Source: a virus
Length of the DNA stretch: 61,460 bases
IMG/VR virus record: IMGVR_UViG_3300025674_000039
Span: 1-61,460 of that record
Reading direction: 5' to 3' (one strand)
Below are positions 1 through 61,460 of the stretch, piece after piece (within the stretch, counting starts at the first letter, position 1; every line of letters begins with the position of its first letter). The notes under the pieces are model-generated. The model did not search any database and was not told where the DNA came from. It worked only from the letters and a program-made list of their open reading frames with translations. The position numbers were made by a program, and so were the translations under genes.

Positions 1-2
1 TC

Positions 3-311
3 AAGAATGACCTGTTCCCTGAATATAAATCATGGGATCAACTTACACCCAAGACCTTGGATGTTATCAATGATATTGTATCCAACCTTGTGTATGAGGT
101 AGAGCGTCAGTTCAAAGAGACACACCAGGAATACAAAACTGATGATGATGAGATCTTCATTCCTTATCGTAGTTTCAAAGAGAATGTAACAGAAGCACTC
201 AAAGAAGCAATGCCATGTGCTCTCGAAAAACACAATCAGGAAGTTCTTGCTAAACTTGAATGTCCTCCTTGTGATACACTACAATGTAGCGATCACTTGA
301 CTGACGAATAA
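3..311 (+). CDS. C-terminal part of an unknown gene (truncated by window edge)
   Basis: The frame is open from the first bases to a TAA at 309-311 and has no in-frame ATG near the edge, so the gene begins upstream of the window. The visible ~102 residues are acidic and mixed helical, with a run of Asp near TDDDE and a Cys cluster (CPPC, then LQC) near the end. I do not recognise the family. It is followed by a strong terminator at 408-433, so it closes an upstream transcription unit. Confidence 0.7.
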   Translation, partial: KNDLFPEYKSWDQLTPKTLDVINDIVSNLVYEVERQFKETHQEYKTDDDEIFIPYRSFKENVTEALKEAMPCALEKHNQEVLAKLECPPCDTLQCSDHLTDE

Positions 312-407
312 ATTTTTTCATTCTCTATTTGAAAATCGACTTTTGTTTTCAAAAATACCGGAAAAAAAATCCGGCAAAATTTTTGACTCTCAGGGTCGCA
401 TGTGAAG

Positions 408-433
408 AATAGGGTCTTCGGACCCTATTTTTT
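408..433 (+). terminator. Rho-independent terminator with UUCG tetraloop
   Basis: A 9-bp stem (AATAGGGTC / GACCCTATT) closes a TTCG loop through a C-G pair and runs directly into a T tract. This is the especially stable C(UUCG)G hairpin form. It separates the truncated upstream gene from the talC region. Confidence 0.9.
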
Positions 434-464
434 ATGATATAGATATTTCTAAAAGATTTAAAGC

Positions 465-773
465 ATGATTACCTCAGAAACTCCATATAAAATGGTAGAA
501 ATAATTCATGATACTTGGCCACAATTATTTCGTCCTGGGGTAAATAGTAGTAAAAACACGATAGTGTACAAACAGGAACGTCTAAACATAAAAAATGAAG
601 AATGTTCAAAACTTTGGCATGAATGGTTTGAATTGTTTAATGAAAATGAGACAAGACATACAGAAGAGATGAGCAGGAGAAGAAAGGTTTGGTGCAAATG
701 CTGTGATGAGTTTAGTGCCATGATTCATGAGGAATACCTGAAGATGGTTGAAAAACATGGCAAAATGATGTAA
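465..773 (+). CDS. Hypothetical protein, 102 aa
   Basis: Intact ORF between the terminator and talC, 26 nt upstream of talC. The product is charged and helical with a CKCC cysteine cluster near residue 80 and several Trp. No recognised family. It probably shares a transcript with talC, since only a short AT-rich gap separates them. Confidence 0.65.
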   Translation: MITSETPYKMVEIIHDTWPQLFRPGVNSSKNTIVYKQERLNIKNEECSKLWHEWFELFNENETRHTEEMSRRRKVWCKCCDEFSAMIHEEYLKMVEKHGKMM

Positions 774-799
774 TATATAACGGTAGTCATATTAAAAAG

Positions 800-1459
800 A
801 TGAAAATTTTCCTTGATACGGCAGACCTAGACGAAATTAAAAAAGCAGCACGTACTGGTCTGGTTGATGGAGTCACGACTAATCCTACGCTGATTAAGCG
901 CAGTGGAAGGACTCTCCCTGATGTTGCTCAAGAACTGACTACCAAGTATCCACAGTTTGAAAGCGTTTCTTGTGAAGTGGTTGCAGATACCGCTGAAGAA
1001 ATGATCGAGCAAGCACAGCAGTTTATTGCACTGGGTAGTGAAGCAATCACTATTAAAGTTCCTTGCACTGTAGAAGGATTGATTGCATGTAAATCACTCT
1101 CTGTTCTTGGAATTAAAACAAATGTAACTCTTGTGTTCTCTGTGGCACAAGCAATCATGGCAGCGAAAGCAGGTGCTACATACATCTCACCTTTTGTTGG
1201 ACGTTGTAATGACAATTCTTTCAGTGGTGTAGAACTGGTCCGTGCTATTGCTGGAACTCTTGCTGCTCATGGAAGTGAAACTCAAGTGCTCGCAGCATCT
1301 CTTCGTGATTGCCATCATGTTTCTAGATGCTATCTGTATGGTGCAAAGGTCGTTACAATGCCTCCTAAGGTCTTCTGGGCAATGTATGAGCATGTTCTTA
1401 CCCGTGAAGGTTTGGCGCTCTTCCAGGCGGACTGGGATGCTGCTAAGGAGCAATCCTGA
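800..1459 (+). CDS. talC: Transaldolase, TalC type
   Basis: 219 aa, the usual length of the short TalC/fructose-6-phosphate-aldolase-like subfamily. The N-terminus MKIFLDTADLDEI, the TTNPT motif (N28), Glu59 in SCEVVAD and the Schiff-base Lys86 in TIKVPCT are all visible. Glu59, where fructose-6-phosphate aldolases have Gln, favours true transaldolase activity: transfer of dihydroxyacetone units between sedoheptulose-7-P or fructose-6-P and aldose phosphates. Family knowledge: cyanophage TalC feeds the pentose phosphate pathway during infection, supplying NADPH and ribose-5-P for nucleotides, typically with phage CP12, which is also present here (53608-53835). Confidence 0.96.
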   Translation: MKIFLDTADLDEIKKAARTGLVDGVTTNPTLIKRSGRTLPDVAQELTTKYPQFESVSCEVVADTAEEMIEQAQQFIALGSEAITIKVPCTVEGLIACKSLSVLGIKTNVTLVFSVAQAIMAAKAGATYISPFVGRCNDNSFSGVELVRAIAGTLAAHGSETQVLAASLRDCHHVSRCYLYGAKVVTMPPKVFWAMYEHVLTREGLALFQADWDAAKEQS

Positions 1460-1463
1460 ACTG

Positions 1464-1471
1464 TATAAATA
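1464..1471 (+). promoter_or_regulatory. T4-type late promoter TATAAATA
   Basis: Exact TATAAATA 27 nt upstream of the next start codon (1498), in the gap after talC. It matches the T4 late promoter consensus read by the gp55/gp33-modified host polymerase. Confidence 0.75.
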
Positions 1472-1497
1472 AAAATAACAGTTGATTCAGATCTTTA

Positions 1498-1839
1498 ATG
1501 GATTACTCTCAGTTATCTGAACAAGAGAAGATTGAAATGTTCAATCTTCGTAAAGCTGATCATCCTATCTCTAGACATACTTTTAAAGTAGAGATTCGTC
1601 CTGGAGTAATCCATTATAACACTATTGAGATTGGTAAAAAGTACAGAATCAATAGACCTGGATTAAAAGCGGCGCATAATAGAGAAGTTCAGATAATAGA
1701 TTTCGCATATAAAAAGAAAGAAGGTGGTAAGGACGCAGTTTACGACGACGCTATTCCGTTAGGAGTCGTCGTAAAATTCACAGATAGAAATGTGAAAGGT
1801 TCTTATTATGACATGCTTGATCTAGTAGAAGTTAACTAA
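1498..1839 (+). CDS. Hypothetical protein, 113 aa
   Basis: Lies directly behind a late promoter and just before an HNH endonuclease gene. The product is basic in the middle, with beta-type segments (VEIRPGVIHYNTIEIGKKY; VVVKFTDRNVKGSYYDMLDLVEV) suggesting a small beta barrel. The family is not recognised. The late promoter suggests expression with virion genes. Confidence 0.7.
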   Translation: MDYSQLSEQEKIEMFNLRKADHPISRHTFKVEIRPGVIHYNTIEIGKKYRINRPGLKAAHNREVQIIDFAYKKKEGGKDAVYDDAIPLGVVVKFTDRNVKGSYYDMLDLVEVN

Positions 1840-1847
1840 GAGAGTTT

Positions 1848-2222
1848 ATGCCATTTTACAAGTCTTTCCGGGATTATTTGTATAACTTACATGCATCTAA
1901 TTCAGGAGAAGCGCGGAGGATGTGGAAAGCATCTATTAAAGAAAAGTGGAATCACAAATGTGCATATTGTGGTTCAGATAAAGAAATCACAATCGACCAT
2001 ATAGTTCCTCAAGCATTAGGAGGAATTGATTTTTCCCCAAATGTTGTTGCTTGTTGTAGATCTTGTAATCACGACAAGGGACACGAAGATTGGAAAGATT
2101 GGTACAAAAGACAACCATTTTTCGATCCAAAACGTATGCATGACATTGTTGAGTGGATGAAACCACACAAAGAAAAAAACTCTTTACACAAATATCGTCC
2201 AAGAAAAACAAAAGTTTATTGA
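1848..2222 (+). CDS. HNH endonuclease, 124 aa
   Basis: Contains the HNH core in order: CAYC (C38, C41), the catalytic IDHIVP (H51), GG, an Asn near 65, and ACCRSCNHDKG (C70, C73). The paired cysteines would bind the structural zinc and H51 with the downstream Asn/His the catalytic metal. The arrangement is typical of small freestanding HNH nucleases in T4-like phages, either homing endonucleases or restriction-like enzymes. The TGA overlaps the spacing to the glutaredoxin gene, so the genes are probably co-transcribed. Target unknown. Confidence 0.85.
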   Translation: MPFYKSFRDYLYNLHASNSGEARRMWKASIKEKWNHKCAYCGSDKEITIDHIVPQALGGIDFSPNVVACCRSCNHDKGHEDWKDWYKRQPFFDPKRMHDIVEWMKPHKEKNSLHKYRPRKTKVY

Positions 2223-2224
2223 TT

Positions 2225-2464
2225 ATGGATTTCATTGTTTATTCGAAGGAAAAGTGCCCTTATTGCTATAAGATTGAGCAAGTCCTTCAACTGACCGGTA
2301 AAAAATTTGTGATCTACAAATTAGATAGAGATTTCGATAGAACCGAGTTCATTGAAAAGTTCGGAGAGGGATCTACTTTTCCTCAAGTTTTGTATAATGA
2401 CCAGAAATTGGGAGGTTGCATTGACACAATCAAATTCCTCAAACAACAAAGAATCGGAATCTAA
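2225..2464 (+). CDS. Glutaredoxin
   Basis: 79 aa with the dithiol site CPYC (C11, C14) after a beta strand, the cis-proline loop TFPQV (P53) and the GG motif after it, all standard for glutaredoxins. The start at 2225 gives the normal N-terminus of the fold (MDFIVYSKEKCPYC); upstream in-frame codons lie inside the HNH gene. Likely role: electron donor to ribonucleotide reductase or protein deglutathionylation. A degenerate relative lacking the CxxC lies at 47630-47866. Confidence 0.92.
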   Translation: MDFIVYSKEKCPYCYKIEQVLQLTGKKFVIYKLDRDFDRTEFIEKFGEGSTFPQVLYNDQKLGGCIDTIKFLKQQRIGI

Positions 2465-2636
2465 CCTAAATAATATTACTGAAAGATCAAATCGTGGTGT
2501 AGATCTAATACTTAACGGAGGTAAAAAAAAGCAAGCACACCCACTCGACTTTAGATTTGAGCAGATAGTTTGCTTTTTTAAGAGAGAAGTGACTATCGCA
2601 TTCCAATTTTCATTGGACATTAAGAAAAAACGATAG
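2397..2636 (+). CDS. Small hypothetical protein overlapping the glutaredoxin gene
   Basis: The 190-nt gap after the glutaredoxin gene is open in one other frame and encodes a protein-like C-terminal half (a basic GGKKKQ segment, then HPLDFRFEQIVCFF and a terminal IKKKR). The only in-frame ATG is at 2397, inside the glutaredoxin gene, so the start is uncertain and the overlap of 68 nt is long. It may be a conserved cyanophage small protein, but I cannot name a family. Confidence 0.45.
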   Translation: MTRNWEVALTQSNSSNNKESESNLNNITERSNRGVDLILNGGKKKQAHPLDFRFEQIVCFFKREVTIAFQFSLDIKKKR

Positions 2637-2653
2637 TTTTAGGAGAAAGACCC

Positions 2654-2887
2654 ATGGTAGCAGTAAGTTTAGTTTTCGGTTCATTTTTAACCGTACTGTT
2701 CCTTGTAGTTGGATTAATTGGTGGTTGGTGTGTGAGAGAATATATGCTAAAATATCAAGACAGACCCTCGTTACATCCAGAATTTTTTGATGAGCATGGG
2801 AATGTCTTACCGGATGAGATAGTTGCTTTGTCTATTTCGCAAGATTTCTTCTCCGACGAAGAATATGATGATGAAGACGAAAACTGA
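2654..2887 (+). CDS. Small membrane protein, 77 aa
   Basis: An N-terminal hydrophobic helix (residues ~4-26, rich in V, L, F and G) is followed by a soluble tail ending in an acidic stretch (DEEYDDEDEN). An AGGAGA ribosome site lies 8 nt upstream. One transmembrane segment with an acidic cytoplasmic tail is likely; the function is not recognised. Confidence 0.75.
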   Translation: MVAVSLVFGSFLTVLFLVVGLIGGWCVREYMLKYQDRPSLHPEFFDEHGNVLPDEIVALSISQDFFSDEEYDDEDEN

Positions 2888-2890
2888 CAT

Positions 2891-2897
2891 CTAAATA
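2891..2897 (+). promoter_or_regulatory. Late promoter CTAAATA
   Basis: CTAAATA, the common cyanophage variant of the T4 late box, 29 nt before the next start codon (2926). The same form recurs at 6487, 13442, 13475 (minus) and 36479. Confidence 0.6.
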
Positions 2898-2925
2898 CTA
2901 ACATCGCTATTCATTGTAAAAGAAT

Positions 2926-3495
2926 ATGACATCGACAAAGAAAAAAGCAGCAACAAAACCAATTCCAGATCTTCCTCCAAATCCTTTTGTATTTGAAATT
3001 CTGGAATTGGCATCAAAACAGAGAAGTGTTGCTAAAAAAGTTGAAGTTCTCAAAAAGTACGAGCATCCTTGCCTTAAATCAATTTTCATCTGGAACTTTG
3101 ATGATAGTATTTTAAGCGAACTCCCTGAGGGTGATGTTCCTTATGCTGCAGTCGATGAGCAAGATTCTTTCAAAGGAACATTAACTGAAAAGATTGATTC
3201 TATGGTTGGGTCCATGGAAGAACTTAATTCAAAATCTCTTGGATCACAAGATCAGGGTAAATCTTCTATTCGTAAAGAATACCAAAAGTTTTTTAACTTT
3301 ATCAAAGGCGGTAATCCATCTCTCAGTGGTCTTCGTAGAGAGACAATGTTTATCAACATTCTGCAAGGTCTTCATCCTCTCGAAGCACAGATTATCTGTC
3401 TAGTAAAAGATAAAAATCTTACTAATAAGTACAAAATTAGTAAGCAGGTAGTTTCCGATGCATATCCTGATATTATGTGGGGAAACCGGTCCTGA
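2926..3495 (+). CDS. DUF6433-like phage protein, 189 aa
   Basis: A Lys/Pro-rich start is followed by FEILELASKQRS, a KKYEHPCLKSI segment and the conserved C-terminal block LRRETMFINILQGLHPLEA with VKDKNL. From memory this layout (FEIL near the N-terminus, the KYE.P.L segment, GGNP then LxRETMF and EGLHP-like) matches the phage family DUF6433, of unknown function. It sits behind a late promoter, so late expression is inferred. A family search would settle the name. Confidence 0.7.
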   Translation: MTSTKKKAATKPIPDLPPNPFVFEILELASKQRSVAKKVEVLKKYEHPCLKSIFIWNFDDSILSELPEGDVPYAAVDEQDSFKGTLTEKIDSMVGSMEELNSKSLGSQDQGKSSIRKEYQKFFNFIKGGNPSLSGLRRETMFINILQGLHPLEAQIICLVKDKNLTNKYKISKQVVSDAYPDIMWGNRS

Positions 3496-3519
3496 AGTTG
3501 TAAATTAATTTTTTTCGAT

Positions 3520-3870
3520 ATGGCAAATGCAGTTGAAACTCTAGAAAAAACAGAGCAGATTCAAATGGAACACTGGACTCAATTAGAAAGAGATGAATCT
3601 CCCAAAAGGTACGGATGCACTATCATGATTTCTAATGGGTCTTGGGAACAAGTTTGTACGACTGATGCACCATATGATGCAAAAATCGTTACATACTATG
3701 TTGACGGTCAAAAATGCCATGATTTGACTAGAAGTCAGAAAGAAGTACGTATCTTTGATATGTACTATGATAAGTTTGGTAAGAATCTCAAAAGCATTGA
3801 ATTTGGTTATGGTAAGGCAAATCCAAAGACCTGGGGATACGAAGCGCCAAAGGATAAAAAGAAGAAATAA
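3520..3870 (+). CDS. Hypothetical protein, 116 aa
   Basis: Begins 25 nt after the DUF6433-like gene, probably in the same transcript. The product has a beta-rich middle (GCTIMISNGSWEQVCTTDAP), three Cys and a strongly basic tail (KDKKKK). No family recognised. It ends just before an early-type promoter at 3904-3932. Confidence 0.7.
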   Translation: MANAVETLEKTEQIQMEHWTQLERDESPKRYGCTIMISNGSWEQVCTTDAPYDAKIVTYYVDGQKCHDLTRSQKEVRIFDMYYDKFGKNLKSIEFGYGKANPKTWGYEAPKDKKKK

Positions 3871-3903
3871 ATCTTAAAATTGTATCATAAGTTACAAAAC
3901 TAC

Positions 3904-3932
3904 TTGCATATATAGACCATAGGAGTTATAAT
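3904..3932 (+). promoter_or_regulatory. Sigma70-type promoter for the small-peptide/RNA cassette
   Basis: TTGCAT (3904-3909), a 17-nt spacer and a perfect TATAAT (3927-3932). The expected start of transcription is near 3939-3941, which places the conserved CGTTCATCTC (3942-3951) at the very 5' end of the RNA, immediately before the ATG at 3952. No ribosome binding site fits in so short a leader. Confidence 0.75.
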
Positions 3933-3941
3933 ACTCTAGTA

Positions 3942-4174
3942 CGTTCATCTCATGCTCAGTATCTTACTGGCATTGACCTTAGCCCATCATGCAGACGGCA
4001 GCCCCTACGGGTGGCATATGTCGTGTGAAAGGTTTTTACAAAAACGAATTGAAATCCTAATGGATGACAATTTAGATAGACGATCTAAATATAATCTGAT
4101 AGGTTATTTTAGATCTAAAGTAGAAGGTCAATGTAATCAGACATTGACATGAGACGCAAGTAAGTCGCGGAACG
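3942..4174 (+). promoter_or_regulatory. Split RNA element bracketing peptide gene 1
   Basis: The 5' half is CGTTCATCTC (3942-3951), directly before the ATG. The 3' half (4153-4174, 22 nt) starts right after the stop with GACGCAAGTAAGT and ends with GGAACG. CGTTC can pair with GAACG across the 66-codon gene. The blocks resemble the conserved core of glutamine riboswitches as I remember it (CGUUCA, then GACGGAAGUAGG, then GGAACG), with 11 of 13 matches in the middle block. The same pair recurs around the next gene. A functional aptamer is inferred, not shown. Confidence 0.5.
3952..4152 (+). CDS. Small two-cysteine peptide 1, 66 aa
   Basis: A hydrophobic N-terminus (MLSILLALTLA) resembles a short signal or anchor. 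It is followed by two Cys 36 residues apart flanking a charged helical segment. Peptide 2 (4188-4349) has the same plan (hydrophobic start, Cys, about 34 residues, Cys), so the two look like diverged paralogues, perhaps exported disulphide-linked helical hairpins. Start chosen because the ATG abuts the conserved CGTTCATCTC and lies about 12 nt from the predicted transcript start. Confidence 0.7.
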   Translation: MLSILLALTLAHHADGSPYGWHMSCERFLQKRIEILMDDNLDRRSKYNLIGYFRSKVEGQCNQTLT

Positions 4175-4177
4175 GAG

Positions 4178-4356
4178 CGTTCATCCCATGATTGATCTTT
4201 TACTCTATGTCTCTATTGCCTGTCAAGATGCTGCCGATATGATCGGTCGTGTCAAGGCAAATGAATCCATGAGTAAAATTGTCAGAGCAGAGATTGTTGA
4301 AACTTTAAAAGAAGCAACACCTCAGTGTAAGTGGGACGCAAACGACTGAAGGAACG
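4178..4356 (+). promoter_or_regulatory. Split RNA element bracketing peptide gene 2
   Basis: The 5' half CGTTCATCCC (4178-4187) touches the ATG at 4188. The 3' half (4335-4356, again exactly 22 nt) begins with GACGCAA inside the last codons of the gene and ends in GAAGGAACG. Locally, GAACG (4170-4174) can also form a hairpin with CGTTC (4178-4182) around a GAG loop containing part of the GGAG ribosome site. Two exclusive pairings, local versus across the gene, are therefore possible. Confidence 0.5.
4188..4349 (+). CDS. Small two-cysteine peptide 2, 53 aa
   Basis: Hydrophobic N-terminus MIDLLLYVSIA, then Cys12, a helical charged region and Cys47, followed by KWDAND and stop. Same architecture as peptide 1 just upstream. 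A GGAG sequence lies 10 nt before the ATG but within a possible hairpin. The last codons overlap the conserved GACGCAA block of the RNA element, so the coding sequence and the RNA motif are interlocked. Confidence 0.7.
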   Translation: MIDLLLYVSIACQDAADMIGRVKANESMSKIVRAEIVETLKEATPQCKWDAND

Positions 4357-4417
4357 GGGAAACGGATCCTGCGAAAGCAGAGAAGGTTAACTTTCCATTC
4401 TATTCAGGTAACGACAA
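4357..4417 (+). promoter_or_regulatory. Structured leader of the DUF4278-like gene
   Basis: The gap between peptide gene 2 and the ATG at 4418 contains CTGC-GAAA-GCAG, a GNRA-capped hairpin, then GAAGG-TTAA-CTTTC, a second hairpin. This much local structure is unusual for a 61-nt phage spacer. It may belong to the RNA element ending at 4356. Confidence 0.4.
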
Positions 4418-4582
4418 ATGAACACACTTTCTTTAATCAAGAAGCAAATCGAAAAGCAAGCAGCTCTTCACGATGCTCAAATTATGATGACCACCTATCG
4501 TGGCGTCAAGTATGAGTGTCAGCAAGGAACTGATGAAGTGCATGGCACTTTCTGCTATCGCGGTCGTACTTACGTTAAGTGA
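4418..4582 (+). CDS. DUF4278-like small protein, 54 aa
   Basis: Carries two YRG boxes (TYRGVKYEC near 27 and CYRGRTYVK at the end). The YRGxxY motif is the hallmark, as I recall it, of DUF4278, a small family seen in cyanobacteria and their phages. A second gene with the motif (LTYRGINY) lies at 4689-4844. Function unknown. Confidence 0.65.
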   Translation: MNTLSLIKKQIEKQAALHDAQIMMTTYRGVKYECQQGTDEVHGTFCYRGRTYVK

Positions 4583-4589
4583 GGACGCC

Positions 4590-4685
4590 ATGCAAGCACT
4601 ACAAGTAGCAACATCAGTTTCTGTTTTAAGTATCGCTTTTCTAGGTATTCTTTACGGTGAATTAAACTTCTTATACAAGAGGTGA
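4590..4685 (+). CDS. 31-residue single-pass membrane peptide
   Basis: GAGG at 4581-4584 is a good ribosome site for the ATG at 4590. The product is almost entirely one transmembrane helix (AT...SVLSIAFLGILYG) with a basic NFLYKR end. Its size and shape recall the tiny one-helix subunits of photosystems and cytochrome b6f, but I see no specific sequence match, so that is only a resemblance. Sits between the two YRG-motif genes. Confidence 0.6.
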   Translation: MQALQVATSVSVLSIAFLGILYGELNFLYKR

Positions 4686-4688
4686 GAC

Positions 4689-4844
4689 ATGCTCAAAATC
4701 AAGATCTCATATGATCTTCCTGAGTATGATTCCGTGAAACATGATCCAGAAAAAGTATTTGCTTTTTTAACATATCGTGGAATTAATTATGCAAAATTGG
4801 TAAATCTCAAATCAAGGTCAATTTTGTCTCCACGAATTAAATGA
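4689..4844 (+). CDS. DUF4278-like small protein, 51 aa
   Basis: Contains LTYRGINYAKL near residue 28, the same YRGxxY box as the gene at 4418. Begins 4 nt after the preceding stop. Ends directly at a strong terminator, so it closes the 3.9-4.85 kb transcription unit. Confidence 0.65.
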   Translation: MLKIKISYDLPEYDSVKHDPEKVFAFLTYRGINYAKLVNLKSRSILSPRIK

Positions 4845-4868
4845 AGGGGTTGTACCCCTTCTTTTTTT
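4844..4868 (+). terminator. Rho-independent terminator
   Basis: AAGGGGT-TGT-ACCCCTT, a 7-bp stem, followed by C and seven T. It begins at the last base of the preceding stop codon and ends the small-gene cassette. Confidence 0.88.
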
Positions 4869-4898
4869 ATGCTATGATGGTGGAAACGTATCAAGGTC

Positions 4899-5069
4899 AT
4901 GGAGAGAGAACGACTTAAACTAATCGTAAGAAATCTAGAACTCCTTGTAGAATCTCTGAAGGTGGAGGTTTACTCTGATCCTAATTCTTACATTGATAAA
5001 AGAGAGAACTTTGATGATCCGCTAGAATATCAAGTTCAGTACGACGACGATGATGGTTATCCTGATTGA
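4899..5069 (+). CDS. Hypothetical protein, 56 aa
   Basis: N-terminal amphipathic helix (MERERLKLIVRNLELLVESL), then an acidic tail ending in a run of Asp. A TATGAT-like box at 4872-4877 sits 27 nt upstream and may be a -10 element. Stop is 2 nt before the next ATG. Not recognised. Confidence 0.6.
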   Translation: MERERLKLIVRNLELLVESLKVEVYSDPNSYIDKRENFDDPLEYQVQYDDDDGYPD

Positions 5070-5071
5070 AA

Positions 5072-5233
5072 ATGAGTAGAGCAAAAGATCTTATTAAGTT
5101 GCTTGAGCGTTTGATCAAGCAAGATCATCTTTATGATGCCGAAAGAATCAAAGAGATGAAAGCGCAACTTCGTGCTGTTAAAGAACAGGTCGAAGAAATG
5201 GAAAGGAACAATTCTAAAGGATTTGGTAAATGA
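5072..5233 (+). CDS. Hypothetical protein, 53 aa
   Basis: Highly charged, mostly helical, with heptad-like Leu spacing (LIKLLERLIKQ ... MKAQLRAVKEQVEEM), so a short coiled coil is likely. Overlaps the thyX start by ATGA, which implies translational coupling with thyX. Confidence 0.6.
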   Translation: MSRAKDLIKLLERLIKQDHLYDAERIKEMKAQLRAVKEQVEEMERNNSKGFGK

Positions 5234-5883
5234 ACGTAAAACTGATCAGTGTAACTCCGGATGCGGAGAAGACCATGGCATATATTGCCCGCGTTTCAAA
5301 TCCAAATAATCAGGAAAACCCCAACTATGCTAAACTGTTGGGTTATTGTATCAAGCACAACCACTGGTCTGTGTTTGAACAGAGTTTTATGACTCTGGAG
5401 ATTGAAACGACACGTGGTCTGGCAGCTCAGATTTTGCGTCACCGTTCGTTTACATATCAAGAGTTTTCTCAACGCTATGCTGATTCTTCCTTACTCTCAG
5501 AGACGATCCCGCTCCCAGAACTTCGCCGTCAGGATACCAAGAATCGTCAGAATTCTATTGACGACATTGATCCTTTCGTCAAGCAGGAGTTCGAGATCAA
5601 AATGAGGAAGCATTTTGATGAAGCAATGGTTCTTTATCAATCAATGCTTGATATAGGTGTAGCAAAAGAGTGTGCTCGCTTTGTGCTTCCTCTGGCAACT
5701 CCTACTCGCTTGTATATGAGTGGTTCCTGCCGTTCTTGGATTCATTATATCGCACTCCGAGAAAAATCAGGAACTCAAAAAGAGCATATGGATATTGCCA
5801 AAGAATGTAAAAAAATCTTTGTAGAGCAGTTTCCAACTTGTGCCGAAGCACTTGGAGGTTTAGATGTAGATTGGGTATTGTAA
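5230..5883 (+). CDS. thyX: Flavin-dependent thymidylate synthase
   Basis: 217 aa, a normal ThyX length. The signature region at R70-Y83 (RHRSFTYQEFSQRY) matches the RHRxxSxxExSxRY motif of FAD-dependent thymidylate synthases, with Thr replacing the Ser-containing position as in many cyanophage copies. It makes dTMP from dUMP using methylenetetrahydrofolate and reduced FAD, supporting phage DNA synthesis. Start fixed by the ATGA overlap with the preceding gene. Confidence 0.95.
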   Translation: MNVKLISVTPDAEKTMAYIARVSNPNNQENPNYAKLLGYCIKHNHWSVFEQSFMTLEIETTRGLAAQILRHRSFTYQEFSQRYADSSLLSETIPLPELRRQDTKNRQNSIDDIDPFVKQEFEIKMRKHFDEAMVLYQSMLDIGVAKECARFVLPLATPTRLYMSGSCRSWIHYIALREKSGTQKEHMDIAKECKKIFVEQFPTCAEALGGLDVDWVL

Positions 5884-5894
5884 TGTAGTGAATG

Positions 5895-5902
5895 TATAAA
5901 TA
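5895..5902 (+). promoter_or_regulatory. T4-type late promoter TATAAATA
   Basis: Exact TATAAATA directly after thyX and 29 nt before the homing endonuclease ATG at 5924. The predicted RNA start (about 5910) excludes the earlier ATG at 5909 as the start codon. Confidence 0.75.
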
Positions 5903-5923
5903 GATATAGTGTATGTTATATCT

Positions 5924-6490
5924 ATGAAAGCAATAACACTTAATGAGGGACAAAAATTTAATAGGTGGGAAGTTATAAGTTCTTCCCCCACAATTCAATA
6001 TTTTGGAACAAGTAACCGTCCTGTTAGATGTTTTCTATGTAAATGTGAATGTGGAGTAGAAAAATTAGTTAGAGGTGATTATCTAACACGAGGAACAAGT
6101 AAAAGTTGTGGTTGTCTTAGATCTGATAGAGCTAAGGAAACTGGAAGAAAACAAAAAACAATAGAATCTTACCACAATAAAATTTATGGTGATTGTAAAA
6201 GATCTGCTAAACACAGAGGAAAGGAGTGGTCTTTAACAAAAAAGGAACACTTTGACATTGTTACAAAACCTTGTTATTATTGTGGAGAACCTCCAATTTT
6301 AAGAGAAAGTAATGTTGGTATTCCATTCTCACATTGGGGGATAGACAGACAAGATAATAGTATTGGATATACTCCTAACAATTCAGTATCTTGCTGTCAT
6401 ATATGTAATACCATGAAAATGGATTTATCTCTAAATAAATTTTCTGAACACATAAAAAAACTCTCTAAAAGATCTTTAGAGTGGAACTAA
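5924..6490 (+). CDS. HNH homing endonuclease with N-terminal zinc-binding region
   Basis: 188 aa. The N-terminal CKCECG ... SKSCGCL (residues ~39-65) is the cysteine-rich DNA-binding segment often seen in phage HNH homing enzymes. The C-terminal half has CYYCG (C117, C120), GIDRQDN (D141), N152 and CCHIC (C158, C161), the HNH zinc and catalytic frame; the usual catalytic His is replaced by GID as in a known HNH subclass. The gene is conspicuously AT-rich next to thyX and phoH and carries its own late promoter, which suggests recent insertion. Confidence 0.88.
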   Translation: MKAITLNEGQKFNRWEVISSSPTIQYFGTSNRPVRCFLCKCECGVEKLVRGDYLTRGTSKSCGCLRSDRAKETGRKQKTIESYHNKIYGDCKRSAKHRGKEWSLTKKEHFDIVTKPCYYCGEPPILRESNVGIPFSHWGIDRQDNSIGYTPNNSVSCCHICNTMKMDLSLNKFSEHIKKLSKRSLEWN

Positions 6491-6493
6491 ATA
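6487..6493 (+). promoter_or_regulatory. Late promoter CTAAATA
   Basis: CTAAATA overlapping the stop codon of the homing endonuclease, 29 nt before the ATG at 6522. The next gene thus has its own late promoter independent of the inserted endonuclease. Confidence 0.6.
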
Positions 6494-6521
6494 GTAATGT
6501 GATTATATTGATTTCATAACA

Positions 6522-6770
6522 ATGGCAACATATCCTGTTATTAATAAAAACACTGGTGAACAAAAGGAAGTTAAGTTGAGTGTCCACGAATGGGATCAGT
6601 GGAAAGAAGACAATCCCGATTGGACACGCGACTGGTCTGACCCATCTACTTGCCCTTCTACTGGAGAAGTTGGTGAGTGGCGGGATAAACTAGTCAATAA
6701 AAATCCTGGATGGAATGAAGTTCTTGATAGAGCATCTAAAGCACCTGGTTCTAAAGTAAAAAAACTTTAA
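6522..6770 (+). CDS. Hypothetical protein, 82 aa
   Basis: Trp-rich (DWTRDWSDP, GEWRDKL, PGWNEVL) with a basic C-terminus. Located 9 nt upstream of phoH behind a late promoter, so phoH may be read from the same late transcript. Not recognised. Confidence 0.7.
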   Translation: MATYPVINKNTGEQKEVKLSVHEWDQWKEDNPDWTRDWSDPSTCPSTGEVGEWRDKLVNKNPGWNEVLDRASKAPGSKVKKL

Positions 6771-6779
6771 TTTAAATCT

Positions 6780-7535
6780 ATGGCAAGAAAGAAGAGAGGA
6801 CAAGACCAACAGATTGGAGTTGGACTTACGGCTAGACAACTTAAAAAGAAAAAACTTTACTCGACTGACTACCTTACAAATATCGAACCGATGACTCCGA
6901 ATCAGGAGCGAGTGTTCAATTCATATGCTGAAGGTAAACACATTGTTTCTTATGGTTGTGCTGGAACTGGAAAAACGTTTATTACTCTCTACAATGCCAT
7001 CAAAGACGTATTAAGTGACTACACACCATACGAAAAAATTTACTTGGTTCGTTCTCTTGTAGCAACTAGAGAGATTGGTTTCCTTCCTGGTACGCACGAA
7101 GACAAAGCAGACATTTACCAGATTCCTTACAAGAATATGGTGAAGTATATGTTTGAGTTCCCAGATGATGCTGATTTTGAAATGCTTTATGGAAATCTTA
7201 AGTCACAGGAAATCATTAAGTTCTGGAGCACATCATTCCTTCGTGGAACAACGCTTGATAATGCTATCATCATTGTTGATGAGTTTCAGAATCTCAATTT
7301 CCATGAGTTAGATTCTATTATCACCCGTGTTGGTGAAGATAGTAAGATCTGTTTCTGCGGAGATATTATGCAGTCCGATCTTCGTAAGGCAGATGAAAAG
7401 AATGGTATTGTAGATTTTATGTCAGTGTTGCAAAAAATGCCGTCTTTTGATATAATTGAATTTGGACTAGGTGATATTGTTCGTTCTGGTCTTGTTAAAG
7501 AGTATCTAGTTGCAAAAATTGAAGCAGGTATTTGA
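6780..7535 (+). CDS. phoH: PhoH-like ATPase
   Basis: 251 aa. Walker A GCAGTGKT (G59-T66), then the PhoH signature region (YLVRSLVATREIGFLPGT) and Walker B IIIVDEFQN (D167, E168). Family knowledge: PhoH proteins are P-loop NTPases, part of the phosphate regulon in E. coli and widespread in cyanophages; in phage the role is not firmly known. A basic N-terminal extension (MARKKRGQ, LKKKKL) may bind nucleic acid. Overlaps the next gene by one base (TGATG). Confidence 0.94.
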   Translation: MARKKRGQDQQIGVGLTARQLKKKKLYSTDYLTNIEPMTPNQERVFNSYAEGKHIVSYGCAGTGKTFITLYNAIKDVLSDYTPYEKIYLVRSLVATREIGFLPGTHEDKADIYQIPYKNMVKYMFEFPDDADFEMLYGNLKSQEIIKFWSTSFLRGTTLDNAIIIVDEFQNLNFHELDSIITRVGEDSKICFCGDIMQSDLRKADEKNGIVDFMSVLQKMPSFDIIEFGLGDIVRSGLVKEYLVAKIEAGI

Positions 7536-8215
7536 TGTTTACACATGTTGATTTGATCCTCCCTCGTCTTTCGAGGGAAACTATAGATGGTGTTCGATAT
7601 TATTCTGTCCCTGACGAAGAAGAACTTCTCAAACTGGTCTCGATTACATCGGTGACCAGTCATTTTAATAAGGAAATTTTTGAGAAGTGGCGCAAAAAAG
7701 TTGGAGAAGAGAAAGCAAATAAGATTACCAAAGCTGCCACCGGTCGTGGCACCGACATGCACACCTTGGTAGAGCATCATCTTAAGAATGAGGATCTTCC
7801 TAGTGTTCGACCAATATCTGAGTTTTTGTTCAAGATTTGTAAAGGAGAATTAAATAATATAAATAATATACATGCTCTCGAAGGGTCTCTGTATAGCAAA
7901 GCATTGGGAATTGCAGGGACAGTCGATTGTATCGCTGAGTATAACGGCGAGTTAGCGATAATCGATTTTAAGACATCTAAGAAACCGAAACCGCGAGAGT
8001 GGATCGATCACTACTTCGTTCAGTGTGCTGCTTATGCTTGTATGCTGTTTGAACTGACTGATATTCCGGTCAAAAAATTTGTAATCATCATGGCATGTGA
8101 AAATGGAGAATGCGTCGTTTATGAAGAATATGACAAAGCAAAGTACATCAAACTTCTCACCAAATATATTGGAAAGTTTGTTAGAGATAAACTGGAACTC
8201 TATGGAACCAAATAA
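7535..8215 (+). CDS. PD-(D/E)XK exonuclease, RecB/Cas4-like
   Basis: 226 aa. GTVDCIAEYNGELAIIDFKT holds the catalytic triad D131, D144 and K146 of the PD-(D/E)XK nuclease fold, preceded by a GRGTDMH motif near residue 70 and followed by a Gln-Tyr type motif (FVQCAAYACM) usual in RecB-family nucleases. No cysteine cluster as in Cas4 is visible. The position between phoH and gp33/gp59/gp32 suggests a role in DNA processing or host DNA breakdown. The ATG overlaps the phoH stop; the upstream TTG is less likely. Confidence 0.85.
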   Translation: MFTHVDLILPRLSRETIDGVRYYSVPDEEELLKLVSITSVTSHFNKEIFEKWRKKVGEEKANKITKAATGRGTDMHTLVEHHLKNEDLPSVRPISEFLFKICKGELNNINNIHALEGSLYSKALGIAGTVDCIAEYNGELAIIDFKTSKKPKPREWIDHYFVQCAAYACMLFELTDIPVKKFVIIMACENGECVVYEEYDKAKYIKLLTKYIGKFVRDKLELYGTK

Positions 8216-8462
8216 AGAGCTAGAAAAAGCAATAGAAAGTAAATTTCTAAGTCCAGCAAAATTCGCACTGGAGATCGAAAAGATCGTCATCGAAGAAAAA
8301 GTCAATTACATTGATGCAATTATTCACTATTGTGAAATCAATGAACTTGAGATAGAATCGATTACGAAACTTGTATCGAAACCTTTGAAGGAACGATTGA
8401 AGTGGGACGCGATACGTCTTAACTTCATGAAGAAAACTTCAAGGGCAAAACTTCCTCTATGA
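8202..8462 (+). CDS. 33: Late transcription accessory protein gp33
   Basis: 86 aa, helical, with the conserved middle FALEIEKIVIEEKVNYIDAI and the terminal RAKLPL. The central segment aligns with the T4 gp33 region around FIIEKMVEEFGMSYLEAT, and the length and place beside gp59/gp32 match cyanophage gp33. Family knowledge: gp33 bridges host RNA polymerase and the sliding clamp to activate late promoters, which agrees with the late boxes here. The ATG at 8202 overlaps the nuclease gene by 14 nt. Confidence 0.82.
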   Translation: MEPNKELEKAIESKFLSPAKFALEIEKIVIEEKVNYIDAIIHYCEINELEIESITKLVSKPLKERLKWDAIRLNFMKKTSRAKLPL

Positions 8463-8689
8463 ATTCAGTTTCCCGTGATGAATTGATGCACCAACGCCTT
8501 CAGGCGTGGTTGCGTGAGTATAAGTGTGATGACCTCAAGTATCTTGGTTTTCACGAAGATATCTATGGAGTTGCAAAGCATTGGTATTCCATTGCTGGCA
8601 ATGAGGTCTCAGTTGATTGTATTGAAGATTTTGATCCTGAAGATTTTGATCCTGAAGATTTAGAGCCTGATGAAAGTGACTCCCTTTGA
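8459..8689 (+). CDS. Hypothetical acidic-tailed protein, 76 aa
   Basis: ATGA overlap with gp33. The N-terminal half is mixed; the C-terminus repeats DFDPE twice (a 15-bp tandem repeat in the DNA near 8626-8655) and stays acidic to the end. Acidic tails of this kind often mediate protein contacts in replication proteins; that is only an inference. Overlaps gp59 by 20 nt. Confidence 0.65.
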   Translation: MNSVSRDELMHQRLQAWLREYKCDDLKYLGFHEDIYGVAKHWYSIAGNEVSVDCIEDFDPEDFDPEDLEPDESDSL

Positions 8690-9269
8690 AACCTATCAAC
8701 ATTATTTGTCTCTCAAAAATCATTTTACAAATCCCAAATACGACTTCTTCAAATACGGAGCCAAAACCAGAGCAAGTTTGGCGTCATTTAACAAACGACG
8801 CGATAAATATTGGTTCGAGAAAACTTCCCGTAAGTATTCCGATAAAGAAATTGTTCAGTTTTTGGTATCCAATTTTGCAGCATCAGACAACCCCCAAAAC
8901 CTATGGATTGGAGAAATTATAAATTCTGGCGAAAGGAACTACGCCGACTGGATGAGACGACAGCAGAGTTTGAAGTATCACTTCAAAGAACAATCGAAGA
9001 AATTACTATCCGAAAACGGGTTGGAGAATGTCTTCAAATGTACGAAGAAACACCCAATCATCCTGAAAAAGTTTCTAGGTGGAGAAGTATCTCTAGATAC
9101 GCTAGTAATCTACGAAAAAATCTTCCATTTTTCAAAAAACTACGATGAGAAACTAAAAGACGATCCTGTTTGGCCTCTTGTTAGTTTGAAGATTACAAAG
9201 TACAATCAGTTTCTAAATATTAACATATTTGAGTTCAAACATATTTTAAGAGAAATAGTAAATGAATAA
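8670..9269 (+). CDS. 59: gp59, loader of the replicative helicase
   Basis: 199 aa (T4 gp59 is 217). The N-terminal part matches the T4 protein strongly: HF-NPKYDFFKYG then FNKRRDKYWFEKTSRKY and a DNPQNLWIGEI segment (T4 has KYDVIKY, QKRRDKYFFQKLSEKY and DAWIGDI). Family knowledge: gp59 binds forked DNA and gp32 and loads gp41 helicase. Placement just upstream of gp32 is as in T4-like phages. The start lies inside the preceding gene. Confidence 0.92.
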   Translation: MKVTPFETYQHYLSLKNHFTNPKYDFFKYGAKTRASLASFNKRRDKYWFEKTSRKYSDKEIVQFLVSNFAASDNPQNLWIGEIINSGERNYADWMRRQQSLKYHFKEQSKKLLSENGLENVFKCTKKHPIILKKFLGGEVSLDTLVIYEKIFHFSKNYDEKLKDDPVWPLVSLKITKYNQFLNINIFEFKHILREIVNE

Positions 9270-9591
9270 TTTCTTCGACTCCGATATAGTTCAGAAGGAA
9301 CTAGACGATATCAATCAACTTCAAGAAGATATATGTGGAAGCATCATGTCTTTCGGTGCCATGGATATCGATACAAAACTGGAGCACGTAGAAAAACTGC
9401 AAGTTCTTCTTGAAAAGCAGAGAGTAATGTATACTCGTTTATCCTTGTCTGATCATCCCAAAGCAGTTGAAATGAAGGAGAACCTTCAGAAATCTGTTGT
9501 CATGATGGGTTTCCCACCGCACACCGATATTCAGGTCCTCTTTAACACCATGGAAGAAACCATTGTTGAACTAAAGAGATACCTTGACTGA
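9262..9591 (+). CDS. DUF1825-like protein
   Basis: 109 aa. The start (FFDSDIVQKELDDI), the YTRLSLSDHP segment near residue 57 and the final helix with METI match what I remember of DUF1825, a family found in nearly all cyanobacteria and their phages. Mostly helical; function unknown. Its fixed place between gp59 and gp32 suggests an accessory replication role, but this is inference. Overlaps gp59 by 8 nt. Confidence 0.8.
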   Translation: MNNFFDSDIVQKELDDINQLQEDICGSIMSFGAMDIDTKLEHVEKLQVLLEKQRVMYTRLSLSDHPKAVEMKENLQKSVVMMGFPPHTDIQVLFNTMEETIVELKRYLD

Positions 9592-9601
9592 ACTCCAGGG
9601 C

Positions 9602-9630
9602 TTGACATCCCTTCGTAGGTCTCCTATGAT
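9602..9630 (+). promoter_or_regulatory. Early promoter of gene 32
   Basis: TTGACA (9602-9607), 17-nt spacer, TATGAT (9625-9630): 11 of 12 consensus positions with optimal spacing. About 36 nt of leader lies between the predicted start and the gp32 ATG, room for the autogenous repression site known from T4 gp32. Confidence 0.85.
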
Positions 9631-9675
9631 AAAGAGGTCGCACAACCGACATCCAACACAATCCCCCGAAATCTA

Positions 9676-10611
9676 ATGTCATTCGCAGATCTTAAAAAGC
9701 AATCCAAACTCGGATCTCTGACCGCCAAACTGGTCAAAGAAGTCGAGAAAATGAATTCCACTGGACAAGGTGGCGACGAACGCCTCTGGAAACTGGAGTG
9801 TGATAAGAGCGGTAATGGTTATGCCGTTATTCGTTTTCTCCCATCTCCTGAAGGTGAAGATCTTCCTTTCGTTAAACTGTACTCTCACGCCTTCCAGGGT
9901 CCTGGCGGTTGGTACATTGAGAACTCTCTGACCACTATGGGTCATAAAGATCCTGTGTCTGAATATAACTCGATGCTGTGGAACAACGGCACCGATGCAG
10001 GTAAAGATCAGGCACGTAAGCAAAAGCGTAAACTGACCTACATTGCAAACATCTATGTGGTCAAGGATCCCGCAAACCCTGAGAACGAAGGTCGCGTTTT
10101 CCTGTATAAGTTTGGCAAGAAAATCTTTGACAAACTGACTGAAGCAATGCAACCCGAGTTCGAGGACGAGGAAGCAATCGATCCGTTCGACTTCTGGCAA
10201 GGTGCTAACTTCAAACTGAAGGCAAAGAACGTTGCTGGTTATCGTAACTACGACTCTTCCGAGTTTGCACGCACCTCTGCTCTCCTGGACGACGATGACG
10301 CCATGGAAGCAGTGTGGAAGCGTCAGTATCCTCTGGCAGAACTCGTTGCAGAGGATCAGTTCAAAACCTATGATGAACTGAAGACCCGTCTTGATTATGT
10401 TCTCGGTATCAAGGGAACTCCTAAGATGCAAGATCAAGAGAGCATTCAGGAAGAAGAAGAGTTCCGTCAGGCAAATCGTGGCACTGGAACTTCCAGCACT
10501 GGAGGATTCAATGATCCCGACATCACCCTCTCCAGTTCAACCGAAACTGATGACGATGATGAAATGTCAGATGAACTGAAGAACTTGTTCGCACGACTCT
10601 CTGACGAGTGA
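9676..10611 (+). CDS. 32: Single-stranded DNA-binding protein gp32
   Basis: 311 aa, close to T4 gp32 (301). A basic N-terminal segment (KKQSKLGSLTAKLVKE) corresponds to the cooperativity domain; the core contains ERLWKLECDKSGNGYAVIRFLP and KRKLTYIANIYVVKDP typical of gp32; the C-terminus is Ser/Thr-rich then strongly acidic (TDDDDEMSDELKNLF), the tail that recruits replication partners. Only one Cys (in KLECDKS) is visible in the core, so the T4 zinc site (His and three Cys) appears to be missing. GC-richer and more codon-biased than its neighbours, as expected for a very abundant protein. Confidence 0.95.
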   Translation: MSFADLKKQSKLGSLTAKLVKEVEKMNSTGQGGDERLWKLECDKSGNGYAVIRFLPSPEGEDLPFVKLYSHAFQGPGGWYIENSLTTMGHKDPVSEYNSMLWNNGTDAGKDQARKQKRKLTYIANIYVVKDPANPENEGRVFLYKFGKKIFDKLTEAMQPEFEDEEAIDPFDFWQGANFKLKAKNVAGYRNYDSSEFARTSALLDDDDAMEAVWKRQYPLAELVAEDQFKTYDELKTRLDYVLGIKGTPKMQDQESIQEEEEFRQANRGTGTSSTGGFNDPDITLSSSTETDDDDEMSDELKNLFARLSDE

Positions 10612-10617
10612 TACAAG

Positions 10618-10645
10618 AAAGGGAGGTCCAAGACCTCCCTTTTTT
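10618..10645. terminator. Bidirectional terminator between gp32 and gp53
   Basis: AAAGGGAGGTC-CAA-GACCTCCCTTT hairpin with T tracts on both flanks, lying between convergent genes. On the plus strand it ends gp32; its T run touches the gp53 stop codon at 10644-10646. The reverse complement also ends in a T-rich run, so it can stop the minus-strand baseplate transcript. Confidence 0.88.
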
Positions 10646-11345
10646 ATTTGCCTATTACTCTAGTGTTTTCAGTTCGTATTAAGAACTGATCGATAAACTC
10701 AGATGATTCTGAGTATTCAAGTTCTCTACTCATGTCCAGCAGTGCCTGTTGGACATATTGTGGTCTAAGTAAGTAAATGTTTCTCTTCTTTTCATTCTTA
10801 CGATACTCATAATCAAAGTTTGTAACAGCGTTTGTTATTTGTGTCACATAAACTTCGATATTAGGATCTAGTTCCCCTGGATCATCGTTAGTGTAAATTT
10901 GATTGCCTACTGAGTAATTCAATTTAAAATTTTCATCAACAACTTTCCCCGCAGGGAGAATCAATCTATCTTCAGAATCTCTTACCTCTACAGTTTCATA
11001 ATGATGAATAGCATTGAGATTCTGATCCGATCCGTATAAATCTAGGCAATAATTGTAAAGTTCGTAATCAGAAAGTGGCCATTGATCTCTATAGTTTGTT
11101 ATTCCTGCACAGATCAAAACTAAGAAGTCATATCCTTCAAAACCATAAAATTCTTCTGCAACAGTATCTGGTCTTGCACCATCAGGGATCTGATATTTAT
11201 TGAAGAGAGTTATTGCATTTTGAAGATCATCTCTCAGTTTCATCCTCTTGAATAGGTTTTTGACAACCAAATATTCAGATGATGATTTTGAATCTGAAAG
11301 AAATGATTGGTACTCTATATTTGGAACTCTGGAAAAATATGACAT
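10644..11345 (-). CDS. 53: Baseplate wedge subunit gp53
   Basis: 233 aa (T4 gp53 is 196). The start MSYFSRVPNIEYQSF, the YQIPDGARPDTVAEEFYG block and YDFLVLICAGITNYRDQWPLS are typical of the gp53 family; the segment IPDG.RPD..A...YG is shared with LysM-containing relatives. Structural piece joining the wedge around the hub. Start overlaps the gp48 stop by one base, indicating a shared minus-strand transcript. Confidence 0.88.
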   Translation of the reverse strand: MSYFSRVPNIEYQSFLSDSKSSSEYLVVKNLFKRMKLRDDLQNAITLFNKYQIPDGARPDTVAEEFYGFEGYDFLVLICAGITNYRDQWPLSDYELYNYCLDLYGSDQNLNAIHHYETVEVRDSEDRLILPAGKVVDENFKLNYSVGNQIYTNDDPGELDPNIEVYVTQITNAVTNFDYEYRKNEKKRNIYLLRPQYVQQALLDMSRELEYSESSEFIDQFLIRTENTRVIGK

Positions 11346-12337
11346 CAGAATCCAACTCCTTTTTTGTTGCTTTCGAAGTATTCAAGTTGATCTTCAGCAA
11401 AGATTGGTGATAGTTCTTGGAACTGAAGAGATAATTTCATGTGAACTGGTGTACCATCTGCATAAGTTGAATGTTGTCCAGATCCAGTATAATCTACACT
11501 CATCTGTGTTAAAGCACATAACTTGAACTTATGTAGAAATGGATGTTCTTTGTTGCCCATCCTATACTCTAGTTTGAATACATCAGGTGCCTGAACAAAT
11601 AGTCCTCCTCTTGTACCCGTATCACGTCGTGTTTGTCCACTCTCTCCAGGTACGGCAGAATTTTTTGGTGCCATATGATACTTAAATGTTCTGATAATAC
11701 TTTTAATCCTATCTGATTCTTCTTTACTTCTTGGAGTTAGGTCAAATGTAAATTGAAATGCTGGTCTAACTTGGATTCCATTAAATAAGAATTCTGTATT
11801 TTGATTAAATACCTGACCAGTTGATCTTGAGGTAAATTGATTGATTCCAGCTTGACCAAATAAAGCATTAGTGACGAGAGCTGCAGTTGTCCCTCCCACA
11901 CTTTTCGGATCCTTAAATTGTTCTCCTACAGAGTTAAGAGCATTTCCTGCACTCTCAAATAAACTTTTGAACATATTATTAGACATTGCTCCTTCAAAAC
12001 TGCTTCCAGCTATAACAGCTGCCAGAGGATTCATATTTCCTGCAGTCCATTCTGCTCCGTTGTTGTCTTGAATTTTATCAGGTATTGGGAGAATGATAGT
12101 CTGTATCTGCTTTATAGTTCCATTTTTTTCATCAATTACATCTTGAGCATCTCTTGCATTATTAGAAGAACCAAATGCAAATGAACTACCTCTACCTCCA
12201 ACGGATTCTAATCCTGGAGGTATATAATTTACAACTCTAATATAGAGGTAATCATCTAATCTATCACCATTCTTTCCGTCCCCATAATATTTTAGGGGAT
12301 ACCTCAACAGTGCTTTTGTATTTTTCTTCTTAGCCAT
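11345..12337 (-). CDS. 48: Baseplate/tail-tube junction protein gp48
   Basis: 330 aa. The start (a Lys-rich leader then LLRYPLKYYGDGKNGDRLDDYL), the IQTIILPIPDKIQDNNGAEW segment, the central Ala/Gly-rich stretch and the C-terminal QFTFDLTPRSKEESDRI ... FKLCALTQMSVDYTGSG are the layout of gp48/tail-tube-like baseplate proteins. It caps the hub and starts the tail tube with gp54. Late promoter CATAAATA (12360-12367) reads into it. Confidence 0.85.
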   Translation of the reverse strand: MAKKKNTKALLRYPLKYYGDGKNGDRLDDYLYIRVVNYIPPGLESVGGRGSSFAFGSSNNARDAQDVIDEKNGTIKQIQTIILPIPDKIQDNNGAEWTAGNMNPLAAVIAGSSFEGAMSNNMFKSLFESAGNALNSVGEQFKDPKSVGGTTAALVTNALFGQAGINQFTSRSTGQVFNQNTEFLFNGIQVRPAFQFTFDLTPRSKEESDRIKSIIRTFKYHMAPKNSAVPGESGQTRRDTGTRGGLFVQAPDVFKLEYRMGNKEHPFLHKFKLCALTQMSVDYTGSGQHSTYADGTPVHMKLSLQFQELSPIFAEDQLEYFESNKKGVGF

Positions 12338-12359
12338 GCACGGACTAACCTTTTAGAAG

Positions 12360-12367
12360 TATTTATG
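12360..12367 (-). promoter_or_regulatory. Late promoter CATAAATA (minus strand)
   Basis: TATTTATG on the plus strand, CATAAATA on the minus strand, 23 nt before the gp48 start codon. It lies right after the stop of the upstream minus-strand gene. Confidence 0.7.
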
Positions 12368-12369
12368 AA

Positions 12370-12999
12370 CTAAAGTTGAATTTTTCTTGCGTATGGTATT
12401 GATTTAAGAGTTTGTAACTCAAGATAACTTATTTCATAAATTGGACTCTGAACTCGTTCACCAGGATATTCATTCTTATATTGCCTATTCATTGGCCAGT
12501 GATAGTTATATCCAACGAAACTATTCTCATTGATTGCCACGCATGTAATCAATGGATGTCTATCGTATTTTATTCCTGGCGTTGCCGCATAATATATGTA
12601 TGTATAATGTCTTCCTGGTAAAACCTGATCAACTTCGGTTCCTTCTGCTAAGCTAAGTATTTCATCCATCAACTCTTCAGGTTTCTCAGTTCCTTTCAAA
12701 CCTGCCCTAAGTTCAAAGAATCTATTTTCAACTGTATCAACATCATCTTCAATATCAAAAGGATCGTAATCAGTATCACCGCTTCTTTGTAGATCTTTCC
12801 TTTGAGCATTCTTGTAGTCACGATCATTTCTGATCAAACTAATTAACTGGTGCTTTGTCAACCTGTCATAGTTTGCCGTACTACCTCTACCTTTAGCGGT
12901 CTTGTAGTAGAGAGTGTATTTTTTGGCAAGTTCAACTAATTCTTCTTTAGTGTAGTCATTTAAAGAATTTCTCTCAAACCCAGTTAATTCTTCGTCCAT
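12370..12999 (-). CDS. Hypothetical protein, 209 aa, next to gp4
   Basis: Starts one base after gp4 on the same strand. An N-terminal helical DYTKEELVELAKKY segment with KHQLISLIRN resembles a small SAP-like or Rho-N-like nucleic-acid-binding motif. The C-terminal domain has YTYIYYAATPGIKYDRHPL and FVGYNYHW. A Y-D-x-x-P-L pattern followed by a G-x-N-x-H-W/Y pattern is one I associate with phage structural or DNA-end proteins, but I cannot name it. T4 gp2 (DNA end protector, beside gp4 in T4) is a possible counterpart by position only. Confidence 0.65.
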   Translation of the reverse strand: MDEELTGFERNSLNDYTKEELVELAKKYTLYYKTAKGRGSTANYDRLTKHQLISLIRNDRDYKNAQRKDLQRSGDTDYDPFDIEDDVDTVENRFFELRAGLKGTEKPEELMDEILSLAEGTEVDQVLPGRHYTYIYYAATPGIKYDRHPLITCVAINENSFVGYNYHWPMNRQYKNEYPGERVQSPIYEISYLELQTLKSIPYARKIQL

Positions 13000-13000
13000 T

Positions 13001-13441
13001 TTAGTATCTGATGTTTAGATCTTCTTCAGTTAGTATTCTGAATTCATAACCACGATCAGCACACCACTCTTTTGCAACTGCCCACTTAGATTGATTCTTG
13101 GCATACTCCTTTGCCTCAAAAATATACCCCTTGGTTATATTATTTGGTTTCTTGGGAGCGCGGCACTGTCTCTTGGGTTTTATTTCAACGACATAGTTTA
13201 TGATTTTTCCAGAACTGGTCTGTTCTTTGACCATGAAATCTGGGAAGTATTTGTGAATTCTTCCATCAATAGGTGATCTGTAAGGGATGAAGAATTCTTC
13301 ACTGGACCATAGTAGAATATTTTCATTAGTATCTAAGTATTTCATGTACTTTCTTTCCCATAAAGATCTATAGATGATGTTTGATGGGTTTCCGCTATAT
13401 TTGTTTGGATAAGAGGGTTTGTACTTTCCTTTGTAAGCCAT
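13001..13441 (-). CDS. 4: Head completion protein gp4
   Basis: 146 aa (T4 gp4 is 150). The opening KGKYKPSYPNKYSGNPSNI, the ERKYMKYLDTNENILLW segment and EEFFIPYRSPIDGRIHKYFPDF are diagnostic, with E, D and a later EIKPK forming a TnsA/VSR-like nuclease core. Family knowledge: gp4 (50/65) completes the filled head before tail joining. Reads from the minus-oriented late box at 13475-13481. Confidence 0.9.
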   Translation of the reverse strand: MAYKGKYKPSYPNKYSGNPSNIIYRSLWERKYMKYLDTNENILLWSSEEFFIPYRSPIDGRIHKYFPDFMVKEQTSSGKIINYVVEIKPKRQCRAPKKPNNITKGYIFEAKEYAKNQSKWAVAKEWCADRGYEFRILTEEDLNIRY

Positions 13442-13448
13442 CTAAATA
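13442..13448 (+). promoter_or_regulatory. Late promoter CTAAATA, rightward
   Basis: CTAAATA immediately after (on the plus strand) the gp4 start codon, 35 nt before the GTG at 13483. It faces the minus-strand late box at 13475-13481, so the two transcripts overlap at their 5' ends. Confidence 0.7.
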
Positions 13449-13474
13449 CTTATACTAAAAGTGTTCAATATAGG

Positions 13475-13481
13475 TATTTAG
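13475..13481 (-). promoter_or_regulatory. Late promoter CTAAATA, leftward
   Basis: TATTTAG on the plus strand, read leftward as CTAAATA followed by C, 34 nt before the gp4 start. With the box at 13442-13448 it forms an inverted pair CTAAATAC ... GTATTTAG. Confidence 0.7.
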
Positions 13482-13482
13482 T

Positions 13483-14283
13483 GTGGCAGAGTTCAATGTA
13501 CCACAACCAAAAAAGATATTTGAGTTCAGAGACAAGATAACAAATCTTGCACAAACCTCATTTTACTATGTTCAATTTGGTGGTCTTGGTTCTCTGGCAA
13601 GTGGTTCTAGATTAAAACAATATTTGCGATCCAGAGGGATAGATGATAATTATATTAATGAAATAGGTCTTTTGTGTAGTAGTGCTGTACTTCCTACAAC
13701 GCAGTTAGCAACTGCTGAAGTCAATAGTAACTATATGGGAATTACCCAGACATTTGCACATAGAAGACAATTCCAGGATGTTACTTTAGAGTTTTACGTA
13801 GATAAAACTTATAAATCTCTGAAGTTCTTTGAATATTGGATGGACTTTATTGCTGGAGGATCTCATATTGAATATAGGTATCCTCAATTTGGAGAATTGC
13901 CTGCAATTGATAAGAATCAATCAGGAGATGATTATTTTATTAGAATGAATTATCCTGATGATTATAAATCCAATTGCACTCACATAGTTAAATTTGAGAG
14001 GGATCATAATTCAGTTCATTCTATAGTGTACAATTTTTATGGAATGTATCCTTATAATATCGCATCTATTCCAGTGAGTTATGGTGCATCAGAACTGTTG
14101 AAGATGTCTGTGTCATTTAAGATTGATCGATACACTGTTGTGAGAGCAAATGATTACGCTTGGGTAAATGATGCATCTAATGATAGAAAACCATATATTC
14201 TGGGTAAGGATCAATACTTTAATCTTCCAGTATTTTTAAGAGACATTGGTCAAACTATTATTGATGGAATTAAGTCACTTTGA
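13483..14283 (+). CDS. 54: Baseplate tail-tube initiator, gp54-like
   Basis: 266 aa with a GTG start; no in-frame ATG precedes it after the promoter. The central SSAVLPTTQLATAEVNSNYM, the AHRRQFQDVTLEFYVDK and the KFFEYWMDFIAGG segments are typical of T4-like tail-tube-fold proteins (gp19, gp48, gp54). Length, the position beside gp26/gp51 and the absence of a gp18 neighbour favour gp54, the starter ring for the tube, over gp19. Confidence 0.7.
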   Translation: MAEFNVPQPKKIFEFRDKITNLAQTSFYYVQFGGLGSLASGSRLKQYLRSRGIDDNYINEIGLLCSSAVLPTTQLATAEVNSNYMGITQTFAHRRQFQDVTLEFYVDKTYKSLKFFEYWMDFIAGGSHIEYRYPQFGELPAIDKNQSGDDYFIRMNYPDDYKSNCTHIVKFERDHNSVHSIVYNFYGMYPYNIASIPVSYGASELLKMSVSFKIDRYTVVRANDYAWVNDASNDRKPYILGKDQYFNLPVFLRDIGQTIIDGIKSL

Positions 14284-14286
14284 CTT

Positions 14287-14294
14287 GATAAATA
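14287..14294 (+). promoter_or_regulatory. Late promoter GATAAATA
   Basis: GATAAATA just after the gp54-like stop and 33 nt before the gp26 ATG. Drives the gp26-gp51-hub run, whose genes overlap or touch through 23 kb. Confidence 0.7.
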
Positions 14295-14319
14295 ATTTTA
14301 TATGACTGAGTGAATAATC

Positions 14320-15045
14320 ATGCCATTACCATCTATTTCTGTTCCTACATATTCTCTTGAGATTCCATCTACTAACAAGAAGATTAAGTATAGACCTTTT
14401 CTTGTAAGAGAAGAGAAACTTCTAATCATCGCCAAAGAGAGTCAGGATCCTGAACAAGTTAATCAAGCAATTAAGGATGTCCTTCAGAATTGTATCCTGA
14501 CGAAGGGAGTTGATATTGAGAAACTGACTAGTTTTGATATTGAATATCTTTTCCTAAATGTTCGTGGTAAATCTGTAGGAGAAGAAGTCGAAGTTTTGAT
14601 TACTTGTCTTGATGATATGAAGACCCAGGTTCCTGTTGCTATCAATCTTGATGACATCAAAGTTGTGCAAAATGAAAGACACACACGCGACATTGAACTT
14701 GATGAGGCATTCAAGTTGAGGATGAAGTATCCATCACTCGAACAATTTGTCAAGCAAAATTATGATGTTGGACCTAAGCAGAGTGATCAGTTGGAATCTA
14801 CATTTGCTATGATTGCTGATTGTATTGAGCAAGTATATAATGATGAAGAATCTTTTAGTGCTGCTGATGAAGATCCAAAACACATTAGAGAGTGGATTGA
14901 GATGTTATCTCCGCAGCATCTTGAAAAAGTTAATGACTTCTTTGAGACCATGCCAAAACTATCTCATACTGTAGAAATTATTAATCCAAACACTGGAGTT
15001 AGAAATGATATTGTCCTTGAGGGTCTGAATAGTTTTTTAGCGTAG
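14320..15045 (+). CDS. 26: Baseplate hub assembly protein gp26-like
   Basis: 241 aa. YSLEIPSTNKKIKYRPFLVREEK near the start and the FDIEYLFLNVRGKSVGEEVEV segment match the T4 baseplate protein family that includes gp26 (T4 208 aa). Acts in hub assembly, either as a structural or chaperone-type component. Followed after 2 nt by gp51. Confidence 0.85.
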   Translation: MPLPSISVPTYSLEIPSTNKKIKYRPFLVREEKLLIIAKESQDPEQVNQAIKDVLQNCILTKGVDIEKLTSFDIEYLFLNVRGKSVGEEVEVLITCLDDMKTQVPVAINLDDIKVVQNERHTRDIELDEAFKLRMKYPSLEQFVKQNYDVGPKQSDQLESTFAMIADCIEQVYNDEESFSAADEDPKHIREWIEMLSPQHLEKVNDFFETMPKLSHTVEIINPNTGVRNDIVLEGLNSFLA

Positions 15046-15047
15046 GT

Positions 15048-15221
15048 ATGGCTCACGAAACTCTTGAGTCATACTACAAAACTAACTTTAGTTTGATTAA
15101 CCATCATAAATATTCATTAACTGAGATTGAAAATATGATCCCTTGGGAAAGGGAAGTTTATATTGGATTATTAAACATTCATATTGAAGAGGAAAACAAG
15201 AAGAATCAGCAGAATGGCTAG
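15048..15221 (+). CDS. 51: Baseplate hub assembly catalyst gp51-like
   Basis: 57 aa (MAHETLESYYKTNF ... Y.LTEIENMIPWEREVYIGLL ...). The motif of an aromatic SY, then IENMIPWEREVY is the shared core of small gp51/gp26-adjacent hub chaperones in T4-like phages. Overlaps the next start by 8 nt (ATGGCTAG). Confidence 0.75.
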   Translation: MAHETLESYYKTNFSLINHHKYSLTEIENMIPWEREVYIGLLNIHIEEENKKNQQNG

Positions 15222-16836
15222 TTCAATGATACCAGATCCTTGGGATACTCCAAAACCTGTTAATCCAATTCCACAAAATAAAGGGATCCTAAGTCCTGAG
15301 ATGAAGAAGTTGGTTACAAACCAACAAAGTGTCAATGTCTCTGCCATTAGGAGTGATTTACTTCGTGTAGAAAGAAAAAGAGATGCGGTAGACGGGCAAA
15401 CAACCGCAGTAATTTCTCAGCAAAGTGGTGTTCTTGAAAACTTCAATAAGAATATTATTGCTCTTAGAGTTGATGTTAATAAACTGGGTACAGGGTTGGA
15501 TGGTATATCACGACTTATCTTCCAACAGAATCAATTAGAAGTTGATAGAATACGTAAAGAGCAAGAAGAATTAAGATTATCTGCGGAGAGATCAACCAGA
15601 AGTGGAAGAGAGAACGCTATCGAGCAGCGTGTTAATAATGCTCTTCTTGTACCAGTACAGGCAATAACTCCAAAGTTAACATCTTTATTTGATAGGATTA
15701 AGCAAGCACTTGCTATTTTGTTTGGTGGTTGGTTAACTAATCAACTTATAGAATTACTTCAAGCAAACCAAGAAGATAATGTTGAGGGTGTTAAAAAGAT
15801 AAGTGAGAATATTCAAAAAAATATACTAAAATTAATTGGTGGTCTGGTTGCTGTTGGAGCAGGGTTTAAAATTTTAAAAGGAGTAATAGGTAATACTGCA
15901 AGAGGATTAACAAGTCTTTTTATTTCACGACCTATTGCTGCTGCAACAAGAGGATTGGGAAGAGCACTAAACAATCCTAGATTGGCAAATACAAGAGCAC
16001 CAAAACCAAACTTTAGACCAACAGGCTTGACTGGATTAAGTAAGGTTATGGCAGCATTAGATGTCTTTCTCAACCTTAGAAACGGAGAATTCACTGATGC
16101 TAGTATAGCTGCTCTTGCTGTAAAGGCACCAAATCGAGTTGTAAGAACAATGGCAGGTGCTGGATTTATTGCCGATCAAATTGCTGAAATGTTTGGATTG
16201 AATTTATTTGGTAAAAACCCTAACGAAGAAGTTGAGGGTAGACCAAATGAAACATTCCTCAAGAATATTGTAACAGAAACTCAGATACTTAAAGAGGAAG
16301 AACAAAAAAATAATTCACAAACTTCTTCAGAACCACAGGAACCACAACCTGAATCATCTACTGGAGCAGCAGTTGAACCTCAAGAAACAAAAGTAACAGA
16401 AATATCCTCTGCAGACATAGTTCAACCACAAGAAACAATAACTGGACAACCTGTAAACCAACCAGAGCAACAACAATCTCCTGCACCTGTGGCGCAACCT
16501 ATGGAGACAATTACTGGGCAACCTACAGTATCTCCACAAGAAACGGAGCAGGTTGAAGTAGCAGAAGCTATGTCTCCTGGAAGTCCAGAACCTTCAGTAC
16601 AATCTCCTGCGAAGGTTGAGATATCACCTGTTGCTATGACTCCTCAAAGAGTTGGTGAAGTTCCTGCTGCAAGACCAGAGGTTGCATTAATAAGAACATC
16701 TTCTCCTGCTCAAGGACCACAGACAAGACCTCCAGTTAGTGAAGGTGAATTGAATCCAGTTCCTAAGATTGGTTCATCTAATCCTGATAATTTCCATAGA
16801 TTATATTCTGAACTCGTTTATAACGTAGTAGTATAA
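15214..16836 (+). CDS. Hub/tape-measure-like structural protein, 540 aa
   Basis: The start at 15214 (MASSMIPDPWDTPKP) is preferred because it overlaps gp51 tightly; ten more in-frame codons upstream are less likely. Residues ~45-150 form long helices and coiled coil; ~165-190 hold a hydrophobic ILFGGWLTNQLIELL segment and ~210-235 another (LIGGLVAVGAGFKILKG). The C-terminal third is low-complexity Pro/Gln/Glu/Thr with repeats of QPQET(I/K)TGQP. The N-terminal plan matches the next gene, suggesting paralogues; the gp29 (tape measure/hub) slot of T4 is otherwise empty here. Function inferred only. Confidence 0.75.
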   Translation: MASSMIPDPWDTPKPVNPIPQNKGILSPEMKKLVTNQQSVNVSAIRSDLLRVERKRDAVDGQTTAVISQQSGVLENFNKNIIALRVDVNKLGTGLDGISRLIFQQNQLEVDRIRKEQEELRLSAERSTRSGRENAIEQRVNNALLVPVQAITPKLTSLFDRIKQALAILFGGWLTNQLIELLQANQEDNVEGVKKISENIQKNILKLIGGLVAVGAGFKILKGVIGNTARGLTSLFISRPIAAATRGLGRALNNPRLANTRAPKPNFRPTGLTGLSKVMAALDVFLNLRNGEFTDASIAALAVKAPNRVVRTMAGAGFIADQIAEMFGLNLFGKNPNEEVEGRPNETFLKNIVTETQILKEEEQKNNSQTSSEPQEPQPESSTGAAVEPQETKVTEISSADIVQPQETITGQPVNQPEQQQSPAPVAQPMETITGQPTVSPQETEQVEVAEAMSPGSPEPSVQSPAKVEISPVAMTPQRVGEVPAARPEVALIRTSSPAQGPQTRPPVSEGELNPVPKIGSSNPDNFHRLYSELVYNVVV

Positions 16837-18728
16837 TGGCAATACAAACATCTCTTAGGAAATCATCAACTAGTATTGAAAAGATTGCTGCTTCTCTGAA
16901 TCAAACCAGGGAAAGTATTCAAGGTGTTCAGGTTTCTGTCGATAGCCTTAGCAAGATGATAGAGACAAATACTAAGTTTAAATCGCAATTATATGCTAGG
17001 TCAGAAATCTTATCTTACAGAATAACTGAGGCAAGGAATAGAAAGGAGAAAGAAGATAAGTTAGAAGCAAATAGAGTAGGAACACCTAATCCAAATCTTG
17101 CATTGGGATTTGGGGCAAATTCTGCTGGTGGTATTTTCGGAAAATTAATAGCATTTGCATCTTACTTGACTGCTGGATGGATTATCAATAATTTTCAAGT
17201 ATGGCAGCAGGTTGGTGGTGAATTTATAAACAGATTGACAATTCTGAAAAATAATTTGGTGAATTTTGGACCTGCACTTTTAGATGTATTCTCTAAATTA
17301 AATTCAGCATTAACATCTTCATTAGTATCGATATTAACTTTAGATTTCTCTGCATTTACTGAAGGGCAAGTTAAAGAAGATTTTGATGCACTCAATGATG
17401 CAGTTAGAGCCTTAACACAAAATATCCAAGATTCTTATACTGCTCTTACCACACCACTGACTGAATCAGTAGAAGGCGGTGGTTCATCTGACGGAGGTGG
17501 TGGAGATACTTCGGGAGGATATGATCAATCATCTGGATCTGGAGTAGGTACAGTGGAACAGCAGGCATTACTTTCTACGATTAGATTTGCAGAAGGAACT
17601 GCTGGACCTACTGGTTATAGTATGTTCTTTGGTGATAGAACTGGTGAAGCAAAGTATGGTGATCTTACAAATAAATCTATTGCAGAAGTTGAAGAACTGG
17701 TAACCAAGTTCTTACAGGATCCTCAATCTAAGTTTGGTAATGGTCAAAGATCTGCTGCTGTTGGTGCATATCAATTCATTGACATCACTGGATTAGCAAA
17801 ATCTGTTGGTATGAGCACCGATAGAAATTTTGATAAGGAGTTTCAGGATGAGTTAGCACTTAGATTAGCAGCAAAGCAGGGAGTAAGTCCCGAAGTTCTT
17901 AGGAGAGAAGGACTTAGTGATTCTGTAATTAAAAAACTTTCTCCTAAGTGGGCATCATTCCCAGGAAATAATTATGGACAACCAACTAAAGCAATAACAT
18001 CCCTTAGAGAAACTTACAATAGAGCAGTAGAAAGATCTAGAAATACCACTACAAGTTCAAATATTTCCGGATATCGTGTTACTCGTAGTGGTCGGAACAT
18101 ACCATCACTAAGTGCATTGCCAGATCATCATAGTAACACTAGAACTTCTGATGGACGTTTAGTTCAGGACTTTACACTGTTTAAAGGTGATAAGTTCTTG
18201 AATCTTCCTGTTCCTTCTCCAGTTTCGGGAACAGTTACATGGGCAGGTAATGCTGGTAATGGTGGATTATGGGTTGAAATTCAATCTCCAGAGGGTAAAG
18301 TCGAGATGGGTCACTTCAACTCCCTTCGTGTTAAGAAGGGAGATAAGGTCGGTGTTGGATCTATTTTAGGTCTTCAAGGTCATAGTGGAAGGACAATGCC
18401 TTCTGGACCTGATGGAACTCATATTCATATTCAGGCACCAGATAGTGTCCTTGAGAGATATATTCAGATGATTAACTCTAATTCATTCTCTGAGACAAAA
18501 GTATCATCTGCAAATATTAATCCATCTCCTTCAAGAAATGCTGAAACTAGTAATATTGCATCTAGTAAGGCGGCACAAGTTATAGCAATTGATGCATCTC
18601 AGATTCCTGCGGAGAATAATTATTCTCCAATGCCTGCAGAATCTCCTATGGTTGCATCTATTTCTGAAGGTCAACTGTTAAATAGATTAAACAAGAACAA
18701 ACTATTAACTGATCTAGCATATACCTGA
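16836..18728 (+). CDS. Hub protein with muramidase and M23-like peptidase domains
   Basis: 630 aa. Residues 1-200: coiled coil and hydrophobic helix (IAFASYLTAGWIINNFQVW) as in the preceding gene. After a Gly/Ser linker, ~240-360 is a lambda-endolysin/GH104-like muramidase (IRFAEGTAGPTGYSMFFG with E253 the likely catalyst, then SAAVGAYQF and a QDELAL-like block). Residues ~430-540 are an M23/LytM-like peptidase: GHF (H493), THIHIQ (H529, H531), D445; the usual HxxxD motif is not clear, so activity is uncertain. It would cut both glycan strands and peptide crosslinks during injection. T4 instead carries lysozyme inside gp5. Confidence 0.8.
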   Translation: MAIQTSLRKSSTSIEKIAASLNQTRESIQGVQVSVDSLSKMIETNTKFKSQLYARSEILSYRITEARNRKEKEDKLEANRVGTPNPNLALGFGANSAGGIFGKLIAFASYLTAGWIINNFQVWQQVGGEFINRLTILKNNLVNFGPALLDVFSKLNSALTSSLVSILTLDFSAFTEGQVKEDFDALNDAVRALTQNIQDSYTALTTPLTESVEGGGSSDGGGGDTSGGYDQSSGSGVGTVEQQALLSTIRFAEGTAGPTGYSMFFGDRTGEAKYGDLTNKSIAEVEELVTKFLQDPQSKFGNGQRSAAVGAYQFIDITGLAKSVGMSTDRNFDKEFQDELALRLAAKQGVSPEVLRREGLSDSVIKKLSPKWASFPGNNYGQPTKAITSLRETYNRAVERSRNTTTSSNISGYRVTRSGRNIPSLSALPDHHSNTRTSDGRLVQDFTLFKGDKFLNLPVPSPVSGTVTWAGNAGNGGLWVEIQSPEGKVEMGHFNSLRVKKGDKVGVGSILGLQGHSGRTMPSGPDGTHIHIQAPDSVLERYIQMINSNSFSETKVSSANINPSPSRNAETSNIASSKAAQVIAIDASQIPAENNYSPMPAESPMVASISEGQLLNRLNKNKLLTDLAYT

Positions 18729-20056
18729 TGTCAAAAGAAAAGTCACTATTTACGGAATTAACGATTCAATCTGCCGATGGAGAGAGAACGGCTAATCTTG
18801 CTAATGGTTTTGTTTTATTTGAATATTATGAGGATATTTTTTCTCCCATGGTCACGGCAAAACTTAGAATAGTTAATACTCAGAATACTATAAAAGTTGA
18901 TGGTCGTGATGGTAGAGAATCCCTTTACAACGGTCTTCCTTTGAGAGGTGGTGAACGAGTATCATTGGTTCTTGCTCCCAATAGTCCAACAAATCCGGGA
19001 CTTGATTTCAGTAGAGTTGAAAAATATTTTTATGTTTCATCAGTATCTGATGTCATATCTGAAGGATCTAAAGAATCTTTTACACTACATCTTGTTCCTA
19101 GAGAGGCATTGACTAATGAACAAAGTAGAGTGATGGGAAAATATCCAACTTCTTTGAGTATTGCTGACTCAGTTAAGAAAATCATAAAAGATTATTTGAC
19201 AATTACTGATTCCAGTACAAAGGTGAATACTGGAACAATAGATGAGACATCTAATAAGTATGGTTTCATGGGAAACATGAGGAAACCATTTACTGTATTG
19301 ACATGGTTAGCATCTAAGTCAGTTCCAGAGAAAAGCGGTACGGCAGGATATGTATTTTATCAGACAGTAGAAGGGTTCCAGTTTAGATCTTTAGATCGTC
19401 TTGCGAAACAGAAACCAGTCGCCCGTTATATTTCATATGATGCAGTAGATGCGTATGATAGTAATTTAAGAAGAAATGATAATTCCAATAATATAATAGA
19501 TTTCTTTATTGAAAAAAATTCGAACTTAATTGAAAAACTTCGTGTTGGAACATATTCTAACGAATCTATTTTCTTTAATCCACTAACACTGAGTTTTGGA
19601 CAAAAAATTTATAAGCAAGAAGATTATCAAAAGAAAGTTGATAATCTTGGAGGAAGATTTAAACTACCTCCACTAAATAGTCAAACAGAGGATACTCTTG
19701 GTGATGTTCCCACTAGGAGAATGAGTTTCATATCAGATGTAGGTACATTTGAAAAAGGGGTAAGTAGGGATGTCAATGCAGATCCTAATGAATATCAGAA
19801 TCAAGTATTGATGAGATACAATACTCTGTTTACTCAGACAGCAACTATGACAGTAACATCAAATACTAACTTGAAAGCTGGTGATGTAATTGACTGTAAG
19901 TTTCCTAGATTATCAGAATCTAAAGCAACTGAGTATGATACTGAGACAAGTGGTCTATATATTATTAAGGAAGTATGCCACTCATTCAATACAACTAGTT
20001 CATATACCTCATTGAAATTAGTAAGAGATACGTTCGGATCACCTGTTAAGAAGTAA
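18728..20056 (+). CDS. 27: Baseplate hub protein gp27-like
   Basis: 442 aa (T4 gp27 391). The start FTELTIQSADGERTANLANGF then ILFEYYEDIFSPMVTAKL-like text and GLPLRGGERVSLVL is the usual tube-like beta domain of hub proteins; GFMGNMRKPFTVLTWLASKSVP is a conserved hub segment. It forms the trimeric torus carrying the gp5 spike. TGATG and TAATG junctions on both sides imply tight coupling with neighbours. Confidence 0.85.
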   Translation: MSKEKSLFTELTIQSADGERTANLANGFVLFEYYEDIFSPMVTAKLRIVNTQNTIKVDGRDGRESLYNGLPLRGGERVSLVLAPNSPTNPGLDFSRVEKYFYVSSVSDVISEGSKESFTLHLVPREALTNEQSRVMGKYPTSLSIADSVKKIIKDYLTITDSSTKVNTGTIDETSNKYGFMGNMRKPFTVLTWLASKSVPEKSGTAGYVFYQTVEGFQFRSLDRLAKQKPVARYISYDAVDAYDSNLRRNDNSNNIIDFFIEKNSNLIEKLRVGTYSNESIFFNPLTLSFGQKIYKQEDYQKKVDNLGGRFKLPPLNSQTEDTLGDVPTRRMSFISDVGTFEKGVSRDVNADPNEYQNQVLMRYNTLFTQTATMTVTSNTNLKAGDVIDCKFPRLSESKATEYDTETSGLYIIKEVCHSFNTTSSYTSLKLVRDTFGSPVKK

Positions 20057-22095
20057 TGCTAGATCAAGCAGCAATTCAGAATAATTTTGTAGGTAGAGAT
20101 GGATTTAGGTGGTGGATAGGACAGATTCCACCTTATGAATCCATGGCGGAGCAGCTTGGAAACAAGGGGTGGGGAAATAGATTTAAAGTTCGCATCATGG
20201 GATATCATCCCGCGAGTGAAGCAGAATTATCTAATGAAGATTTGCCGTGGGCACAAGTCCTACTGCCACCAACAGCAGGTAGTGGTGCTGCAAATGCAAT
20301 GACAAGTGTCCAGATTCAACCTGGAGATATTGTATTTGGATTCTTCTTAGATGGAGATAATGCACAGATACCAATCATACAATCTGTTTTCGGAAGAACA
20401 GATCTTTCTTCTAGTGCTGAGTATTCAAGTCCATTTACACCATTCACTGGATTTTCTCAAGCAATACCTAGGAATAATAAACAAACCACTTCTCAACCTA
20501 AAGATTCGATTACTACAGAGTCAAACGAACCGAAATCTACTAGTAATCCATCACCAAGAACAATATCTCAAGATCAAGCACAAAAAGTTGCTCAAAAAAC
20601 TGGTTTAGTAGAACAGACAATTAATGCTGCTACTGGAACTAAAATTCCATTAGCAAATACTACTAAAAATAGTATGATTGATAAGATCAGTTCAACTATT
20701 GAGAATCTTATCAATAAACTCAAGAGATTGAATGGTAACATAACTCAGATGAGATATGCTATATCAAATGCTATTGATGCAGTCACCATATCTGCGAATG
20801 GAATCATTGGTCAACTATTTGATACTTTGATCAATGGAAACGATGGTGGATTTATTGGAATGATTGGTCTGTTGAAGGAGGGATTAGATTTACTATACAA
20901 ACTAGTATTTGCAAAAGTTCTTGCTGCTACGGGAAATCCTATTGCTGCTCACCTTGCAGGTGTTGCTGCCCAGCAGGTTATGGTTACACCAGTAAAACTA
21001 CTTGAAGAAGCATTTCACTGTGTAGTTGGTCAAGTTGTTAGTGCTGCTACAAGTGTAATTGCAGATTTAGTTGATTCAACTCTCGGAAACGTAGAAAGAT
21101 TTGTTACTTGTGCTGGAGAACAATTTGCTGGAAGTTTAATTAATTCTATTATTAGATTATGCGAAAACTTTTTGGAAGGACCTTTGGGTGCTATTACAAA
21201 ACTATTGCAATTCTTCGGTGACTTTAATGTTGGAAATATCTTGAGAGATGCGATTGGATTATTGTCTGAAGGCGCAATTGGATTCTCTTGCAATCAGAAC
21301 TTCGATAGTTATAAAGGTTTGATTAATGAGTGGGTTGTTGGTAGAGGACCATCTGGATCTCCATCGACTATAAACGAAAGTATGGCGGGAACATTTAGAG
21401 AAATTAGAAATATTGCAAACAAAGTAAATAACGCAGAAGAAGAACTTGGAGAATGCTTTAGCGGTCTCCTTGACTTTGCAAGTCCTCCTGTGATTAACAT
21501 CTTTGGAGGTGGTGGTGGAAGAGGAGCATCTGCAGTTCCTGTATTCGGAAATCTTACGGAGGGTCCTGGAGGTCAAGTGACTGCCAGTGTTGTTGGTGTT
21601 CAGTTGACTAATAGAGGATCTGGATATGTCTATCCTCCATTTATTGAGATTGTGGATGATCAGAATCAAGGATTTGGTGCTGTTGCAAGATGTACTATAG
21701 ATGAAAAAGGTCAGGTTGAAGGAGTTTACATGGTTTCTGTCGGAGAGTTTTACTCTGTTGGTGATGTTCTTGATTACAGTATTGTTGATGTTATAGTTGA
21801 AGATGGTGGATCTGGATATGATAATTCCTTAATTATCACTGATGATCAGGGTAATCCTTACGATTATGTAATTGAAGGAGGTAGAATAACTCAGGTAACA
21901 CCCCTAAATAATACAGCAGATGGACTTCCAGTTCTTTCTCTGAACGGAGGTAATGGTATTGGAGCAATACTAAGACCTATTTTAGGTTCAGTCAATAGCG
22001 ATAACTTTGAAGAGGATAGAGATGGAAATCTCACTTCAGATCTTACTAATCTGTTCGCAGGAAAACCAATAGAATCTATAGATTGCCCAGAATAA
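20056..22095 (+). CDS. 5: Baseplate hub gp5-like protein without lysozyme
   Basis: 679 aa. The N-terminal ~125 residues are the gp5 OB-fold (WWIGQIPPYES; RFKVRIMGYHP; LPWAQVLLPP; GDIVFGFFLDGDNAQIPIIQSVFG). Residues ~210-460 are helical and Ala/Gly-rich, replacing the lysozyme domain of T4 gp5; no catalytic E-D-T pattern is seen. The C-terminal ~480-650 has two GSGY beta modules (near 519 and 584), shared with other structural genes here. The spike beta-helix appears to be a separate gene, the next one. Confidence 0.85.
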   Translation: MLDQAAIQNNFVGRDGFRWWIGQIPPYESMAEQLGNKGWGNRFKVRIMGYHPASEAELSNEDLPWAQVLLPPTAGSGAANAMTSVQIQPGDIVFGFFLDGDNAQIPIIQSVFGRTDLSSSAEYSSPFTPFTGFSQAIPRNNKQTTSQPKDSITTESNEPKSTSNPSPRTISQDQAQKVAQKTGLVEQTINAATGTKIPLANTTKNSMIDKISSTIENLINKLKRLNGNITQMRYAISNAIDAVTISANGIIGQLFDTLINGNDGGFIGMIGLLKEGLDLLYKLVFAKVLAATGNPIAAHLAGVAAQQVMVTPVKLLEEAFHCVVGQVVSAATSVIADLVDSTLGNVERFVTCAGEQFAGSLINSIIRLCENFLEGPLGAITKLLQFFGDFNVGNILRDAIGLLSEGAIGFSCNQNFDSYKGLINEWVVGRGPSGSPSTINESMAGTFREIRNIANKVNNAEEELGECFSGLLDFASPPVINIFGGGGGRGASAVPVFGNLTEGPGGQVTASVVGVQLTNRGSGYVYPPFIEIVDDQNQGFGAVARCTIDEKGQVEGVYMVSVGEFYSVGDVLDYSIVDVIVEDGGSGYDNSLIITDDQGNPYDYVIEGGRITQVTPLNNTADGLPVLSLNGGNGIGAILRPILGSVNSDNFEEDRDGNLTSDLTNLFAGKPIESIDCPE

Positions 22096-22096
22096 G

Positions 22097-23056
22097 ATGG
22101 CAGAAAGACAGTTAAATTCTTGGAAAAGGACACTTGTTAGTTACAACCCTAACTTCAGGATTGATACTGCTAACCCTCAAATGGGTCAGAGTGGAACTGA
22201 TGTTTACAAAATTTATGGCGTAACTGACAACGGAGATTGTCAATCTTCTATCAGTTTAAGTAGCGGTGGCATGATGGATATCATGAATGACCGTTCCATT
22301 GTTATATCTGGAGGAACTGTCAATCCTGAAAATTCTGAGGACGTTGTAATTATTGGTCAGAATGGTAATATTTCTATTTCTGCTCCTAATGGAAAAGTAC
22401 GTATCCTTGCAAAGGATATTATGGTCGATGCTGAGAGAGATTTGCACCTCAAGGCAGGTAGAAATATCAATCTCAAAGCAGTTGGTGGTAAGATTACACA
22501 AGAATCTCAGAAGCAAGATATTATAGGAACATCTGGCAACCTGATTACTCAGTTAGGAATGGACTTTGCTACTCAAGTTTTTGAGGGTAGTTTTGTTGGT
22601 GGTGATTTCTTAGGCGGAGTTATTGGTCCTATTGCAGGTAATATCGTTAACAGTGTATTAGATACTGCTACTGGTGGTCTTGCGGGAGGAATTGGTGGTG
22701 TTGTTGGTGGTGTACTCGGTGGTGGCGGTATTGCAGGAGTAGTTGGTAATGTTGCAGGTGGTGTACTCGGTGGTGGCGGTATTGCAGGAGTAGTTGGTAA
22801 TGTTGCAGGTGGTGTACTCGGTGGTGGAGGTATTGGTGGAATAGTTGGTAATGTTGCAGGTGGTGTTCTTGGTGATGGACTTGGCGGGATAGTCGGTGAT
22901 GTTGCTGGAGGAGCTTTGACTGGTAATCTTGGTGGTGCAGTTGCTGGTGTTGCTGGTGGATTAGTTGGTGATGTCGCAGGAAACCTTGGTGACAGGATTG
23001 GCGGCGATGTTGCTGGTAATATTGCTAGAAAGTATGCTACTAAACAATTTAAGTAA
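22097..23056 (+). CDS. Separate spike-like beta protein with glycine-rich tail
   Basis: 319 aa. Residues ~50-150 have short alternating beta repeats (VVIIGQNGNISISAPNGKV; DLHLKAGRNINLKAVGGKI) like the gp5 C-terminal triple beta-helix needle of T4. The rest (~175-310) is Gly/Val/Ala-rich with a 17-residue repeat. Adjacent to the gp5-like gene with a one-base gap. Interpretation: the spike is encoded apart from the OB-fold. No PAAR tip motif is visible. Confidence 0.7.
   Translation: MAERQLNSWKRTLVSYNPNFRIDTANPQMGQSGTDVYKIYGVTDNGDCQSSISLSSGGMMDIMNDRSIVISGGTVNPENSEDVVIIGQNGNISISAPNGKVRILAKDIMVDAERDLHLKAGRNINLKAVGGKITQESQKQDIIGTSGNLITQLGMDFATQVFEGSFVGGDFLGGVIGPIAGNIVNSVLDTATGGLAGGIGGVVGGVLGGGGIAGVVGNVAGGVLGGGGIAGVVGNVAGGVLGGGGIGGIVGNVAGGVLGDGLGGIVGDVAGGALTGNLGGAVAGVAGGLVGDVAGNLGDRIGGDVAGNIARKYATKQFK
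22706..22858 (+). repeat. 51-bp tandem repeat, 3 copies
   Basis: Two exact 51-bp copies (22706-22756, 22757-22807) followed by a diverged third, with weaker copies after it. Each encodes GGVLGGGGIAGVVGNVA. Being exact in DNA, the first two copies are probably a recent duplication. Confidence 0.9.
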
Positions 23057-23063
23057 TTAGAAA

Positions 23064-23873
23064 ATGGCAGATCAGAATTGGGATATTAATAATTACAAAC
23101 CTCCTGCCGATGGATCAGTTTTCTATGGAAAGGAGCAGCATTTTAATGAAGATGTAGTATTCTACAAAGGAATTCGAATTCATGGCGATCTTGAATTTGA
23201 CTTCACTAAGTTTGATAAACTTGTAGTTACTCAATTAGATGTTATTGGTCCTAATGAGAATAATTTCTTTGGACCTGTAAATTTTCAATCTAATGTAGAT
23301 ATTAGTGCAGATCTTAATGTAGATAATTTAACTGTAAGAAATAGATTTCAGGTTGGTGAAATTGGTGAAATAATTGTTGCTGATAGTTCAGAAGAGCATG
23401 TTGGAATTTTTACTTCTATTCCAGATAAAGATTTTCAGATAGGAGTAGGATCATCATCAATTACATATGTTTTTGAAAATGAAGGTCTTGTAGATAATGT
23501 TCTTGGTATAGGAACAACTAATCCTGGTTCTTTTCTAATTGAATCTGAAGGTGGAATAACTCCAGGAATCAATCAAAACCTGAAACTTGATGTTGAAGGT
23601 AGTATTAGAATCAAAAATACTATCTTTGACTCTGCAGATGTTCCAGGTCAAAATGGATATTTCTTTGCCAGAGATCAGAGGGGTGTTAGATGGCTGCAGC
23701 AGATTGCTGATGATGATGGAGTGATGCCTTTGTCTGTTGTTCTTTGGGGAGGTAATGGAAATTTCCCTCCTCCGGGTTATGAAATATGTGATGGTACTAA
23801 CGGAAAACCTAATCTAGCACCAGTTACAGATTTGAATGGGACTGTATTTCAATATATTATTAAAGTTGTTTAA
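23064..23873 (+). CDS. Tail fibre-like structural protein, 269 aa
   Basis: Beta-repeat text (VNFQSNVDISADLNVDNLTV) is followed by the fibre phrase LGIGTTNPGS, and near the C-terminus PPPGYEICDGTNGKPNL, the collar-type receptor-binding motif (P.GY..CDG) seen in T4-like short fibres, though no His-rich tip follows. Lies between the spike-like gene and the large fibres, suggesting a baseplate-attached fibre. Confidence 0.75.
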   Translation: MADQNWDINNYKPPADGSVFYGKEQHFNEDVVFYKGIRIHGDLEFDFTKFDKLVVTQLDVIGPNENNFFGPVNFQSNVDISADLNVDNLTVRNRFQVGEIGEIIVADSSEEHVGIFTSIPDKDFQIGVGSSSITYVFENEGLVDNVLGIGTTNPGSFLIESEGGITPGINQNLKLDVEGSIRIKNTIFDSADVPGQNGYFFARDQRGVRWLQQIADDDGVMPLSVVLWGGNGNFPPPGYEICDGTNGKPNLAPVTDLNGTVFQYIIKVV

Positions 23874-23880
23874 TTTTCAT

Positions 23881-23888
23881 CATAAATA
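23881..23888 (+). promoter_or_regulatory. Late promoter CATAAATA
   Basis: CATAAATA 39 nt before the ATG at 23920, in one of the few gaps of this structural run. Confidence 0.65.
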
Positions 23889-23919
23889 TTTTCATAAAGG
23901 TCTCAAAGACAAAGGATAA

Positions 23920-26490
23920 ATGGCATCTAAATTCTATGTACAGGATAAGGGAGTATATATCCCTACAGATGGATTAGCACAATCCTTTTCGGTACTAAAC
24001 TTCGAATCAGGAAACAGTTTAGGTGTAGGTACGGAAACTGTTACCCCTACTGTAAATGCAGATAATCCAAACTTTATCTCAAATATCTTACAGCAAGATC
24101 TTTGGGGTTATGATAGTGAGGAGAGTTTATATAGAGTCAGTTCTGTAGGTATTGGAACTACTCAAGTAATCGGGCAATTTAATGTTGGTGAAGAAGGTAA
24201 TGATTTCGTTATTACTGATCTTGGAGATGTTGGAATCGGAATAGAACAACCAACATTCAAATTAGAAGTAGCTGGAAATGCAAAGGTTCAACAAGAAGCA
24301 GAGATTGGATCTACTTTAGACGTTACTGGTGCTACAACTTTAAATAATACACTTGACGTTACATCTACAACTACACTAAATGACACTTTAGATGTTTTTG
24401 GCGCAACATCAATCACTAACACTCTAAGTGTAAGTCAAAATACTACACTTGGAGCGAACTTAAGTGTTGCGGCTCAAACTACTCTTTCAGATACATTGAC
24501 TGTAGCAGGTCAAACTACTCTTAATGACACTCTGACAGTAACTTCTACAACTACATTAAATGAAACTTTATCTGTAACAGCAGCAACTACTCTCAATGAT
24601 ACTCTTGATGTCAGTGGAGATGTTACTGTTACCAGCACTACTGGATCGGTAGACAAAGATACAGGTTCTATCGTTACTGAAGGTGGTGTTGGTATTGAAG
24701 AGAACTTAAATGTAGGAGTAAATGCTAAAATTGGAGGAGTTCTTGAGTTAGAATCTTTCCTCAGAGATGTCAATGACTATACGGCAGATGATAAGAAAGA
24801 TTGGAGATTATCTGCAGTAGGAACAGGTGTCTCTTGGAGACCATCTGGTGTTGAAACTCAGAATACTATCTGGGTTACTAAGGATGGAAATGATAATAAT
24901 ACTGGATTGCTAGAAGGTGATGCTAAGGCAACGATTGGTGCTGCTGCAGCCGCTGCACAGGAAGGAGATACGATCATCATCAAACCAGGTATCTACGTTG
25001 AAAACAATCCTATTGGTCTTCGCACTGATGTTTCTGTTACTGGAGAAGATATACGACTGGTTACAGTAACACCTCAGAATGTTAACCTGGATGTTTTCCA
25101 TGTAAGACGTGGATGTCTCATTGAAAACCTAAACTTTGCAGGAACTAGTGTTTCAGTAAATCACAGTGGTTGTGGTGCAGTTGCATTCCCTCCTACGGTT
25201 CTTTCTGAAAGAGCAAACACTGGATATATTGCCGATGGTCCTGCCCTAGAAGGTCCAAGTGGAAGATGGAGATCTCCATATATTCGTAACTGTACCAACT
25301 TCATGACTGGAAGTATCGGTATGAGGATTAATGGTGACCATGCTTCTGTATCAGATCCAATCAATAATATTGGTAATAATCTGAAGTCAATGGTTTGTGA
25401 CTCATTCACCCAATATAATGAAAATGGCATTGGTGTTTCGATCACGAACAATGGTTATGCTCAGTTAGTTTCTATCTTCACTATTGCATCGGATATTGGA
25501 ATCTACTGTGATACTGGTGGATCATGTGACCTTACAAACTCTAACTCTTCCTTCGGTAACTTTGGTCTATATGCTGTTGGTCTTGGTATAACTGAGTACA
25601 GTGGAGTTGTAGATCGTTATCCTCCATCAAAAACTTCTCCAGGTGTAATTGCCAATAGTGATGTTGTTACATTCAATAGTGTATATGATGTCTTCAATAA
25701 TGTTAGAAGACCTTATGATGGGCAGGCGATCTTCTTTAAGATTGATCTGACAAATTATGGTGATGTTGATCAAACCTACGTCGCTGGTTTACCATCAAAC
25801 GTTCTTACTGAACCTATGTTACAGGTTCAGGAAATTAAAGTCACCAATGGTGGAAGTGGATTCTCTCCTCTTGCACCACCTACTGTGATTGTAAGAGATG
25901 CAGACGATTTTACGCAAGATCCAAAAGGACCACAGGGAATTATTGCAGAACTGAGTCCTACCATTGATGAAGTGACAGGATCTATCACTGCTATTGATGT
26001 TGTAAATAGTGGTAGAAACTATCTTCCTTCACAAAACCTTGAGGTCTTTATTGATGGCGGAGGAGCAACTGCAGAGCTTATAACACAACCAATTTATTAC
26101 ACGGTTGATGTCGCCACAGAAGTCACCCCTGTAAGTGGAATCTCTACAGTCACATTCAACCAGTTTATTCCTTACGAACTGTTTGGTGGAGAAGAAGTAT
26201 CGTTTAAGAGGATTAGTAGAATCCTAACCAGTTCTCACTCATTCGAATACATCGGTACTGGTGTTGATATAAATAACTCAACACCTTTCCAAGGCGCTGT
26301 TCCTATTAAGGAAAATGAAATCGTTGCATTAGATGGTGCCCAAATTCCATTTACTAGCACGGACCAAAAAGGTAATTTTGATATTGGAGAGGGATTCCAA
26401 ATTAACCAACCAACAGCAACGATTCGTGGAAGAGATTTTAGTAAGGCAATACAAGCAGAAGTCACACCGCTTATACTCGCATTAAGGTAA
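23920..26490 (+). CDS. Structural protein with stalk repeats and pectin-lyase-like domain, 856 aa
   Basis: Residues ~130-240 are nine or so 12-residue repeats (TTLNDTLDV type), the pattern of a trimeric beta stalk. Residues ~310-560 begin WVTKDGNDNNTG and contain TIIIKPGIYVENNPIG, the start of a right-handed beta-helix (pectin-lyase-like) domain, suggestive of polysaccharide binding or cleavage, with no catalytic residues that I can assign. A GSGF/GRNY module follows at ~640-720. It may be a fibre or tailspike; enzymatic activity is not shown. Confidence 0.8.
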   Translation: MASKFYVQDKGVYIPTDGLAQSFSVLNFESGNSLGVGTETVTPTVNADNPNFISNILQQDLWGYDSEESLYRVSSVGIGTTQVIGQFNVGEEGNDFVITDLGDVGIGIEQPTFKLEVAGNAKVQQEAEIGSTLDVTGATTLNNTLDVTSTTTLNDTLDVFGATSITNTLSVSQNTTLGANLSVAAQTTLSDTLTVAGQTTLNDTLTVTSTTTLNETLSVTAATTLNDTLDVSGDVTVTSTTGSVDKDTGSIVTEGGVGIEENLNVGVNAKIGGVLELESFLRDVNDYTADDKKDWRLSAVGTGVSWRPSGVETQNTIWVTKDGNDNNTGLLEGDAKATIGAAAAAAQEGDTIIIKPGIYVENNPIGLRTDVSVTGEDIRLVTVTPQNVNLDVFHVRRGCLIENLNFAGTSVSVNHSGCGAVAFPPTVLSERANTGYIADGPALEGPSGRWRSPYIRNCTNFMTGSIGMRINGDHASVSDPINNIGNNLKSMVCDSFTQYNENGIGVSITNNGYAQLVSIFTIASDIGIYCDTGGSCDLTNSNSSFGNFGLYAVGLGITEYSGVVDRYPPSKTSPGVIANSDVVTFNSVYDVFNNVRRPYDGQAIFFKIDLTNYGDVDQTYVAGLPSNVLTEPMLQVQEIKVTNGGSGFSPLAPPTVIVRDADDFTQDPKGPQGIIAELSPTIDEVTGSITAIDVVNSGRNYLPSQNLEVFIDGGGATAELITQPIYYTVDVATEVTPVSGISTVTFNQFIPYELFGGEEVSFKRISRILTSSHSFEYIGTGVDINNSTPFQGAVPIKENEIVALDGAQIPFTSTDQKGNFDIGEGFQINQPTATIRGRDFSKAIQAEVTPLILALR
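24307..24636 (+). repeat. 36-bp degenerate tandem repeats
   Basis: About nine 36-bp units encoding 12-residue repeats around T-L-(N/S)-(D/E)-T-L-x-V. Degenerate at the DNA level, so an old structural repeat. Confidence 0.8.
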
Positions 26491-26496
26491 AAAATT

Positions 26497-27471
26497 ATGG
26501 CAGTTGCACCACTTAATAAGTTTTTAACAGTTGCTGTTCCAGTAGCACCTGGTGAGCAGACGATCTATACAACTCCAACTGGAGTTTCTGCCATCGTTCT
26601 GTATGCTCAGTGCGCTAACGTTGGTGTTGGAACATTCCCTACAGTTACGTTTACTCATCGAAGAAAGAGTACTTCTGCAAGAACAGTAGGAAATACTAGA
26701 AATATTAGAGTAATTAAAGACATTGAAATTCCTCCAAATGATTCTCTAGTCATTATTGATGGTAGATTGGTTCTGGAAAGAACTGCTATCATTACTGACT
26801 CTATTGTTATTAGTGGTCAGCAAGAAGGAATAGTTGATATTGATGGTTGTGAATATGATGAAAATACTGGTATCACAATAGTTTCTACTCTACAAGCACA
26901 TAATTTCCAAGTTGGTGATGAGATTACCATGAGTAATCTGAGATTCACCTGTACCCCAGGAAACTATGGATTGACGACAAGCATTTTCCCAAATCCACAG
27001 AAGTCATTCATTGTTGATAAAGTTCCAGATGCTAACACATTTGTTACTGATTCTGGAATTTCTTTAGGCATTCCTCATACATTTGTGCCTGCAGCGCACA
27101 CATTTGCTGGTGCAGATACGGGTGCAATCACAGTAACTAGTGGATCTGGTGGACCATTCACTCCAACTACTGCTACATATGATGGAGCAACTGGTTTGAT
27201 GGTTGTCACGGTTCCAAATCATGGATTAACAAATGGTAATACGGTCAGAATTACCGATGAATCAATTTACTTTAAGTGTAGTACAGATAATTTTGTTGAG
27301 AAAAAAGGTTATCCAAGAGCTACTGACCCTATTTCTGGAGTTGATATAACAGTCCAGAACGCAACAGTAAATACATTTACACTTGATGTTGGACCATCCC
27401 CAACTGGAGGAAGAGCAGCTCCTCTTCAAATGGAATTTATTTGCAGCATCCTAGAAAATAGCACCACATAA
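26497..27471 (+). CDS. Virion structural protein, 324 aa
   Basis: Opens with a short beta sandwich (AVPVAPGEQTIYTTPTGVSA ... TFTHRRKS). It then has two HNF/HGL modules (LQAHNFQVGDEITM; VPNHGLTNGNTVRI) that recur in the 1925-aa protein at 36851-42628. Six nt after the 856-aa gene and 5 nt before the giant fibre gene, so it is probably a fibre partner or adaptor. Confidence 0.75.
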   Translation: MAVAPLNKFLTVAVPVAPGEQTIYTTPTGVSAIVLYAQCANVGVGTFPTVTFTHRRKSTSARTVGNTRNIRVIKDIEIPPNDSLVIIDGRLVLERTAIITDSIVISGQQEGIVDIDGCEYDENTGITIVSTLQAHNFQVGDEITMSNLRFTCTPGNYGLTTSIFPNPQKSFIVDKVPDANTFVTDSGISLGIPHTFVPAAHTFAGADTGAITVTSGSGGPFTPTTATYDGATGLMVVTVPNHGLTNGNTVRITDESIYFKCSTDNFVEKKGYPRATDPISGVDITVQNATVNTFTLDVGPSPTGGRAAPLQMEFICSILENSTT

Positions 27472-27476
27472 TAATT

Positions 27477-30400
27477 ATGCCAAGATATCTATCCGGACGC
27501 ACTAGAACATCAGATTCAGAGAGATTAACTGATGATAGATATGATTACCTATCTCTAGGTGATGCTGAACCTAACCTTGGTAATCCAGTATCGCCAGGAG
27601 ATATAGTTCCTGTTGGTCAGCAATATCAAATTATTTCTATCCAAGGATATCCAGGAGAGAGATATTGGGTTCCTCGCGGTGGTGGAATTCTTCCAGGATC
27701 GATATCTGTATTTGATGAAGATGTATTGGTCGGTGGACTTAGTAGTACCACTCAATTAAATTTTACTGGAAGTGCTATTCAGGCAGTAGGATCTAATACT
27801 GGATTACCTAATCCAGGTATTGCCGTAACCATTGCATTTGCTCCTCCTGGGAATAATGGAGAAGTTTTATTCAAGGAATCTGGAGATTTTGCGACATCTA
27901 CAGGTTTAACTTTTGATATATCTGAAGAATATCTTGGTATTGGTGGTTCTATATCTGTAGGGGCAGATCGTAGTGTATTCAATGCGGGTACAAATAATGC
28001 AGGAATTGCTAGTGTAGGTATCAACACAGCATCACCAACATATACTTTAGACATTAATGGTGATGTTAGAATAAGAGGGACAATCGTTGACTTCAATGGT
28101 AACGAAGGAACTCCTTCTCAACTTTTAACTAAGAATATTTTTGGTGGACTGACCTGGATAGATTCTGGTGCTCTTCCATCTGCTGCTGGTGGTTATTATA
28201 GAACAGTTCAGTTCCATAATAACGTTGGTCTGGTTGATGGTGCTCTAGAGTTTGTATACAATGATGTTCAGGGATCTGTAGGTATTGGTAGCACTATTCC
28301 TAAAACTGGTAAGCGTTTAGATGTTTTAGGAGATTCTGTATTTACTGGCAACATAGAAATTGTTGGTGTTCTTACTGCCACTGATCTAGAAACTACAGAT
28401 CTTGGTGTATCCGGAATTGCTACTGCAAATCGACTGACTGTCTTTGGCGATGCTGGATTCGAAGATATTGATGCTAGACACGGTGCTTATACTGGAATTG
28501 TAACAGCAGCGAAGTTTGTTGGTGATATTGATGTTGTTGATCTATTCGTTACTGGTATTGCAAGTTTCAATAATATCGGTGCAACTGGTATTATTACGAC
28601 AAATCAGTTAACTGTTTATGATGCTGCTAATTTTCAAGGAAGCACTACTATTGAACGACTAAATGTCACTGAGTTTCTTGAAACTCTTGCTTTTAGAGCA
28701 ACTGGTGTTTCCACTATTGGAAGTATAAAAGTTGAGAATAGTACTTTATCTACTAATGCAGGAAATATTATTATCAATTCAGGTGGTGGTGGAATACTTC
28801 AAGTTATTGACCCACTATTTGTTGATAATGCTACTCAATCTACCAGTTCTGGTACAGGATCAATCATTACTCTTGGTGGAGTTGGAATTGCCAAGAATTT
28901 GAATGTAGATGGTGAAGTAAAATTAGCAACTAATGGCGGAATCACAACCACTGGTGGTGATCTTTATGTTGACGGTGATTTATATGTTACTGATGATGTA
29001 TTTTACGATGAACTCAATGCTAACAGAGGAGAATTTGTAGAATATCTTCAAACAGATGATTTTTATGTAACTGGAGTATCTACTTTCTTAGGAAATGTCT
29101 ACATGGATGGTAGAGAGATTGGAATCTCTACCTTCATAGATAACAAGACAGTATGGGATCAAAGAAATACTGATGGAACTACTCATGATACGAGTAGTGT
29201 AGTATCTTTATCTGCTGCTTCTGCATTTGTTTGGAACAATAAAGATCCTTCTGGAATCAATACTACATTAACCATTACGGGTTGGTGGGATGATAATGCA
29301 TATATTGATAATAGATCTGCAAATGGAGAAATAATTTTTAGAACTGGATTTACTGAAGAAACACCATTAACAAGTATTCCAGATTTACTAATTGATGCTA
29401 ATGGAAATATTGGTATCGGAACAGATAATGCGGCAGACAAGTTACAAGTTGACGGAAATATACTTCCCACTAAGGATGGGACATATAATGTTGGATCACC
29501 AACACTCCGTTGGAATACTATCTTTGCGACAACTCTAAACGGAACTCTAACTGGTACTGCAGATAATTCTAATAATGTTCTTACTCAAAGTAGTAATACT
29601 AATTCTTCTTTCTATCTGACATTTGTTAATAGTGATAATAGTCCTGCAGCATTTGAGCAAGTATTTACTGATAGCGACTTATCATATAACCCATCTACAA
29701 ATACCTTAAGTGGAACAAATGCATTATTCATAAACAATTTTGAAGTACAAGGAAATTCCACTTTCGGTAATGCTAGTACAGATACAGTTTCTTTCCAAGC
29801 ATCTCTGAATAGCGACTTACTCCCAAATGCTGATGGTACAAGGAAGATTGGTAATACTTTGTTTAGATATGATGAAATTCATGCTATAGATTTCTTTGGA
29901 AACATCAGTGGAACATCAAGTAATGCTAATAATGTTCTTACGATAGAAGATACCAGCAACAATGACTTCCATCTAACTTTTGTTGTCGATAACAATACTC
30001 CTAATGGAAATTTTGAAGCAGTAAAAACAAATGCAAATCTCACATATAATCCTGCAACTGGAGATGTACGCACAACAGGAGATATTGTTTCCGGAAAGGA
30101 TAGTGGTGGAGTTTCATTAACTATCAACGATGGTTATGGAGATGCTAATATTGCATTTAACCATCAAAATGGAATTCCAGAGCAAGCTGGAAACTCTGCA
30201 AGAATTCAAGTCAATACTGATTCTAATGGCAATGCCAGAATGGACTTTGGTATTAAGTCCAGTGTTGGTGCTGGTGTAGCAGTAACACCTGATTACATCA
30301 TGAGAATTCAAGATGGTGTCATTCAACCATTTGGAGATGCTGCTATCGACTTTGGTACGGCATCATTGCGTTGGAAAGATGTTTATGCCCAGAACTTTAT

Positions 30401-33400
30401 TGGAAATGTTACTGGAACTACTGACAGTGCAAATAAAGTTCTAGTTACTGCTTCTAATTCTAATGCAGCTCACTTTATTACTTTTGTAGATAGTAATAAT
30501 GCCTCTCCAGGTGATTCTGAGGCGGTTTATAGTGATACTAATTTACAGTATAATCCAAGTACAAATACTTTACAAACGACTGATTTACTTGTCACTGGTG
30601 ATTTTGATGTAAATGGAAATGTTGATTTAGGTAATGCTGCATCAGACACTATCAGTTTCAATGGAACTGTAGATACAAATATTTTACCAACTACAGATAG
30701 TACAGTTGATCTTGGAAGCAATACTGTAAGATGGGCAACTATCTATGCAGATACCTTTGATGGCACATTCTCAGGAACAGCAGACAATGCCAATAACATT
30801 CTAACTGGTGCTAACGATACAAATGCAAACTTCTATCTGACCTTTGTAGATAGTAATAATTCTACGGCAGCATTTGAATCGTTATCGACCGATGCTAACA
30901 TCACATATAATCCAAACTCAAATACATTATCAGTTTCCAACTTAACTGTAAATGAATTACTTTCTGCAACTGGAGATGTTGATCTTGGTGATCAAGCTTC
31001 CGATACTGTTTCAATCATTGGTCGTGTTGACACAAATATTATTCCAAGTACAGATAATACTTTGGATCTTGGATCATCTACCCTTAAGTATGCAAACGTT
31101 TATGCAACAACCTTTAATGGAGCATTCCAAGGTACTGCTGATTCTGCAAACACTGTATTAACAGTCACTAATACCACTGATGCTAATTTCTTCCTTACAT
31201 TTGTAGATAGTAATAATTCAGCACCTGGTCAGAATGAAGCAGTATATACTGATTCTAATATCGTATATAATCCAAATGATAATGCTCTGACAATACCAAA
31301 TATTAATGTCAGTACAGAACTGAGTGTTTCTGGAAACACTACTCTTGGTAGTGATATTTCAGATTCAGTAACATTCAATGCTGGTGTAGAAACAATACTG
31401 CCATTTGCAGATTCGTCCTATGATATTGGATCTAGCAGTGAACGCTTTGCTACAATTTATGCAGATACCTTCAATGGAACATTCCAAGGAACTGCTGATT
31501 CAGCACTACAAGTTAGAACTACTACAAATGCTACTAGTGGAACTTTCTATCTAACATTCGTTGATAGTAATAACACTGCTCCAGGCACTAATGAAAATGT
31601 ATACACTGATGCTGGAATAACTTATAATCCAAATTCAAATCTTCTAACTATTGCCAATGTACAAGTAACCACGAATCTTGAATCTCGCGGAAACACTACT
31701 TTAGGCAATGCTAATACTGATAATGTGACCTTTACTGCCCGTGTTGACAGTAATATCAGACCACAAACTGATGATACCTATGATCTTGGAAGTTCAACCA
31801 GGAGATGGGGAAATGTTTATGCAACGACATTCAATGGTGCCTTCGCAGGAACTGCAGATGATGCCGATCAAATTGCTGTAGTAGATAATTCTGATGATGC
31901 TAGCTTCAACTTAATATTCGTAGATCAGAGTGCTGATTCATATAAGTCAGTTTATCAAGATGCTGGAATTACTTACAATCCATCTACAAATCTTGCTACG
32001 ATTTCAAATCTGACTGTAAGTACAACCGCAAACTTAAATGGTGATACTGATTTAGGCAATGCTGATACTGATACTGTAACCTTTACTGCCCGTGTTGACA
32101 GTAATATCGTTCCTAGTGCAGATGTAACATACAGTCTTGGATCTGCTTCTTTACGTTGGGATAATGTATATGCAAATACATTCAATGGAACATTTCAAGG
32201 AACTGCAGGTAGTGCATCAGAAATTATTGTTACTGATGACGCCACAAATACTAATTATGTTTTACTTTTCTCTGAAGGATCAAATACTGGAGGTGTTCAA
32301 AGATCTGTTAAGAGTGATGGTGATATTACCTATAATCCTTCTACAAATACCTTATCAACTAGTAATATTACTTCTGTTGGAACTCTTAATGCACAGGGTG
32401 ATGTAATTATTGGTCAGTCAAATACTGAAACTCTTACAGTTAATGCCTATGTGGGCACTGATCTTATTCCAGATCAACCTGGTACACGTAATTTAGGAGA
32501 TGTAACTAATAAGTGGGATACTGTTTTTGCAAATACTTTTAACGGTACATTTACAGGAACTGCAGACATTACAGAACAAGTTATTATTGGAACTAATACA
32601 ACTAATGCTACCTTCTATTTAACTTTTGTCGATAGTGATAACAGTCCTGCAGCAGCAGAAACAATTTATAGTGATGATGCAATAACCTATAATCCATTTA
32701 CGGCTACTTTAGGTACAACAAATCTAACTTTAAGTGGAAATCTTATTGCCAATGGAAATACTGATATTGGAGATGACGTTGGTGATACTTTAAGTATTAA
32801 TGCAAGTGTAGATACTAATATTATTCCTGATACAGATGGTATTCGTAATTTAGGATCACCTTCAGTTAAATGGGGTACAGTTTATGCGGATAATTTCAAT
32901 GGAACAATTTCTGGAAGTGTAGCGTCTGCTGACGCAGTTCTTACTGGAGCAAATGGAACCAATGCAGATCTGTATATAACATTTGTTCTTGACAATAATG
33001 CTGCTAATGATAGACAAGCAGAAGATCTGTATACAGATGACGCACTGAAATACAATCCAAATGATAATCTACTCACTCTTAGAAAACTTACGGTAGAAAA
33101 TAATGTAACCCTTGGTGATGCCGCTACAGATGAAATTGCCTTTAATGGAAGTTCTAGTACAAACTTTGTTCCATTAACAGATAGTACATATGATTTAGGA
33201 ACTGCCTCTAATAAGTGGGCTACTGTTTATGCAGATACCTTTAACGGAACTTTCTCAGGAACTGCAGATCAAGCTGATGCCATACTAACTGTTGCCAGTA
33301 ATTCATCTGGAGATTTTTATATAACCTTTGTTGATAGTAACAATACCACCGCAGATTATGAATCAGTTAGCACAAATAGCAATTTCAAATATGTTCCTAC

Positions 33401-34391
33401 TACCGAAACTTTAGAGACAAGTAATGTATCAGCTTCTACAAGAGTAACTGCTGGTGATGGTGGTGGTGCAGTTGCTTTGACCATCAATGACGGTGGCGGA
33501 AATGCAAACGTAACCTTCAACCATGCTGGAACAGCTCCAGATAAGACAGGAAATGCTGGTAGAATCAGCGTAAATGTTGATTCTACAACTGATCCAAGAA
33601 TGAACTTTGAGGTTGCTGCAAACCTCACAGCAGATATTCCTGCTAATACAACTGAAATTGCACATGTTGCTTCGACAGGTTTCCATCCTGGAGCAGATTC
33701 AACTTATAATCTTGGGGAATCAGATAATAAGTGGGATAACATCTATGTCAATAGCATAAATGGAGCAAATATTGGTGGTGGTGGAGGAGGACTCGGAGGA
33801 CTTCCATCTGGAACAAGATTAGCATTCCAGCAAGCTGCTGCTCCAACTGGATGGACAGTCGATACTACATATGATAACTATGCAATTCGACTGCGTGATG
33901 GAACGGGAACTTTAGGTAGCCGAACAAACGGCATCTCATTTACCGCAGCATTTGCTAATAGAACTGTGGTCCTACCAAGGCACCAACACTCTGGTACATC
34001 TGATAATGCAGATACAAACCACACTCACACTGGTACTACAAGTAACCAGAATAGCAATCACACTCACGCTGGTACTACAAACAACGATTCTCCTGATCAC
34101 AGCCACGGAATGAACAACTTCCCTAACAGGAATGTTGAGCGTGGTAATAGAGGTAATCGATCTGCAAGAGATGAACAAAGAGGAACTAGAGCTTCTGACG
34201 GTGCAAGTACTAGACACACACACGGATTCGCAACTGGTGGTATCAGTAGCAACCACAGTCACACATTTACTACTAGTGGTCAAGACCAGAGTCACACGCA
34301 CACATTTGATTCATCATTTGAAGGAACGAATGGTGCTGCAATGGACTTCCGAGTTAACTATGTTGACTTCATTATCGCACAGAAAAATTAA
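27477..34391 (+). CDS. Giant tail fibre protein with His-rich tip, 2304 aa
   Basis: Residues 1-650: fibre-type beta repeats with phrases such as ASPTYTLDINGDVRI. Residues ~660-2000: eleven ~119-residue repeats, each with LGS...RW, NGTFSGTAD, YLTFVDSNN and YNP..N.L segments. Two copies of a SLTINDG...FNH insert (~890, ~2000). C-terminus: a collar (APTGWTVD) and then seven HxH motifs with a central ERGNR/ARDE block, the plan of the T4 gp37 needle whose seven HxH motifs bind iron. Likely receptor-binding fibre. No intramolecular chaperone is seen. Confidence 0.85.
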   Translation: MPRYLSGRTRTSDSERLTDDRYDYLSLGDAEPNLGNPVSPGDIVPVGQQYQIISIQGYPGERYWVPRGGGILPGSISVFDEDVLVGGLSSTTQLNFTGSAIQAVGSNTGLPNPGIAVTIAFAPPGNNGEVLFKESGDFATSTGLTFDISEEYLGIGGSISVGADRSVFNAGTNNAGIASVGINTASPTYTLDINGDVRIRGTIVDFNGNEGTPSQLLTKNIFGGLTWIDSGALPSAAGGYYRTVQFHNNVGLVDGALEFVYNDVQGSVGIGSTIPKTGKRLDVLGDSVFTGNIEIVGVLTATDLETTDLGVSGIATANRLTVFGDAGFEDIDARHGAYTGIVTAAKFVGDIDVVDLFVTGIASFNNIGATGIITTNQLTVYDAANFQGSTTIERLNVTEFLETLAFRATGVSTIGSIKVENSTLSTNAGNIIINSGGGGILQVIDPLFVDNATQSTSSGTGSIITLGGVGIAKNLNVDGEVKLATNGGITTTGGDLYVDGDLYVTDDVFYDELNANRGEFVEYLQTDDFYVTGVSTFLGNVYMDGREIGISTFIDNKTVWDQRNTDGTTHDTSSVVSLSAASAFVWNNKDPSGINTTLTITGWWDDNAYIDNRSANGEIIFRTGFTEETPLTSIPDLLIDANGNIGIGTDNAADKLQVDGNILPTKDGTYNVGSPTLRWNTIFATTLNGTLTGTADNSNNVLTQSSNTNSSFYLTFVNSDNSPAAFEQVFTDSDLSYNPSTNTLSGTNALFINNFEVQGNSTFGNASTDTVSFQASLNSDLLPNADGTRKIGNTLFRYDEIHAIDFFGNISGTSSNANNVLTIEDTSNNDFHLTFVVDNNTPNGNFEAVKTNANLTYNPATGDVRTTGDIVSGKDSGGVSLTINDGYGDANIAFNHQNGIPEQAGNSARIQVNTDSNGNARMDFGIKSSVGAGVAVTPDYIMRIQDGVIQPFGDAAIDFGTASLRWKDVYAQNFIGNVTGTTDSANKVLVTASNSNAAHFITFVDSNNASPGDSEAVYSDTNLQYNPSTNTLQTTDLLVTGDFDVNGNVDLGNAASDTISFNGTVDTNILPTTDSTVDLGSNTVRWATIYADTFDGTFSGTADNANNILTGANDTNANFYLTFVDSNNSTAAFESLSTDANITYNPNSNTLSVSNLTVNELLSATGDVDLGDQASDTVSIIGRVDTNIIPSTDNTLDLGSSTLKYANVYATTFNGAFQGTADSANTVLTVTNTTDANFFLTFVDSNNSAPGQNEAVYTDSNIVYNPNDNALTIPNINVSTELSVSGNTTLGSDISDSVTFNAGVETILPFADSSYDIGSSSERFATIYADTFNGTFQGTADSALQVRTTTNATSGTFYLTFVDSNNTAPGTNENVYTDAGITYNPNSNLLTIANVQVTTNLESRGNTTLGNANTDNVTFTARVDSNIRPQTDDTYDLGSSTRRWGNVYATTFNGAFAGTADDADQIAVVDNSDDASFNLIFVDQSADSYKSVYQDAGITYNPSTNLATISNLTVSTTANLNGDTDLGNADTDTVTFTARVDSNIVPSADVTYSLGSASLRWDNVYANTFNGTFQGTAGSASEIIVTDDATNTNYVLLFSEGSNTGGVQRSVKSDGDITYNPSTNTLSTSNITSVGTLNAQGDVIIGQSNTETLTVNAYVGTDLIPDQPGTRNLGDVTNKWDTVFANTFNGTFTGTADITEQVIIGTNTTNATFYLTFVDSDNSPAAAETIYSDDAITYNPFTATLGTTNLTLSGNLIANGNTDIGDDVGDTLSINASVDTNIIPDTDGIRNLGSPSVKWGTVYADNFNGTISGSVASADAVLTGANGTNADLYITFVLDNNAANDRQAEDLYTDDALKYNPNDNLLTLRKLTVENNVTLGDAATDEIAFNGSSSTNFVPLTDSTYDLGTASNKWATVYADTFNGTFSGTADQADAILTVASNSSGDFYITFVDSNNTTADYESVSTNSNFKYVPTTETLETSNVSASTRVTAGDGGGAVALTINDGGGNANVTFNHAGTAPDKTGNAGRISVNVDSTTDPRMNFEVAANLTADIPANTTEIAHVASTGFHPGADSTYNLGESDNKWDNIYVNSINGANIGGGGGGLGGLPSGTRLAFQQAAAPTGWTVDTTYDNYAIRLRDGTGTLGSRTNGISFTAAFANRTVVLPRHQHSGTSDNADTNHTHTGTTSNQNSNHTHAGTTNNDSPDHSHGMNNFPNRNVERGNRGNRSARDEQRGTRASDGASTRHTHGFATGGISSNHSHTFTTSGQDQSHTHTFDSSFEGTNGAAMDFRVNYVDFIIAQKN
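29460..33450 (+). repeat. ~356-bp tandem repeats in the giant fibre gene
   Basis: Eleven units, scored by the YNP codons near 29684, 30041, 30547, 30903, 31264, 31620, 31973, 32329, 32686, 33050 and 33387 (YVP in the last). Spacing is 337-364 nt except one of 506 nt, which holds an inserted module. Diverged in DNA but conserved in protein. Confidence 0.85.
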
Positions 34392-34408
34392 TTTAGGAGT
34401 ATAAAATT

Positions 34409-35047
34409 ATGGCAGACATCTACGCAAATCAGAATACATCTATACTTGCAGTGAACAATCACTTCTTCTATGATCTTGAAGATGAATTATCTTTTATGCC
34501 TGAGGAAATTCATGAAGTTCGTTGGAACGGGACGGATGGTGAAATTAGATATGATGATGGAAGATTAGAACCAATTACCGAACTTGAAAATGAGGAAACT
34601 TATATTTCAGTTTTTAATACATTAAGAGCTGCAGAATTAGCGGCAAAACCAGTTCCCCCTGCTTCTGGAGAAGGTTGGGAACCACAAGCAGAAGTACCGA
34701 CAATGGAATTAGTTGATGTCGAGGCATTTTTAGCACAATGGGAACAAGATAACCCAACCAATCCTATCGTTCAACCCACCCCAACTCCAACTCCTGCTCC
34801 AGAATTAACTTTTGAACAAATTTCTGAAAATTTTAGACGCAATAGAAATAAACTCTTACAATCGTCTGATTGGACACAACTTCCTGGTTCTCCATTGACT
34901 GATGCTAAAAAGGCAGAGTGGGAAGCATATAGAGTTCTATTAAGAGATGCACCAGTTGGTATATCAACATCTCTCTGGGGACCTATGGCAGATAGGATTA
35001 CTGAGGATTGGGAAAATAATCCAAACTGGCCTACAAAACCTTCATAA
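34409..35047 (+). CDS. Tail fibre assembly chaperone-like protein, 212 aa
   Basis: The C-terminal half has FRRNRNKLLQSSDWTQLPGS then PLTDAKKAEWEAYRVLLRD, the core motif of the phage tail assembly chaperone family. The N-terminal domain (~1-110) and a PTPTPTPAP linker are specific to this copy. Directly follows the giant fibre gene after an AGGAGT ribosome site, so it likely folds or assembles that fibre. A second copy of the motif is at 35414-35773. Confidence 0.82.
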   Translation: MADIYANQNTSILAVNNHFFYDLEDELSFMPEEIHEVRWNGTDGEIRYDDGRLEPITELENEETYISVFNTLRAAELAAKPVPPASGEGWEPQAEVPTMELVDVEAFLAQWEQDNPTNPIVQPTPTPTPAPELTFEQISENFRRNRNKLLQSSDWTQLPGSPLTDAKKAEWEAYRVLLRDAPVGISTSLWGPMADRITEDWENNPNWPTKPS

Positions 35048-35070
35048 ATTATTATAGTAATACAAATATC

Positions 35071-35406
35071 ATGAAAATTGAGCAGGGAACTTTTTGTCCT
35101 TTAATTCAAGGACCGTGTAAAAAACTTGAGTGTGCCTGGTTTACCAGAGTTGCTGGAACTAATCCAAACACTGGAGAACAAATTGAAGAATGGAACTGTG
35201 CAGTTACTCTGATGCCAATGTTGCAGATTGAAACATCTCAATCAATGAGGGGGGCACAAGCTGCTACTGAATCATTTAGAAACGAAGTTGTAAAGGCAAA
35301 TCGGGAGAATCAACAACTTTACATTCAACAATCTGTTGCTAATGCTAAAAAAATTACTCCATTAAATCAACCAATAAATACTAACACTAACATCTTAGGA
35401 TATTGA
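35071..35406 (+). CDS. Hypothetical protein between two chaperone genes, 111 aa
   Basis: Four Cys in the first 50 residues (FCPLIQGPCKKLECAW; NCAV), possibly a metal site, then a helical Gln/Asn-rich C-terminal half. Lies between the chaperone paralogues, so a fibre-related role is plausible; family not recognised. Confidence 0.7.
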   Translation: MKIEQGTFCPLIQGPCKKLECAWFTRVAGTNPNTGEQIEEWNCAVTLMPMLQIETSQSMRGAQAATESFRNEVVKANRENQQLYIQQSVANAKKITPLNQPINTNTNILGY

Positions 35407-35413
35407 TAGAAAA

Positions 35414-35773
35414 ATGAGTATAGGCACAACATCAGTAGAAGAATATGATGGAGTAGAAATTGTCATCGAACCTTTCGATCCAAATTTGGTTATAAATCCC
35501 ATAGTAACTCCAATTGAAAATGACGAAGATGTAAAACCGGTTTTATTTACAGATTGGGAAGAGTTTAGAATAATGAGAAATGATAAATTGAGTGCATGTG
35601 ATTGGACTCAAATGGCAGATTCACCTCTTTCAGATTCCGAAAAGACAAGTTGGTCAACCTATCGACAGCAACTTAGAGATCTTCCATCATCCATAACGGA
35701 TCCAGTCCCTTTGATCAATGATCGTGATCATGCTAGTTGGCCGACTCCGCCGTTTACGCTCTGGTATCACTGA
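35414..35773 (+). CDS. Tail fibre assembly chaperone-like protein, 119 aa
   Basis: FRIMRNDKLSACDWTQMADS and PLSDSEKTSWSTYRQQLRDLP match the chaperone core of the gene at 34409, without its long N-terminal domain. The end TPPFTLWYH is an extension after the usual WP.PP ending. Two chaperones beside several fibres suggests each serves a different fibre. Confidence 0.82.
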   Translation: MSIGTTSVEEYDGVEIVIEPFDPNLVINPIVTPIENDEDVKPVLFTDWEEFRIMRNDKLSACDWTQMADSPLSDSEKTSWSTYRQQLRDLPSSITDPVPLINDRDHASWPTPPFTLWYH

Positions 35774-35849
35774 ACCAGTTCTCAAACTGGACCACTTGAC
35801 ACCTCCTGATCCACATGGTATGATTGATGGGTACAGGAGAGCGATTGCC

Positions 35850-36026
35850 ATGAACGAGTACGTCGAACAAGTCGTAGTTGACATTCCTACAAAATCCTTT
35901 TATCTTTTCAGCGATCTTGGAGATTCAAGGACGATCGAATGTGATACGACAACTGAGTTCATGAATATATTGGAGGTTTGTAATGCCAGCCTCCCAGAAG
36001 GAATGCTCACTTATACAAAGGTTTGA
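35850..36026 (+). CDS. Hypothetical protein, 58 aa
   Basis: The start at 35850 is supported by AGGAGA at 35835-35840; longer in-frame options overlap the preceding gene. Product MNEYVEQVVVDIPTKSFYLF..., beta then helical. Overlaps the antitoxin-like gene by ATG/TGA, so the two are coupled. Not a recognised toxin. Confidence 0.6.
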   Translation: MNEYVEQVVVDIPTKSFYLFSDLGDSRTIECDTTTEFMNILEVCNASLPEGMLTYTKV

Positions 36027-36202
36027 TGGAAGTTTTTACGCTACAAGAATGGGAAGACAATTTTGATGAACTCTTCGCAAGAGTTGAAAATGGAGAAACC
36101 ATCGGAATTGTAAGAGAAGATGGTCAAGCAGCAGTCATGATGCCTGCTTCTGAAGCAGATTTTCTGCGAATACACACAGTAGGCAATAACGACGCTGATT
36201 AG
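36026..36202 (+). CDS. Phd/YefM-like antitoxin (orphan)
   Basis: 58 aa. WEDNFDELFARVENGETIGI and then VREDGQAAVMMPASE follow the Phd/YefM DNA-binding core (L...V..GE...I.R.G...AV..P...). Family knowledge: Phd antitoxins bind their own operators and neutralise a Doc- or RelE-type toxin. No toxin-like gene adjoins; the upstream coupled gene does not look like one. It is 7 nt upstream of the tRNA cluster. It may counter a host toxin or act as a plain repressor; both are inference. Confidence 0.72.
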   Translation: MEVFTLQEWEDNFDELFARVENGETIGIVREDGQAAVMMPASEADFLRIHTVGNNDAD

Positions 36203-36209
36203 TGTATTC

Positions 36210-36281
36210 GGGAATGTCGCCTAAAGGTAAAGGCCCTCTGCTTATAACGGAGTGATCTGGGTTCAAGTCCCAGCATTCCTA
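36210..36281 (+). tRNA. tRNA, anticodon UAU (Ile, AUA codons)
   Basis: Full cloverleaf: acceptor GGGAATG/CATTCCT with a G-U first pair, D stem GCCT/AGGC, anticodon stem CTCTG/CGGAG with loop CTTATAA, 4-nt variable loop, T stem CTGGG/CCCAG with loop TTCAAGT, discriminator A. No CCA encoded. Isoleucine by anticodon. Confidence 0.82.
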
Positions 36282-36284
36282 TTC

Positions 36285-36357
36285 GCAGGTCTAGCAATTT
36301 GGTAAATGCAGCGTTCTCATAAAGCGCCTAAAAAGAGTTCGATTCTCTTGACCTGCA
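36285..36357 (+). tRNA. tRNA, anticodon CAU (elongator Met or Ile2)
   Basis: Perfect 7-bp acceptor GCAGGTC/GACCTGC, anticodon stem GCGTT/AGCGC with loop CTCATAA, T stem AAGAG/CTCTT with loop TTCGATT, discriminator A, no CCA. The G-C first pair rules out an initiator. CAU could be Met or, if lysidinylated, Ile for AUA. Confidence 0.85.
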
Positions 36358-36362
36358 CCTAC

Positions 36363-36436
36363 GCCCGAGTGACCCAGCGGAATGAGGTTCTCGACTTAAA
36401 ATCGAGCAGTCGCGGGTTCGAATCCCGCCTCGGGTA
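36363..36436 (+). tRNA. tRNA-Leu-like, anticodon UAA, short variable loop
   Basis: Acceptor GCCCGAG/CTCGGGT with a G-U end, anticodon stem CTCGA/TCGAG with loop CTTAAAA (UAA, Leu), T stem GCGGG/CCCGC with loop TTCGAAT, discriminator A, no CCA. The variable region is only 5 nt (36407-36411), whereas bacterial tRNA-Leu has a long variable arm. Confidence 0.8.
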
Positions 36437-36478
36437 TTTCTTAAAACGCAACCTTAAAAATAAGTAACACCGCACTAT

Positions 36479-36485
36479 CTAAATA
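36479..36485 (+). promoter_or_regulatory. Late promoter CTAAATA
   Basis: CTAAATA after the tRNA cluster; the predicted RNA start near 36491 makes the ATG at 36505 more usable than the one at 36493. Confidence 0.6.
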
Positions 36486-36504
36486 CTTCCAGATGGGAAG
36501 TGCT

Positions 36505-36813
36505 ATGTCATATACAATACAGACAAAGAACTGCTGGTATAACAAGAGATCTGTTATAGTCCATATGTTCTTTCTTAATCATGTACCATTTACCTTTGAT
36601 GATCTTCCTGATGGGTACTTGTATGATAGGTTGATCGTTGAAGAAGCAGAAAGCAATATAAGTTACGAAATAGACGATATATACAGAGGATCTAATTATC
36701 TGATTCAAGAGCAATGTCATCCTTGCTTTGATGTGATAGAGATTACAAATCCAGAAAAATTGCCAGAAGAGATGCAAAGTTTCTACAATGGTGAAGAAGA
36801 TTTGTTTGGATAA
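36505..36813 (+). CDS. Hypothetical protein, 102 aa
   Basis: Two start candidates, 36493 and 36505; the second has GGGAAG 5-10 nt upstream and suits the late promoter. Product has aromatic beta segments (CWYNKRSVIVHMFFLNHVPF) and acidic patches. No family recognised. Ends where the next late promoter starts. Confidence 0.65.
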   Translation: MSYTIQTKNCWYNKRSVIVHMFFLNHVPFTFDDLPDGYLYDRLIVEEAESNISYEIDDIYRGSNYLIQEQCHPCFDVIEITNPEKLPEEMQSFYNGEEDLFG

Positions 36814-36816
36814 ATA
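36809..36816 (+). promoter_or_regulatory. Late promoter GATAAATA
   Basis: GATAAATA overlapping the preceding stop codon, 42 nt before the ATG of the 1925-aa structural gene. Confidence 0.7.
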
Positions 36817-36850
36817 AAGACATAGAACAGTAAACAGAAGTTGTAATACC

Positions 36851-39800
36851 ATGCCTCTGAATAAGTTACAGAACTTTATTAAGAACACTGAAGGGCGCAT
36901 CCTGTACGTTAATCCAAATGATCTGGATTCTACTGATTCGATCACTAACAGTGGTAACTCCTTAGCACAACCATTCAAAACGATTCAGAGAGCACTTCTT
37001 GAGTCGGCAAGATTTTCTTTCGTTAGTGGAAAGGGAAATGATATTACAGAGAAGACGACTATTCTTGTCTTCCCAGCAGAGCACGTCATTGATAACAGAC
37101 CTGGTTATGCAATTTATGATAACAATGGAATTGCATATACAGTTCCTCCAACTGGTGGTATCGGATCTCCTGCAGCACCAGTTCTTTCTCTTGAGTTAGA
37201 TTCAAACTTTGACATCACTCAAGATGATAACATCCTTTACAAGTTTAATAGTGTAAATGGTGGTGTTATCATTCCAAGAGGTACATCCATTGTTGGTCTA
37301 GACCTTAGAAAGACGAAGGTTAGACCAAAATATGTACCAAACCCAACTGACCCCCTGATTGGAGATTCTTCAATCTTTAGAGTAACTGGTGCATGTTATT
37401 TCTGGCAGTTCTCTTTCTTTGATGGTGATGAGAGTGGTACAGTTTACACTCACCCATCATTCTTTAGTGATGCATATAAGACAGTACCTAGATTCTCACA
37501 CCATAAACTAGCATGTTTTGAATATGCTGATGGTGTAAATGAAGTTGGTAGTTATGGTCTGACTGACCTTGACATGTATTACAGTAAGTTGAGTAATGCA
37601 TTCAACAACTATAGAGAGATTCCAGTTCCTGAGAAATTCCCTAACAGTTCAGAGAACTTTGCTAAGAGAGATCCAGAATGGCAGATCGTTGGTGCATTTG
37701 CTACTGACCCTATTGAAATTTCCAATATTATATCTGGAAATGGTACGACCGCAAACAACCTAATTACGGTAACTACCAGCACTCCACACAATCTGAATAT
37801 TGATACGCCAATCAAGATCAAGGGTGTTGGTGAGACAAATTATAATGTATCAACAAAGGTTCAGAACGTAATTGATGCTGTTACATTCACATACTTACTA
37901 GAATCTTTCCCAATTAACCTTGATGCAAATCCAAGTAGTTCTGGTGCAAACGTAACAGTTGAAACTGATACTGTAACTGGAGCATCTCCATACATCTTTA
38001 ATACCTCTCTGAGATCAGTTTGGGGTATGAATGGAATGCACGCAGATGGTCTGAAGGCATCTGGATTCCGTTCAATGGTTGTGGCTCAGTTCACTGCTGT
38101 ATCTCTACAGAAGGATGATCGTGCATTTGTTAAATATAACCCACAATCTAGAGCTTATGAGGGTGTAGATTATGATACTGTCTATGGTGCAGCACTAGCA
38201 ACACAGGCATCTCAGACAGATACTACTAAGATCTATCACCTAGATCAGGAAGCAGTTTATAGGCAAGGATGGGAAACAAGTCACATCAAGATTTCTAACG
38301 ACTCATTTATTCAGGTCGTTTCTGTCTTTGCTATTGGATTTAACAAGCACTTTGATATTGAGAGTGGTGGTGACGCATCGATCACCAACTCTAACTCTAA
38401 CTTCGGTCAAATATCACTCAACTCTGAAGGATACAAGGCCGCGGCATTTGATAAAGATGATAAGGCATACCTTACATCGATCATTGGTCCTAGAGAGATT
38501 GACACTACAGAAGAGGAAGAGATCGAGTGGATCGCTCTTGATGTTCAGAAAACTGTTAATGCAGCAAATGCAGAAAGATTATATCTACTTGGATTAGACA
38601 AAGAGGATAGCTTACCTACAAACATTACACAAGGTTATCGTATTGGTGCCCGTGTAGAGGATAAACTATATCTTGATCTCAATGGCACTGAGTATGAAGG
38701 TATCATCAAGATGGCACCAGGACCAAATGGTGCTTCTCCTTCTTCATTTAAGTCGTATAGTGTAACTTCAGTATCTGCTAATGAACTAACCATTCCCGGT
38801 CATAACATTGCAACTGGTGAGAAGATTATTCTTAATAGTGAAAGTGGTGATCTTCCTGAAAATGTAACTCCTCATATTGTTTACTACGCAATAAGAACTG
38901 CTGGTGATAAGATCAAACTTGCTACCTCAGAAACTAATGCTCTTAATGGAGAAGCACTTACCATCTATGGTGGAACATCTCTGGTAGTCAAGAGTAGAGT
39001 ATCTGATAAAAATTCTGGAGAACTTGGATCTCCAATTCAATGGGATTCTGCTCAGTCAAACTGGTATATTTGGGTTGATTCTACAAATACAATTTACAGT
39101 GCAATCGTAGCAAATCAGACAGAACTGATTAATGATAACCAAGGAGCAACAGACCTTGCTTATGTAAGAAGAATCGTTGATGATAGAAGTTTAGATGAGA
39201 AAGTTTACAAACTTAGAGTTGTAATTCCTAAAGAACAGGTTGGTGCAAAGGATCCAGAACAGTCATTCATTATTCAGGATTCTAGTAATACTGGAGCAGG
39301 ATCAGGTGATTTTACAAAAACCAATATCGTTGCTGCTGATTATGACTTTAAGAGAAATCAAAGATATATTGTATCAACAACACTGTCTTTGACAACAGTA
39401 ACTGTAGAAACTTCTACTCCACATAATCTACAAATAGGTGATGAAATTACTATTGTTAATGTAACTTGTTCAAACAATACAGATGCAACTGCAAATAGAG
39501 GATTTAATGGTAAGTTTGTCGTTCTATCTGTAAATGATTTTGAGTTCACTTATGATACCACAGATACTACTGGAAGAGAACACTTCCCTGGACCAGAGAG
39601 TACCAATAATACTCATGCAAGGGTAACTGCCGATGAGGTAAGAGACCTACCAAGATATGAAAGAACTGATAACCAGAATAATCTGTATATTTACAGAAAT
39701 GAGATTATCTCTCCATATATTGAAGGTGAGCAAGATGGTATCTACCACTTCTATGCATTAAATGCAAGTAATTCTATTACAGAGCAATTTACAAACTTAA

Positions 39801-42628
39801 ATTACTCTCAGAATAGTGTAGATCTTTATCCTCAACTTGACAGAGATAACTACGATTCAAACCCACCAGCATCCAAGACATTTGCCTTACGTGCTCCAAT
39901 CGGAGATGTTAATACAAGTGATCTCAAGAAGAGTGTTACTAGAGAAGCACTTGATAAATTTACTAGATCATTTGGATTAGGACTAAAGATTACAAATGTA
40001 ACTTCTAGCAGCACTACTATAACTCTAACTTTCGATAGAGATCATGGTCTAGGTGGTGTAGCGACTGGAACTCTTAGTGGTAATACTGGTTATAATCCAG
40101 GAACTTATTATGATGTTAAACTTCTAAACAATAATGCCAACCCACTTGTAGGTGTTTGGAAGGGTGCTAGAGCTAAAGTTGTAGTTGATGTTGCTACAAA
40201 TATTACAAGCATTATTATTACATCTGCAGGTTCTGCATATCAACCAGGAGAGATTCTATATCCAGATTCTTCTGTTCTTGGTATTGCTGGACTTCCTGCC
40301 ACATATACAATTCCGGCAAATGGAATTGTTAATAATATTGATGATACCATTCAAATCACTGGTGATGGTGAGTATCCGGATGAATACTTCAGAATTACTC
40401 AAATTTTAGACACAAATAGAATTAGCCTTCAAAGAGGAGGAGTTAGTGTCCCAGTTCCTACAACAGATCAGTATGCCCTATTAGTTGGACCAACAATTTT
40501 TATCCAAAATAAAACTTATAATGGTACAACTAAAACTGCAACTATCAATACTATCGGTGCTCATGGACTTAAGACCGGCAACAAAATTACTATAAGAAAC
40601 GATTCGGCTGCTGTTGCTGGAACATATCTAGTTGATTCAACGAATGGTATAGATGAGTTCACTGTAATAACCGATGAGAATCCTAATAATGTAGGAAATG
40701 GATATATTCTCAAGCATGGATATTCCTCTAACCAAGGAATTTCTGATATTAGAGAAGAGAATCTTGCATCTAGACAGTGGACTGTTTATGCAGGTGATAC
40801 ATTAAAAGTCAACAGTGCTATCGGTGATGGCGAAAATGAGACGACGTTGCAAGTAGCAGAGTATAAGACATCTACTGGAATTTCAAATAGATTCCAAATC
40901 GGTGATTATATTCGAGTAGGGAATGAGATCATGAGGATCACATCCTCAAACAATACTACTCAGTTTACAGTAATTCGTGGTGCATTAGGAACAAGAAAAG
41001 AATCTCATCTATTAAATGAGTTGATTGTAAAGATCAAGGCACCTGCACTTGAATTCCGTAGACCATCTATTCTTCGTGCTTCTGGTCATACATTTGAATA
41101 TCTTGGTTATGGTCCAGGTAACTACTCTACTGGATTACCACAGATTCAGGTTAGACAACTCTCTGAAAGAGAGTCATTCCTTGTTCAATCTCAAGAAAGA
41201 GCAGGTGGTGTCGTTGTTTACACTGGCATGAACAATGATGGTGATTTCTTCAGTGGAAATACTAAGACATCATCTTCTTCTGGTGAGGTTATCTCTTACG
41301 ATATTCCAAGACCAACTGTTACTGGTGAAGATCCTTCCAAGTCAAGTGCTGTATTTGATGAAATTACTGTCAAGGAGAGAATCCTTGTTGAAGGTGGTGA
41401 TTCTGGAACAGTTCTGTCTCAGTTTGATGGACCAGTTACCTTTAATAAGAACACTAGATTCAAAGGTGCTGCTATCTTTAGTGACAGTATCAGAATCAAG
41501 AAAGATACTGGAACTGCACTTGAGTCAGCGGGAGATGTTTACTTCAAGAAAGATCTTACTGTAGATGGTGATGTTAATTTTGGTGGTGGTCTTGATCTTA
41601 ATGGAGATCTGGATTTAGGTGATGATGATAAACTTTACCTTGGTGATAGTCCAGAACGCCTTGAAATCTATCATGGTTCTAATGGCAATAGTTATATTAA
41701 AGAAAATGATCCTAATGGACACCTTTATCTACAAACAAGTAGATTATTTGTCACCAATGAAGATGATAGTGCAAATATTTTAATTGCTAATGATGATCAA
41801 GGTCGTGTAAAACTATATGATAATGGTACTCTTCGTTTCCAAACAGGTAATCCTGATCTGAAGATCTTTGGTAACTTAGATTTCAGAGATTCTGATCCTA
41901 ATGAAGGCATCATCTATGCAAATAAACTTGAAGTTCCAAACATTACTCCTATTGGATCGATCATCCTGTGGCCAGGAACAATTGACAACTTCCCTGATAA
42001 CTGGAAGATTTGTAATGGTCAGCAACTTGTTATCGCAGATTACCCAGGTTGCTATAATACTCTTACCAACAATGGAACTACGTTCCCATTCGGTAACAAT
42101 ACTAATGGAGGAACTCAATTCCGTCTACCAGATATGGTAAACAGATTTGTTGTTGGCACTGGAGATTTGTACAATGTTGGTTCAACTGGTGGTAATAAAG
42201 ATGCTTCTTTGGTAGCACACGAACACAGTGGTACATCACAGGGTCAGAGTCAATCTCATACTCATAGTGGTACTACTAATGATCAAAATGCTAATCATAC
42301 TCACAGTGGTAGAACTGGTGATGATTCTCCAGACCATACTCATGTTGTTGAGGGTCAACCTAACGGAAACATTGAGCGTGGCAATAGAGCATCAAGATCT
42401 GCAAGAGATGAACAAAGAGGTGATCGTACAACTCAGGGTGCAAGTACCAGACACCAACATGATTTCTCAACTGGCAATCAGATAGGCAATCACAAGCACC
42501 AGTTTTCTACTGGTGATAATATCGGAGACCACACCCATCAATACACCACATCTAATGAAGGTGTAAATGCTAACAACAAAAATCTCCCACCATATTTTGG
42601 AATGATCTATTTAATGAGGGTATTGTAA
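36851..42628 (+). CDS. Large structural/fibre protein with His-rich tip, 1925 aa
   Basis: The N-terminal ~560 residues (ILYVNPNDLDSTDSITNSGN; PFKTIQRALLESARF) form a pectin-lyase-like beta-helix region. The middle carries several HNL/HGL beta modules (TPHNLNIDTPIKI; TPHNLQIGDEITI; GAHGLKTGNKITI) and a GSAYQPGE module. C-terminus: short fibre repeats, a collar PDNWKICNGQQL, then seven HxH motifs with the ERGNR/ARDE block also seen at 34.0 and 52.1 kb. Likely a second receptor-binding or tailspike protein. Own late promoter. Confidence 0.82.
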   Translation: MPLNKLQNFIKNTEGRILYVNPNDLDSTDSITNSGNSLAQPFKTIQRALLESARFSFVSGKGNDITEKTTILVFPAEHVIDNRPGYAIYDNNGIAYTVPPTGGIGSPAAPVLSLELDSNFDITQDDNILYKFNSVNGGVIIPRGTSIVGLDLRKTKVRPKYVPNPTDPLIGDSSIFRVTGACYFWQFSFFDGDESGTVYTHPSFFSDAYKTVPRFSHHKLACFEYADGVNEVGSYGLTDLDMYYSKLSNAFNNYREIPVPEKFPNSSENFAKRDPEWQIVGAFATDPIEISNIISGNGTTANNLITVTTSTPHNLNIDTPIKIKGVGETNYNVSTKVQNVIDAVTFTYLLESFPINLDANPSSSGANVTVETDTVTGASPYIFNTSLRSVWGMNGMHADGLKASGFRSMVVAQFTAVSLQKDDRAFVKYNPQSRAYEGVDYDTVYGAALATQASQTDTTKIYHLDQEAVYRQGWETSHIKISNDSFIQVVSVFAIGFNKHFDIESGGDASITNSNSNFGQISLNSEGYKAAAFDKDDKAYLTSIIGPREIDTTEEEEIEWIALDVQKTVNAANAERLYLLGLDKEDSLPTNITQGYRIGARVEDKLYLDLNGTEYEGIIKMAPGPNGASPSSFKSYSVTSVSANELTIPGHNIATGEKIILNSESGDLPENVTPHIVYYAIRTAGDKIKLATSETNALNGEALTIYGGTSLVVKSRVSDKNSGELGSPIQWDSAQSNWYIWVDSTNTIYSAIVANQTELINDNQGATDLAYVRRIVDDRSLDEKVYKLRVVIPKEQVGAKDPEQSFIIQDSSNTGAGSGDFTKTNIVAADYDFKRNQRYIVSTTLSLTTVTVETSTPHNLQIGDEITIVNVTCSNNTDATANRGFNGKFVVLSVNDFEFTYDTTDTTGREHFPGPESTNNTHARVTADEVRDLPRYERTDNQNNLYIYRNEIISPYIEGEQDGIYHFYALNASNSITEQFTNLNYSQNSVDLYPQLDRDNYDSNPPASKTFALRAPIGDVNTSDLKKSVTREALDKFTRSFGLGLKITNVTSSSTTITLTFDRDHGLGGVATGTLSGNTGYNPGTYYDVKLLNNNANPLVGVWKGARAKVVVDVATNITSIIITSAGSAYQPGEILYPDSSVLGIAGLPATYTIPANGIVNNIDDTIQITGDGEYPDEYFRITQILDTNRISLQRGGVSVPVPTTDQYALLVGPTIFIQNKTYNGTTKTATINTIGAHGLKTGNKITIRNDSAAVAGTYLVDSTNGIDEFTVITDENPNNVGNGYILKHGYSSNQGISDIREENLASRQWTVYAGDTLKVNSAIGDGENETTLQVAEYKTSTGISNRFQIGDYIRVGNEIMRITSSNNTTQFTVIRGALGTRKESHLLNELIVKIKAPALEFRRPSILRASGHTFEYLGYGPGNYSTGLPQIQVRQLSERESFLVQSQERAGGVVVYTGMNNDGDFFSGNTKTSSSSGEVISYDIPRPTVTGEDPSKSSAVFDEITVKERILVEGGDSGTVLSQFDGPVTFNKNTRFKGAAIFSDSIRIKKDTGTALESAGDVYFKKDLTVDGDVNFGGGLDLNGDLDLGDDDKLYLGDSPERLEIYHGSNGNSYIKENDPNGHLYLQTSRLFVTNEDDSANILIANDDQGRVKLYDNGTLRFQTGNPDLKIFGNLDFRDSDPNEGIIYANKLEVPNITPIGSIILWPGTIDNFPDNWKICNGQQLVIADYPGCYNTLTNNGTTFPFGNNTNGGTQFRLPDMVNRFVVGTGDLYNVGSTGGNKDASLVAHEHSGTSQGQSQSHTHSGTTNDQNANHTHSGRTGDDSPDHTHVVEGQPNGNIERGNRASRSARDEQRGDRTTQGASTRHQHDFSTGNQIGNHKHQFSTGDNIGDHTHQYTTSNEGVNANNKNLPPYFGMIYLMRVL

Positions 42629-42634
42629 TAAATA
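42627..42634 (+). promoter_or_regulatory. Late promoter AATAAATA
   Basis: AATAAATA overlapping the stop codon of the 1925-aa gene, 25 nt before the next ATG. The weak first base leaves some doubt. Confidence 0.5.
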
Positions 42635-42651
42635 ACTAAAAACCATAAGAA

Positions 42652-44703
42652 ATGGCAAATTTCAAAAAATCATTCAATTTTAGGAATGGTGTACAGGTTG
42701 ATAATGATAATTTCGTTGTAAATTCTAATGGTCTGGTTGGAATTGGAACTTCAGTTCCGACCGAAGCTTTAGATGTTATTGGTAACGTTGATGTTGATGG
42801 ATTGATCAGTTCACCACTGGCAATTATTGGGGTGTCTACGATAACTTATGTTGTCGCAGATAATATCAATGTTGGTGGAGCAGTAACTGCTAATACTTTC
42901 TATGGTAGTGCTGCTGGATTGTCCGATATCTATGCCATTGCCGTTGATGGTTGGAATGTTGCTGGAACAGGACATATTTCAACAACTTCCAGTGTTAGTG
43001 TTGGTTTGGATCAACCTGACAATGCTGATGCACAGTTTACTGTAGGTTCTGACGTTTCCATCGGTGCTACTGTTAGAGTGAGAGATAAACATATTATATT
43101 AAATGCATTTGATGGGTCAGAAAATACAAATGATATTATAGATGATTATAAACAATCTGGATTGGGATTTGATGTAAGATTTGATAATAACGGGACAAGT
43201 GTTCTTGGAGCACTGATTAATGGAAATTATGACATTGATAAATGTGACCTACACTTTAATGTAAGAGAAAATTTTAATTTAAATTTTCCAAACGTTCCTG
43301 CAATGTCGATCACGACTGAGCAGAATGTCGGTATAAAAACAGATAATCCAACATCTGCATTGTACGTCTATGGGGATGGATATTGCACTGGAGTAGTTAC
43401 TGCAACATCATACTATGCCGATACTATTTTTGCAACTACTGTAACAGGCGATTTAATTGGCATTGCAAATACTGCATTAGATGTTGACGATAACGCAAAT
43501 ATTACAATAAATTCGGTCAATAGTTGGTTTTCCATAACTGGTATTAGTACAGTTCATGATTTGTTATATGTCGAATCTGATATTGGAGTAGGCACAGAAA
43601 TACCATCAACTGATATTCATGTTTCGAGAACAGAAGAAGATGCTGGTATCCAGGTAACTGCAGTCAATAGTGTTGCAACAGTAACCGTTGGTAGAAATTC
43701 AAACGCGACAACTGCAAGTGGTCAACTTAGATTTGGAAATAATGATGGTAGTTTCCCTTCAAGTACAACAGATTCATTTGATCTTATCAATTATGATGAT
43801 GGAAACATCAACTTCTATCTAAATCCAGGTGGATCTGGAACAGGAGTATTCAACTGGTTTGCTCCAGGTTTATCTAACATAATGACTCTGAATCAAGAGG
43901 GATATCTTGGTTTGAATGATAATGACCCAGGTGTTCTTCTGAGTGTAGATGGAAATGTAAATGTGACTGGAATCGCTACGATTCAAGATCTTAATATCGG
44001 AAACACAGTAAATGTTACTAATGATCTTGTCGTAGAATCTTTTGTTGGAGTATCTACAAATGCAGTTCCAACAGCATACAACCTACAAGTAGGAGCAAAT
44101 CCTCAAACTCTAAGTGGAGTTGGATTGGACCAGAATGGAAACATTCGAGGTTCAGGAAACCTTGAGATGAACGGTAGTTTAGCAGGTTCTTCGCTTTTAA
44201 TCAATGGTCAGGTGACTATTGCTAATGGTGGAAATTTGAATGCAAATGATATTTCCGCACAGAATATTACTGCAACTTCCATAGATGCTGGTTCTTATGG
44301 TGACGTAATTGCAACCAAAGTTGATATTTCAGGTAGTGGCGGTGTCAATGCTCCAGCAGGAGTTGGAACTTTCTCAGCTATAGATGTCACTACTTTTGGA
44401 GTTCTAAATCCAACTGAAATCAATCTTGAATTTCCAGGAACCATTTCCGGAGCCGGAACTATCACCGCTAGTGAGTTCCGTACTTCAGGAAACTATCAAC
44501 TTTCAGGAAATGGTCTTACTAGAGATACAACTGTATTTAATTTTAATTACACAGATGATTATGGGGAAGGTGGAATTGAGATTCAAGTAAATCCTGGTAT
44601 TACTCCAGAACCTGCATTTGAAGGCATCAAGTTTGAGACAGACGGAACAGATCTGTACATAACCGTAATTGGTATTGGAACTGCAATTCTTTCTCTCTCT
44701 TGA
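42652..44703 (+). CDS. Fibre-like structural protein, 683 aa
   Basis: Starts FKKSFNFRNGVQVDNDNFVVN, then NGLVGIGTSVPTEALDVIGN, the standard phage-fibre GIGT..P...LDV.G phrase, repeated with variations (NVGIKTDNPTSALYVYGD; YLGLNDNDPGVLLSVDGN). Beta-rich throughout, no collar or His tip. Probably a fibre shaft or partner for the preceding protein. Confidence 0.8.
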   Translation: MANFKKSFNFRNGVQVDNDNFVVNSNGLVGIGTSVPTEALDVIGNVDVDGLISSPLAIIGVSTITYVVADNINVGGAVTANTFYGSAAGLSDIYAIAVDGWNVAGTGHISTTSSVSVGLDQPDNADAQFTVGSDVSIGATVRVRDKHIILNAFDGSENTNDIIDDYKQSGLGFDVRFDNNGTSVLGALINGNYDIDKCDLHFNVRENFNLNFPNVPAMSITTEQNVGIKTDNPTSALYVYGDGYCTGVVTATSYYADTIFATTVTGDLIGIANTALDVDDNANITINSVNSWFSITGISTVHDLLYVESDIGVGTEIPSTDIHVSRTEEDAGIQVTAVNSVATVTVGRNSNATTASGQLRFGNNDGSFPSSTTDSFDLINYDDGNINFYLNPGGSGTGVFNWFAPGLSNIMTLNQEGYLGLNDNDPGVLLSVDGNVNVTGIATIQDLNIGNTVNVTNDLVVESFVGVSTNAVPTAYNLQVGANPQTLSGVGLDQNGNIRGSGNLEMNGSLAGSSLLINGQVTIANGGNLNANDISAQNITATSIDAGSYGDVIATKVDISGSGGVNAPAGVGTFSAIDVTTFGVLNPTEINLEFPGTISGAGTITASEFRTSGNYQLSGNGLTRDTTVFNFNYTDDYGEGGIEIQVNPGITPEPAFEGIKFETDGTDLYITVIGIGTAILSLS

Positions 44704-44728
44704 CACAACACTCAAATATCAGTAGAAT
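44700..44728 (+). promoter_or_regulatory. Sigma70-type promoter at the end of the 683-aa gene
   Basis: TTGACA (44700-44705), 17-nt spacer, TAGAAT (44723-44728): 11 of 12 consensus positions with ideal spacing, overlapping the stop codon. The start near 44735 would yield a ~70-nt RNA ending at the terminator 44784-44805. Confidence 0.6.
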
Positions 44729-44734
44729 CTCTTT

Positions 44735-44805
44735 GTCCGCTTTGGCGGGATGGCTTTAGGACACATAGAGTACTGTCACATAGAGACCCCACTGGGGTCT
44801 TTTTT
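44735..44805 (+). ncRNA. Putative small RNA
   Basis: The interval between a near-consensus promoter and an intrinsic terminator has no ORF. It can form CCGC-TTTG-GCGG near its start and the terminator hairpin at its end. An RNA of about 70 nt is predicted; target unknown. Alternatively the promoter and terminator merely abut by chance, the terminator serving the 683-aa gene. Confidence 0.4.
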
Positions 44806-44815
44806 AATGTATAAT
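44772..44815 (+). promoter_or_regulatory. Box promoter: ACTGTCACA then TATAAT
   Basis: ACTGTCACA (44772-44780) lies 38 nt upstream of TATAAT (44810-44815), with the terminator in between and no -35 hexamer. The ATG of the helicase follows 28 nt after the -10 start. Same architecture as at 53848, 54190, 54519, 56078 and 57366. Confidence 0.6.
44784..44805 (+). terminator. Rho-independent terminator
   Basis: AGACCCC-ACT-GGGGTCT stem followed by TTTTT. It ends the structural region before the helicase gene. Confidence 0.88.
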
Positions 44816-44837
44816 TGAACTACATTGACACCACATT

Positions 44838-46061
44838 ATGCTCAGACATCATCAGAAACATGCTCTTCATCGTATGTTGCAGTACGACAAGGGTGTTATT
44901 TGTGCTGTCACTGGTGCTGGTAAGACGCTCATAGGTGTTTACGATGCTGTTAGGCAGTTTGAGAGCGAAGAGGATCAGACAGTCGTTGTAGTCGCTCCTA
45001 GGTTGCTCCTGGCAAATCAGTTATCGGAAGAATATCTTGAGCATATTGCCAATGCTTCAGTACTTCACGTACATAGTGGAGATACAAGACACGCATCTAC
45101 AACAAAACCTCACTACATCAAGAGGTGGGTAGAGAGCACGAAGGGTCACAAACTGATCTTCACTACTTATCACTCTCTGTGTCGTGTGATTGAATCAGGG
45201 ATTGCGGTGGATACATCTCACTTGGATGAGGCACATAACTCTGTTCGTAAGGACTTCTTTCCTTATGTTGAGATGTTGTCTGCTCTGTCAGATCGTTTTT
45301 ACTCATACACAGCAACACCAAAACATTCTTCCAAGGTCAACAAACCTGGAATGAATCGTACTGACGTGTATGGTCAGATGATCGTCAATGTCTCTGCTCC
45401 TGAAATGGTTCAGAGTGGATATATTGTTCCTCCTGATGTCAGGACACACACAATCAATGCTGTACGGGACAAGGAATATGGTGCAGAACGTGATTGCATG
45501 ACACTGCTGGATACGATCATCAACGAAGACAACATGGAGAAGGTGCTGGTTGCTGCACCAAACACCAAGGTGTTGATTCGTATGCTTGCAGAGACAGAGT
45601 TCATGACTGAGGTTCAGTCCTATGGATACGATGTCCTGTGGATTACCTCTAAATATGGTGCATTTGTCAATAACGACAAGGTAAGCAGGGAAGAGTTCTT
45701 CAACACTCTTCGTGCATATGGTAAGGATCCTGACAAAAAGTTCATCATTCTTCACTACAGCATCCTGTCAGAGGGTATTGATTGTCCTGGATTGACCTCC
45801 TGCATCCTCATGAGGAACCTTGACTACATCTCCATGGCACAGACCATCGGTAGAGTCATTCGCCTCCATCCAGAGGATTCTAAGCGCCTCTCAGAGGGTG
45901 TGATTGAACCAGGGGCGACGGAACAATATGTAAAGTCCAGTGGTTTTATCCACATTCCGGTGTATAATAATGTTGGGATCGGCACGGTACGGCGTATCCA
46001 GTCAGTGACTGATACAATATTCGTACAGGGCGATCCTGTCATCTCTACAATCACCAAGTGA
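44838..46061 (+). CDS. Superfamily 2 DEAH-box helicase, UvsW-like
   Basis: 407 aa. Motif I VTGAGKT (GAGKT, 26-30), motif II DEAH (130-133), motif III YTATP, a late GIDCPGLT block (motif V) and QTIGRVIRLHP (motif VI). All seven-motif landmarks of an SF2 DNA/RNA translocase are present. T4 UvsW unwinds branched DNA and R-loops to shift replication from origin- to recombination-dependent; this protein is shorter, apparently lacking the UvsW N-terminal domain, so the name is by analogy. First gene of the early-type region. Confidence 0.85.
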   Translation: MLRHHQKHALHRMLQYDKGVICAVTGAGKTLIGVYDAVRQFESEEDQTVVVVAPRLLLANQLSEEYLEHIANASVLHVHSGDTRHASTTKPHYIKRWVESTKGHKLIFTTYHSLCRVIESGIAVDTSHLDEAHNSVRKDFFPYVEMLSALSDRFYSYTATPKHSSKVNKPGMNRTDVYGQMIVNVSAPEMVQSGYIVPPDVRTHTINAVRDKEYGAERDCMTLLDTIINEDNMEKVLVAAPNTKVLIRMLAETEFMTEVQSYGYDVLWITSKYGAFVNNDKVSREEFFNTLRAYGKDPDKKFIILHYSILSEGIDCPGLTSCILMRNLDYISMAQTIGRVIRLHPEDSKRLSEGVIEPGATEQYVKSSGFIHIPVYNNVGIGTVRRIQSVTDTIFVQGDPVISTITK

Positions 46062-46071
46062 GGATCCGACA

Positions 46072-46212
46072 ATGATGCACCGCGTTACCTGCATGGTTAG
46101 TGGTCGTGTATTCAACGTTGACTGCTATGCCCGCAACCGGAATGAAGCAATTTCAGTTGCCCGTGCTCAGTATCCAAATGCAAGAATCATGTCCTCTAAT
46201 ATTTTGTATTGA
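46072..46212 (+). CDS. Hypothetical protein, 46 aa
   Basis: ATG pair at 46072 and 46075 after AGGATC. Short beta-alpha product (HRVTCMVSGRVFNVDCYARN, then an Ala-rich helix). Overlaps the next start by one base (TGATG). Not recognised. Confidence 0.55.
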   Translation: MMHRVTCMVSGRVFNVDCYARNRNEAISVARAQYPNARIMSSNILY

Positions 46213-46439
46213 TGCCCTACGGATGGAACATTCAAAATGAAACTCTGTTGGATCCTGTACCAGGACATCCCAACGGATATGTGACTGAAGGTGGTGAATG
46301 GGCAGCAGTTCCTCTAGTAGGTTGCAAGAAGTTCATCATCATACATAATGGTAGACAGTGCCATATATCACGTAATTATCCCTCTGCTGTTTCTTACATT
46401 AAGAGGCAACTTAAAAAATCTAAAAAGAAATGCAAATGA
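46212..46439 (+). CDS. Hypothetical protein, 75 aa
   Basis: The ATG at 46212 overlaps the preceding stop; the earlier TTG is less likely. Product is Gly/Trp-rich (PYGWNIQNE; GEWAAVPLVG) and ends in a strongly basic helix (KRQLKKSKKKCK), possibly nucleic-acid binding. Confidence 0.6.
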   Translation: MPYGWNIQNETLLDPVPGHPNGYVTEGGEWAAVPLVGCKKFIIIHNGRQCHISRNYPSAVSYIKRQLKKSKKKCK

Positions 46440-46621
46440 ACACTCCCGAAAAACATCAAAAACGTCGTGACGCACTGGGACTCTTTTATGAGAGTGTCCT
46501 GAAACCTGATCATGAACTCAGGCAGTGTGCTCATAACCAGTCATGCTATCATGAGTTGATGGAGTGGCGTGATGATGTCATTCGCTGGTTGGATCAGCGA
46601 AGAAATCAAGAGTTTGGGTGA
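46436..46621 (+). CDS. Hypothetical protein, 61 aa
   Basis: ATGA overlap with the preceding gene. Helical and charged, with Cys/His (QCAHNQSCYH) in the middle that might bind a metal. The family is not recognised. Confidence 0.6.
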   Translation: MNTPEKHQKRRDALGLFYESVLKPDHELRQCAHNQSCYHELMEWRDDVIRWLDQRRNQEFG

Positions 46622-46854
46622 TGCTATATTTTTACTTTTGGGGATTTTTATTGATCATAATCGTTTACTTTATTGTAAGTGATCCGGGAATCGGCCAACT
46701 TGTGTATATGTTTGGTAGATGGTTAGATATAAATTTCCAAAAGTATAAATGGATGCTGCTAAATGATCCAAGAAATCCTATAGTTAAATGGATGATATGG
46801 AGAAAATCTATGAAGATGGCAGAAAAAATAAGAAAAGAGATAGAAAATAAATAG
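46621..46854 (+). CDS. Small membrane protein, 77 aa
   Basis: ATG at 46621 overlaps the preceding TGA. N-terminal transmembrane helix (FYFWGFLLIIIVYFIV), then a basic, aromatic soluble part (KYKWMLLND; KWMIWRKSMKMAEKIRKE) that could lie along the membrane. Confidence 0.6.
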   Translation: MLYFYFWGFLLIIIVYFIVSDPGIGQLVYMFGRWLDINFQKYKWMLLNDPRNPIVKWMIWRKSMKMAEKIRKEIENK

Positions 46855-46872
46855 ATGCAATAGGGGAGAGTT

Positions 46873-47187
46873 ATGTTATCAACTCAGTATCGTCTTCGTC
46901 TTGAAGGGATTTGTAAAAAGATTGTGAGGGGCGAAGACGTTCCCCTGGAAGATATGATTTGGGCAGAGAAACTGTCCAAGGCAAATACTACTGCCCGTGA
47001 GTGGTTGAAGAAAGCACGTCGTCAATCATCAGCACAGATTCAAGAAGGAACAATGGATGACTTCATGAATCGTATGGGTCTTGGTGATCCTGATCCGTCC
47101 AATTACAAGACCGGGTTTGATAGTGCCGATGAAATTGTAGATTGGTTCAAGCAAGACAAACCTGATGACTGGCGCCAGAGAGATTAA
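46873..47187 (+). CDS. Hypothetical protein, 104 aa
   Basis: AGGGGAGAG ribosome site just upstream. Helical N-terminus (YRLRLEGICKKIVRGEDVPLE), basic middle, then DDFMNRMGLGDPDPSNYKTGF and an acidic C-terminus. Conserved-looking small phage protein; function not recognised. Confidence 0.7.
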   Translation: MLSTQYRLRLEGICKKIVRGEDVPLEDMIWAEKLSKANTTAREWLKKARRQSSAQIQEGTMDDFMNRMGLGDPDPSNYKTGFDSADEIVDWFKQDKPDDWRQRD

Positions 47188-47212
47188 CTATGAAAGAATT
47201 GCAGGAGTCAAC

Positions 47213-47362
47213 GTGACTAATCAAGTTACTAAACTGAATATTGTTAAGAACTTGGTAGAGAAGATTGCTGAACTTCTAAATGCAGAGATTCACTATTCTT
47301 ATCTTCTTGATCATAAAGGTCTAGAGCAGAGAAAAATTTCAATTACTTACAAAGAAGAATGA
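47213..47362 (+). CDS. Hypothetical protein, 49 aa, GTG start
   Basis: GTG at 47213 with AGGAG at 47203-47207, 5 nt upstream, decides the start. Product: one helix (NIVKNLVEKIAELLN) and two strands ending KISITYKEE. The gene at 57954 has the same plan (helix, then KRITITYYED), so they look like distant paralogues. ATGA overlap with the next gene. Confidence 0.6.
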   Translation: MTNQVTKLNIVKNLVEKIAELLNAEIHYSYLLDHKGLEQRKISITYKEE

Positions 47363-47625
47363 CTGAAGAGACAATCATTAAAAAGTATGATATTGAAGAC
47401 ATTGATGTGGACAAATTGCCACCAATGGTATATGATTGGATTGAAGAAAATAAATTCACACAAATCTCCCAATATGTCAATGCTCCCACTGTAACCCAAG
47501 AATCTAATCCCGAGTGGGGTGAAGGTATTACAGTGTGGTTTCTGGGTTGGCATGATAAGGCAGAGTTCTCACTCTGCAAGAGTCCTCTAGTGGATGATGA
47601 CTTTTTAGTATCTTGCCTAAAATAA
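47359..47625 (+). CDS. Hypothetical protein, 88 aa
   Basis: Begins in the preceding stop (ATGA). Acidic N-terminus, a PPMVYDWIEENKFTQ helix, then aromatic beta segments (GITVWFLGWHDKAEFSLC). Stop is 4 nt before the glutaredoxin-like gene. Not recognised. Confidence 0.65.
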   Translation: MTEETIIKKYDIEDIDVDKLPPMVYDWIEENKFTQISQYVNAPTVTQESNPEWGEGITVWFLGWHDKAEFSLCKSPLVDDDFLVSCLK

Positions 47626-47629
47626 ACTC

Positions 47630-47866
47630 ATGAAAGACGCAGTAATCTATTCCAACGGCAGTCAAGAGTGTCAGCGCATGGCATCACTACTTCAATCACT
47701 GGATGGGAAGTATCATGAATACCTTTTGGGTGTACATTTCAGTGATAAGCAGTTCAGAATGGAATTTGGGGACGAAGCAGAGTATCCCCAAGTATCATAT
47801 GGTGATAGGCACCTTGGCAGCATGAAGGAAGCACTTCAATACTTTAGTGGTATGGGGTTGTTCTGA
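47630..47866 (+). CDS. Glutaredoxin-like protein lacking the CxxC
   Basis: 78 aa. The N-terminal strand and loop VIYSNGSQECQRM replace the usual CPYC with a single Cys (C14). The cis-proline loop EYPQVSYG, the RHLGSMKEAL helix and overall length keep the glutaredoxin fold. Possibly monothiol or a binding-only relative; not the classical dithiol enzyme. Compare the intact glutaredoxin at 2225-2464. Confidence 0.75.
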   Translation: MKDAVIYSNGSQECQRMASLLQSLDGKYHEYLLGVHFSDKQFRMEFGDEAEYPQVSYGDRHLGSMKEALQYFSGMGLF

Positions 47867-48066
47867 TGGATTATGATGAGTTTGCCGCACAGAGTTTAGA
47901 ATATTACATGGATATGGTCATGCTTATCCAGATAAAAACTAAATATCATATGAAATTTACCGATGATGAGAAAGAAATCAACGGTTATATTCTTGAAGTT
48001 CAAGAAAGTAATAAGATTAACGCATTGAGAGATAAATTCGAAAAGATCTGGGGCAACGATACATGA
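47866..48066 (+). CDS. Hypothetical protein, 66 aa
   Basis: ATG overlaps the preceding TGA. Entirely helical and charged, without motifs that I recognise. ATGA overlap with the next gene. Confidence 0.6.
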   Translation: MDYDEFAAQSLEYYMDMVMLIQIKTKYHMKFTDDEKEINGYILEVQESNKINALRDKFEKIWGNDT

Positions 48067-48275
48067 ATTACTCCTTTACTCTTCTTCTTTGTTTTCTCCC
48101 TCTTGCGATCATCTACATAGTATTGAAGATTGCTGTTTGGATGTCTGCCGTAAATGCTGAATCGGATTATGTCAGGAGAGAACCTTTACGAAAACGAGGA
48201 CCCTTCGTGGAGAATCCATATGATGACGTTGATGAAGAGGAAGAGGAATATGGAGATCGCACAGATTTTAGATAA
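48063..48275 (+). CDS. Small membrane protein with acidic tail, 70 aa
   Basis: N-terminal transmembrane helix (LLLCFLPLAIIYIVLKIAVW), basic juxtamembrane patch (RREPLRKRG), then an acidic tail (DDVDEEEEEYGDR). Topology resembles the protein at 2654-2887. Confidence 0.6.
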   Translation: MNYSFTLLLCFLPLAIIYIVLKIAVWMSAVNAESDYVRREPLRKRGPFVENPYDDVDEEEEEYGDRTDFR

Positions 48276-48390
48276 AGCCATCAACGATTACTACACAGAG
48301 AAGGGTAAACCAGTCCCCAGGTGGAAGTTGCAGAAAGACCCTCAGTGGTGGATAGATTATCTAAAGGAAATTGATGACGAAAAAGGTTGA
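48250..48390 (+). CDS. Hypothetical protein, 46 aa
   Basis: The GAGGAA-rich run just upstream makes ATG 48250 the best start, within the end of the preceding gene. Product MEIAQILDKAIN..., ending in an aromatic QWWIDYL helix. Confidence 0.5.
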   Translation: MEIAQILDKAINDYYTEKGKPVPRWKLQKDPQWWIDYLKEIDDEKG

Positions 48391-48416
48391 CAACACCTGT
48401 CTTTGTCGTTTATAAT
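48387..48416 (+). promoter_or_regulatory. Sigma70-type promoter
   Basis: Perfect TTGACA (48387-48392) and perfect TATAAT (48411-48416), spacer 18 nt. It lies in front of the small gene at 48438, which leads into the oxygenase/glycosyltransferase cluster. Confidence 0.85.
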
Positions 48417-48437
48417 CGGAGTATATACATCTTTATC

Positions 48438-48635
48438 ATGGACTATAGACCTTACAGTAGAGAGTGGACACGAAAACGATACCTTGCAGAGGCTATCGAA
48501 GAATACTTCAATACTGATGCGTCTACCGATGTGATCATTGGTGACATCTCTGATGTCCTTCAAGAAAAGGCAAACTTCTATCAACGTAGAGCAACTAAAT
48601 TCAAACAAGTACTGAAAAGTGTCAAGGAACTATGA
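48438..48635 (+). CDS. Hypothetical protein, 65 aa
   Basis: Start chosen downstream of the promoter; upstream in-frame codons are before the predicted RNA start. Helical with an aromatic basic start (MDYRPYSREWTRKRY) and a basic C-terminus. ATGA overlap with the first oxygenase gene, so it opens that operon. Confidence 0.65.
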   Translation: MDYRPYSREWTRKRYLAEAIEEYFNTDASTDVIIGDISDVLQEKANFYQRRATKFKQVLKSVKEL

Positions 48636-49336
48636 AGGCAAAAGATTTGTATAGGCAGAAATATAAGATCATTAAGTTCTTTAATGAGCAACAACTTGAT
48701 ATTCTCCGTAAAGATATTAAAACTCTTAGGTGGGAACCAGGTCTTGTATCTCTTAACTACGATAATAAAAAAATTGCTCTTAAAGTCAAGAGTAATTTTC
48801 AAGCAGATTATGATTCTGCTAAATTTTATAGTATGATTGATACATCTAGAGAGTTTCATGAGTTCGTTGAACCCAAAACTTCTACTAATGTCATGATTAG
48901 TAGGACACCTACTGGTGGTTATTATAAACCACATACGGACTGGGAAGGATTGGGTCATTATAGTACAACTATCTTTTTAAATGATCCTGATACTTATTCT
49001 GGTGGAGAGTTGTGCATACTTCCAAATCCGTATGAAGATGAACTTAAAATCAAACTTCCAGCAGGTTGGGGTGTAACATACGAAACAGGTATTCCTCATA
49101 GAGTTGCTACTGTAACTCATGGTGAGAGATTAGTTTCTATATATTGGACAGAATCCAATTTTGGTGACTTGAATGACTTAGATCGCTATAGATATCTTTG
49201 CGATATGTATGAATGGTGTGAAGAGCATTACGCGCATAAAGTTTTTGAGAACTGCCATGAGTTCAACAATGATGCACAGATGTACTTTCAAAGAAAGAGT
49301 AAAGAGTTATCCAAAAAATATATTTCTATGAAGTAA
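48632..49336 (+). CDS. Fe(II)/2-oxoglutarate oxygenase, PKHD/PiuC-like
   Basis: 234 aa. HTDW (H101, D103), then SGGELCILP, and HRVATVTHGER (H156, R166): the HxD...H...R iron and 2-oxoglutarate set of the prolyl-4-hydroxylase-like superfamily. The GGYYKPHTDWEG and TIFLNDPDTYSGGEL text is typical of PKHD-type hydroxylases. Substrate unknown; peptidyl proline, other residues or small molecules are possible. One-base overlap with a second oxygenase. Confidence 0.88.
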   Translation: MKAKDLYRQKYKIIKFFNEQQLDILRKDIKTLRWEPGLVSLNYDNKKIALKVKSNFQADYDSAKFYSMIDTSREFHEFVEPKTSTNVMISRTPTGGYYKPHTDWEGLGHYSTTIFLNDPDTYSGGELCILPNPYEDELKIKLPAGWGVTYETGIPHRVATVTHGERLVSIYWTESNFGDLNDLDRYRYLCDMYEWCEEHYAHKVFENCHEFNNDAQMYFQRKSKELSKKYISMK

Positions 49337-49914
49337 TGTATATTGGTACTGTTTCTGAAGATCTTGCTGATAAGATCGATACATATGTCACTAAAAACAA
49401 TGATGACATACTTTGGGTGTATAGTGAAGAGACATCTGGTTACACACCAGGTGAATATGATGCTATTCCAATTCCTGGATCTGGTGAGACGTTTCAGTTT
49501 GAACATCGCATTTGTTCCGAGACCTACGGTGTAGTTGATCGGAAAGCATGGACTGAAATTATGGTTCCCATCATGATTGAGTATCAGAAATATGACTTCC
49601 CTCCCATGAATAATGTATTCCGATCAAAAATCAACATGCTCACTATTGATCCTAGGGAAGAGATTGTCTGTAATACACCTCATGTTGATGATGTTGATCC
49701 ACATTGGGTCATGATTTATTATATAAATGATAGTGATGGTCCTACAACATTTTTTGATCAATATTATGATGGTCAGAAAAAGGCACCAAAATTTAGTAGT
49801 TCTGTAACTCCAAAAAAGGGTAAATTTGTCGTATTTAATGGACTTCAATTTCATGCAAGTTCTGCTCCCCGACAAACTACGCAACGTTGCGTAATTAACA
49901 TTAATTTTAGGTAA
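49336..49914 (+). CDS. Second Fe(II)/2-oxoglutarate oxygenase
   Basis: 192 aa. H116 and D118 in TPHVDDVDPHW, the TTFFD beta turn, then FNGLQFHASSAP (H173) and R184 in TTQRCVININF: again the HxD...H...R set, with the strand-helix pattern of the double-stranded beta helix. It differs strongly from the first enzyme, so a different substrate or step is likely. Starts at the last base of the first oxygenase stop. Confidence 0.82.
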   Translation: MYIGTVSEDLADKIDTYVTKNNDDILWVYSEETSGYTPGEYDAIPIPGSGETFQFEHRICSETYGVVDRKAWTEIMVPIMIEYQKYDFPPMNNVFRSKINMLTIDPREEIVCNTPHVDDVDPHWVMIYYINDSDGPTTFFDQYYDGQKKAPKFSSSVTPKKGKFVVFNGLQFHASSAPRQTTQRCVININFR

Positions 49915-49922
49915 TTTGAATC

Positions 49923-50561
49923 ATGTATAGAAAAGATCTTAAATTGCATTTCCGTTCAGGTAATTATCTTGAAGACAGTAATGGCCGCTTTGGTCAATTT
50001 ATTGCCGATCACGAACTTGAATACACTGTTGACATGGATAATAATTCATGTGAAGATGTATTTCTCCATATTAAATCTTTCCTTAGGGGAATGGGTGCTC
50101 TTGACAATGAAATTGTTACAGGTGCATGTGGAATCGTATTTGCTGGTGGTTATGATGCCACTACAACTCAAATGATTAGAGAAATCGGTCAATTTACTCC
50201 TAATCATGAAGTAGAAGAAAGAATTGAATCAGAAGTAAATATTCAGATGGGAAGTTACATGCAGGTTGATCGTGTTCAGGATAAACAAAATTGGGAGAGT
50301 AGATATTGGGATCTTCAAAAAGAATATCAAGAGAAAATGCTTGAAATGAAAGCAAAGATCTCACGTCTTGAAAATCCTGATCAGGAAGAGTTGACTTTTG
50401 AAGAGAAAAATCATATTCAGTGGCACGCTCAGCAAAATGGTGGTTCTTTAGATGTTGTAAGTCCTGAAGAAGAAGTTCATGATGAAGTACATCATGTAGT
50501 AGATGATTCAAGCGATCCTAATCATAAATCTTTTGAACTTGATCATAAGCATAGTTATTGA
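49923..50561 (+). CDS. Hypothetical protein with coiled coil and His-rich tail, 212 aa
   Basis: Globular first half (SGNYLEDSNGRFGQF; GACGIVFAGGYDATTTQMI), a coiled coil at ~105-150 (YWDLQKEYQEKMLEMKAKI) and an acidic/His tail (EEVHDEVHHVVDDSSD; LDHKHSY). Encoded between an oxygenase and the glycosyltransferase, so it may be their substrate, scaffold or regulator. Not recognised. Confidence 0.7.
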   Translation: MYRKDLKLHFRSGNYLEDSNGRFGQFIADHELEYTVDMDNNSCEDVFLHIKSFLRGMGALDNEIVTGACGIVFAGGYDATTTQMIREIGQFTPNHEVEERIESEVNIQMGSYMQVDRVQDKQNWESRYWDLQKEYQEKMLEMKAKISRLENPDQEELTFEEKNHIQWHAQQNGGSLDVVSPEEEVHDEVHHVVDDSSDPNHKSFELDHKHSY

Positions 50562-50570
50562 TGAAGCATT

Positions 50571-51596
50571 ATGTTTTTTGCAAATCTTTTTAATTTTAGT
50601 GCTAATGATATTGAAAAAAATATCTTTGATTTAGGTCACAATTCCTTCTTTCTTTGCTTACTACCCTATGAGCAAAAAAAGGAGGTTTTGTCGTCCATAA
50701 ATCCTGAAGCACAATCTGCGTTAAAATATATTCTTAATATCAAAGAAAAATTTGTAGAAGATATTGATGATGCAAAATACGTAATACAGACACCTGAGAA
50801 AATCAATACTGACATTTATCTTTACGGTAAACATTATATGAGTTGGTGTCCTAATCATGGTGCTAAAGCGGTTTATTTCTATGGAGCAGCTGACACCAGA
50901 CCAATTTATCTACACAAAGATTGGGGATGTCAAGCAAAAGATTTCATTTTGTTTAGATATGGTGGAAGAAATACTGAGAAGTGGCACAATACATTTTCAA
51001 TTCCATACATTGTAAATGATAACTTTAATAATGTTTTTTTACCAAAAAAATTAAGTATTTCTTATTGCGGATATCCACATAATTGGATATTCAAAAAGAG
51101 AGTAGTTGATACTATACATCAATATGAATATTCAGATTTCATCATTAGGGATCGTTGGGGTGGGAATTGTGTTGATGATGGTAAAAATTATGACTCGTAT
51201 AACTTTGGACCATCTAAAGATATGAGAGATGAATTTTTTGATAATATGGAGAGAAATTTATATGCCTTGATTGTAAGAGGAATGAATAATGCTTCGATAA
51301 GATTGTTCGAAGCATTTATGATGGGAAGAATACCTGTAATCATCAATAGTGATATGATTCTACCATTTGAAGATCAGATTGATTATAGAAAAAACACAGT
51401 GTTCATAACTGACTTTCATGATATTGATTCTCAAATAAGAGAATATCATGATTCACATACTGAAGAGGAATTGATTGAAATACAGAAACAGAACAGACAG
51501 ATTTGGTTGGATTATTTCAGAGTTGATGGATTCTTTTATAAAATGAAACAGTTCCTTGAGAATTATAAATACGAAAAAGAACTCATATTGAAGTAA
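50571..51596 (+). CDS. Exostosin-like glycosyltransferase (GT47-like)
   Basis: 341 aa. The C-terminal block ALIVRGMNNASIRLFEAFMM then GRIPVIINSDMILPFEDQID is the nucleotide-sugar-binding signature of exostosin-type enzymes (G..N.S.RL.EA...G.IPVII.D...LPF...ID; E247). N-terminal half is less conserved, as usual. It would add a sugar to a glycan or protein acceptor. Directly abuts the His-rich fibre tip gene and follows two oxygenases. Confidence 0.8.
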   Translation: MFFANLFNFSANDIEKNIFDLGHNSFFLCLLPYEQKKEVLSSINPEAQSALKYILNIKEKFVEDIDDAKYVIQTPEKINTDIYLYGKHYMSWCPNHGAKAVYFYGAADTRPIYLHKDWGCQAKDFILFRYGGRNTEKWHNTFSIPYIVNDNFNNVFLPKKLSISYCGYPHNWIFKKRVVDTIHQYEYSDFIIRDRWGGNCVDDGKNYDSYNFGPSKDMRDEFFDNMERNLYALIVRGMNNASIRLFEAFMMGRIPVIINSDMILPFEDQIDYRKNTVFITDFHDIDSQIREYHDSHTEEELIEIQKQNRQIWLDYFRVDGFFYKMKQFLENYKYEKELILK

Positions 51597-52373
51597 ATGG
51601 CATACGAAATATCTGGAACTACAGTTATTGCCAATGATAGAACAGTAACAGCTACAGAATTTGTAGGACTTGGTGCTCTACCTTTCGGTAGTATTATTAT
51701 TTGGTATGGTGCAACAAATACTGTTCCTAGTGGATGGAGTTTATGTAATGGAAGTAATGGAACTCCAGATTTAAGAAACAAATTCGTTGTTGGTGCTGCT
51801 AATAATCCAGGAACTTATTATGAAGTTGGTGACACTGGTGGTGCCGACGAAGTATCACTGACTGCAAACCAAGGACCATCACATACGCATACCGGAAACT
51901 CTGGAAACAATAGTGTCAACCATACTCATGGTGGTAATACCGGAAACCAGAGTGCAAACCATTCACATAGTGGTAACACTGGAAGCCAGAATAGAAACCA
52001 TACTCATAATGGTACTACTGGTGATGACTCTCCAGACCATGCTCATAATGTAAGTAATTTTCCTAATCAAAATATTGAACGCGGAAATAGAAGTAGTCAA
52101 TCTGCAAGAGATGAAAATAGAGGTACTAGGGCTACATCAGGAGCGACGGCAAGACATCAACATGCATTTACAACCAGTGGAGTTAGTGTAAACCACGAGC
52201 ATACTTTCAATACTGGAAACAATAGTGCAAACCATAGTCACTCATTCAATACTGGAAACCAGAGTGCAAATCATAGTCACACTATTTCTCTTGATGCTGG
52301 TGGTGGAAGTGGTGCTGCACACGAAAACAGACCTCCATATCATGCACTTTGCTTTATCATGAGAACTGGCTGA
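51597..52373 (+). CDS. Short fibre tip with nine HxH motifs, 258 aa
   Basis: Essentially a stand-alone tip: a beta N-terminus (SGTTVIANDRTVTATEF), the collar motif VPSGWSLCNGSNGTPDLRNK, then nine HxH motifs with the ERGNR/ARDE block in the middle, and a typical ALCFIMRTG end. The same module ends the proteins at 27477 and 36851. Family knowledge: HxH motifs coordinate iron in the T4 gp37 needle. Starts immediately after the glycosyltransferase stop. Confidence 0.85.
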   Translation: MAYEISGTTVIANDRTVTATEFVGLGALPFGSIIIWYGATNTVPSGWSLCNGSNGTPDLRNKFVVGAANNPGTYYEVGDTGGADEVSLTANQGPSHTHTGNSGNNSVNHTHGGNTGNQSANHSHSGNTGSQNRNHTHNGTTGDDSPDHAHNVSNFPNQNIERGNRSSQSARDENRGTRATSGATARHQHAFTTSGVSVNHEHTFNTGNNSANHSHSFNTGNQSANHSHTISLDAGGGSGAAHENRPPYHALCFIMRTG

Positions 52374-52552
52374 TGTCTCCTAGGAAAAATGAGTTTCCCT
52401 ATGAATCTATGCCTTGGAAACTCATTCATAAAGTAAAGAAGGGCGAAGATAAGAAAGCATGTCACTTTCAGTGTGAGGAACATATGCTGAAGTACATTAA
52501 ACGTGGTGGATACCGTAAGAATCAATATACAATTAAGCATAGAGATGGATAA
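52373..52552 (+). CDS. Hypothetical protein, 59 aa
   Basis: TGATG overlap with the fibre tip gene. Basic, with ACHFQCEEHMLKYIKRGGYR (two Cys and two His, a possible zinc site). Not recognised. Confidence 0.6.
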   Translation: MSPRKNEFPYESMPWKLIHKVKKGEDKKACHFQCEEHMLKYIKRGGYRKNQYTIKHRDG

Positions 52553-52565
52553 AGATTCTAAAATC

Positions 52566-52679
52566 ATGACAATATCAGCATTATGCTTGTTTTTTGTTGG
52601 AACTCTTGGTATAATTGCTCTTGGATACCTTCACGGAGGTATGCACATAGAAGCAGTATGGAGAAATTTACACACATGA
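52566..52679 (+). CDS. Membrane peptide, 37 aa
   Basis: One transmembrane helix (ALCLFFVGTLGIIALGYL) and a short tail with His residues. ATGA overlap with the next gene supports it being translated. Confidence 0.55.
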   Translation: MTISALCLFFVGTLGIIALGYLHGGMHIEAVWRNLHT

Positions 52680-52834
52680 CTACTCGACAGTTTGTTAGCA
52701 GCAAAGGTGATACATGGGAGTGGGAAGAAACTCCTGAATTTGTAGAAGCACTCCAAAATTACTACAAAACAGTTCGTAGTAATGATAATGCTGTTCCAGT
52801 ACCTATCCCTCCGAATAAGAAAGCGGATGCTTAA
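52676..52834 (+). CDS. Hypothetical protein, 52 aa
   Basis: Start set by the ATGA overlap. Contains WEWEETPEFVEALQNYY and a Pro-rich end (VPVPIPPNKK). Overlaps the next gene by 8 nt. Confidence 0.6.
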   Translation: MTTRQFVSSKGDTWEWEETPEFVEALQNYYKTVRSNDNAVPVPIPPNKKADA

Positions 52835-53027
52835 ATTCTTTTCCTGGTTCTTTAGATCTGATGAACCTTATAATTATAATTCAGTGATGGATTATGTTGA
52901 AAAACTAGAAGATAGGGTTTCTGTGTTAGAAGAAGAAAACATTTCTACCACAAATGCACTATATGAAATTGCAAACTCACTAGAAAGTCGTATAGATATT
53001 CTAGTTAAGGAGTTAAAAGATGTATGA
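52827..53027 (+). CDS. Coiled-coil protein with hydrophobic N-terminus, 66 aa
   Basis: N-terminal LKFFSWFF may anchor to membrane. Residues ~22-60 are a coiled coil (MDYVEKLEDRVSVLEEENI). Start fixed by overlap with the preceding stop. Function not recognised. Confidence 0.6.
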   Translation: MLKFFSWFFRSDEPYNYNSVMDYVEKLEDRVSVLEEENISTTNALYEIANSLESRIDILVKELKDV

Positions 53028-53202
53028 ATCATTGAACTGTTTTGAAGAAGCATTAAAACACTTTGGAACTAGAGTTGAAGTCATCACTGCTATGGAAGTG
53101 GCGAACAAAATTAGTTCTGAAGATGCTTATCAACAAATTAAAGCAGAAATGAAAGAACTCAAAACATGTCGTAAACATTACATAAAAAATGAAAAATGCT
53201 GA
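53020..53202 (+). CDS. Hypothetical protein, 60 aa
   Basis: AAGGAG at 53008-53013 precedes the ATG. Helical; a KISSEDAYQQIKAEMKELK segment and two Cys near the end. Overlaps the preceding gene by 8 nt and the next by 14 nt. Confidence 0.6.
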   Translation: MYESLNCFEEALKHFGTRVEVITAMEVANKISSEDAYQQIKAEMKELKTCRKHYIKNEKC

Positions 53203-53350
53203 AGAAGATTCCCTAGAGATATTCCAAAACGAGGATGGATCATTCTTAATGGAATGGGATAAAGAAGATCCAAAGTGGTCATTTTTGAACGAGTTGACAC
53301 CAGAAGAGATTCAGAGTATTATTGAACGAGGATTAAAAGAATACAACTAG
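53189..53350 (+). CDS. Hypothetical acidic protein, 53 aa
   Basis: Acidic throughout (MKNAEEDSLEIFQNEDGSF; MEWDKEDPKW), ending in a helix. Stop immediately followed by the next ATG. Not recognised. Confidence 0.55.
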   Translation: MKNAEEDSLEIFQNEDGSFLMEWDKEDPKWSFLNELTPEEIQSIIERGLKEYN

Positions 53351-53581
53351 ATGGCACTATCCAAAACTGTAGAAGATTCTTTGAACGAGGCAAAGTTAAA
53401 CCTTCGTAATGCACTAGCATTTGCTGCTAGAAGTGAGCGTCCAATGGTCTGTAGTGTTATTGCAGATCTCATTTCCAAAATCGATGGTGTCAAGAGCACC
53501 GACAGTATTCTGGATAAACTTGATGACCGAAAACTAGGGGATAGTGGGTTTTTTGGGTCAATTTTCGATCCAGATGAATAA
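53351..53581 (+). CDS. Hypothetical protein, 76 aa
   Basis: ATG adjoins the preceding stop. Two helices (NEAKLNLRNALAFAARS; VCSVIADLISKIDGV) and an acidic tail. The cp12 late promoter overlaps its end. Confidence 0.6.
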   Translation: MALSKTVEDSLNEAKLNLRNALAFAARSERPMVCSVIADLISKIDGVKSTDSILDKLDDRKLGDSGFFGSIFDPDE

Positions 53582-53584
53582 ATA
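53577..53584 (+). promoter_or_regulatory. Late promoter AATAAATA before cp12
   Basis: AATAAATA followed by C, 31 nt before the cp12 ATG and overlapping the preceding stop codon. It would make cp12 a separate late unit ending at the terminator 53860-53880. Confidence 0.6.
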
Positions 53585-53607
53585 CATCTAGCATCCCATA
53601 CAAATCC

Positions 53608-53835
53608 ATGGAAAACATCGAAGCACACATTGAGGCGGATAAAAAGATCCTTGAAAATCCAACAACCAATCCTCAACAACGTCGTCATATCGAAGCAGAA
53701 CTTCACGATCTCGAAGATTGGGTAATAAACCACAAAGAGGAAATTGAAGCAGGTGATCACCATGATCCATCTTCTCTTGAACTTTACTGTGATCAACAAC
53801 CTGGCGCACCGGAGTGCAAAATTCACGATAACTGA
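53608..53835 (+). CDS. cp12: CP12, Calvin cycle inhibitor
   Basis: 75 aa. The C-terminal LELYCDQQPGAPECKIHDN keeps the CP12 hallmark: two Cys nine residues apart (C61, C70) in YCD..P....C, the disulphide loop that inserts into GAPDH. The N-terminal half is a charged helical hairpin (NPTTNPQQRRHIEAELHDLE) as in cyanophage copies, without the N-terminal Cys pair of plant CP12. Family knowledge: CP12 binds GAPDH and phosphoribulokinase and stops the Calvin cycle; with TalC it diverts carbon to the pentose phosphate pathway. Confidence 0.9.
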   Translation: MENIEAHIEADKKILENPTTNPQQRRHIEAELHDLEDWVINHKEEIEAGDHHDPSSLELYCDQQPGAPECKIHDN

Positions 53836-53847
53836 GACAGTTTGGCA

Positions 53848-53892
53848 AGTGGCACACCGGGAGGCACATGCCTCCTTTTTTATTGCCATGAT
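53848..53892 (+). promoter_or_regulatory. Box promoter (weak): AGTGGCACA then CATGAT
   Basis: AGTGGCACA (53848-53856, 7 of 9 to ACTGTCACA) lies 39 nt upstream of CATGAT (53887-53892), with a terminator between and an ATG 27 nt downstream, the same spacing as the other box promoters. Confidence 0.4.
53860..53880 (+). terminator. Rho-independent terminator after cp12
   Basis: GGAGGC-ACAT-GCCTCC followed by six T. Separates cp12 from the next gene. Confidence 0.88.
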
Positions 53893-53913
53893 GTGGTCAG
53901 TCGCATCCACACC

Positions 53914-54186
53914 ATGTTTCACCATTCACTGACTGTCAAGGAGTGCAAGGACTACCTGATCGACAAGAAGGGTTGGACATTCGTTAAGAAGTGTCCAAAT
54001 CTGCATTATTACTATTGGAAGACCAATGGTAATGATAACTGGTCTCATAGTAAAATCTGGACTATGAAAGAAATGCGTCATAGTGTTGAGCGTATGAGGA
54101 TGCAAGATTGGTTGGATGCTGAGTATGAAAAATATCGTCAAGGTATTCAACTTTCACTGTTTTCTGATTGGGAGTATGTAAGTTGA
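53914..54186 (+). CDS. Hypothetical protein, 90 aa
   Basis: Start chosen after the cp12 terminator and box promoter; the ORF could extend upstream only through the terminator. HHSLTVKECKDYLIDKKGWTF then many aromatics (LHYYYWKTN; WSHSKIWTMKEM) suggest a small nucleic-acid or carbohydrate-binding fold, but the family is not recognised. Confidence 0.65.
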   Translation: MFHHSLTVKECKDYLIDKKGWTFVKKCPNLHYYYWKTNGNDNWSHSKIWTMKEMRHSVERMRMQDWLDAEYEKYRQGIQLSLFSDWEYVS

Positions 54187-54189
54187 GGA

Positions 54190-54233
54190 ACTGTCACAGG
54201 GGGTCGCAAGACCCCTTTCTCATGCCCTATACT
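54190..54233 (+). promoter_or_regulatory. Box promoter: ACTGTCACA then TATACT
   Basis: ACTGTCACA (54190-54198), 38 nt to TATACT (54228-54233), ATG 28 nt after the -10 start. A hairpin terminator lies between the two elements. Confidence 0.6.
54200..54219 (+). terminator. Hairpin terminator with GCAA tetraloop
   Basis: GGGGTC-GCAA-GACCCC followed by TTTCT. GNRA-capped, stable stem, modest T run. Confidence 0.75.
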
Positions 54234-54255
54234 AACTTCAGTTCAAACAAAGGCA

Positions 54256-54543
54256 ATGCTCACCGTCAACCTGACCGAACAACAACTCTCACTGCTGGAA
54301 GATCTTGTGGGTGAGAAGTTTAATGAAGTCGCACAGGCATGGTTGCCTGCTGAGGAAACAAAGGACATGAACAAACTTTGTTACAATACTCTCCTGAACC
54401 TTCGTTGTGTTCGTCTGGCAAAAGAGTATGATGAAACTTATGCCAACTGGGACAAAAATTTCTATTCTTTTGATAAGAAAGAATACTTGAAGGATGTGGG
54501 TCTTATGACAGATGAGGAACTGGTGCAGCAGGGGGTCTGCTGA
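54256..54543 (+). CDS. Hypothetical protein, 95 aa
   Basis: MLTVNLTEQQLSLLEDLV start and a mostly helical body (CYNTLLNLRCVRLAKEYDE). A similar leucine-rich opening (LNLNVHEMGILLMAMQ) occurs in the gene at 58699, and another at 59965 (IDLDIQEHEMIMDMIRS), suggesting a small paralogous family of N-terminal beta-helix proteins. Function unknown. Confidence 0.65.
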   Translation: MLTVNLTEQQLSLLEDLVGEKFNEVAQAWLPAEETKDMNKLCYNTLLNLRCVRLAKEYDETYANWDKNFYSFDKKEYLKDVGLMTDEELVQQGVC

Positions 54544-54562
54544 CCCATTTCTACCCTATACT
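54519..54562 (+). promoter_or_regulatory. Box promoter variant: ACTGGTGCA then TATACT
   Basis: ACTGGTGCA (54519-54527) 38 nt before TATACT (54557-54562), with the weak hairpin GGGTC-TGCT-GACCC (54533-54546) between and ATG 33 nt after the -10. The box and hairpin lie in the end of the preceding gene, so they evolved within coding sequence. Confidence 0.5.
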
Positions 54563-54589
54563 GATTACATCAACACAGGAGCACCACTC

Positions 54590-55051
54590 ATGGGCACTCG
54601 TTCTCGCATCGGCATTGAACTTCCTGATCACAGTGTCGTCAGTGTCTACTGCCACTGGGATGGTTATGTAGAGCACAACGGACGCATCCTGGTCGAGCAC
54701 TACCAAGACCGTGAAGCAGTCAAAGAACTGATTGATGGTGGTAGCATGTCATGTCTTCGCACGACCCAGACATGGGAGAGTAGAATCCTGAAGGATGATG
54801 ACAATAACTATATTCTTGACGAAAACGGTCAGATTCAGTACACTCACACCCGTGAACCACAACCTCAGTATCACTCAGAACGTGGTGAAGAAATCAGTGT
54901 AGAGCACACCAGTTTTGATGATTTCTGTAGTGATATATGCGGTGAAGAGTATGCTTATATGTATGATCTGAATGGTAACTGGAAAGCATTTAAGATTGGT
55001 TGGGGTAAAGAACCCACCGAGCGTGTGGATATTCCAGGATATGTGCTATAA
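54590..55051 (+). CDS. Conserved phage hypothetical protein, 153 aa
   Basis: Starts MGTRSRIGIELPDHSVVSVY then CHWDGYVEHNGRILVEHYQD, an opening that I recognise as common in phage proteins of unknown function. It ends with FKIGWGKEP. Start follows the predicted transcript start; upstream in-frame codons lie in the preceding gene. Confidence 0.75.
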   Translation: MGTRSRIGIELPDHSVVSVYCHWDGYVEHNGRILVEHYQDREAVKELIDGGSMSCLRTTQTWESRILKDDDNNYILDENGQIQYTHTREPQPQYHSERGEEISVEHTSFDDFCSDICGEEYAYMYDLNGNWKAFKIGWGKEPTERVDIPGYVL

Positions 55052-55052
55052 T
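55047..55052 (+). promoter_or_regulatory. Possible extended -10 promoter
   Basis: TGTGCTATAAT, an extended -10 form (TGn-TATAAT), inside the last codons of the preceding gene, 27 nt before the next ATG. No -35 or ACTGTCACA-type box. Confidence 0.35.
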
Positions 55053-55073
55053 AGATAAACTTGAGGATAAAAT

Positions 55074-55295
55074 ATGAAACTTGATGAATTTGGTCGAATG
55101 ACTGGTTCATTTCTTGTTATTGGTGCCTATTTTGTTATTCTTCATGTGAATATACGTTTCGGTGCCGCCATGCACATTGTAGGTGATTTGGTTTCTATTC
55201 CTTTCTTTGTAAGAACAAAGTCCTGGGATATTGTAATCATGTTAATATTTTTACTATCAATTTCCTTGTCCAAACTCCTAGCAGTAGACCTATGA
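55074..55295 (+). CDS. Membrane protein, 73 aa
   Basis: Two hydrophobic helices (SFLVIGAYFVILHV; DIVIMLIFLLSISLSKLLAV) joined by a loop with a third weaker segment. Inner membrane location likely. TTGAGGAT just upstream serves as ribosome site. ATGA overlap with the next gene. Confidence 0.65.
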   Translation: MKLDEFGRMTGSFLVIGAYFVILHVNIRFGAAMHIVGDLVSIPFFVRTKSWDIVIMLIFLLSISLSKLLAVDL

Positions 55296-55474
55296 TTGAC
55301 AGAAGTTTTCTTGATGACATGACACATGAGAACAAAGAAGTTCTAGCAGAAGATTGTGAAGATTTTCTGCTTCATCGTCACATTCCTCTCTATTCACATT
55401 CGTATGATGAGATCATCATGCAGGCAATAAAAGAAGGTTATCAATTACATAAGTGCGATAGACATGTTCGATAA
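55292..55474 (+). CDS. Hypothetical protein, 60 aa
   Basis: Coupled to the membrane protein by ATGA. Acidic helix (ENKEVLAEDCEDFLLHRH) and His/Tyr-rich second half. Overlaps the next gene by 11 nt. Confidence 0.6.
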   Translation: MIDRSFLDDMTHENKEVLAEDCEDFLLHRHIPLYSHSYDEIIMQAIKEGYQLHKCDRHVR

Positions 55475-56078
55475 GTTTATTTGGCAAAAACGTAATGCAC
55501 TTTCTCCTAATTTTTGCAATGCTTTGATTGCAAAGTTTGAGGCAGATGATAATAAGGAGCAAGGCATTACTGGTGCAGGATTAAATACTAAGTTTAAGAT
55601 ATCAACAGATTTGAATCTATCTCTTTGGGATGAATACCAATATGAAGATGAGGTATTGTTTGAATCCATAAAAAAAGGAATCAATGAATACTGTTCATAT
55701 CACAGAACTCTTCATCCTGCTTTGGATATGCAAAATAATCCAAATGTTGAGCTTGAAGATAGTGGATACCAACTGCAACGTACCAGAGTTGGTGAATACT
55801 ACAAATGGCACAATGATTTTGGTATTTACAAAAATGGTGTGCGTCTAGCGACATACATTTGGTATTTGAATGATGTTCATAAAGGTGGAGAAACTGAATT
55901 TATTGATGGGACTTTGATTAAACCAGAGCAGGGTAAGTTGATGATCTTCCCTGCCTACTGGAACTATCATCACCAGGGAAGACCACCGATCAGTAATACG
56001 AAATATATTGTAACAGGTTGGATGGTAGTCGATCCTGTGCTGGAATTGAAGAAATATAAAAACGGGACACTTGAATAA
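55464..56078 (+). CDS. Third Fe(II)/2-oxoglutarate oxygenase, prolyl hydroxylase-like
   Basis: 204 aa. YYKWHNDFG (H116, D118), the YLNDVHKGGETEF turn, then YWNYHHQGRPP (H169 or H170) and the KYIVTGW end: the classical P4H order HxD...H...K, with Lys in the position binding 2-oxoglutarate. Family members hydroxylate Pro in peptides. It is separated from the other two oxygenases by about 6 kb. Confidence 0.88.
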   Translation: MFDKFIWQKRNALSPNFCNALIAKFEADDNKEQGITGAGLNTKFKISTDLNLSLWDEYQYEDEVLFESIKKGINEYCSYHRTLHPALDMQNNPNVELEDSGYQLQRTRVGEYYKWHNDFGIYKNGVRLATYIWYLNDVHKGGETEFIDGTLIKPEQGKLMIFPAYWNYHHQGRPPISNTKYIVTGWMVVDPVLELKKYKNGTLE

Positions 56079-56122
56079 CTGTCACAAGGCACACCTATTC
56101 CTGCTCTCTGTGCCTCTATAAT
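56078..56122 (+). promoter_or_regulatory. Box promoter: ACTGTCACA then TATAAT
   Basis: ACTGTCACA (56078-56086), 39 nt to TATAAT (56117-56122), ATG 32 nt beyond. Between them AGGCACA (56087-56093) can pair with TGTGCCT (56109-56115), a hairpin without a T run, so here the box is not tied to a terminator. Confidence 0.65.
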
Positions 56123-56148
56123 AAGCATGTAGACAACGCACAGCACTC

Positions 56149-56523
56149 ATGCCTACCTTTGCTGCTTACGTCGAACAGGAGGGCGCAAGAAACGCTCTCA
56201 AGGTCAAGATCAAAGAGCATACCAAGGATCTTACCTGCCGTCTTCTGTCAAGTTTGCCTGTCAAATCACAAGATAGGTACAGGTTCTATATCAAAGAGGG
56301 ACGTAAGTACCTCAAAGTGATGATGAGCACATCATGTAACCTTGACAACACAGTTTGGCAAGAATCTGTTCACTGTTTTGTTGATAAGAAGACAGGTGAA
56401 GTGTATAAGGCAGCATCACTCAATGCTCCTGCCAAGGGTGTGCGCTTTGATCTGCGCCTGATCAAAGATCGTGAGTGGTTGATGGAGAACGCGACATGGC
56501 ATGGCGGGTATCTTTACAAGTGA
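56149..56523 (+). CDS. Hypothetical protein, 124 aa
   Basis: Basic first half with a RYRFYIKEGRKYLKVMM beta hairpin, then VHCFVDKKTGEVYKAASLNAP, a small alpha-beta fold. Conserved-looking in cyanophages from memory, function unknown. One-base overlap with the next gene. Confidence 0.7.
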   Translation: MPTFAAYVEQEGARNALKVKIKEHTKDLTCRLLSSLPVKSQDRYRFYIKEGRKYLKVMMSTSCNLDNTVWQESVHCFVDKKTGEVYKAASLNAPAKGVRFDLRLIKDREWLMENATWHGGYLYK

Positions 56524-56684
56524 TGATACCATTTAATGAAGAACAATACCGCCTCATTATGGAGGCGGTCGAAGACTATGGTATGCTAGTTGATGAAGAA
56601 ATCTCCTTCAAATGTGAGGAGATCAATGCAATCATTCAAGCACATCTTAATGAAATTCGAGCACAACCTGGTGAATTACACTAA
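56523..56684 (+). CDS. Hypothetical protein, 53 aa
   Basis: Start set by TGATG overlap. Helical acidic protein (FNEEQYRLIMEAVEDYGM). Ends inside the following gene. Confidence 0.6.
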   Translation: MIPFNEEQYRLIMEAVEDYGMLVDEEISFKCEEINAIIQAHLNEIRAQPGELH

Positions 56685-56880
56685 ACAACAACTTGTAGAC
56701 GCACTTGTGGCAGAGTGGGAGTATCTCTGCCACGATGATTTCGATCCTGATGTTGATCTTACAACAGAAGAGTATCGGGAAATGTTGGAAGAAATGACTT
56801 TTGATGAGTTAGTAGAAGAAACTAGCACTGGTGAAGGATACACTTTTGATGACTTTATGGAGAATTGGAATGTCATCTAA
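56671..56880 (+). CDS. Hypothetical protein, 69 aa, GTG start
   Basis: GTG at 56671 gives VNYTKQQLVDALVAEWEYL, like the ATG start MNYTLKQLQERV of the gene at 57436, which argues for GTG over the earlier ATG at 56650. The C-terminus is acidic with two DEL-type helices. No recognised family. Confidence 0.55.
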   Translation: MNYTKQQLVDALVAEWEYLCHDDFDPDVDLTTEEYREMLEEMTFDELVEETSTGEGYTFDDFMENWNVI

Positions 56881-56931
56881 AGAAAAACTCCTCTTTGTTT
56901 CATCGTTCATTTGGTTTTTGCATTGGGGTCA

Positions 56932-57408
56932 ATGTCTTACATCACTCATTCTGGACATGGTTATTCTAAGATCCTCTGTGAGGATATTACCTCTTGGTTT
57001 ATAAATGAGTATTTCCCACGCCATAAGATCCACCTTGAAGTGATTCATCGTGGTATGAAGCGTGAGAATGTTGTTGGACTGTGTGATGTTGAGGGTGATG
57101 TTTATCGCCCTCGACATTTTTGCATTGAATTGCAGTCCAAAATGAAGAGAGAAGAGTACATTTTGACTCTCATGCACGAATTGCATCACATGGCACAGTG
57201 GATCCGTGGTGAACTGACCTTTGCACAGGGAAAACTGTGCCATAAACGCACTCCAGTGGACAACTGGGAGTACCTGGAGCAACCACATGAGATCGAAGCA
57301 CGGGAGATGGAGCAGTATCTGTACGATCAGTACCTCCAGTGGCACGGCAGTGTGCCAGTTTGCCAAGTGTCCCAACTGTTCCCCAACCGCCTGTGTGCTG
57401 CGGCATAA
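56932..57408 (+). CDS. HELHH zinc metalloprotease-like protein, 158 aa
   Basis: HELHHMAQW at residues 82-90 is an HExxH zinc motif; ALREMEQ-type text downstream (IEAREMEQYLYDQY) supplies the third ligand candidate (E). The small size and position recall SprT-like/WLM-type phage peptidases. Whether it cleaves anything is unknown. The start ATG 56932 has GGGG just upstream. The C-terminal ~20 residues (VPVCQVSQLFPNRL) overlap the next box promoter, hence odd in composition. Confidence 0.75.
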   Translation: MSYITHSGHGYSKILCEDITSWFINEYFPRHKIHLEVIHRGMKRENVVGLCDVEGDVYRPRHFCIELQSKMKREEYILTLMHELHHMAQWIRGELTFAQGKLCHKRTPVDNWEYLEQPHEIEAREMEQYLYDQYLQWHGSVPVCQVSQLFPNRLCAAA

Positions 57409-57409
57409 T
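57366..57409 (+). promoter_or_regulatory. Box promoter variant: AGTGTCCCA then CATAAT
   Basis: AGTGTCCCA (57366-57374, 7 of 9 to ACTGTCACA) 38 nt before CATAAT (57404-57409); ATG 32 nt after. Lies in the end of the metalloprotease gene. Confidence 0.45.
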
Positions 57410-57435
57410 ATGTTCATGTCAAGGGAACCACACCC

Positions 57436-57759
57436 ATGAACTACACACTCAAACAACTTCAAGAGCGAGTCAAGAACCTGATCGAAGTTCAGGGAGAAGA
57501 TGCATACTGTGCCGCATGGATTTACACTGCTGAAGATTGTATGATTCGTGATGGAGATGGCGAACCAAATTATCTTCCTACAAAAGTAGATCCTGAACTA
57601 GCAGAAAGAATCTTCAATGATGTTGGCAACATCGATTACATCTACACGGTGATCCAGGAGTGTGTGGATGAAGTGACTGAGGAGCAGTGGATGCTCTACC
57701 AGCAGGAACTGGTGAGTGATCTGGAAGCAACCGCATCTGACTACGGAGTGGGCAAATGA
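57436..57759 (+). CDS. Hypothetical protein, 107 aa
   Basis: MNYTLKQLQERVKNLIEVQG start as in the gene at 56671, then YCAAWIYTAEDCMI and a helical acidic C-terminal half. Function unknown. ATGA overlap with the next gene. Confidence 0.65.
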   Translation: MNYTLKQLQERVKNLIEVQGEDAYCAAWIYTAEDCMIRDGDGEPNYLPTKVDPELAERIFNDVGNIDYIYTVIQECVDEVTEEQWMLYQQELVSDLEATASDYGVGK

Positions 57760-57953
57760 AATTCAAGGTAACATCAGTCCAGGTGGATTTTGAAGATGAT
57801 GACTTTGAACTTCCACCAATGGATCAACTGGAGATCATCCAGAACATCATGGCAGAACCCTGGTTTGTTGATGATGAGGATGATCTGGTTGATCACATCA
57901 GTGATGTCACCGGATGGCGCATCAAATCAATCAACTACCACAGGTGGAATTAG
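57756..57953 (+). CDS. Hypothetical acidic protein, 65 aa
   Basis: A beta start (MKFKVTSVQVDFEDDDFELP), strongly acidic, ends ITDVTGWRI-type strand (DVTGWRIKSINYH). Coupled at both ends (ATGA; stop then ATG). Confidence 0.6.
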   Translation: MKFKVTSVQVDFEDDDFELPPMDQLEIIQNIMAEPWFVDDEDDLVDHISDVTGWRIKSINYHRWN

Positions 57954-58100
57954 ATGAATAATGAACTAATGAAACGCCTGGAGGACATTTCTGAGGAACT
58001 GGGAGGCGTCATTCGTTTCCAGAACCTGTATAATGCTTCTGGGAAGCGCATGAAGCGCATTACCATCACCTATTACGAGGATCAAAAGACCAATGACTGA
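57954..58100 (+). CDS. Hypothetical protein, 48 aa, paralogue of 47213 gene
   Basis: Helix (MKRLEDISEELGGVI) then two strands KRMKRITITYYED, like the protein at 47213-47362. ATG adjoins the preceding stop. Function unknown. Confidence 0.6.
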   Translation: MNNELMKRLEDISEELGGVIRFQNLYNASGKRMKRITITYYEDQKTND

Positions 58101-58260
58101 CATTGAACTACGCTCCAGGTGTGAACAACTCCAAGAAGACATTGATGCTATTGTTGAGGAACATTCTTATTACTCTAATATGAGTGCCGATAAAACAGAG
58201 GATCTAATCCGTGTCCTATGTGATGCTGTCTGCAAAAACTTTCCCCTTCAAGAATCATGA
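58093..58260 (+). CDS. Hypothetical protein, 55 aa
   Basis: Overlaps the preceding gene by 8 nt. Helical, acidic, with two Cys near the end (VLCDAVCKNF). Not recognised. Confidence 0.55.
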   Translation: MTDIELRSRCEQLQEDIDAIVEEHSYYSNMSADKTEDLIRVLCDAVCKNFPLQES

Positions 58261-58499
58261 TTGCCGTCCTTTCCATTTCCTTGATCATCAATGCTGTTCT
58301 GTTGCACAATCAGATCAAACAGAACAACAAATTGAACAAAAAGTTGGTCGAACAGATCGATCTTACTCTTGATGCACTGAATCAGAGTAAGAAAAATCTT
58401 GCGGACAACATTGAGTTGTTGAAAATCATTGATAATTCTTCTACCAAGGAAGAAATGATCCAAAAGTACGTCCTTAACCAATCACTGAAAAATGAGTAA
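58257..58499 (+). CDS. Membrane-anchored coiled-coil protein, 80 aa
   Basis: N-terminal transmembrane helix (IAVLSISLIINAVLL) and a long coiled coil (IKQNNKLNKKLVEQIDLTLD ...). Topology resembles phage spanin or holin-accessory proteins and T4 membrane anchors, but no specific match. ATGA coupled at its start. Confidence 0.65.
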   Translation: MIAVLSISLIINAVLLHNQIKQNNKLNKKLVEQIDLTLDALNQSKKNLADNIELLKIIDNSSTKEEMIQKYVLNQSLKNE

Positions 58500-58665
58500 G
58501 ATCAATGTTAATTTAGATCTGGATTTGAAAGATCTGACACAGGAGATTGTCTTCAACTGTTCCGAATCGGACATTATTGAGTTCATATCAGAATTGAGTG
58601 AACTTGCCAATAACATTGATCCTGACTTTACGACCGAATTGGTTGAAAGGTTGGGTGATTTGTAA
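58492..58665 (+). CDS. Hypothetical protein, 57 aa
   Basis: Acidic beta-helical start (KINVNLDLDLKDLTQEIVFN), then helix. Overlaps the preceding gene by 8 nt. The promoter at 58643-58671 overlaps its end. Confidence 0.6.
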   Translation: MSKINVNLDLDLKDLTQEIVFNCSESDIIEFISELSELANNIDPDFTTELVERLGDL

Positions 58666-58671
58666 TATAAT
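58643..58671 (+). promoter_or_regulatory. Sigma70-type promoter
   Basis: TTGAAA (58643-58648), 17-nt spacer, TATAAT (58666-58671). 11 of 12 consensus positions, spaced ideally, 28 nt before the ATG at 58699. Confidence 0.75.
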
Positions 58672-58698
58672 TAGTGATGTAGTATACAGATAATTCCG

Positions 58699-58911
58699 AT
58701 GAAAGATGAAATTCTGCTCAATTTGAATGTGCATGAGATGGGGATTCTACTGATGGCAATGCAAATCGTAGAGTTTTCGGATGAAGTGCAAATGGAGAAA
58801 GAATGTGGTAGTATGAGGACGTTATACGACCGTCTTTATGCGGAATATATGAAAATGGATCGTACAAATGTAGTGCAAGAGTGTGAACCTTATGTCGAAC
58901 CATCCTTCTGA
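58699..58911 (+). CDS. Hypothetical protein, 70 aa
   Basis: LLNLNVHEMGILLMAMQIVEF then charged helices. Opening like those at 54256 and 59965. Overlaps the next gene by 20 nt. Confidence 0.65.
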   Translation: MKDEILLNLNVHEMGILLMAMQIVEFSDEVQMEKECGSMRTLYDRLYAEYMKMDRTNVVQECEPYVEPSF

Positions 58912-59101
58912 ACTTGAACTGACTGCCCAAGAGATTGCCGAATTTATGACTGCCTTTCGTGACTTCATGGTTCATGCCGATGAAGAGATCGATGCGTATG
59001 AGAAGCGTGAAGAGGCACGGAAGTATATTGAGCAGGAGATCGAACAAAAAGCATCAGAAATGGAAGTGACTGTTGATTATTACATGCAAGAGTTCATGTG
59101 A
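58892..59101 (+). CDS. Hypothetical protein, 69 aa
   Basis: ATG 58892 preferred over the upstream GTG. Helical, highly charged (ADEEIDAYEKREEARKYIEQ), possibly coiled coil. Its stop lies at the start of the GTACATG repeat tract. Confidence 0.6.
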   Translation: MSNHPSELELTAQEIAEFMTAFRDFMVHADEEIDAYEKREEARKYIEQEIEQKASEMEVTVDYYMQEFM

Positions 59102-59140
59102 CCATGTGACCATGGTACATGGTACATGGTACATGTGATG
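59095..59140 (+). repeat. Tandem ATGTGACC/ATGGTAC repeats upstream of a strong promoter
   Basis: Two copies of an 8-mer (ATGTGACC), then three of a 7-mer (ATGGTAC), with overlapping GTAC palindromes. The tract ends 2 nt before a consensus promoter (59142-59170). Could be an operator array or a slippage-prone tract. Confidence 0.75.
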
Positions 59141-59141
59141 G

Positions 59142-59170
59142 TTGACAACTGAATACAGTTCCTTTATAAT
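59142..59170 (+). promoter_or_regulatory. Perfect sigma70 promoter
   Basis: TTGACA (59142-59147), 17-nt spacer, TATAAT (59165-59170): all 12 consensus positions and ideal spacing. Fires into 59194-60705, a run of about 8 overlapping genes. Very strong early promoter predicted. Confidence 0.9.
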
Positions 59171-59193
59171 CAGAGAGTAATTTACGAAGACCG

Positions 59194-59439
59194 ATGCCAA
59201 AGCAAAAATTCATGTATATCGTGAACCATTACATTCCATTTCCGCGATCAGAGTATGGTGGTATTTGGAATGTGGTCGCATCAGATGATGAAGAATGTTT
59301 TGATCTAATTGTCGATGAAGACGATGGATTAAATGGTGATTATTATAGTCATCTACGTGAGAACATCATGAAGGCATCGGTTTTTGAATTGGCAGATGAT
59401 GATGTCAAGAGTGGTATTGTGGAGCAATTTACGACATGA
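59194..59439 (+). CDS. Hypothetical protein, 81 aa
   Basis: Basic start MPKQKFMYIVNHYIPFPRSE then an acidic C-terminal half with DDEECFDLIVDEDDG. First gene after the perfect promoter. ATGA overlap with the next. Not recognised. Confidence 0.65.
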   Translation: MPKQKFMYIVNHYIPFPRSEYGGIWNVVASDDEECFDLIVDEDDGLNGDYYSHLRENIMKASVFELADDDVKSGIVEQFTT

Positions 59440-59606
59440 CCGATCAAATTTTGTATCGAATCGAAGAGAACTTTACGAACGGATGGGAACTGGTAGATCC
59501 ATCGTGTCAGGGTTTGACACGGGAGCAATGTGATGCAAAGATCCAGGAGTTACTGAACAGTGGAGTGGTGAGTCCAAATTATTTGAGAGCAGTACGTGAT
59601 GTCTGA
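59436..59606 (+). CDS. Hypothetical protein, 56 aa
   Basis: Coupled start. NGWELVDPSCQGLTREQCDAK, helical end. Overlaps the next ATG region by 8 nt. Confidence 0.6.
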   Translation: MTDQILYRIEENFTNGWELVDPSCQGLTREQCDAKIQELLNSGVVSPNYLRAVRDV

Positions 59607-59889
59607 TCCTTATATTCCACGGGTCAATGATTATGTCAAGTGGAAGAAAGGATTTGAGGGATGGGTTTATTTCTATTGTCCCGATTACATTACGATTGAA
59701 TTGTATGTAAAGAAGAAACCCGATGATCTGGTCAAGATTCATAAGATGACACATGTGTGTATTTTATGTTATTCTTATCAGTGGGACGAATTAACATTTA
59801 TCAAACGCCGCAAATCAGTTTATGACAAAGTATCAGGTGACGTATCTGGAGAACAGGAAAGTGCGGAAAGCAGTGTTCTACAAGATTGA
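59599..59889 (+). CDS. Hypothetical protein, 96 aa
   Basis: ATG 59599 preferred over the adjacent GTG at 59596. Beta-rich aromatic core (YVKWKKGFEGWVYFYCPDYI) and a Ser/Glu-rich C-terminus encoded in the region shared with the next gene (68 nt of overlap). Confidence 0.6.
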   Translation: MSDPYIPRVNDYVKWKKGFEGWVYFYCPDYITIELYVKKKPDDLVKIHKMTHVCILCYSYQWDELTFIKRRKSVYDKVSGDVSGEQESAESSVLQD

Positions 59890-59968
59890 GGATGCGGGCA
59901 TGTGGGAGAACCATATCAAGCGTGAGAAGAATGTATCGAATGTAGAAATTATTCCGTTATTCCAATGA
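59822..59968 (+). CDS. Small protein in a 68-nt overlap, 48 aa
   Basis: MTKYQVTYLENRKVRKAVFY then IEDAGMWENHIKRE, a compact beta-alpha fold that looks conserved by pattern. Overlap with the preceding gene in another frame is long; both frames read as protein-like. ATGA overlap with the next gene. Confidence 0.6.
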   Translation: MTKYQVTYLENRKVRKAVFYKIEDAGMWENHIKREKNVSNVEIIPLFQ

Positions 59969-60222
59969 ACCAAGATAATATTTGGATTGATCTTGACATC
60001 CAGGAACATGAGATGATCATGGATATGATCCGTAGTCAGTTAGATACGATGGAGATGTTATTGGGTGGTGAGATGTGTTTTTATAATTTACCACCAGAGG
60101 ATCCAATGCGGAAGAGATATATGAAGTTGAATGATTTGTTACAGGAGGTTGTTACTTTATGGAGGAAAAGGTTTGGGGATGATGATGTGATTCAACCAGA
60201 GCACATTGGGAGTACAAAATGA
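59965..60222 (+). CDS. Hypothetical protein, 85 aa
   Basis: MNQDNIWIDLDIQEHEMIMD opening like 54256 and 58699, then charged helices. Coupled at both ends by ATGA. Function unknown. Confidence 0.65.
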   Translation: MNQDNIWIDLDIQEHEMIMDMIRSQLDTMEMLLGGEMCFYNLPPEDPMRKRYMKLNDLLQEVVTLWRKRFGDDDVIQPEHIGSTK

Positions 60223-60395
60223 ACAGATATATGTTTGAATTGCTTGATCAGAGATTTGAGATGATGGATCGTGCAAGGAAATTGTTTTTTCCTGATTGTA
60301 CCTGGAAAGAACTGACCGAAAGTCAGATCAAGGTCATCAATGATATTTGCAATGATATTCTTGATGCGGCAGACAGGAGGCATCATGAGCATTGA
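60219..60395 (+). CDS. Hypothetical protein, 58 aa
   Basis: Helical with MMDRARKLFFPDCTWKELTE and a His-rich end (RRHHEH). Overlaps the next gene by 11 nt. Not recognised. Confidence 0.6.
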   Translation: MNRYMFELLDQRFEMMDRARKLFFPDCTWKELTESQIKVINDICNDILDAADRRHHEH

Positions 60396-60705
60396 TCATT
60401 ATAAACCTGATCAGAAATGGAAGGTAATGAATGATCTGGAGCAGGCATTTAATCAGATCACCACATTTAATTTTTTGCTTGATCAACTCCAGGAGGCGGT
60501 TGATCAACACCAGCACCAACAGATTGTTGATATCACCCATGCGCTTAATGCTTTTTATCATCCTTATGTGAACAACTGGGACAAGAAGTTCAAAGAAGCA
60601 TGGAAGGAAGTAATCACAAACGATGATGACCCTCTTCCGAAGGATAAAATTCAGTGGGAAGAGTATTGGGAGAAAGAAGCACAAAAATCAAAAGACCACA
60701 CATAA
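60385..60705 (+). CDS. Hypothetical protein, 106 aa
   Basis: ATG 60385 follows GGAGG at 60377-60381. Helical, with Gln/His-rich QLQEAVDQHQHQQIVD and a Trp-rich end (IQWEEYWEKE). Last gene of the rightward run. Its end overlaps the convergent zinc-ribbon gene by about 92 nt. Confidence 0.65.
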   Translation: MSIDHYKPDQKWKVMNDLEQAFNQITTFNFLLDQLQEAVDQHQHQQIVDITHALNAFYHPYVNNWDKKFKEAWKEVITNDDDPLPKDKIQWEEYWEKEAQKSKDHT

Positions 60706-60826
60706 AAGTAATACGTAAAAGGTCATTCCAACTTACTGTAATGTTCTGACTACCACAGTCAGGACATTTTTTTATGTCATGTGTTTTAGAGTATCCACAG
60801 TTCTTACAGATTCGAGTTACTTGCAT
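60614..60826 (-). CDS. Zinc-ribbon protein, 70 aa
   Basis: Two CxxC knuckles, CKNCGYSKTHDIKKCPDCG (residues ~7-25), followed by SQNITVSWNDL and a hydrophobic helix. A DNA-binding or homing-associated zinc ribbon is likely. The ATG at 60826 is the first that yields the zinc ribbon alone; longer options run into the endonuclease gene upstream. The C-terminal half overlaps the convergent gene, so its end is less sure. Confidence 0.6.
   Translation of the reverse strand: MQVTRICKNCGYSKTHDIKKCPDCGSQNITVSWNDLLRITFMCGLLIFVLLSPNTLPTEFYPSEEGHHRL
60740..60773 (+). terminator. Rightward terminator inside the antisense zinc-ribbon gene
   Basis: AATGTTCTGACT-ACCAC-AGTCAGGACATT, a 12-bp stem with one G-U pair, then six T, on the plus strand. 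It would end the 59.2-60.7 kb operon. It coincides with the second CxxC of the minus-strand gene. Confidence 0.75.
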
Positions 60827-60851
60827 GTTAGAGATGTCGGAGCGGATTTTT

Positions 60852-61460
60852 TTATGCCTTGAACCAAAAGTATTGTCCAGAGCGTTTCTTATAAGGATGT
60901 GCAATACTTCTTCTTATACAACCATCATGAACGCCCATAATACGTGATGCTTCCCTTATACTATTAAAGACCTTAGTTTCTTCCCATGTCTTATAATGGA
61001 CGCCATATACTTGAATGGATTGTTTTTTATCATCAAGTTTCTTATATCGGTGCCCGTAACAAATCCAATTATTTTTACAAGCAGTAGATATAGCACCTGA
61101 ATACTTTCTATCACCTTTTAATGCAAGAGCAGCGGCACGAAACGATTCATATTCTATTTCTTCTAATGTATCAACATTGATAGCAAGTATACGCATCCTA
61201 CCATGCTTACCATCACCTCTATTCTCTGGTTTATGGAATCCCCAAAGATCATTATCTTCGATTTTGTTTTGTAGTGTAGAACTTATATTGTCACGGTGTT
61301 CTTGTGTCTTTTCTATGTTATGTGCTATCTCAGATAGTTTATCCTTTGTTTCTTGATTAAACTCAGGTGTTCTACCACCAGACGTAGCATTATAATGAGA
61401 AGAATCTTCAAATGTATTGTATTTCTGGATGAACTCTTCTTCCTTTGCATCCAGTTCTTC
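60852..61460 (-). CDS. GIY-YIG homing endonuclease, C-terminal part (truncated by window end)
   Basis: The frame is open to the end of the window (at least 202 residues). The portion near the edge, EELDAKEEEFIQKYNTF then YNATSGGRTPEF, is the C-terminal part of a GIY-YIG catalytic domain (catalytic Glu in EEEFI, then Y-N-x-T-x-GG). Two NUMOD1-like DNA-binding units follow (ILAINVDTLEEIEYESFRAA; the second around KVFNSIREASRIMGVHDGC). The GIY and YIG motifs themselves lie outside the window. Minus strand, opposite to its neighbours, as is typical for mobile intruders. Confidence 0.85.
   Translation of the reverse strand, partial: EELDAKEEEFIQKYNTFEDSSHYNATSGGRTPEFNQETKDKLSEIAHNIEKTQEHRDNISSTLQNKIEDNDLWGFHKPENRGDGKHGRMRILAINVDTLEEIEYESFRAAALALKGDRKYSGAISTACKNNWICYGHRYKKLDDKKQSIQVYGVHYKTWEETKVFNSIREASRIMGVHDGCIRRSIAHPYKKRSGQYFWFKA

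Follow-up and report, generated by a model that had tools for sequence, protein, structure and literature searches.

A Phd-like antitoxin gene linked to tRNA-Ile(UAU) in cyanophages, and its possible role in a translation-protecting cassette

What does a phage gain from an antitoxin-type gene that stands next to tRNA genes? The question is raised by a locus in a 61-kb IMG/VR virus record (61,460 nucleotides), a fragment of its phage genome that is called the window here. The baseplate/tail region of the window matches Synechococcus phage S-SKS1, and by this resemblance the source phage is an S-SKS1-like cyanomyovirus. All features of the locus lie on the plus strand. A sigma-70 consensus promoter (35796..35824; TTGACA-17-TATGAT with an extended TG, 11 of the 12 consensus bases) is located 25 nt 5' of the start of a tail-locus gene of the DUF7294 family (35850..36026, 58 aa). 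The TGA stop codon of this gene (36024-36026) overlaps the ATG (36026) of the phd-like gene (36026..36202). The phd stop codon ends at 36202 and a tRNA-Ile with the anticodon UAU begins at 36210 (36210..36281), which leaves a gap of 7 nt. A tRNA with the anticodon CAU, called as Met (36285..36359), and a tRNA-Leu with the anticodon UAA (36363..36436) follow. The tRNAs were identified with ARAGORN, and their ends are possibly 1 base off. The sequence-only reading, which had described a Phd-like gene coupled to an upstream 58-aa gene and placed 7 nt before a tRNA cluster, thus gave the correct layout.

The ORF at 36026-36202 is genuine, and its translation product (MEVFTLQEWEDNFDELFARVENGETIGIVREDGQAAVMMPASEADFLRIHTVGNNDAD, 58 aa) is Phd-like. 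It matches PHROG family phrog_375, "Phd-like antitoxin", with an E-value of 2.5e-13, and Pfam family PF02604 (PhdYeFM_antitox) with an E-value of 7.2e-6 and 26.1 bits, under the gathering score of 29.8. The relative from S-PM2 passes the PF02604 cut-off with 32.4 bits, and the one from RB11-B passes TIGR01552. Searches of Pfam, NCBIfam and PADLOC returned no match other than to the Phd family. Homologues are present in 164 phage records (tblastn, E<=10), the best named one in S-SKS1 (75% identical, 1e-20), and relatives at 60-90% identity occur in at least 80 IMG/VR loci. The ORF is therefore not a chance ORF. An AlphaFold2 model built with 38 sequences has a pLDDT of 80, with values above 90 for residues 1-40 and below 60 for the tail. 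In Foldseek, the PDB entries that match best are those of P1 Phd and YefM, at a probability of 1.00 and a TM-score, by query length, of 0.6-0.76; owing to the shortness of the chain, the E-value is no better than about 2e-3. The Phd fold, on which the sequence-only reading had made its case depend, is thus present in the predicted structure, P1 Phd being its nearest match.

The protein consists of a predicted Phd/YefM-fold domain (about residues 1-40) followed by a short tail, which is acidic and bears the conserved motif R[IL][HY]T..NN[DE]A; the whole chain has 58 aa, compared with 73 aa in P1 Phd. The tail motif, as R[IL][HY]T..NNEA or ..DHEEGS, is common to most subfamilies, and the member from Prochlorococcus phage P-HM1 has it in a looser form. 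Comparison of subfamily representatives gives 23% identity over the last 14 residues, as against 13% in shuffled tails, and 40% identity over the N-terminal domain. The domain is also very acidic. The net charge of the window protein is -11 overall and -10 in the first 45 residues, where the family mean is -8 and the value for P1 Phd (sequence verified) is -1. R19 and R29 are the only basic residues within positions 1-40, and the basic residues R7, R10, R30, R31 and R33 of P1 Phd are mostly missing from the phage family. A close cyanobacterial chromosomal source of the gene was considered and rejected, as a scan of genome contigs gave only mycobacterial VapB46-type relatives.

A toxin partner was sought in 15 records, the 61-kb window fragment included, and no match over the cut-off was obtained for the YoeB, Fic/Doc, RelE/ParE or PIN families. 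S-SRM01 gave one sub-threshold YoeB match. In the S. elongatus control genome, the PhdYefM, YoeB, ParE and PIN families were all found. The description of the gene as an orphan antitoxin is hence borne out for the toxin families and records searched. A cognate toxin gene, adjoining or elsewhere in the genome, as expected of a type II toxin-antitoxin (TA) system, was not found in the window fragment. The small downstream genes (T4-GC 249/250) were discarded as toxin candidates, since they match no toxin family.

The sequence-only reading had called the upstream 58-aa gene non-toxin-like, and had added that it could still be an unrecognised toxin. The product of ORF 35850-36026 belongs to PF23966 (DUF7294; E 9.5e-16) and to PHROG phrog_662, and the gene is labelled T4-GC 29 in S-SM2 and P-SSM2. 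Its structure model is confident (pLDDT 93), with FtsH periplasmic domains, not toxins, as the best matches. In Bellamy, S-SM2, P-TIM68, S-CAM9 and P-SSM2, DUF7294 lies in the tail locus, between baseplate-side genes and a tail-fibre gene, without an adjoining phd. A phd-like gene follows directly 3' of DUF7294 in S-SKS1, S-H38 and S-SRM01. Together with the translational overlap in the window, the adjacency in these lineages could be read as a disguised TA pair, with DUF7294 as the toxin and Phd as its antitoxin. However, a toxin would not be expected to persist without its antitoxin, as it would have to in the phages that lack an adjoining phd, and the predicted fold is confidently that of a non-toxin. 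We regard such a pair as very improbable. DUF7294 is conserved at the tail locus, its predicted fold is not that of a toxin and it is often found without phd, and it is therefore most probably not a hidden toxin. Of the two earlier statements, the non-toxin-like character of the gene stands, and the unrecognised toxin is not supported.

By gene order, the strongest feature of the locus is one that the sequence-only reading did not contain, namely a specific linkage of phd to tRNA-Ile(UAU). To avoid circularity, IMG/VR was scanned with a tRNA-Ile(UAU) pattern alone, blind to phd. Among the tRNA-Ile(UAU) genes with enough upstream sequence, 77 of 116 have phd directly upstream, compared with only 2 of 526 other tRNAs in the same contigs (Fisher p 3e-67). 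The linked sequences are related and the p-value therefore overstates their independence, but the contrast is still not subtle. In the 77 linked loci, which encode 73 distinct Phd proteins, phd ends -22 to 43 nt before the tRNA, and at exactly 0 nt in 25 of them. The gene 5' of phd is tRNA-Pro in 38 cases, DUF7294 in 17, tRNA-Ser in one and some other gene in 21.

The converse approach started from phd. In named phages and the first 80 relatives from IMG/VR, it mostly found tRNA-Ile(UAU), tRNA(CAU) or both a few nucleotides downstream, at the tail locus and also elsewhere. tRNA-Ile(UAU) is the neighbour of phd in S-SKS1, S-TIM5, S-SM2, RB11-B and S-B05. In S-SM2 and RB11-B, the order is tRNA-Pro-phd-Ile-Met, within the classical tRNA cluster near nrdB. 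In S-TIM5, which represents a different lineage, a ferredoxin gene precedes phd, and Ile, Met and Leu tRNAs follow after 7 nt. The linkage is thus kept behind at least three upstream neighbours (DUF7294, tRNA-Pro and the ferredoxin gene). It is likewise found in relatives with a longer Phd that are freshwater-type by resemblance, the origins of the contigs not having been checked singly, so that the linked pair spans marine and freshwater-type cyanophages. Taken together, these gene orders show that the short-form clades of phrog_375 are tied genetically to tRNA-Ile(UAU), usually with tRNA(CAU) behind it, at several genome sites. Many metagenomic contigs stop inside or just before these tRNA genes (for example L009, L015 and L021-L024); assemblies seemingly break at the cassette and under-report it.

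Could the linkage reflect plain co-inheritance, with phd and the tRNA as ancestral cyanophage neighbours that are moved jointly by recombination of tRNA arrays, and with a role of phd that is unrelated to its neighbour? These phages vary in their tRNA clusters, and the cassette sits in variable inserts; DUF7294 and the tail-fibre gene, for instance, have several inserts between them, of which the phd/tRNA block is one. Moreover, 39 of the 116 tRNA-Ile(UAU) genes lack phd, and in some relatives phd is accompanied by tRNA-Met alone or by no tRNA. Against this, the linkage is specific, being seen in only 2 of 526 other tRNAs, and it has outlasted at least three changes of upstream context, several gap lengths, large divergence of the protein, and a swap of the tRNA to a type II form with unchanged anticodon. 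We consider co-inheritance alone unlikely.

Clues to the time of expression come from the region upstream of DUF7294. A sigma-70 promoter match (p<=0.05) is present in 70 of 73 distinct regions, and 44 of these have a perfect TTGACA-17-TATAAT with all 12 bases; here and in the tests of palindromes and complementarity below, simple base shuffles were used and the loci are not independent. This promoter type, a host-type consensus, suggests that DUF7294, phd and the tRNAs form an early operon within the late tail region, and that they are probably expressed early.

The explanation that we prefer, tentatively and at somewhat less than an even chance, is that phd and the tRNAs form a translation-protecting counter-defence cassette of an orphan antitoxin and replacement tRNAs. 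The Phd-fold protein would be made early in infection and would act as a lone antitoxin, not paired with any phage toxin. Through its short C-terminal tail, it would bind and silence a host factor that attacks translation. This factor might be a toxin of the YoeB/RelE, Doc or PIN/VapC type, or a comparable core RNase. The adjacent tRNAs would stand in for lost or limiting AUA-reading and CAU tRNAs. The points in favour are the predicted Phd fold, the tRNA linkage, the varied upstream neighbours, the lack of a toxin, the acidity, the conserved tail and the early-type promoter. Candidate targets are present in at least some hosts. Pairs of the yefM/yoeB, phd/doc and vapBC kinds occur in Synechococcus CB0101, whose relE is up within 30 min of infection (PMC5498466). 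There is precedent for phage tRNAs as possible counters to tRNA-cleaving toxins, VapC among them (PMC10264068), and for cyanophage antitoxins as possible counters to host toxins, which has been proposed for S-CREM1 (PMC9964418). A decoy function of Phd against host toxins, as suggested by the sequence-only reading, is accordingly among the possible roles of the protein.

Several observations fit the cassette less well. PMC5498466 reports that Prochlorococcus yielded no TA pair, and yet phages of Prochlorococcus MED4 carry family members (P-HM1 and MED4-213) with a similar tail. Antitoxin tails normally diverge along with their toxins, but the Phd tail appears alike over many hosts. Furthermore, several lineages have lost the tail and kept the tRNA linkage (S-TIM5 L088, L162-L165, L188, L212, L236, L289), which indicates that the linkage tracks the N-terminal domain and not the presumed toxin-binding part. 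Finally, the members of the Syn1/S-PM2/S-RSM4 subfamily are longer proteins, their genes overlap talC or nrdC, and they do not adjoin tRNA-Ile.

The main rival to the cassette takes the N-terminal domain as its starting point. A Phd-like dimer could be a DNA-binding regulator of the tRNA genes, a rewired Phd/YefM autoregulator that binds a promoter palindrome or inverted repeat located between phd and tRNA-Ile, and that sets tRNA output. The dimer-forming N-terminal domain is common to all linked members, including those without a tail. The spacing between phd and tRNA-Ile falls into three classes (abutting, a 4-16 nt leader, and a 38-48 nt leader), and they bear on this proposal in different ways. 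The 38-48 nt class has 17 distinct loci, 15 of which have a TTGAC[AG]-17-TATAAT-like promoter at p<0.05. The promoter ends 13-16 nt before the tRNA, and the phd stop codon lies within or beside the -35 box. In most of these loci, a dyad palindrome extends over the -10 box, and its arms covary (CCAAATC/GATTTGG, CCAGATC/GATCTGG, TCCAGGTT/AACCTGGA, TTCAGATC/GATCTGAA), with spacers as in CCAAATC-N9-GATTTGG and TTCAGATC-N10-GATCTGAA. As the palindrome straddles the -10 box, it cannot fold as a hairpin in the transcript of the tRNA itself, which makes an operator the more likely reading. Taken singly, however, several of the palindromes that bear mismatches score no better than shuffles.

In the 4-16 nt class, to which the window belongs, 36 of 66 loci show complementarity between the leader and phd tail codons (p<0.05). 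In the window, the left arm of this inverted repeat (CGAATACAC, 36167..36175) lies within the phd tail codons, and the right arm (GTGTATTCG, 36202..36210) comprises the last base of the stop codon, the 7-nt leader and the first base of tRNA-Ile. A second register, GATGATGAACTA/TAGTTCATCATC, is used in other loci, and arms with matched changes occur (for example GAAATT/AATTTC and CTTA/TAAG). In the RNA folding prediction for a 156-nt region of the window (z -2.44), this inverted repeat forms a hairpin. Relative to shuffles, the mean z of predicted folding is about -3 in the short-leader class, compared with -0.3 in the abutting class. In this class, the inverted repeat may be a binding site of the protein or, alternatively, an RNA hairpin. 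In the abutting class (29 loci), the tRNA touches the phd stop codon, which leaves no room for signals.

The properties of the protein also fit poorly with a regulator. The acidity of the domain and the lack of most P1 Phd basic residues make ordinary operator binding less likely. An operator palindrome, as expected for type II autoregulation, was found at the DUF7294 promoter in 4 of 58 cases, which is not above chance, and no promoter was found between phd and the tRNA in the window. We rate the regulator as rather unlikely, if less so than co-inheritance. Promoter- and operator-like sequences that separate phd from the tRNA in some relatives lend circumstantial support to the local repressor of the sequence-only reading, but the window itself provides no such support.

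Is decoding of AUA the common denominator of the linked genes? The share of ATA among Ile codons is 63% in linked phd genes; it is 24% for small neighbouring genes and no more than 6% for DUF7294. In the phd tail, all 60 of 60 Ile codons of the DDELI type and 75 of 88 in RI[HY]T are ATA. We nevertheless rejected the AUA-rich phd as proof of a coupling to tRNA-Ile(UAU). The bias is strongest in the tail, CGA is enriched as well, and ATA still accounts for 55% of Ile codons where phd is beside tRNA(CAU) only, so that the tail might just as well hold a signal at the nucleotide level. The phrog_4134 gene behind the tRNAs (36493-36813) belongs to a family that is also rich in ATA (48% of Ile codons). 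With somewhat more reserve than for the cassette, we suggest that Phd and tRNA-Ile(UAU) could be a dedicated mobile cyanophage unit for AUA decoding, in which Phd would either shield the tRNAs from a tRNA-attacking host factor or control their synthesis via the operator or hairpin.

The tRNAs have peculiarities of their own. The tRNA(CAU) of the window may be an elongator Met or an Ile2 tRNA. Bacterial Leu tRNAs are expected to have a long variable arm, but the tRNA-Leu(UAA) at 36363-36436 lacks it, as do those of L001, L031, L038 and L102; in other relatives, this position is occupied by a regular type II Leu tRNA. The aminoacylation identity of the arm-less form is uncertain. A type II tRNA-Ile(UAU), whose variable arm is long and often has the loop CAGATTA but whose anticodon is unchanged, is found behind phd in S-SKS1-like and other phages (L001, L018, L027, L031, L038, L074, L095, L102). 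In vitro, a nematode nev-tRNA-Ile(UAU) of the type II form is mischarged with leucine (PMC4300185). The deposited annotations of S-SKS1 (NC_020851, L001) and S-SRM01 (NC_070963, L102) omit tRNA genes behind phd that ARAGORN detects.

The protein family as such is already known. PHROGs and RefSeq annotation both have names for it, and there has been earlier discussion of lone cyanophage antitoxins (PMC9964418). By profile and sequence, the window protein is in the same family as the phrog_375 proteins of the cyanomyoviruses S-SKS1, S-SM2, Bellamy, S-TIM5 ("Phd-AT") and S-PM2 ("PhDYefM tox-ant domain"). The talC/nrdC-coupled, longer Syn1/S-PM2 subfamily differs from it in lacking the neighbourhood of tRNA-Ile. 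With P1 Phd and E. coli YefM (PF02604), the window protein shares the predicted N-terminal fold, but it differs from them in the missing toxin gene, the acidic domain, the short tail and the lack of a detectable upstream operator. The best PDB sequence match is a mycobacterial VapB46-type Phd antitoxin (6jqy, E 0.009). These antitoxins, the only close genome relatives found, are about 36-40% identical in the N-terminal domain only, and their C-terminal parts are unrelated.

Among functional precedents, the replacement of tRNAs that are attacked by host toxins (PMC10264068; a retron case in PMC11555353) shares an idea with the cassette, although the accessible portion of PMC10264068 mentions no phage antitoxin gene. 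YefM, TacA and MazE of S-CREM1 are, like Phd, lone phage antitoxins proposed to neutralise host toxins; in what could be consulted of that report (PMC9964418), they are described as unique to S-CREM1 and a tRNA linkage is not mentioned. In its effect, the cassette might also be likened to T4 Dmd, a phage anti-toxin counter-defence. We found no functional work on phrog_375 and no published account of a linkage between phd and tRNA-Ile(UAU), in a search conducted mostly without subscription papers that is no proof of novelty.

Why phages carry tRNAs is a long-standing question, and lone phage antitoxins have mostly been annotated and then left. A specific and widespread linkage between an antitoxin-type protein and a single isoacceptor offers a concrete handle on both. 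It leads to the prediction that AUA/CAU decoding is under attack by some host factor, or else that tRNA genes have a Phd-type regulator; both would be testable in cultured phages such as S-TIM5, S-SM2 and S-SKS1.
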